Under the pieces are notes generated by a model. That model ran no database searches. It was not told the origin of the DNA and saw only the letters and a program-made list of their open reading frames with translations. A stretch of DNA of 23,075 nt from a virus, in the IMG/VR virus record IMGVR_UViG_3300046007_012567, positions 1 to 23,075 of that record. One strand, 5' to 3'. Position numbers and translations under genes: made by a program. This document shows, piece after piece, positions 1 through 23,075 of the stretch (positions within the stretch are counted from its first letter, which is position 1; each line of letters starts with the position of its first letter).

Positions 1-363
1 GGCGCATTTAAATTTTAAAAATCTACAATATCCTAATTTACCCGCTTCAATTACATCGAACGGATCTTCTGTGCCTTCATCGTCGCCTATCCCTTTAGCA
101 ATACAATCCAATGTTTTAGTTGTAATATCGAATGCAGCACAATTGCCGCATCGGGAAGTTTTAGCTTCTTCTATAGAATCAAGCTTCCACATATCAACTT
201 TGGCTTGCCAAAATTTTTCGTTGGGTTCATTTGGATTTAAAGGACCATACCCATATTCGTTTATGGCTTTTTGTCTGTTTTGTAAGTTCAACTCTATGTT
301 TTGAGTTGGGGCTGGGCATTGGTTTAGCTCAGCTTCGCTTAGTATGTTGAGTAGTTTTATCAT
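1..363 (-). CDS. Cys-rich phage protein with capsid-targeting-like leader, 3' end cut by window edge
   Basis: The frame is open from the ATG at 363 to the window edge (121 codons, no stop seen), so the C-terminus is missing. The protein starts MIKLLNILSEAELNQ, a short hydrophobic/basic peptide ending in L-S-E-A, which fits the T4 prohead-protease cleavage rule (Leu/Ile-x-Glu). Later parts carry a CGNC pair followed by further Cys in DC, GYC and FKC contexts. This spacing is typical of a small metal- or Fe-S-binding phage protein family that I recognise from aquatic phages but cannot name. The ATG overlaps the TAA of the upstream LRR gene by one base (TAATG), suggesting translational coupling. 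The first 20 or so bases are nearly identical to the start of the LRR gene at 836. The reading is secure; the metal-binding role is inferred only from the Cys pattern. Confidence 0.75.
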   Translation of the reverse strand, partial: MIKLLNILSEAELNQCPAPTQNIELNLQNRQKAINEYGYGPLNPNEPNEKFWQAKVDMWKLDSIEEAKTSRCGNCAAFDITTKTLDCIAKGIGDDEGTEDPFDVIEAGKLGYCRFLKFKCA

Positions 364-836
364 TATAAATATATGTTTCCTTTTACACCAGGCGCCATTG
401 CTTTAATTTCCTCTTCAGTATATTTTTTAGATAGTGGTGTATTACTTAAATCTAAATTGACTCCAACTTCAAGACCATCGGGAAGTGATTGGATTGGTGT
501 ATTCGTTAACCATAAACTACCTTCAACTTTAAGATCATTTGGAAGTGATTCAAGATTTTTACAATTATCTAAATCTAAACTACGTCCAACTTCAAGACCA
601 TCGGGAAGTGATTGGATTGGGGTATTCGTTAACCATAAATCACCTCCAACTTTAAGACCATTTGGTAGTGATTGGATTGATGTATTACTTAAATTTAAAT
701 CACCTTTTGAGCCATCCTTAATATACTGTTGGATTTTCTTTTGAGTGGCTATCAAATAGTTCTTTTGGCGTTCTTCGGAAGAGCGTCTTGGAACTAGGAT
801 TTGGGTTTCCTTAAGTAGGTCGAGTAGTTTTATCAT
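363..836 (-). CDS. Leucine-rich-repeat protein with capsid-targeting-like leader
   Basis: 157 aa. Residues 1-10 (MIKLLDLLKE) form a leader ending in L-K-E; a charged stretch to about residue 45 follows. Then come about five repeats of 20-23 residues with the core G-x-L-x-L-x-x-T-P-I-x-S-L-P-x-x-L-x-V, a bacterial-type LRR that should form a solenoid for protein binding. The C-terminus (TPLSKKYTEEE...) resembles that of the neighbouring LRR gene, so the two are tandem paralogs. It overlaps the upstream LRR gene by 4 nt (ATGA) and the downstream Cys-rich gene by 1 nt. The DNA repeats are nearly identical in places (462-516 and 585-639 differ at one base), so repeat number may vary by recombination. 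The binding partner is unknown. No signal peptide or membrane segment is visible. Confidence 0.85.
   Translation of the reverse strand: MIKLLDLLKETQILVPRRSSEERQKNYLIATQKKIQQYIKDGSKGDLNLSNTSIQSLPNGLKVGGDLWLTNTPIQSLPDGLEVGRSLDLDNCKNLESLPNDLKVEGSLWLTNTPIQSLPDGLEVGVNLDLSNTPLSKKYTEEEIKAMAPGVKGNIYL
462..639. repeat. Near-identical 55-nt repeats inside LRR gene
   Basis: The 55 bases at 462-516 recur at 585-639 with one mismatch, a 123-nt period covering two LRR units. Shorter, more diverged copies of the same unit occur through 645-705 and in the neighbouring LRR gene at about 945-1125. This indicates recent duplication or gene conversion among repeats. Confidence 0.85.
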
Positions 837-1246
837 TTTAAATATATGTCTCCTTTTACTTTTATATTAGGGTATTCTGCTTTAAGTTGTTTTTTGGTAG
901 TGTATTTTTTAGATAGTGGTGTCTCATATAAAAGTAAATCACCTCCAACTTTAAGACCATTTGGTAGTGATTGGATTGGTGTATTACCTAAATACAAATC
1001 ACCTCCAACTCTAAGATTATCGGGGAGTGATTGTATTTGTGAACTAATTAACCATAAATTACCTTCAACTTCAAGATCATTTGGAAGTGATTGGATTGGT
1101 GTATCGTTTAAATATAAATCACCTTCAACATTTAACTCTTCTTTTGTTAAAGTTTCAGGAGTATATATTAATTTAGCTGTAAAGGGTATTTTGTATTGAG
1201 GCTTTTTATCCTCAATAAATTTAAATAGATTATACATAGTGGCCAT
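833..1246 (-). CDS. Leucine-rich-repeat protein, tandem paralog
   Basis: 137 aa. About four LRR units of the form GDLYLxNTPIQSLPxxLxV occupy residues 38-108, capped by a TPLSKKYT segment and a KGDIYLK tail that match the end of the downstream LRR gene. The N-terminus differs from that paralog: MATMYNLFKFIED resembles the T4 internal-protein leader MKTYQEFIAE in shape (aromatic/hydrophobic, then Phe-Ile-Glu), but this is a weak match. A segment at residues 18-37 (KIPFTAKLIYTPETLTKEEL) links leader to repeats. It starts 2 nt after the stop of the 1249-1956 gene, so the TEWCTA-type protein and the two LRR proteins look co-translated. Function is presumably protein-protein interaction. The repeat family call is firm; the role is unknown. 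Confidence 0.83.
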   Translation of the reverse strand: MATMYNLFKFIEDKKPQYKIPFTAKLIYTPETLTKEELNVEGDLYLNDTPIQSLPNDLEVEGNLWLISSQIQSLPDNLRVGGDLYLGNTPIQSLPNGLKVGGDLLLYETPLSKKYTTKKQLKAEYPNIKVKGDIYLK

Positions 1247-1248
1247 TT

Positions 1249-1956
1249 TTAAATTATTGGAGTATCATCTTTATCCATAAATTGATCATTTTCATATGAA
1301 AATTGATATTTCTCTTCACTTCCAGGTTTGATAAATATAAAAAGAGGACCTGATGATATGTATTTATTAAAAAAGGATTGGGTTTTACCAGTAGCTGTAC
1401 ACCATTCTGTGCCTGAACCCAATTCGCATGAAACACCATATAAATCTTTACGACCTTTTGGTAATTCATATACATCAAATCCATCTACTGAGCCCATATA
1501 AAATTCTTTATATTTATCTGAGCGAGCAACTCCTTTTTGTTGGGAAGGATCTTTGGTTTCCTTATTAGCTATCTCAACTGATGTTTTGATAAATTGAGAT
1601 ATATCGTTGGTGGTTTTATATTGATTTATATCCGAATAAGGGTATGATTTTTTATTTCTATCAAATATTGAAAAATATTTTTTATATTTAGAAATATCTT
1701 CACTTTTAATAGTCTCATCTGCTACTTTTTTAACTAACCATGTAGCGTATGCTGATTTATTGCCGGTAGCATCTATTATTTCTGTAAAATCCTCAGATGA
1801 TATCTTTCCGGCATCTACAAATTGGGTTTTTAACTGGTCTATTGAAACTTCTGTGATTATTTCTTTTAAAAGAGTAGTTAATAGACATCTATTTGAGATT
1901 AAAATTTGTGAATTTTTTTTCATGTCGAGGAGTTTTATAATTTTGTTTTCCCCCAT
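1249..1956 (-). CDS. Phage protein of unknown function with TEWCTA / KYQF / FMD signature
   Basis: 235 aa. The N-terminal part carries two leader-like peptides: IIKLLD near residues 6-11, close to the leader of the LRR and Cys-rich genes, and LLTTLLKEIITE at about 25-36, which ends in Leu/Ile-x-Glu. A helical region follows. The C-terminal domain has TEWCTATG (183-190), GPLFIFI, KYQF and QFMDKDD. I recognise this signature from phage proteins that often carry LRR repeats in the same polypeptide; its function is not known to me. Here the LRRs are separate genes 2 nt downstream, so the module may have been split. The start at 1956 overlaps the upstream gene by 22 nt. An internal Met at 1923 would remove the overlap, but the homology of the IIKLLD segment to neighbouring leaders favours the longer form. 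Confidence 0.7.
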   Translation of the reverse strand: MGENKIIKLLDMKKNSQILISNRCLLTTLLKEIITEVSIDQLKTQFVDAGKISSEDFTEIIDATGNKSAYATWLVKKVADETIKSEDISKYKKYFSIFDRNKKSYPYSDINQYKTTNDISQFIKTSVEIANKETKDPSQQKGVARSDKYKEFYMGSVDGFDVYELPKGRKDLYGVSCELGSGTEWCTATGKTQSFFNKYISSGPLFIFIKPGSEEKYQFSYENDQFMDKDDTPII

Positions 1957-2663
1957 TTTTTACCTTTACCCGGATCTTTACACTTAGATGGTGTTGGACG
2001 ACATGAAGGATATTTTGAACGTATTTCGCCTTTTTGTCTCCCACATGGTTTGTATCCTGTTATTTTTCCGTCTTTGCGGATTGGTGAATTACAATCAACC
2101 CAACCTCCTGTTTTACCCGGTGCTCCTTTGCGTTTGAACCAGGTGCGGAGTGTTTCTTTTTGTTTTTCGGTTAATTGCTCTTCTTCTTTAATGCCTTTCC
2201 ATATTTTACCCTTACGGCATCTAACTACAGCTCCGGATTTGTAAGCTGATGGCTTATCGAATTTGCGGTCTGCAATGCGTAAGCATCTGTCGCGTTTTGA
2301 TTTTTTTTCTTGGATAATTTCTTTAATAAGACTTTTTAATTTTAGGTTTTCTGCTATAGTTGGTTTCGAAGAAAATTTAGCTCCCATTACATTTGGAAGT
2401 TTTTTAATATCTGAGAGTATTTGATCGTAGGAACTTTGGTCGAATGGAGTAAAAGGAGATGGGTCAATTTTAATGCGGGTTTTGATTAGGTGCCTGCCTT
2501 TTTCCGTGTTTTCATCAGTATATGTAATATCAATTGTTGTTACTCCTGTTATTGCTCTAATATCTGATATTATAGAAGTTATAGGACGTTTGCCTGCTTC
2601 AAGGGCGATAATACATTCTACTTCGTAGATATTAGGGTTATATGATTCGTGGAATAGTTTCAT
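1935..2663 (-). CDS. Modular basic protein with C-terminal DUF5872-like domain
   Basis: 242 aa with three segments. Residues 1-100 alternate strand and helix (YEVECIIALEAG, ITSIISDIRAITGV, then LIKTRIKID) and could be a ferredoxin-like fold. Residues 101-119 (IAENLKLKSLIKEIIQE) look like a leader peptide placed internally. Residues 120-160 hold a KRDRCLRIADRKFDKPSAYK element found in aquatic phage proteins. From 165 to the end, the WFKRKG, GGWVDCN, GYKPCGRQ, YPSCRPTP and KGKKWGK motifs match the DUF5872 type as I remember it. The C-terminal half is strongly basic and Cys-containing (C191, C207, C221, C228), consistent with zinc or nucleic-acid binding, but no activity is known. The gap to the upstream gene is 10 nt, with an A-rich leader and no Shine-Dalgarno. 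Confidence 0.75.
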   Translation of the reverse strand: MKLFHESYNPNIYEVECIIALEAGKRPITSIISDIRAITGVTTIDITYTDENTEKGRHLIKTRIKIDPSPFTPFDQSSYDQILSDIKKLPNVMGAKFSSKPTIAENLKLKSLIKEIIQEKKSKRDRCLRIADRKFDKPSAYKSGAVVRCRKGKIWKGIKEEEQLTEKQKETLRTWFKRKGAPGKTGGWVDCNSPIRKDGKITGYKPCGRQKGEIRSKYPSCRPTPSKCKDPGKGKKWGKTKL

Positions 2664-2673
2664 AAAGTATATT

Positions 2674-3849
2674 TTACCAAAAACCGCTAAAATTTGATTT
2701 TAAACCAAGTAACTTAGCATATCTGGGGAGGCGACAACTCCAATATGAAGCTTTTGTACGATCTTTTTTATTAGCACAATCGTGTCTTTTAGCAAATGCA
2801 CGGCGGGCTTCTGGGTTGTTGATTTTGGCTGATAAGCCTGTAGTGTCTCCAAAAGATACTTTTTTGATACCACCACCAGGTTTTCTTACATAAACATAGA
2901 ATTTTTTAGATCCACCACGTTTTGGTTTGCCAATTGGTGGATTTTTTTTCTTAGCTTTTTTAGCTTCGTCTATATTTTTAGAAAGTTTATACAAACCCCT
3001 TGATTCAAAACGTTCTAAACCATTTAATGCTACATTATTTACAGTTAAGTTATTATCCCCTATTTTTAAATTTTTTATTTGATTAGGGGCTAACCTTTTA
3101 GAAAGAGCAGGAGTTGTTTTAAACCTATTTAATAATCTATCATCAGTAAAATTGAGTATAATGTTATGGGTATTTTTATAATTTGCTTCATCTAATTCTT
3201 CCTTTAAGGAAGTATTTTTTAAGAAATTATCCATTTCTTTTTTAGGGATGTATAATATTTTTATATTTTGGTTATTTTGTCCATATCCTTTAATACTATA
3301 AAAGCTTTCATTATCGTCATCAAATTGATATTGAACTGAAATTATATCTTCTGGTTTGAACTGGGTTCCTCTAATTGAGGTTTCTTTATCTATAATTAAT
3401 GTTTTTGGGTTATTTAACAAATTATCTGTTGTTATTTTAGCTTCATCTAATTCTTTCTTTTCTTCTATTTCCTCAAAAATATAATCTAATGGAACCTTTT
3501 TACCTTCATATATCCCAAACTCACCTAGTTGTGTTTCGGTTAGTATTTCAAGATCGTCTTGGTTTTTGATATCTATAATACCGCGAGAATACAATGCTCT
3601 TGCCTCGGACCATAAATTAAAATAATTTTGCGAACCAGCACGATATACATGTTCAGTAAGCGGTTTGTTATTGTCTATATGATATTTAAGTCCCTCAGAC
3701 AATATTTCGCGCGGTGCGATTGATTCATTAAGTATAGGCGCTATTATGCGTTTATCTTCACAAGTGTTACAACCACAAGAACATGATTTTTTCTTTAAGT
3801 TATGTACTTGGATAGATTCTTTGATAAGTTTTTTTATTAGTGCTTTCAT
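2674..3849 (-). CDS. Multi-module phage protein with repeated LxEA-type junctions (possible processed polyprotein)
   Basis: 391 aa. The leader MKALIKKLIKE (1-11) precedes a CSCGCNTC cluster (23-30). The next module (53-135), with GLKYHID, NLWSEARALY and EFGIYEGKKVPLDY motifs, is one I know from T4-like aquatic phages. Modules at 137-220 and 222-294 are not recognised. The C-terminal module (about 300-391: KPKRGGSKKFYVYV, SFGD, ARRAFAKRHDC, YWSCR) is a widespread phage family of unknown function. The modules are separated by Leu/Ile-x-Glu sites: ILNE 39-42, ILSE 49-52, ELDEA 133-137, ELDEA 218-222 and NIDEA 292-296. These match the T4 gp21 cleavage consensus, so the product may be cut into pieces in the prohead. 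Its ATG overlaps the upstream nuclease stop by 4 nt. Coding is certain, processing is inferred. Confidence 0.8.
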   Translation of the reverse strand: MKALIKKLIKESIQVHNLKKKSCSCGCNTCEDKRIIAPILNESIAPREILSEGLKYHIDNNKPLTEHVYRAGSQNYFNLWSEARALYSRGIIDIKNQDDLEILTETQLGEFGIYEGKKVPLDYIFEEIEEKKELDEAKITTDNLLNNPKTLIIDKETSIRGTQFKPEDIISVQYQFDDDNESFYSIKGYGQNNQNIKILYIPKKEMDNFLKNTSLKEELDEANYKNTHNIILNFTDDRLLNRFKTTPALSKRLAPNQIKNLKIGDNNLTVNNVALNGLERFESRGLYKLSKNIDEAKKAKKKNPPIGKPKRGGSKKFYVYVRKPGGGIKKVSFGDTTGLSAKINNPEARRAFAKRHDCANKKDRTKASYWSCRLPRYAKLLGLKSNFSGFW

Positions 3850-4994
3850 TTTACTTTTTCAAATTGATTTCCTTGCAATTCATATATATTTGCTGCTTTA
3901 AAAGCTACAGCTTTAGTCATTGCTATTGCTTCATTATTTTTTATTCCAAACATATTTCTATCTGCTCTATAACTTGATGTAAGATATGGATAATATTCTC
4001 CTTCGGGAAGTTGAGGTGGAATAAGTTCATATTCAGCTATCAATTCATAAATATTATCTTGGATTGGTTTTAATGAAATAATACCTTGAAGTATAACAGT
4101 AACATTATCTTTACTATATTCATTATCACCATATTTTGGACCATATATTAGTTTTCTAACTAATTCTGCATCTTTTATTGGTGATATAAATCTAGTTCCT
4201 TTGGGGAGCCCTTCTTGTTCTAGGTTATTTTCTTTGAGCCAATTTTTTAGAGCCTCATTGAATTGTCTTACTTCAGGTTCGTTAACATATGATGTGTATC
4301 CACTCCATCTTATAAAATCAGAAGCATCGGCATATTTTCCTCCTGCTTTTTTATGTGAAATAAATACTACAGGTTTATTATCTTTATTTATTAGATTAAA
4401 ATCTGATTTAGGTTGCCCGTATTGTGTTTCGGCTTTAACTATATTATTATATATGTTGTTACCTACTTTAACATTTATTGGACCTTCATTTTCTTTTACT
4501 AAATCTAAAATTTGATTATTTAAAAGTTGCAAATTTGCGTCTTCTACTTTAGTTCCTGATCCTTTTCCTTGTCCCCCAAAATATGAGTCTTTTAAGAGAT
4601 CAGATATGCTATAAGTCTTGCCGGTATTATCTTTAAAGAAAGGAAAAAGATTTATATTTTTCCCTATTGCTAGTTTTTTTATATCATCTTTTTCTCTAGA
4701 AAGAAATATATCGGAGTGTTGTGGATCAATAAATTGAAGAATAGTAGATTCCCCATTTACTAATTCAAATGGTAATTTGTTTTCAATTTTTTTAGCTAAA
4801 TCTGCAAATCTATATCCTCCTCTTTTACTTAAATCAAAGAAAGTAAGATTTCTAAATTCAGCTTCATTTATATTAATTCCTAGTTTTTCTAGTATACTTT
4901 CAAGCAACAAAATATCCTGATCGTTATTTAAATCAGGATATCCTTTTGGAAATTTATAAGCAAATTTCTTAAAAAATATGTCAAATACGTCCAT
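3846..4994 (-). CDS. PD-(D/E)XK-like phage nuclease with N-terminal leader domain
   Basis: 382 aa. Residues 1-44 (FFKKFAYKFPKGYPDLNN, then LLLESILEKLGININE) form a leader that I have seen on other phage proteins; it ends INE before AEFR, a Leu/Ile-x-Glu-Ala site. The remainder contains E152 in KVEDANLQ and D198 followed by F-N-L-I-N-K-D-N-K-P-V-V-F-I-S-H-K (K215). That is a beta-hairpin with Asp and a Lys after a hydrophobic strand, as in PD-(D/E)XK endonuclease-like folds. SHKKAGGKYADASDFIRWSG is strongly conserved in what I recall of the family. The likely role is DNA cleavage, perhaps of host DNA, if delivered or made early. It overlaps both neighbours by 1-4 nt. The nuclease call rests on motif pattern alone and a structural relative without activity is possible. 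Confidence 0.65.
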   Translation of the reverse strand: MDVFDIFFKKFAYKFPKGYPDLNNDQDILLLESILEKLGININEAEFRNLTFFDLSKRGGYRFADLAKKIENKLPFELVNGESTILQFIDPQHSDIFLSREKDDIKKLAIGKNINLFPFFKDNTGKTYSISDLLKDSYFGGQGKGSGTKVEDANLQLLNNQILDLVKENEGPINVKVGNNIYNNIVKAETQYGQPKSDFNLINKDNKPVVFISHKKAGGKYADASDFIRWSGYTSYVNEPEVRQFNEALKNWLKENNLEQEGLPKGTRFISPIKDAELVRKLIYGPKYGDNEYSKDNVTVILQGIISLKPIQDNIYELIAEYELIPPQLPEGEYYPYLTSSYRADRNMFGIKNNEAIAMTKAVAFKAANIYELQGNQFEKVK

Positions 4995-5491
4995 TATGAT
5001 GCGGGTTCGGGTATTGCTTCTTCTTCAGCTGCTGGTTCTTCAGCAGCAGGTAATTCTTCACCTGTTTCTTCAGCAGGCATATTTTCATTTTTGGCTGGCT
5101 TAGCTGAGGCAAAATATAATAATCTTGAAATTGCTTCTGCTGCTGATTCTTCTTCGTTTAAGTTTAATAAGTAATATTTTTTGCCCTCCACTTGGGCTAT
5201 CCAGCTTCTTTCTGTAAAGATAAGATAAAACATCTCATCGTTCTGTAATATAATTCTGAAAGTTGTAGGGCGCGGAGCAACCCATTCAATGTCTGAAAGG
5301 AATATTTCGTATTGGGATGTAAGTAAATTTTTTATTACTTTTTGGAGGTCGGGGAATTTTGCTAGAACAGGGAATTTAACAGGGCCTAGAGAAATGGGAG
5401 ATGGCGCGTCCAAATCTACCGGGGCAGATTTAGACTTATATACTTGTTGTACAACAGCGCGAATTTTATCTCTTAGTTCTGCTTTGGTCAT
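4994..5491 (-). CDS. Conserved phage protein with Ala/Glu-rich acidic tail
   Basis: 165 aa. Residues 1-20 (MTKAELRDKIRAVVQQVYKS) form a short amphipathic helix similar in look, but not in cleavage motif, to the leaders of neighbouring genes. The globular part at about 40-130 contains KFPDLQKVIKNLL, SDIEWVAPRPTTFRIIL, a WIAQVEGKKYYLLNL strand pair and AISRLLYF. I recognise this as a recurrent hypothetical protein of T4-like aquatic phages, often with a PKPTTF core. The last 35 residues are low-complexity Pro/Ala/Glu (repeats of AAEEPAAEE type), probably disordered. Function is unknown. Its stop overlaps the downstream nuclease start by one base (TAATG). The start is the only ATG that includes the conserved leader helix, and it is preceded by AATAAAAA rather than a Shine-Dalgarno. 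Confidence 0.75.
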   Translation of the reverse strand: MTKAELRDKIRAVVQQVYKSKSAPVDLDAPSPISLGPVKFPVLAKFPDLQKVIKNLLTSQYEIFLSDIEWVAPRPTTFRIILQNDEMFYLIFTERSWIAQVEGKKYYLLNLNEEESAAEAISRLLYFASAKPAKNENMPAEETGEELPAAEEPAAEEEAIPEPAS

Positions 5492-5541
5492 TTTTTATTC
5501 GATTAAATACTCTTTCTAGTAAAGTTTCTTCTAAACCTTGT

Positions 5542-6021
5542 TCATCGTTGTAAGGCTTGACTAATAAGTGAATATATTTTGTCTTTTCCTTCAGGACTAT
5601 AATTTACTACTTCTTTAATTTCTTCAACAGCACCTACAATAGCATCGTAATCGTCCATTGTTAATGTACCTCTTTCTTTACCTAAAGCATTTGCTTTTTC
5701 GGTAACGTCATGTAAATCCATGTCTTGAGAGGCATCTTCTCTTGAATATTCTAACATACGAAGAAATAAAGGAATATCCATTGTGATAGTATCTACTTTA
5801 TCTTCGGATTTAGCTTCATTAAATTTTTCTTTAGAAAGAAACTTCATTTTATTTAATTTATTAGCATGTTGTTTTGCTTCTTCTTCTGTATCAAAGGATG
5901 TTATTTCATTTCCATTTCTTAAAACAGAAAATCCTTTTTTAGAGGGTTCAACATAGTATTTTTCTTGGACTTCATCTAAAGGTTTAGAGAAAAATTCTTT
6001 GATTTTTTGTAGATCTTCCAT
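5542..6021 (-). CDS. Conserved phage protein, two small domains
   Basis: 159 aa. The N-terminal part (MEDLQKIKEFFSKPLDEVQEKYYVE) leads into a compact beta-alpha unit (GFSVLRNGNEITSFDTEEEAKQHANKL) that looks like a DUF2188-type or similar small fold. A related element occurs in the 14073-14429 product (KNKSEANRHATEVL). A linker with FNEAKSEDK follows. The C-terminal domain (TITMDIPLFLRMLEYSREDASQDMDLHDV, then LTMDDYDAIVG) is an all-helical module common in aquatic T4-like phages, function unknown. It lies 2 nt after the 6024-6746 gene and is translated from a TAAATAAAAATG junction. The 50-nt gap downstream holds no complete ORF. Confidence 0.78.
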   Translation of the reverse strand: MEDLQKIKEFFSKPLDEVQEKYYVEPSKKGFSVLRNGNEITSFDTEEEAKQHANKLNKMKFLSKEKFNEAKSEDKVDTITMDIPLFLRMLEYSREDASQDMDLHDVTEKANALGKERGTLTMDDYDAIVGAVEEIKEVVNYSPEGKDKIYSLISQALQR

Positions 6022-6023
6022 TT

Positions 6024-6746
6024 TTATTTAGATAGTTTAGCTGCTATTGCCATTTGACGTTTCTTTTCTTTAGATTTTCCTTTAAATTGAGGTGCTTTGC
6101 TTTTAGAAAAATCATCTATATATGTTTTCATAGAAGATTTAGCAGTAAGTTTTTCTAATACTTTAGCTTTGATTTCTTCTATATTTGAAATTTCATTATC
6201 AATTGCTCCTGTATTTTGAGCAACACCTACCATAGCATCAATTTCTGGTTCTTTAAGTTCAAATTCAAGGTAGTGTTTTGCGCTGCTGATCATAGAGGCG
6301 GCATTAGTAATTTTGGATTGCCACCAAGCCGGAAAATCAACTTCACCTTGCCCTTCAAATTGATCTACCATTTGATAAAGTTCCATAGCGTATTTTCCAA
6401 TTTTATATAAATCGGCTTTAAGCATGTGTGGTTCGTTATCTTCGTGGCCTAAGTCTAGGTCTTCGTCTAACTCAACCCCTCTACCTTTTAAAATATCGGC
6501 TTGAGTTACTTTGCCATCTCCAGTTAAATCAGGGAATGATTTTTTCTTTTCATTCATTAAGGCAGCCTTAACTGCTTCTTTAATTTTATCTGTATGTTCC
6601 ATATCTTGTACTTTTTTAGCTTCTTTTCTAGCTTTGCCGTATATTATGGCATCTGGATTTTTATATTTTTTAATGAGTTTAGAGACATTCCCTAGCATAC
6701 CTTGCTTAACTTTATCAAAAGTTTCTTGGTATCCTTCGTTGATCAT
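6024..6746 (-). CDS. EF-hand-containing helical phage protein
   Basis: 240 aa, mostly helical and rich in Lys/Glu. It begins MINEG, the shortest possible version of an Ile-x-Glu-Gly processing site. A single EF-hand/dockerin-like Ca2+ loop (DLTGDGKVTQAD, about residues 74-85) has Asp/Thr/Asp/Lys/Asp at the usual ligand positions. A module at about 100-180 follows (MLKADLYKIGKYAMELYQMV, FPAWWQSKI, SSAKHYLEFELKEPEIDAMV), which I recognise as a recurrent aquatic-phage domain of unknown function. The C-terminal tail (about 205-240) is very basic (KSKAPQFKGKSKEKKRQMAIAAKLSK), suggesting nucleic-acid contact. The gene is separated by 1 nt from the upstream gene and 2 nt from the downstream one. A structural or head-internal role is possible; no enzymatic motif is seen. 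Confidence 0.77.
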   Translation of the reverse strand: MINEGYQETFDKVKQGMLGNVSKLIKKYKNPDAIIYGKARKEAKKVQDMEHTDKIKEAVKAALMNEKKKSFPDLTGDGKVTQADILKGRGVELDEDLDLGHEDNEPHMLKADLYKIGKYAMELYQMVDQFEGQGEVDFPAWWQSKITNAASMISSAKHYLEFELKEPEIDAMVGVAQNTGAIDNEISNIEEIKAKVLEKLTAKSSMKTYIDDFSKSKAPQFKGKSKEKKRQMAIAAKLSK

Positions 6747-6747
6747 T

Positions 6748-7377
6748 TTATTTGATTAAGCCTGCTATTCTTCGTAAGCGGCGAAGTTCATAGTTTTCCA
6801 TTAATGATTCTTCAGTATTGTCTTCTCTTTGAAGTCTCTCTTTTTCAACTTCTTCACCTTGCTCTACCCCTGCTCCGTAAATATTTTCTTCGCCTTTTTT
6901 ACCTAAACGTTTAGCAGCTTTAGCTCTAGCATAATCTGTATCGCCTTCTTTAACAACGTGTTGACGAGTAAAATATGTAATTGTATTGTCGATTTGGTTT
7001 TCGAGTTTTTCGTCACCCATTTCTTTAGCTTTATTTTTTAGATTTTCAAGAGTATTTAAATATTCTTGATCTGAGTCTGATAAAGCTGGCTTTTCAGTAG
7101 TTGAAGATTCAGTTTCTTCTGTATCTATTTCTATATCTTCTTCTTGTTCTTCTAGAGTGGGATCATATTCTGATGTAGTATCATTAATAGATAATTCTCC
7201 AATTAAAGTATCTAAATCATCCTCATCTATTTCTCCTGTTTCAGGATCAAAATTTAAGTACTTTTGCTCTTCTTCATATTCTTTTTCAAAAGTTTCAGGA
7301 TCACGATAAGTTCCAGGTGGAGTTAACTCTTGTATAATATTTTTACGAATTAATTCTTTGAGTTGGGATTTTTTCAT
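6748..7377 (-). CDS. Acidic phage protein with leader peptide and C-terminal RxxRIAGLIK peptide
   Basis: 209 aa. The leader MKKSQLKELIRKNIIQE (1-17) is amphipathic and ends in I-Q-E. Most of the protein to about residue 110 is strongly acidic (many Glu/Asp, DIEIDTEETES) and probably disordered. A helical middle part contains LENLKNKAKEMGDEKLENQI. The KAAKRLGKKGEENIYGAGVEQGEEVEK segment recurs in aquatic-phage proteins. The last residues, MENYELRRLRRIAGLIK, resemble the EFQRMQKLADI stretch at the start of the 14440-14694 product. No enzyme motif is present; the composition resembles a scaffold-core or internal head protein. A CATATTTATA motif lies 23 nt upstream of the ATG (7401-7410). No Shine-Dalgarno is present; AAATAAAATATA precedes the start. 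Confidence 0.78.
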   Translation of the reverse strand: MKKSQLKELIRKNIIQELTPPGTYRDPETFEKEYEEEQKYLNFDPETGEIDEDDLDTLIGELSINDTTSEYDPTLEEQEEDIEIDTEETESSTTEKPALSDSDQEYLNTLENLKNKAKEMGDEKLENQIDNTITYFTRQHVVKEGDTDYARAKAAKRLGKKGEENIYGAGVEQGEEVEKERLQREDNTEESLMENYELRRLRRIAGLIK

Positions 7378-7400
7378 TATATTTTATTTAGGATGTTGCT

Positions 7401-7410
7401 TATAAATATG
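7401..7410 (-). promoter_or_regulatory. Recurrent intergenic motif CATATTTATA (copy 1)
   Basis: The plus strand reads TATAAATATG here, that is CATATTTATA on the coding strand, 23 nt upstream of the ATG at 7377. The same 10-mer occurs in three other intergenic gaps of this window, always shortly upstream of a gene. A promoter element is a fair guess but the polarity is puzzling (see findings). Confidence 0.4.
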
Positions 7411-7426
7411 CAAAAGATTAAATAAA

Positions 7427-7981
7427 TTATCGTTTTAAAGACTCAAGATATTTAAGAGCTTCAATTTTATGTTCTATAAGTTTTGATTTTGCAGACCCAG
7501 TCCATTTTTCTACATCACCAGCTTCAGTTACATAGGTTTCGTTTGTATTTATTAATTCGTCAACCCATATTTCAAAATCTTTTATCATATTATCAACATT
7601 ATCATTTACGTGCTGTTTATCTTGTTCTTCCCATAATCCTTGGCGTTTTAATTCATCTTCATATTTTAATTGACAATCAAAACAATGATTAAATTGAATA
7701 TAAAATAATTTATCGTATTTATGTTTCATTAAGCTCTTACAGGAAGGACAAAATAAAGGAAGAATAATTTTTTCTTTTGCTTTATCTAATTTAGTAATAT
7801 TTTGTTTTACTCCGTTTTTAATGGTCCATTTGCGACCATCTTCTTCCCAAATATCACCTTCATTGTGAAACTCTTGTACTTTTGTATAACCGACACCTTG
7901 CGTGGTTTTATCTCCGTATTTTTTAGTTACAAGATTACGAAGACGTTGTACGTCACGCTCTTTGAATTGCTTCTTTAACAT
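7427..7981 (-). CDS. Zinc-ribbon-containing conserved phage protein
   Basis: 184 aa. The conserved core DIWEEDGRKWTIKNGVKQN (about 44-62) followed by ITKLDKAKE is a signature I know from many T4-like aquatic phages. It precedes a CPSCKSLMKHKYDKLFYI segment and a CFDC pair, four Cys in a C-x2-C...C-x2-C arrangement that should bind Zn2+. The rest is helical and acidic. The C-terminal peptide contains YVTEAGDVEKW. Function is unknown; a nucleic-acid- or protein-binding adaptor is plausible. The start at 7981 overlaps the upstream gene by 29 nt but keeps the conserved KERDVQRLRNLVTKKYGDK beginning intact, so I retain it. Confidence 0.8.
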   Translation of the reverse strand: MLKKQFKERDVQRLRNLVTKKYGDKTTQGVGYTKVQEFHNEGDIWEEDGRKWTIKNGVKQNITKLDKAKEKIILPLFCPSCKSLMKHKYDKLFYIQFNHCFDCQLKYEDELKRQGLWEEQDKQHVNDNVDNMIKDFEIWVDELINTNETYVTEAGDVEKWTGSAKSKLIEHKIEALKYLESLKR

Positions 7982-8474
7982 ATTTTCTTATTGTTTCTTG
8001 TATATCTTTTTTTATACTTATTGTATATTGATCTGGGGAAATTCCTGCGTTTTTCATTACTTCTTTTATAATATTTGTAATATTAGGGGATATATTACTT
8101 TTATATGGAAAATATATACTATTCCCTTCTATTTCATATTTAAGTAAAGAAGATTTGCTGGATATTTGTTTAATTAGATCGTCAATAGCTTGTTTTGTTT
8201 TGGTAGGGAATGGTTTTCCTCTTTGTTTTTCTAGGGCTCTACGTTTCATAGGTACAGAAGGGCCAAAATAGTCTTCAACAGCTTTATTAATTTCTGCTTT
8301 ATTTCTTAGATTAGAAACATACATTCCATAGTTTTCTATTTTGCTAAAAGCGGAGGATAAATCTTCTATCCCTATTCCACCTTTAGGGGTTAATAGTATA
8401 CCTACTGGGTTTGATTGGATTCTCTTTTGAGATCCTAGACCATCATCTTCGTTTTCTCTTAATTTATAAGCCAT
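7953..8474 (-). CDS. Conserved hypothetical phage protein
   Basis: 173 aa if begun at the internal ATG at 8474 (MAYKLRENEDDG). The longer open frame reaching 8531 adds a hydrophobic stretch lying wholly inside the end of the 949-aa gene, so I consider the shorter start more likely; it overlaps that gene's stop by 11 nt. The sequence contains GILLTPKGGIGIEDLSSAFSK, a central helical part (RALEKQRGKPFPTKTKQAID) and a C-terminal IRKYVKEAIQRA helix with Val-Lys-Glu-Ala. I do not recognise the family. No membrane segment, Cys cluster or enzyme motif is seen. Its C-terminus overlaps the zinc-ribbon gene start by 29 nt, so coupled expression is likely. Confidence 0.72.
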   Translation of the reverse strand: MAYKLRENEDDGLGSQKRIQSNPVGILLTPKGGIGIEDLSSAFSKIENYGMYVSNLRNKAEINKAVEDYFGPSVPMKRRALEKQRGKPFPTKTKQAIDDLIKQISSKSSLLKYEIEGNSIYFPYKSNISPNITNIIKEVMKNAGISPDQYTISIKKDIQETIRKYVKEAIQRA

Positions 8475-11313
8475 ATTTTTTAAGTTGTTTAAGTGTATCG
8501 TTTGTTGAAGTATGTAATATACCAATACCACCTCTATTATTCCATTGTTCTATATTTGATTCTTTATCGTCTATTAAAATGGCCTTTGGGGTCGCATATT
8601 TTTGTTTTTCGTCGGCTGGGACTAGAAATATTTCTTTTACATTAGTAAGATTATTATCTATCCATTCTAATTTTCCTTCCTTAGAAGAAGGGTCTGAAGA
8701 AGGTGCTGAGAGTATATTAGGGTTGTATTTTTTAATATGGTTCCATAACTTTTCGCCATCGGACATCCAAGGAATATTAGACCAAAACTTAGATCCTTCA
8801 CTATTAATTAATTTCCAAAATGCTTTTTTTCCGAATTTTTTTTCATATTCTTCTGGGGGTGTGTTATTTGATATGTTTTGGAAGCTTTTATCAAAATCAC
8901 ATAATACCCCATCCATATCACAATATATTTCATATCCCTCGGTTCCCTTATCCCCCCCGGTTCCCTTATCCCCTTTCTCTTCTCTCATTTTCCCACTATT
9001 TTCTTTAACCCCGTAACTAGAACATACGGACATATTTTCAGATTGCCAAGTTTTTTTTGAAAGAGAATCTGTCCAATTTCGAAACATTATATTTCCTCTT
9101 TCGTATGCCTCTCTTTCGATTTCATCCAAATGAGAATCTTCGGTTGTATTTTGGGTTCTAATATTCCCTAATGTACCCTTCATATTTTGTTCGTGATGCA
9201 CCATTTCATGACAAAACGAACGTAAAATATCTTTAGGGTGACGATTTAAAGTATATAATACAATAGTTTTAGATTGTGGATTATAATATGCTGTTGTCCC
9301 TAAAATATCTTGGGCATTAGTTATATCATCTTCTACAAATTGAATTTTAGGTAATGGTCGGATTTCCATACCTTGATTTATCATAAATTTAGATATTTCA
9401 AGAAGGAGTGGTTTATACCCTGAGCCGTATGGAGAAGATTTACCTGAATGATTTGGTGCTACATTTTCTTTTTGTGTGCGTAGGCGTTCTGTTTTTTCTT
9501 TAGATGCTTCTTTTCTCTGTTCAGCATATTCTAAAGCATTTTTTAAACGCGATTTAACCTCAGGATCTTTAGCTCTTTCATATGCTGCTCTAACACGTTG
9601 GTGTATTAGATTGATTATTTGGGATTGGCGAGCGTGTGATTTAGATTTAAAAGATTCTTTAGATAAAGTATCTATAATATCCTGTTTAGTAGAAAATTTA
9701 ATACGAACTGTATCTTTTGGGTTTTCATCTGTGTATAATCTACGGCCTGAGCCTTTTGGCTTTTTACCTGTACCTGTTTTAGGATCAGCTTCATTTATAC
9801 CACCAGGGGTATTTAATTTCTCGCCGGTTTCAGTATTTGTATCGTACCCGCAAGTTCCCTCTTCTAATCTTAAAGCATTTCTATACTCCTCAGGAGTTAT
9901 ACCATCAGGTATATATTTTTGTATATCTTCTCCTTTTTTTAAGGCAGTTCTTAAACCAGTAGCGCTTAAATTTCCTGCTGCTCCACTATAATTTTTAACA
10001 ACAACGTTTTGAGGTATTTGTCCAAATCTATTAAGATCTTCTTCTTTTCCAAATACTGCTATATATTGTTGTTGGGGATTATTTATAAATAGTTCATATG
10101 CTGCTGCTACTGGGCTTGGAGATGGGACGGGAAGCAATGGGTCATTTGCCGCTACTACTTTTACATTTGGGGGTAAATTAAGCTTTTTAAAAAGTTCTAA
10201 GCTTTGTTCTAAAGTTATAGGCATTTCTACTCCTAATCTAGCTTCAAGTTCTTCTTTCTTTTTTCTAGAAGCAGCTGTGCCTCCTGGTTCTGTTTTAGGC
10301 GATACTATTACAATCACTTCATCAGCATCAGCTGCGGCCGCCCTAATTCTTGCTATATGATCTTTATGTGGAGGTTTAAATTTACCGGGAAATACTGCTA
10401 TAGTTTTTTTATTTTCATCTTCTAAAAGAAAAGGTCTTATTAATTCTAAAACTAAAGGGTCATATTTTTCTTCTAATGAGCTAACTATATCTAATGCTTG
10501 TTGTTTCTTATCACCTTTTTCAGTCCCTGCTTCAGCATCTCCTACTCGTATGTTTTTAGCAAACATTCCTTTAAGACGATCTATTGATCTTCTATTTTTA
10601 AATTTTTTAATTTTTGATATAATACTATCAAATTTGTCTTTTTCAATATCAATATCTAAATATGAAAGTAAAGTTTTAACATCTTTAAAATTATTAGATT
10701 TCCATATTTCTCTACCCCCACTTTTTCCTATAGGAACAATTTTTAAAGATAGTTCTGAGGGATTTAAATTAAAATCGTACTCTTCTCCTTCGCCGGGTTT
10801 ATCTGTATCTGGTATATTAAGATCTTTAAATAGCTTTTCTATTTGAGTTTCATCCAGTTCAGTAAGTATTGCTTTAGCTAAACCTATTGCCAATACTTGT
10901 TCTTGAGCTGGCAAATCTAGCATTTTATATGTAAATTTGCCTTCTTCTTTAGATACTGTTACTATATTATCTATTTGAACATATTCTCCTTCTTTACCTT
11001 GTATTGGATATAAAGTAGAAACAATATTTCCGTGAATAAAATATTTTTTACCTTTTTTAGGAATAATAGGAATTTGGTTAATTTGATCTAAAAATTCTCC
11101 TAATCTCTTTTTTAGCTCAGATTTATCTCCTTCTGGGAAGGAAACAACAATATCTATATCTCCAAAAATATTTTTTTCTGGCCTAGAGCGAATACCTGTG
11201 ATGTTATATGATTTATCTAATCCTAAAGGTTTTAAAACATTATCCCTATAGTCACGAATTGTGGCCTTTAAATTTTCTTTACTTATACGTGATCCACCTG
11301 CTGCTCCACTCAT
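8464..11313 (-). CDS. 949-aa fusion: nucleotidyltransferase + HIGH nucleotidylyltransferase + HExxH metallopeptidase + HAD phosphatase
   Basis: Four enzyme-like regions occur in order. (1) Residues about 15-150: a Pol-beta-type nucleotidyltransferase core with ITGIRSRP followed by GDIDIVV (Asp-x-Asp, D52/D54). (2) About 302-480: a cytidylyltransferase/NMNAT-like fold with FPGKFKPPHKDH (HxxH at 316-319) and SATGLR (450-455), standing in for the ISxTxxR motif. (3) About 635-750: a zinc peptidase with HEMVH (702-706) and a downstream glutamate in HLDEIEREAYERG. (4) About 794-949: a HAD phosphatase with DMDGVLCDF (nucleophile D799, acid D801), LSAPS, K910 and LIDD (915-916). Linkers are helical or low in complexity; Leu/Ile-x-Glu sites lie near boundaries (LLE 296-298, INEA 506-509, LLE 637-639). 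Each domain keeps its key residues, so all may be active. Nucleotide, NAD or RNA-end metabolism is possible; the substrate is unknown. It starts 3 nt after the other nucleotidyltransferase gene. Confidence 0.8.
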   Translation of the reverse strand: MSGAAGGSRISKENLKATIRDYRDNVLKPLGLDKSYNITGIRSRPEKNIFGDIDIVVSFPEGDKSELKKRLGEFLDQINQIPIIPKKGKKYFIHGNIVSTLYPIQGKEGEYVQIDNIVTVSKEEGKFTYKMLDLPAQEQVLAIGLAKAILTELDETQIEKLFKDLNIPDTDKPGEGEEYDFNLNPSELSLKIVPIGKSGGREIWKSNNFKDVKTLLSYLDIDIEKDKFDSIISKIKKFKNRRSIDRLKGMFAKNIRVGDAEAGTEKGDKKQQALDIVSSLEEKYDPLVLELIRPFLLEDENKKTIAVFPGKFKPPHKDHIARIRAAAADADEVIVIVSPKTEPGGTAASRKKKEELEARLGVEMPITLEQSLELFKKLNLPPNVKVVAANDPLLPVPSPSPVAAAYELFINNPQQQYIAVFGKEEDLNRFGQIPQNVVVKNYSGAAGNLSATGLRTALKKGEDIQKYIPDGITPEEYRNALRLEEGTCGYDTNTETGEKLNTPGGINEADPKTGTGKKPKGSGRRLYTDENPKDTVRIKFSTKQDIIDTLSKESFKSKSHARQSQIINLIHQRVRAAYERAKDPEVKSRLKNALEYAEQRKEASKEKTERLRTQKENVAPNHSGKSSPYGSGYKPLLLEISKFMINQGMEIRPLPKIQFVEDDITNAQDILGTTAYYNPQSKTIVLYTLNRHPKDILRSFCHEMVHHEQNMKGTLGNIRTQNTTEDSHLDEIEREAYERGNIMFRNWTDSLSKKTWQSENMSVCSSYGVKENSGKMREEKGDKGTGGDKGTEGYEIYCDMDGVLCDFDKSFQNISNNTPPEEYEKKFGKKAFWKLINSEGSKFWSNIPWMSDGEKLWNHIKKYNPNILSAPSSDPSSKEGKLEWIDNNLTNVKEIFLVPADEKQKYATPKAILIDDKESNIEQWNNRGGIGILHTSTNDTLKQLKKYGL
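8940..8973 (-). repeat. 18-nt tandem duplication with G-tracts in protease-HAD linker
   Basis: On the coding strand GGGGATAAGGGAACCG occurs twice with an 18-nt period, encoding the in-frame linker GDKGTG/GDKGTE between the metallopeptidase and HAD domains. Four G-tracts (8973-8970, 8965-8963, 8958-8952, 8947-8945) with 4-nt loops fit the canonical G-quadruplex pattern, striking in such AT-rich DNA. Confidence 0.8.
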
Positions 11314-11316
11314 ATC

Positions 11317-12231
11317 TTAAATATTTTCGGGTACATAAGCACCAGCACGTCTTAAAGCTTCTTTAAACATATTTAATGTTTTTTCTTTATCATCCGGTTT
11401 AAGATTATTATTAATATAATCTATTAACTTACTATAATTATTAATTATATCTAAAGTTAATGGTTGTTTGGGTTTATATTCTTGATTAAATACTTCCATA
11501 GCTTCTTTAGGTTTATTAGCTATAGTTTCTCCTGTTTCTTTACGTACAAATCCTCTTCCACTTTTAAATGTATAACCAAGAGTAGCAAACATAGCTAACA
11601 TTAATTGCCCTCTATGTAATCCTTTAATATTTGGATCATCTTTAGGTAATTCCGAATTAAATCTAAATTTTAGCCAATCCATATCCCCTACATCTAAATC
11701 AAGTTGAGCTCGAATATCTAATTTTTTTCCTGAGGGGTCATATTGTGGATACGATAAATGAATTGAGCCTGCTCCAGAGGCTTTATCACTGGCATACATT
11801 TCTCCTCCACTATTATTAATTTTATTAACAATTAATTGGATTATTGATTTTAATTGAATTTGCTCATCGGTAGCAGTGCGGGCTGCTTTTTTATTTTTTT
11901 CATATAATGGTGTATACTCTGTTTCACTAATCCCCCATCCTTCAAGATCTATCTTTCCATCTTTAAAAAATGCTTCTTCAGAATAAGCTAAATCTACATC
12001 ACCTGATTGGGATTTATTACCTGTTGAACCGAGCCAATTACTTTTATCATTCAAAGCAGCAAAAGTACTTCTTTTACCAGGGAAAAGTTTCCCTAAATCT
12101 TCAGTAAATCTCTTAATAGTGGAAGCAATATTATTTAATAATACATCTTCAGTATCATATTCTGTGTTTTTGAATACATTTCCTCCCTCATTAATATAGA
12201 TTTCTTTTAATATTTTAATTAATGATATCAT
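11317..12231 (-). CDS. Nucleotidyltransferase-superfamily phage protein with leader peptide
   Basis: 304 aa. The leader MISLIKILKEIYINEGG contains both L-K-E and I-N-E-G, two possible prohead-protease sites. The Pol-beta-type signature is clear: LGSTGNKSQSGDVDLAY gives G-S followed by D-x-D, and a third acidic residue may lie in KLDIRAQLDLDVGD. GSIHLSYPQYDPSG and RGQLMLAMFATLGYTF belong to a phage family I have seen annotated as nucleotidyltransferase. The C-terminal about 60 residues are helical. It should transfer NMP to an unknown acceptor (RNA, protein or small molecule). It sits 3 nt before the 949-aa fusion, whose first domain is of the same superfamily, so the two may act together. A CATATTTATA motif lies 9 nt upstream of the ATG. 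Confidence 0.78.
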   Translation of the reverse strand: MISLIKILKEIYINEGGNVFKNTEYDTEDVLLNNIASTIKRFTEDLGKLFPGKRSTFAALNDKSNWLGSTGNKSQSGDVDLAYSEEAFFKDGKIDLEGWGISETEYTPLYEKNKKAARTATDEQIQLKSIIQLIVNKINNSGGEMYASDKASGAGSIHLSYPQYDPSGKKLDIRAQLDLDVGDMDWLKFRFNSELPKDDPNIKGLHRGQLMLAMFATLGYTFKSGRGFVRKETGETIANKPKEAMEVFNQEYKPKQPLTLDIINNYSKLIDYINNNLKPDDKEKTLNMFKEALRRAGAYVPENI

Positions 12232-12240
12232 GATTTCTAT

Positions 12241-12250
12241 TATAAATATG
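12241..12250 (-). promoter_or_regulatory. Recurrent intergenic motif CATATTTATA (copy 2)
   Basis: Identical 10-mer 9 nt upstream of the nucleotidyltransferase start at 12231, within a 48-nt gap. A looser relative (ATATTTATGATC on the coding strand) lies some 15 nt further upstream in the same gap. Confidence 0.42.
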
Positions 12251-12279
12251 CCAATTATGTGGAATTGATCATAAATATA

Positions 12280-13074
12280 TTAAATATCCCGATTAATTTG
12301 AATTTCTAATGGAAAATGCTCAGAAGTTGGTTTTACATCAGGGTGTTCTAATTTATATAATTCATGTATATATTCGAATAATTTTAGGTTATCTTCTATA
12401 GCTCTTTCTGGTTCATATATTTCCCAACCTTTGCCTTGAATTTTTTCACCTTTTTTATCTTCACCACGTTTTGAAGATTTCAACCAAAGAATACCTATTT
12501 TATCTATTTTTTCTTCATATAATTCATTCCATGCCTGAGCATAAGCTGATAATTGTAGATCATAGCTAACATATAGTGAGTTAGATGTTTTAATGTCTAA
12601 TAGCCATTTTACACCATTTATTTCTATCACTAAATCACATGTTCCAGCATATATGTACTTATCTGAGAATAAATGGATTTCACTTTCAATTAGTGTTGGT
12701 TTATGAGTAGACCAAAAATCATGGAATTTTAATATCATTTTCCAAATTTCTAAGGAATATTTAGAATACCCATTATCATCCATCCATGAAATTTTTTCTC
12801 CCAGTAAATAACGTTCAATAGCATCATGAACTTGGGTACCTTCATCTGCAGCTTTTCGAGCAATAATATCAGCATTATGGCCTACATCTTTAAGCCATGT
12901 TTCGAAAAATTTATTTTTTGGAAAATATTGCAGTATACTAGTTACTGAAGGGTAATACTTGTCATCTCTAACATAGTATCTTGTATCTAATATGTTTACA
13001 CGCTTTAGATTTTGATCTATTGCTACAACACGTTTAATACTTTTTTTATATACATTTACATTTTTTTCGATCAT
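12280..13074 (-). CDS. RecB/Cas4-like PD-(D/E)XK nuclease
   Basis: 264 aa. The motifs of the RecB-nuclease/Cas4 family occur in order: SVTSILQ (43-49); GTQVHDAIERYL (79-90, His83); an acidic pair in LIESEIHLF (E130/E132); YAGTCDLVIE (142-151, Asp147); LLDIKTS (158-164, D160 and K162); and QLSAYAQAW (174-182, the QxxxY motif). It should be a metal-dependent DNA exonuclease or endonuclease in phage replication or recombination. No Cys residues suitable for the Cas4 iron-sulfur cluster are visible, so it is closer to lambda-exonuclease/RecB-type phage nucleases. It overlaps the primase gene by 4 nt, indicating co-expression of replication functions. No leader peptide is present, in contrast to the accessory genes around it. 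Confidence 0.88.
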   Translation of the reverse strand: MIEKNVNVYKKSIKRVVAIDQNLKRVNILDTRYYVRDDKYYPSVTSILQYFPKNKFFETWLKDVGHNADIIARKAADEGTQVHDAIERYLLGEKISWMDDNGYSKYSLEIWKMILKFHDFWSTHKPTLIESEIHLFSDKYIYAGTCDLVIEINGVKWLLDIKTSNSLYVSYDLQLSAYAQAWNELYEEKIDKIGILWLKSSKRGEDKKGEKIQGKGWEIYEPERAIEDNLKLFEYIHELYKLEHPDVKPTSEHFPLEIQINRDI

Positions 13075-14009
13075 AATAATTGAAGTTTTTTCTCTAAAAG
13101 ATTAGAGAAGGTTAAAGGGTAAGTTTCTTGTACAAGATATGTAAACTTTTCAAATCCCATATCCGCAGGGTCTTTATCTTGCAAATCTACAAGATATACT
13201 TCTTTTCCCTCTTTCATAAGGTTTTCACAAAAATTTAATGCTTGTTTTTGTGCATCTTTATCTAACGCTATATATATTTTACCTACTGCTGATGTAACAA
13301 GTTTTTTCATTAGACTGGGTTGTATTGTTTTGCCTAGTAAAGGCACAACATTACGTTTAATAGTTAAGGCATCAAATGGTCCTTCACATAATATAACGGG
13401 CACATTCCAGTTTATAAATATTTCAAATGGTATTATATTGCGAGATGTAGATGGGTTTTTATATTTTACAGGATTAGATTTATCAAATGTTCTAGCAGTA
13501 AAATAATTTAAACTTCCATTTTCATCATATGAAGGAATAACAATATGATTAGCATACCTTCCTTTTTCGCAATATCCCATATTATATTTGATGATATCAT
13601 CTCGTGTAATACCTCTAGCTTTAAGATATGCCAAAGCATGTCTTCCTATGATATCATGAGGTGTAACTTCAAGCAATGGTTTAAATTCTTTAGGTAATTC
13701 TATTTTTTCCTCTTGTTTAGGGGTATCTATGGCAAAATATGTTTTAACTATAGATTTAAGTTCTACAAGCTTCTCAGAAGGAACATCAATGAGTTTAAAC
13801 ATTTGATGTAACTTTTTACCTTTTTTGTTACAAACCCAACAATGCCAGCTTTCATAACTTTTAGATTCTTCATCAAAGTTTATTTCAAGTTTTGGTTTAG
13901 TATGTTTACAAAATGGACAAGTATAAGCAGCATTGCCCCTAGCAGTAAGCTTACCAGTACCAAGTACAGAATTTACTAAAGCAACTAGAGTTTGATTTAC
14001 CATAACCAT
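13071..14009 (-). CDS. DNA primase, T4 gp61-like (zinc ribbon + TOPRIM)
   Basis: 312 aa. The N-terminal zinc ribbon has CPFC (31-34) and HCWVC (56-60), as in CHC2-type phage primases. A primase core follows (AYLKARGITRDDIIKYNMGY, YANHIVIPSYD, YFTARTFD). The TOPRIM domain has VILCEGPFDALT (E209, D213) and IYIALDKDAQKQ (D250, D252), then DKDPADM. This is the layout of gp61-like primases of T4-related phages, which make RNA primers for the lagging strand with a gp41-type helicase; no helicase gene is in this window. Two in-frame ATGs (14009 and 14003) are possible starts; both lie only 5-15 nt after a terminator T-run, with no Shine-Dalgarno. The stop overlaps the nuclease start by 4 nt. Confidence 0.9.
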   Translation of the reverse strand: MVMVNQTLVALVNSVLGTGKLTARGNAAYTCPFCKHTKPKLEINFDEESKSYESWHCWVCNKKGKKLHQMFKLIDVPSEKLVELKSIVKTYFAIDTPKQEEKIELPKEFKPLLEVTPHDIIGRHALAYLKARGITRDDIIKYNMGYCEKGRYANHIVIPSYDENGSLNYFTARTFDKSNPVKYKNPSTSRNIIPFEIFINWNVPVILCEGPFDALTIKRNVVPLLGKTIQPSLMKKLVTSAVGKIYIALDKDAQKQALNFCENLMKEGKEVYLVDLQDKDPADMGFEKFTYLVQETYPLTFSNLLEKKLQLL

Positions 14010-14013
14010 AATG

Positions 14014-14043
14014 TAAAAAAGAAAGCTTGGGGAACCAAGCTTT
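14014..14043 (-). terminator. Intrinsic (rho-independent) terminator
   Basis: On the minus strand a perfect 9-bp stem (AAAGCTTGG / CCAAGCTTT, 14043-14035 with 14030-14022) closes a 4-nt loop and is followed by C then six T (14020-14015). This is a textbook intrinsic terminator for transcripts coming from the structural and small-protein genes. It ends only about 5 nt before the primase ATG at 14009, so the primase must rely on read-through, a processed end or a start very close by. Confidence 0.8.
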
Positions 14044-14070
14044 ACTTTAAAAAGGTATATTTACTTTAAA
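14041..14070. repeat. 11-nt direct repeat upstream of primase
   Basis: TTTACTTTAAA occurs at 14041-14051 and again at 14060-14070 (TTTAAAGTAAA on the coding strand). The first copy overlaps the base of the terminator stem. The repeats may be binding sites for a regulator of the primase operon, or chance in AT-rich DNA; nothing else supports a function. Confidence 0.4.
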
Positions 14071-14072
14071 TA

Positions 14073-14429
14073 TTATTTAAGTCTTTCGATTTTTTCTCTA
14101 GCTGCTTTTTTCTTATCGTCAATGCCTTTTTTAGCTTCTCTAAACTCATTCATAGCATCTTCCATTTCTTTAAGTTGCATTTCATATTCTTTCAAAACTT
14201 CAGTAGCATGGCGATTAGCTTCGGATTTATTTTTATATACTCCTTTTGTTTCGTCCATTTTGATCTCATCAAATACAGTAGCTTCATATACCATGTCTTC
14301 TTTGGTCATTTTTCCTTTAGGTTTTTTAACTACAAAGAATTTGCCTACTTCATCTACAGGAGTATATTCTTCTTGTTGTATTGCTTCTAATTCTTCTTTA
14401 ATTAGCTGGCGTAATTGGTTTAGTTTCAT
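14073..14429 (-). CDS. Small phage protein with capsid-targeting-like leader and coiled coil
   Basis: 118 aa. The leader MKLNQLRQLIKE is a clean example of the local consensus, ending in I-K-E. Residues 25-75 form a small beta-alpha domain (KFFVVKKPKG, EATVFDEIKMDETKGVYKNKSEANRHATEVL) of the same style as the N-terminal part of the 5542-6021 product. The rest (about 76-118) is a charged coiled coil (MQLKEMEDAMNEFREAKKG, REKIERLK). No catalytic motif is seen. The gene is the last before the terminator at 14014-14043 and lies 10 nt downstream of the other small helical gene. A role as an internal head or core protein is an inference from leader, size and composition. Confidence 0.78.
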   Translation of the reverse strand: MKLNQLRQLIKEELEAIQQEEYTPVDEVGKFFVVKKPKGKMTKEDMVYEATVFDEIKMDETKGVYKNKSEANRHATEVLKEYEMQLKEMEDAMNEFREAKKGIDDKKKAAREKIERLK

Positions 14430-14439
14430 ATTTTTTTAT

Positions 14440-14694
14440 TTAGAATATATCGTCAACAGTAAATGTAAGATTGCGGACTATTTTAGATAGTTTTTCTCGA
14501 TCTTCTTTAGATAGTTTTTTAACTCCTTTTAAATTAGCTTTAAGGTCTGCTATAAATTCATTTCTAAGTTGATCGATTTTTTCTTTATATTTTTCTAAAA
14601 GATTTTCTTCTTCTTGAATTATATTTTCAACTAAAGAAATATCAGCAAGTTTTTGCATGCGTTGAAATTCTTCGGATAGTATTTGTTTTTTCAT
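14440..14694 (-). CDS. Small helical phage protein with ILSEEFQRMQKLA leader
   Basis: 84 aa, almost entirely helical and charged. It begins MKKQILSEEFQRMQKLADI; closely similar N-terminal peptides (LSEEFxRMQKLAGI) recur on unrelated proteins in aquatic phages. The ILSE part fits the Leu/Ile-x-Glu processing rule, and a second candidate (NIIQE) follows at about 24-28. The remainder (LLEKYKEKIDQLRNEFIADLK) is a probable coiled coil. Function is unknown; a prohead core/scaffold or internal protein is the best guess. A CATATTTATA motif lies 10 nt upstream of the ATG (14705-14714), and the 31-nt gap separates it from the GIY-YIG gene. Confidence 0.77.
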   Translation of the reverse strand: MKKQILSEEFQRMQKLADISLVENIIQEEENLLEKYKEKIDQLRNEFIADLKANLKGVKKLSKEDREKLSKIVRNLTFTVDDIF

Positions 14695-14704
14695 GTTGTT
14701 TTTT

Positions 14705-14714
14705 TATAAATATG
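14705..14714 (-). promoter_or_regulatory. Recurrent intergenic motif CATATTTATA (copy 3)
   Basis: Identical 10-mer 10 nt upstream of the ATG at 14694, in the 31-nt gap after the GIY-YIG gene. It is followed by an A-run and then the start codon. Confidence 0.42.
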
Positions 14715-14725
14715 TAAATCTTTAG

Positions 14726-15169
14726 CTAAATGTTAAAATCCTTTGTATAAAATTTCCCAAGGATATTATCATTAAAATATTCTTCAGGACACTCTAATAC
14801 TCCATACTTAAATAAGTACTTACATTCATAATATGTTAATAATTTTTTGCTATAAACTAGTTCTAATATTTCGCGTTTGAATTCTTGTTGTTTACCCTCT
14901 TTTAACATTCCTAAAATGGGTTTAGCAGAACCATAATATGTTTTCCAATCGCTTTCTTTTTGAATAGTTTGATGAGTTGGTTTACGGCCGGGGCCGGTGT
15001 GGGTGGCAAGTTCTTTTTGCGTTAATTTGCGTTTTATATTGTGATATAGCACCTTCTTCCCAATATACGATACTCCGCTCGGTAAATGAGTTGTCATGTA
15101 TATAAACCCGTATAAACCGGAAGGAAAATCGTCTATTGTTTCTATAACTTTATTATTGTATAACCACAT
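14726..15169 (-). CDS. GIY-YIG-like phage endonuclease
   Basis: 147 aa. LYGFIYMTT (19-27) and SYIGKK (34-39) are the two strands of the GIY-YIG fold, in the phage variant GFIY...YIGKK. KESDWKTYYGSAK and a REILELVYSKKLLTYYECKYLFKYG stretch supply the downstream catalytic region, with candidate Glu residues; NDNILGKFY closes the family pattern. Such stand-alone proteins are frequent in T4-like aquatic phages and usually annotated as putative endonucleases. No DNA-binding repeat of the kind carried by homing endonucleases (Seg/I-Tev) is seen, so a housekeeping DNA-processing role is as likely as mobility. Its ATG overlaps the TAA of the structural gene by one base, which ties it to the late gene cluster. 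Confidence 0.8.
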   Translation of the reverse strand: MWLYNNKVIETIDDFPSGLYGFIYMTTHLPSGVSYIGKKVLYHNIKRKLTQKELATHTGPGRKPTHQTIQKESDWKTYYGSAKPILGMLKEGKQQEFKREILELVYSKKLLTYYECKYLFKYGVLECPEEYFNDNILGKFYTKDFNI

Positions 15170-16116
15170 TATCTATCTATATTTATTAATATTGTTGTAT
15201 CTGTTGTTGCTGAGGTAGGAAGTGGTTGAGCGAGTTTACCCACAGCTAATAGATTTTGATCTTCATCATATAAACCTACTGTTGATACATATGGGGAAAA
15301 ATATGAGCCGGTTGTATTATCTGTGGAAATCCCCCCTTTTGGTTGATAAAAATAGCTTCCACTATATAAAAGCATTGAACCACTAACCTCAGCTGAGGGA
15401 TTCAAAGTAACATTAAATTCATTTGATCTAATAGTGCATTTATATTGTGTTTCATATATGGTAAGTGAAGAAGAAAACGAGCAAGTAACAGCAGATGAAG
15501 TTACAAAATTAAGTATGTCTGCTGATGATCCGCTTGTTATAATTGCTAATCCTTGATAATAAAATATATTTCCATATATTGTTGATCCTGATACTAGATT
15601 GCCTTCTCCATCATCTGTAATAGTAAAACTACTTGATTTCCATATAAATGAATTGGGTTGTATGTAATTTCCAAATAAACGAGAAGGTATAGATATTACT
15701 CCAATAGTAGAGTCGGATGCTGTAGGAAAATATTTGGCAAATGTTAAATCTGTTTGTTTATAGTTGAAATATCTGCCTGTTGAAGATGGTGGTCCTACTA
15801 AAACATTTCCGGCTTCATCATTTCCGGGTACTATAAACCCAACATTAGCTGGGTCTCCATAGCTTGAACTTAAATAGTTTGAATAGAATAATTCCTTAAT
15901 TGAATTATATATTAAACGCTGATATTGAGTAGATACTTGTCCTGTTGTAGGATCTGTTATAGGATTAAATAAAGAACTTGTATTGAGCCCTAAAAACCTA
16001 TCTATAGAAACAATAGATGCTGTTAACTCAGATGCTCCTTGAAAAGTAAACGACTTATTTACTTCAAAAGGAGTAATGATTATATCAGATGTTAAAAATT
16101 GTTTGTAAGCGCCCAT
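15169..16116 (-). CDS. Virion structural protein (paralog A)
   Basis: 315 aa, rich in Ser, Thr, Gly, Tyr and Asn, with no Cys cluster or enzyme motif. It begins with an ITPFEVNKSFTFQG-type segment and has a conserved C-terminus: CTIRSNEFNVTLNPS, STVGLYDEDQNLLAVGKLAQPLP and a TTILINIDR end. This C-terminal module is shared with the next gene upstream (SSEFNYSENPS, TTVGLYNDVNELLAVAKLSRPLP, VRIKLDF), so both probably use it to dock on the same particle. I recognise the pair as virion-associated proteins of aquatic tailed phages; baseplate/tail-fibre location is my guess from gene order. The gap to paralog B is 5 nt. Confidence 0.75.
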   Translation of the reverse strand: MGAYKQFLTSDIIITPFEVNKSFTFQGASELTASIVSIDRFLGLNTSSLFNPITDPTTGQVSTQYQRLIYNSIKELFYSNYLSSSYGDPANVGFIVPGNDEAGNVLVGPPSSTGRYFNYKQTDLTFAKYFPTASDSTIGVISIPSRLFGNYIQPNSFIWKSSSFTITDDGEGNLVSGSTIYGNIFYYQGLAIITSGSSADILNFVTSSAVTCSFSSSLTIYETQYKCTIRSNEFNVTLNPSAEVSGSMLLYSGSYFYQPKGGISTDNTTGSYFSPYVSTVGLYDEDQNLLAVGKLAQPLPTSATTDTTILINIDR

Positions 16117-16121
16117 TCATT

Positions 16122-17162
16122 TTAGAAATCTAGCTTAATACGAACTAATGCTTCTGAAGTAAAATCTTTAGGTAATGGTCTAGATAGTTTAGCTACTGCT
16201 AATAATTCATTAACATCATTATATAAACCCACTGTTGTAATGTATGTTTGTGGATTATTTATAAATTGATTATATAATACCTCACCTGTAGATCCCGAAA
16301 TAAACGACGGATTTTCAGAATAATTGAATTCTGAGCTTCTTGCTCTTACAAAAATATAATCTGAGGTTATTGTTTCTTGAGAATTGATTTGGAAATTAGC
16401 AGAAGCACTTATTGCCTGATATAAAGAGGTCATTGGGGATACATTAGGTACACCTGATCCGGAAGCAGAACCACTATATACAAATCCAATACCACCACTT
16501 GATGTTGGGGCAGACAATGCTTTAGGGTTTAATAATATAGTTCCGATATCTGGGAGTAACCATCCGTATGATCCTGAATTTGTTGTATATCCATTATCTT
16601 GGCGGCTAATATTTGCTACTCCTGCTGATCCTGAAATTAACTGGAATACTCTACCTGCTTCTGTGAATGTTACTGAGGAAACATATGCGCTATTATCGGT
16701 TAATGTAATTGAACCAGAAGCTGCTATTGGGCCTTTAATTTGTAGTGTTAATGAACCTAAAAGAAGAGCATTTTTATACCTTGCTCTCTCAAATGATATT
16801 GCATAAAATTCAGATGATGATATTGCACCAAATGTAAAGTTTGCATTCTCATCTCCTAATACTAAATCTTGGTATTGCCCAAAAATAGTAGTAGTTGGGG
16901 ATAATCCATCTACAGTACTATTATATACTAAACTACCACTACCAACAGCATTACCATAAGCTATATCAAACTGCACCTCAGCATTAGCTAAAGTTGAAGC
17001 TGTTTGATAAACACTTAAATAATAATCACCCGAAGAGCCAGCCTCTTGTGTTGATGACGTAAAAAATGTTGTTAATTGTGATGCTTGGGTTGACCATAAA
17101 GTAGCAGATATAGCGTCTGAGCTTACTACAAAATCTGAAGGGTCTAGTCTATTAAAAGCCAT
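16122..17162 (-). CDS. Virion structural protein (paralog B)
   Basis: 346 aa, Ser/Thr/Gly-rich, mostly beta. It starts MAFNRLDPSDFVVSSDAIS and contains LWSTQASQLTTFFTSSTQ, GDYYLSVYQTAS and EVQFDIAYGN, a combination I recognise as a conserved structural protein of aquatic phages. The C-terminal approximately 75 residues (ARSSEFNYSENPSF to the LVRIKLDF end) match the C-terminus of paralog A. A structural or adhesion-complex component is likely. It lies 10 nt downstream of the 215-aa virion protein with an A-rich initiation region (AAAATATAAAAT) and no Shine-Dalgarno. Confidence 0.77.
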   Translation of the reverse strand: MAFNRLDPSDFVVSSDAISATLWSTQASQLTTFFTSSTQEAGSSGDYYLSVYQTASTLANAEVQFDIAYGNAVGSGSLVYNSTVDGLSPTTTIFGQYQDLVLGDENANFTFGAISSSEFYAISFERARYKNALLLGSLTLQIKGPIAASGSITLTDNSAYVSSVTFTEAGRVFQLISGSAGVANISRQDNGYTTNSGSYGWLLPDIGTILLNPKALSAPTSSGGIGFVYSGSASGSGVPNVSPMTSLYQAISASANFQINSQETITSDYIFVRARSSEFNYSENPSFISGSTGEVLYNQFINNPQTYITTVGLYNDVNELLAVAKLSRPLPKDFTSEALVRIKLDF

Positions 17163-17172
17163 ATTTTATATT

Positions 17173-17820
17173 TTAAGATACTTTTGTTACTGTTACTGGG
17201 ATGGTTATACGAGCACCACTATCTCTACCTTCTACAGTTAATGTTGCTGTTAATTGTTGATTAGAGCCAAATAATGTATTAATAGTAGTGGCTCTAATGT
17301 TTATTGTAGTTCCAACAACTGTCTTAGATACAGATGTTCCTAAAGTTGTAGTTTGGTTAAGAGCCTGAGCTTGTGGAGTATTAATACCTACACCTTCAAA
17401 TAAACTAAATAATCTTACATCAGAAATAGTAGCTGTATATCCACTAGTTTCAAATGTATTACCTCCTAAATAATTTAATGTTTGAGGAGTAATTGCAAGT
17501 GAAGCTCCTTGCTTAATTACAATAGCAGTATATCCTAGATCAAGAATTGGTAATTTTGCTGTTCCTCTAGGTAAAGTAACCAATTTATATTTCATCATTT
17601 GAGTTTCCTGAGGGAAAGCTTCAAGTAAAGGCATATTTTCAATTGCTTGACCATAATAAGCAGAGCCTGAAGGGTTAGTAGGATTATATAATGTATAATC
17701 TATTTCATCATCTGCTAAGGCAAATTGTGTTATATTAAAGTTTCCTTGTGCTAATAATTGACGACCTTTGTTTGTTAAAATGGCGTCTACAGTTACTACT
17801 GAGTTGTTTAAATATCCCAT
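17173..17820 (-). CDS. Conserved virion-associated protein (MGYLNN family)
   Basis: 215 aa. The N-terminus MGYLNNSVVTVDAILTNKG, followed by GRQLLAQGNFNITQFALAD and EIDYTLYNP, is a highly recognisable conserved block of aquatic phage structural operons. An ENMPLLEAFPQETQMMKYKL segment follows. The C-terminal third (about 145-215) is beta-rich and Thr-rich (TTLGTSVSKTVVGTTINIRATT, LTATLTVEGRDSG, ITIPVTVTKVS), like an Ig-like or fibre-type domain. The exact place in the virion is unknown. A CATATTTATA motif sits 19 nt upstream of the ATG (17840-17849) in a 45-nt gap. Confidence 0.8.
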   Translation of the reverse strand: MGYLNNSVVTVDAILTNKGRQLLAQGNFNITQFALADDEIDYTLYNPTNPSGSAYYGQAIENMPLLEAFPQETQMMKYKLVTLPRGTAKLPILDLGYTAIVIKQGASLAITPQTLNYLGGNTFETSGYTATISDVRLFSLFEGVGINTPQAQALNQTTTLGTSVSKTVVGTTINIRATTINTLFGSNQQLTATLTVEGRDSGARITIPVTVTKVS

Positions 17821-17839
17821 TGTTAAATATTTGTTTTAT

Positions 17840-17849
17840 TATAAATATG
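17840..17849 (-). promoter_or_regulatory. Recurrent intergenic motif CATATTTATA (copy 4)
   Basis: Identical 10-mer 19 nt upstream of the ATG at 17820, in the 45-nt gap after the 844-aa structural gene. Preceded by GC on the coding strand, as in copies 1 and 2. Confidence 0.42.
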
Positions 17850-17865
17850 CATAGTTTTAATTTTA

Positions 17866-20400
17866 TTATTGAGGGGCATTTGTTTCTAAAACTATTCTTG
17901 AAGCTGCTTCTACTTCAGAAGTAATAAATTCTGGTTTTAATATTCCATCACTAGTACCCCCTGCTGGTTTATTTATATTCAAAATAATAGTTCCAGGATC
18001 ATCTACATATCTTCTTAAGAGAAAGAAATCAGTATTAATATTAGAAGGTATATTTTTATCTAATTTAAGTGTCAAAGATTGATAAGGATTAGGTACTCCC
18101 GCAGATGAAGTCAAAGACTGAGATACTTGTAATATTGTATATGTTTGATCTTCAGTCCCCATAAATCTAATTTCATCGTATGGTTGAGGCTCAAAATCAA
18201 GTAATATAGGGTCAAATCCACTATCATCAATGTCTTGTTGTTTTTGTCCATAAACATCATTTAAACCAATATTTCCTCCTCCTGTTCCTTTTTTAGCAAA
18301 TAGTAAATTGGAATTAGAACCTGTCATCCAAAAACTGGTTACATTCCCTGTACTCGGAGAAGGGTATTGAGTTACTTTAAAATAACTACTATCCGCTACT
18401 TGAATTACTCCCCTCCCAAAATTTAATCCTCCCCCTCTACTCAGAGCTGCTACTCTATAAAGAGAAGAAGTTGTTGCCGATGTATCAGTATATCTTAAAT
18501 AAAAATTTGTAGAAAAAGAAGGCTGGTTTCCGGGGAAGTAGGGCTCATGAGTAGCTAAATTAGACCAATTAGACCCCCCATCAATTGATTTTTGCAAAGC
18601 AAAATCTATTATAATCCCCCCTACTGAGGCATTATTAAGATTAGAATTAACCTGTAAAAATGATTCTAAATATAATATATAGCCTGATCCTGATAATTGC
18701 CCCAATGAGCCAGTAGGCTTATATATTGAACCAGTAGATGGATTAACCAGACCAGAAGAAGTAGCAAAACTAGCAGATATTCCTAATTGTATAGGAGAAT
18801 TAAAATTTATTTCTCTAGGAAATGATTCAGTAACAGCAGATCCGTTAATTTCAAATACTCTATTAGGTAAAAATGTAGGAGTATAAGTATTTAATGAAGG
18901 AACAAAAGTTACTATTCTATAATCATTTACTGATGCTCCTATGGACTCATTAGGTGTTCCTCCTTGTGTAAAAATTATAGACCCTGTGTAACCATATGTT
19001 AAAACAACTCTAGGATCAGCACTATTATCCCAACTTGCTGTTTGAGTGTATATTATAGGTCTAATTTTCTTTCCGGCTTTAAATACAGATACAGTAGTAT
19101 TTAAAGTACTCATATCTGCTCCAAAAGCATTGGGGTTTGATAATACTATTGTAGCATTATTATTACCAAAAGCTTGTTGTATAGTTCCTAAATTAATTCC
19201 TTCAGCATCATTAATAGGTCTAGTTCTATTTCCATTTTCATCTATTATATATCTAATACTAGTATATACTTTTCCTACAGAGTTATTCCCCCATTCAGGA
19301 GCTGTCCCCGCTAACCAATTAAATTGAACAAAATATGTTTTTGGATTACTTACATTTGGTGTAGGACCATAAGATATATCTCCTATAGTATACACATTAG
19401 TTTTTTGAGATTGAAGCTGTTTACCAATATATCTTGAGTTTATCCACCATCCTGAAGGTATGGGTTCTATTGTAGTAGAAGCACCTATGCGGGTTGCTGA
19501 AGAATAATTTGAATCTTGTATAACAGCAGGGGTTGCAGAATTACCTAATATTGCTTGCTGGTTAATTGGTAAAATTTGACTATCTGCAAAATCAACATCT
19601 AGATAAAATGAATTAGGTCTGTTTATCACAGCATTATTCATTAATACATCGTAATCTGAGTTGATGAATGGAGTTGTAATATATGGTTCTAGGATGGTTT
19701 GGGCGCCTATGCCTGCTTGGAGGGCAATAGATTGAGTAATTTTTAAATCTATATTAGTAAAATCCATAGTATCACCCGCAGTCCCTACATACAATGAATA
19801 TGCTTGGTTTTCTGTTGGAGTAAAAGACCCACTCATTGATAAAGTCCCACTAGTCCCAGATCCTGAGGTTATTTTAATTCGGCCAAGATATGAATTTCCT
19901 TGTACAAAATTCAAATATACAGTACCATTTGAAGATGGGGCTCCTGTGTAGTTAAATGCACAGGAAGCAGTAAATATTAATGGAATATTAGGGGTATTCC
20001 CTAGTACATAATTACCATTAGTCGGGTCAAAATAGCCTTGATTATCTATATTTTCTGTATAATTTATAACTTTTGTTCCTATTTCAGTAACTGGGAATTG
20101 TATGCCAAAGCTATCAGAAATAGGGCCAGCACTACTAGCGCTTACTCTATAATTCAATATTTGATTATTTGTGCTAGAAGTTGCATTAGTAGTAGCTATT
20201 TCATATAAAAAGTATGGAGAATTTGTAGACGAGCTAGGGTATTCTGTTATGTTAAGAACAGGGTAACTTATAATACCTCTATCATTAGTATTGATTCTAA
20301 CATTATCTAATTGACGCAGTGATTGGTAATTATCATTACCAAGAGCATCATAGCGTGCTATCTTTATATATTTAACTCCTTCTGTGAAAAAAATAGCCAT
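17866..20400 (-). CDS. Large virion structural protein (tail/adhesion region)
   Basis: 844 aa, Asn/Ser/Thr/Gly-rich and essentially all beta by composition. It starts MAIFFTEGVKYIKIARYDALGND. The C-terminal part has YDEIRFMGTEDQTYTIL, LTLKLDKNIPS and a DPGTIILNINKP segment, which I recognise from large conserved structural proteins of aquatic tailed phages. No catalytic motif or signal sequence is visible. The many GSGS/SSAG stretches and Trp-containing segments (WWINSR, FNWLAGTAPEWG) fit a carbohydrate-contacting or fibre-like protein. It starts 16 nt after the upstream LamG-containing gene, and a 45-nt gap with a repeated motif follows it. Structural role likely; precise function unassigned. 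Confidence 0.77.
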   Translation of the reverse strand: MAIFFTEGVKYIKIARYDALGNDNYQSLRQLDNVRINTNDRGIISYPVLNITEYPSSSTNSPYFLYEIATTNATSSTNNQILNYRVSASSAGPISDSFGIQFPVTEIGTKVINYTENIDNQGYFDPTNGNYVLGNTPNIPLIFTASCAFNYTGAPSSNGTVYLNFVQGNSYLGRIKITSGSGTSGTLSMSGSFTPTENQAYSLYVGTAGDTMDFTNIDLKITQSIALQAGIGAQTILEPYITTPFINSDYDVLMNNAVINRPNSFYLDVDFADSQILPINQQAILGNSATPAVIQDSNYSSATRIGASTTIEPIPSGWWINSRYIGKQLQSQKTNVYTIGDISYGPTPNVSNPKTYFVQFNWLAGTAPEWGNNSVGKVYTSIRYIIDENGNRTRPINDAEGINLGTIQQAFGNNNATIVLSNPNAFGADMSTLNTTVSVFKAGKKIRPIIYTQTASWDNSADPRVVLTYGYTGSIIFTQGGTPNESIGASVNDYRIVTFVPSLNTYTPTFLPNRVFEINGSAVTESFPREINFNSPIQLGISASFATSSGLVNPSTGSIYKPTGSLGQLSGSGYILYLESFLQVNSNLNNASVGGIIIDFALQKSIDGGSNWSNLATHEPYFPGNQPSFSTNFYLRYTDTSATTSSLYRVAALSRGGGLNFGRGVIQVADSSYFKVTQYPSPSTGNVTSFWMTGSNSNLLFAKKGTGGGNIGLNDVYGQKQQDIDDSGFDPILLDFEPQPYDEIRFMGTEDQTYTILQVSQSLTSSAGVPNPYQSLTLKLDKNIPSNINTDFFLLRRYVDDPGTIILNINKPAGGTSDGILKPEFITSEVEAASRIVLETNAPQ

Positions 20401-20416
20401 TTATTTGAATTTTATT

Positions 20417-23075
20417 TTATAAATTAGATATTGACCCGGGAGGTACATACACATTAGGTATACTCAAAGTTTGGTCATATAATAAATATATTTCTCCTTG
20501 ATTAGGTGAAGTATTTTTATTTAAAAAATTATTTGCTGGGACTATAGAATCATTATAATATGATGCAGTGTAAGCTATTATGGTAGTATCAATATTTAAA
20601 AACGGATTATCTCCATTTAAATCTCCGTTTGTTACTACAAGATTTGAGCCACTCAATTCTCCATTAAAAAACTCTGTTTGGGAAGATTGTGTAAATGCAA
20701 CAGGGCCCCCCACTGATGGTGTTGTACCAGACCAAACTTGAGTTAATGTTGAATTATAATTTCCGGGGAGTATTATAGATGACGTCTGCCCATTTAGATT
20801 TGGAAATACACCTGCTTCACTTCCTGTAACTTCGTACATTCTTATGCCTGCTCCTGAGACTACAAGATTTTGAAATGTAAATGGAGTATCCCAAGCTATA
20901 TTCCCACTTCCACTTCCGTAATATGCTATTGGGGTGTTTGGAGTAGCTTGAGGAACAGGGTATTTATTTCTTTCAAGTAAATGTTGTTTGATTACTATTC
21001 CTGAGGCTAGGCTTGCTCGAGCAGGAGTCCAATCTTGTAACATTTTAAATAAAGAATTATCTATAAACTTGATAAGTCTTATATAATCATTTATGTCGTA
21101 ATTATGGGTATATTTTTCAAAATAAGCATTTCGTAAAGTGTCTAATGAAGGATATGTCTCTGCAGATGAAGATACTAATCTAGGATCACCAATATATTCT
21201 CCAATATTGATAAATCCAATTTGTGAACTAATATCATCGTCTATTTCGTTTTGTGGCGAAAATGTTACCTCAACATAGTTTACATCTCTTGTATAACTTT
21301 GACTAATTGCATAATCTTGTTGTACAGATCTAACATTAGATAAAGTTGTATTATCGGGGATGTTTGCTAGACTGCTACTATATGGAAGAGAAAGATTTTG
21401 CTGCTTAATTTTATCAGCTACAGGATTTTTTATACCAACCGGGGGCTGATCAAAAAATACAGATTGTGTATTCGATATGAACACAGGAGACCCACTATAG
21501 AAAAAATTACTATTGCTTGCAAATGATGAAGTAGTAATCCAAGATCCTGTTACTTTAGGATGTATTGAAGTTGAACCTGTATATAGTTCTCCGCCTAACG
21601 ATGCTCTAAAAGCAAGTTGATTTGGTCCTTGGTTTGTTCCGTTCCCTTCAATGGAATTAGGATTCATTACATAATCATCAAATATACTTTCACTTATAGG
21701 TATAGTATAATATCTAACTTCTTGGAATGAGCCTGAAAATCTATTGTAATTAACTAAACTAGATGATCCAAAAAATGAAGTATTTGTGGCTGTCCAAATT
21801 GAATTATTACCTAATACTGAACTAGAACCTTGAAATCCTATTTGATTTCCATCATATCCATTATATAGTGAATCTTTTGAGTATAATGTGAAATTACTAC
21901 CACTAGTTAACATAACTGACCACCAATCTCCATTAAAGAAGGGCAAGTATATGCTAGCAGAAGTCCCTAAAGAAGCTACATTTGGTATAAAATCTAATTT
22001 TGCATATTGGTAATATGAATTTACAGGACCAGCACTGCTAGATATGAAGGATGAAGTAGCATACCCTGATCCTGTATAAGTTAAAATAATAGCTGCTTGA
22101 CCACTAGATCCCGAAATTGACCATAAGCTTTGAGATCGGGGGATGTTAGATGTAGGCAAACCATTAGTTTTAAATCTAAACATCAAGGTTGCAGGAACAT
22201 TATTGGTTGCCCCCCAATTTGAATTTAGGCTCCAAGAAGAAGAAATAAAGTTATTTCCATTTTGCGTATAAGTATAGTTATATTGATCATACCAATAATC
22301 CCAATCATTTGCGTTATCTTTATCTTTACCTCCATATTCATTTATTCTTAGAATAGTATCGGGAATACCATATAGTGTTATGATTGCTCTTAAACCCTCT
22401 ATAGTACCTTTTTTCTTTAAAAGATAAGGTAAATTGTGATATATTCTTTTATATATTGATTTGTTTATATCATCAACAGGCTGTAAAGAACCAGTAGCAG
22501 AAGCAGTAACATATGTTGTAATATATTCAAGTCCTGTTGGGGCAGGTAATGAAGTTGTTGTATAAGGTAAATTATATAAACTACCTGAAGGGGTAATACC
22601 AATCAGGGCGGCATATAAGTCGTCTGTTGAAAAATTATTTTGATATATTTTAATACCTAAATCGCGTAATATATCTGCTACTAAATCTTTAGATACGCCA
22701 TAATTTAATCGATTATCTGCATTATATTTCTCAGTAACTCCCTGTAAATAAGAAAACACATTGTCAAAATGTTGACCTATCATTTCAACAAACAACTCAT
22801 ATTGTGCATTATTTGGATCGTCTCTTAGATAAGAAGGAATAGCATTTACTAAAGCATTGTTATTTTCGCTATCGTATAGTTCTGCTACAGCCGATTGAGA
22901 TATAAACCAAGTATAACCTGCTCCTGGGTTAACTGTAGAAGCATTTGTATATGGGGGTGTACTGTTTGTTTTAGGCCAAGCTGTTGATCCTGATTCGTAA
23001 TACAGATAATATTCGTAACCATCAAAATTGGTTATGATTTCATCTATTTTTGCTTGGTATATTATATTACTATTT
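20417..23075 (-). CDS. Large virion protein with LamG-like region, 5' end beyond the window
   Basis: The frame is open from the window edge (first full codon at 23074) to the stop at 20417, at least 885 codons. The TTG at 22795 is an internal codon, not the start: the 93 upstream codons read as normal protein (YEYYLYYESGS, AIPSYLRDDPNN). The segment FVEMIGQHFDNVFSYLQGV, then YNADNRLNYGVSKDLV and LRDLGIKIYQNNF, is a conserved block of very large aquatic phage structural proteins. KRIYHNLPYLLKKKGTIEGL follows. A central beta-rich region of about 200 residues (MFRFKTNGLP, SLWSISGS, WWSVMLTSG, FSGSFQEVRYYTIPISE) resembles a LamG/concanavalin-type jelly roll that binds glycans. Later, a helical stretch (DYIRLIKFIDNSLFKMLQDWTPA) probably serves assembly. 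A tail or host-recognition component is likely. Confidence 0.8.
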   Translation of the reverse strand, partial: NSNIIYQAKIDEIITNFDGYEYYLYYESGSTAWPKTNSTPPYTNASTVNPGAGYTWFISQSAVAELYDSENNNALVNAIPSYLRDDPNNAQYELFVEMIGQHFDNVFSYLQGVTEKYNADNRLNYGVSKDLVADILRDLGIKIYQNNFSTDDLYAALIGITPSGSLYNLPYTTTSLPAPTGLEYITTYVTASATGSLQPVDDINKSIYKRIYHNLPYLLKKKGTIEGLRAIITLYGIPDTILRINEYGGKDKDNANDWDYWYDQYNYTYTQNGNNFISSSWSLNSNWGATNNVPATLMFRFKTNGLPTSNIPRSQSLWSISGSSGQAAIILTYTGSGYATSSFISSSAGPVNSYYQYAKLDFIPNVASLGTSASIYLPFFNGDWWSVMLTSGSNFTLYSKDSLYNGYDGNQIGFQGSSSVLGNNSIWTATNTSFFGSSSLVNYNRFSGSFQEVRYYTIPISESIFDDYVMNPNSIEGNGTNQGPNQLAFRASLGGELYTGSTSIHPKVTGSWITTSSFASNSNFFYSGSPVFISNTQSVFFDQPPVGIKNPVADKIKQQNLSLPYSSSLANIPDNTTLSNVRSVQQDYAISQSYTRDVNYVEVTFSPQNEIDDDISSQIGFINIGEYIGDPRLVSSSAETYPSLDTLRNAYFEKYTHNYDINDYIRLIKFIDNSLFKMLQDWTPARASLASGIVIKQHLLERNKYPVPQATPNTPIAYYGSGSGNIAWDTPFTFQNLVVSGAGIRMYEVTGSEAGVFPNLNGQTSSIILPGNYNSTLTQVWSGTTPSVGGPVAFTQSSQTEFFNGELSGSNLVVTNGDLNGDNPFLNIDTTIIAYTASYYNDSIVPANNFLNKNTSPNQGEIYLLYDQTLSIPNVYVPPGSISNL

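Follow-up and report, generated by a model that had tools for sequence, protein, structure and literature searches.

A modular phage gene with prohead-protease-like sites at its module borders, proposed to encode a virion-cargo polyprotein

The window analysed here is the whole 23,075-nt stretch of IMG/VR record IMGVR_UViG_3300046007_012567, a 23-kb fragment of a virus that infects aquatic bacteria, probably of the Bacteroidota. Neither a protease gene nor capsid or other head genes are present in this window. The gene of interest, designated gene A, has a short leader that we call capsid-targeting-like by its pattern, without alignment to the leaders of T4; behind it lie a conserved N-domain, two central modules and a basic C-domain (Table 1). 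No Pfam match below E 0.1 was found for the whole gene A chain or for its four domains. Positions 6-93 of the 96 in the phrog_7595 profile match C-domain residues 295-373 (E 1.8e-9), but this family has no assigned function and does not cover the other modules of gene A or its sites. The window also contains a short gene B, which in relatives is a longer chain proposed as a second cassette polyprotein.

Table 1. Parts of gene A and gene B in the window; arrows mark predicted cuts after Glu.
Feature	Position	Strand	Remarks
Gene A, cargo polyprotein (proposed)	2674..3849	-	ATG start, 391 aa
Leader MKALIKKLIKE↓S, capsid-targeting-like	3817..3849	-	residues 1-11, ends in [LI]xE
LNE↓S, predicted site	3721..3732	-	residues 40-43; conserved in most homologues
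LSE↓G, predicted site	3691..3702	-	residues 50-53; conserved in close homologues
Conserved N-domain	3442..3693	-	residues 53-136, 9.9 kDa, pI 4.7; from alignment, folded in model
LDE↓A, predicted site	3439..3450	-	residues 134-137; breakpoint 136; linker 125-147, pLDDT<50
Module 1	3187..3441	-	residues 137-221, 9.9 kDa; also in L010, L083-L085
LDE↓A, predicted site	3184..3195	-	residues 219-222; breakpoint 221; linker 216-225
Module 2	2965..3186	-	residues 222-295, 8.5 kDa, pI 9.9; also in L009, L086, L087
IDE↓A, predicted site	2962..2973	-	residues 293-296; breakpoint 294; linker 293-302
Basic C-domain, phrog_7595	2677..2964	-	residues 296-391, 10.8 kDa, pI 10.8
Gene B, short counterpart of second cassette polyprotein	5542..6021	-	159 aa; leader FFSKPLDE↓V
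FNE↓A module boundary in gene B	5812..5823	-	residues 67-70

Several other genes of the window have features of their own. Gene A is adjoined by a gene for a DUF5872 protein (E 1e-6; 1935-2663, minus strand) with a basic, Cys-rich C-terminus. At 363-836 and 833-1246 (minus strand), two neighbouring proteins contain SLPDGLEVGG-type, leucine-rich-repeat-like repeats, and the first of them begins with MIKLLDLLKE, which fits the leader pattern. A 949-aa fusion (8464-11313, minus strand; also L102:7131-10455) joins a cytidylyltransferase-like stretch, behind which lie LEE↓G and INE↓A sites, to a C-terminal 5'-deoxynucleotidase; in Flavobacterium phage immuto, unlike in this fusion, the nucleotidase has a gene to itself, gp087. 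A linker of the form GK[AS][AS]PYGSGY recurs in several different genes, often after EN[VI]APNH or KE[AT]xxPQ, and was seen in the 9432 region of the window (minus strand) and in L102, L108, L109, L117, L120, L002, L009, L030, L031, L087 and L111.

The sequence-only reading of this DNA had placed ELDEA at residues 133-137 and 218-222, NIDEA at 292-296, and ILNE and ILSE ahead of the first conserved domain of the gene A protein, and had considered such DEA-type sites to be in excess of chance. All of these placements are correct, with LNE↓S at 40-43 and LSE↓G at 50-53, and [LI]DEA occurs three times in the 391-aa protein where residue shuffles lead one to expect 0.011. For the broader pattern [LI]xE[AGS], there are 7 matches against 0.86 expected, a number reached in none of 2000 residue shuffles, and the same shuffle scan of the window found no comparable site richness in its other genes. 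However, the "D-E-A core" of that reading does not hold as a conserved unit. The P2 position is free (E, N, A, D, F, Y, S and K are all found), and the actual constraint is [LI]-x-E followed by A, S or G. Of the seven matches, the one at 113 (IYE↓G) is probably due to chance, since it lies inside a predicted strand of the folded N-domain in the AlphaFold2 model.

That model was built on an alignment of 18 sequences and has a mean pLDDT of 67.5. In it, the N-domain, module 1, module 2 and the C-domain each have folded segments, and pLDDT drops below 50 chiefly at residues 9-33, 125-147, 216-225 and 293-302, besides two segments of three residues each. The location of the sites inside folded domains would have spoken against a polyprotein, but as predicted by AlphaFold2 the three DEA sites fall in low-confidence linkers between the folded modules. 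The folds of both central modules remain tentative because few sequences of the alignment cover them. We also attempted to name a function by comparison with PDB structures, but the scores were middling and too weak for this purpose: the best match (Z 5.9) was procarboxypeptidase B with module 2, while module 1 gave SH3-, Sm- and Pur-alpha-like rows. Matches in a viral structure library were uncharacterised phage proteins, some of them annotated as ChaB or XkdF.

The homologues of gene A make the modular construction apparent. We collected 80 homologue-bearing loci from viral contigs, and many of the gene A homologues in them are only ~210-230 aa long, with the same leader region, conserved domain and basic C-domain and a single site between the two domains. 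Of 36 non-redundant homologues, 23 have 14-24 aa separating the two conserved domains and 13 have 78-188 aa there; these longer stretches hold one or two additional modules, two in the case of the window protein. Module 1, which is absent from most homologues, is the sole extra module in L010. Module 2 occurs alone or beside other modules, and also within a different gene, which encodes a 1464-aa protein of L088. The suggestion that the central modules had each brought a site of their own is borne out: homologues without them have one site where the window protein has three, and the sites move with the modules, as an [LI]xE of its own closes module 1 in L010 and likewise module 2 in L009, L086 and L087. 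Exchange is seen in L007 and L002, where both flanking domains have 91-93% DNA identity to the window; between these near-identical flanks, a module is absent from L007 and a different one is present in L002. Exchange also extends beyond gene A, as one module that sits between MNE↓A and IHE↓A in gene B of L006 is also present in gene A of both L012 and L087.

In relatives, gene B is likewise a chain of several modules, most of them ended by a site. The FNE↓A boundary in gene B of the window corresponds to [LVM]NE↓A in L006, L004, L002 and L056, and about eight borders can be read in gene B of L056/L112. Another gene B module is shared by gene B of L006, gene B of L117 and a 601-aa fusion of L120, the other parts of which resemble, by eye and unscored, the window genes at 6024-6746 and 4994-5491. 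In L121:1069-3633, an HD_4 domain (E 6e-15) directly follows a VAE↓G border, and in L125:1245-2870, VAE↓G borders recur along a chain that weakly matches GNAT, which suggests both another P3 preference (V) and an occurrence of the scheme beyond this group. The HD_4 domain is of a type seen in ppGpp hydrolases, and the L121 chain, if packaged, could target alarmone signals upon phage entry. In L002:4880-6055, the gene B leader occurs twice, once as IKEFFSKSINE↓A at the start and again some 50 residues further on as IKEFFSKPLEE↓A, which looks as though a leader with its site had turned into an internal border. An AlphaFold2 model of the L006 gene B chain had a mean pLDDT of 44 and could not be used.

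The correspondence between borders and sites was examined with breakpoints defined as BLASTP homology breaks between homologues, without any use of the motif. In the gene A protein, breakpoint peaks fall at residues 136, 221 and 294, next to P1 Glu residues at 136, 221 and 295, as expected if the sites lie at module boundaries; weaker peaks were found at 23, 46, 145 and 285. Across 61 related proteins, 77 of 154 breakpoint peaks are no more than 6 residues from an [LI]xE[AGS] site, against 21.3 expected, while the control polar-x-E[AGS] gave 10 against 9.7, and none of the 638 two-residue patterns tested scored as high as [LI]xE[AGS]. Enrichment was at first also apparent for the reversed motif [AGS]Ex[LI] (27 against 6.5), but this was discarded, as it vanished once similar contexts were collapsed (5 against 4.4). 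With the same collapsing, [LIVMF]xE[AGS] is still found at 37 of 125 breakpoints (16.9 expected; 0 of 5000 permutations), with controls flat. The relatives are not phylogenetically independent, which inflates the z-scores, so these figures tell direction and specificity and not exact significance. At the C-domain border, an [LIVM]xE lies within 22 aa upstream in all 46 non-redundant homologues (24.7 expected). It is directly followed by A, G or S in 40 of them, against 11.3 expected, and has L or I at P3 in all but one, with P2 variable. The six homologues with another P1' residue count against the reading developed below.

A protease that could act on such sites is encoded in relatives. Phage immuto encodes a Peptidase_S77, the family of T4 gp21, as gp070, and has portal and capsid genes of T4 type. 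A Peptidase_S77 was also found in four large contigs in which gene A or gene B occurs (G001, G004, G007 and G008). There was no S77 match in G002 (124 kb), G006 (73 kb) or G005 (68 kb), which bear homologues and are possibly incomplete; this too weighs against the reading developed below. The 269-kb contig G008 has two Peptidase_S77 genes (C1:31291-31773 and 233494-233940). The immuto S77 protein matches the T4 gp21 structure 5jbl with an E of 3e-24, and retains the Ser of the conserved SRG as well as a His, in GELDHP, where the 5jbl construct has Ala, presumably a catalytic-His mutant. In T4, gp21 cleaves after L/I-X-E, and a Glu-Ala bond is cut in gp22 (PMC9026906). What would be asked of a gp21-type substrate, namely [LI]-x-E sites, mostly before A, G or S, above chance and at plausible cut positions, is found in gene A. 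In immuto, leader-like N-termini ending in [LI]xE are concentrated in the head genes and the homologous gene block, where 17 of 24 proteins have one, compared with 32 of 190 (p 1e-7). No virion proteome of immuto was found in the literature, nor any proteomic or N-terminal data on the proteins described here.

On this evidence, we consider it probable that gene A encodes a virion-cargo polyprotein, targeted by its leader, cut by the S77 protease in the prohead and organized as an array of cassettes. What has been observed is the modular anatomy, the protease-like border motif, the exchange of modules both inside a gene and from one gene to another, and the presence of the protease in relatives; cleavage, packaging, ejection and an anti-host role are inferred. 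The leader would bring the chain into the prohead core, where the Peptidase_S77 prohead protease would cleave [LI]-x-E sites behind their Glu, in most cases with A, S or G as the next residue. Leader peptides and four mature proteins of 74-96 residues (residues 53-136, 137-221, 222-295 and 296-391) would be released, and these would remain with the DNA and probably be ejected into the host. Because each segment ends in its own site, a whole segment could be gained, dropped or transferred to another gene without harm to its neighbours, and the gene would be a cassette array for re-arming the virion. The sequence-only reading of the gene as polyprotein-like, with sites between modules, is thus supported by its anatomy, its homologues and its linkers, with cleavage itself not demonstrated.

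An alternative that we regard as unlikely is that the protein is a component of the prohead core or scaffold, like T4 gp67, gp68 or gp22, the pieces of which are cut, mostly leave the head and are not delivered. The motif would be the same, and T4 core proteins are indeed cut into several fragments that are mostly removed (PMC9026906). A genome-wide scan for site density had been proposed, and in immuto and G001 it placed scaffold-like or core-like proteins at the top, with MCP high in both and gene A high in G001; this result also counts in favour of the cargo polyprotein. However, the sites of the scaffold-like proteins are scattered along the chain, whereas the three DEA sites of gene A are at the borders of folded modules. 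Module content that is highly variable among near-identical relatives also suits accessory cargo better, and some modules of related chains, the HD_4 of L121 and the weak GNAT of L125, look enzymatic. Less credible still is the possibility that the sites are flexible linkers that are never cut, and that the chain acts as one multidomain protein. Acidic, Ala-rich linkers are common between domains, and cleavage data are absent. But such linkers have no need for a fixed hydrophobic P3, a free P2, a fixed Glu and a small P1', polar-x-E[AGS], the reversed motif and other controls are not enriched at borders after similar contexts are collapsed, and the site logo equals that of the protease found in relatives. 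That the border repeat is a recombination signal in the DNA, with the protein motif as a by-product, is very improbable, for although the modules clearly recombine and the first two sites of the window share the DNA GAATTAGATGAAGC, the site codons are at background usage and differ at synonymous positions among phages, so that the constraint acts on amino acids. Border DNA could nevertheless aid recombination between recent copies, which is compatible with a cargo polyprotein.

If gene A does encode a cargo polyprotein, the closest precedents are the internal proteins of T4. IPI, IPII, IPIII and Alt have a short N-terminal leader ending in L/I-x-E, to which the predicted leader of gene A is comparable by its pattern; as with the proposed pieces of gene A, the internal proteins are small and variable, with ~75-100 residues behind the targeting part, and they are processed by a prohead protease of the same family as the S77 of the relatives (PMC9026906, PMC3012670). 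They are diverse, with only the capsid-targeting sequence in common, and the mature form of IPI, of 76 residues, blocks a host restriction enzyme (PMC3012670). T4 has one cargo per gene, whereas gene A has several, each closed by a site, with modules that are mobile between genes. The acidic N-domain and module 1 of gene A are unlike the basic internal proteins of T4, which counts against a cargo role. Several prohead-protease cuts in one chain are known from T4 gp22, gp67 and gp68 and from the long propeptides of phage SPN3US (PMC9026906; PMC10052503), but most of those pieces belong to scaffold or propeptide and do not remain, while the main sites of gene A lie between folded, swappable modules. 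The polyvalent proteins of phages and conjugative elements are multidomain proteins predicted to be packaged and delivered, with parts freed by proteolysis, and were likened to polyproteins by their authors (PMC5512222). Gene A resembles them in having several domains per chain; however, they have recognisable effector and often embedded peptidase domains (PMC5512222), neither of which Pfam finds in gene A, and gene A is therefore not counted among this class. Unlike them, gene A would depend on the capsid-maturation protease in trans.

Virion cargo of T4-like phages is already known; the cassette-polyprotein arrangement would be the new part, with an anatomy that is well supported and a processing that is inferred. 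We found no description of such cassette arrays in the literature, within open-licence papers. We also lean, with less assurance than for gene A itself, towards the more general view that cassette polyproteins with a shared protease border are how many T4-like phages of aquatic bacteria encode the proteins that their virions deliver, the modules being shuffled between genes and phages and the protease processing the injected arsenal. The small hypothetical proteins of aquatic phages are seldom explained. If the border rule holds, [LI]-x-E followed by A, G or S at homology breaks would flag genes of unknown function as virion cargo, and the same pattern would give the mature ends of the cargo, its mode of evolution and a list of candidate anti-host proteins. 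Module swapping suggests a simple route by which a phage could re-arm the set of proteins that it may inject. If true, this would be a counterpart, in viruses of prokaryotes, of the polyprotein strategy, with the capsid-maturation protease as the processing enzyme.
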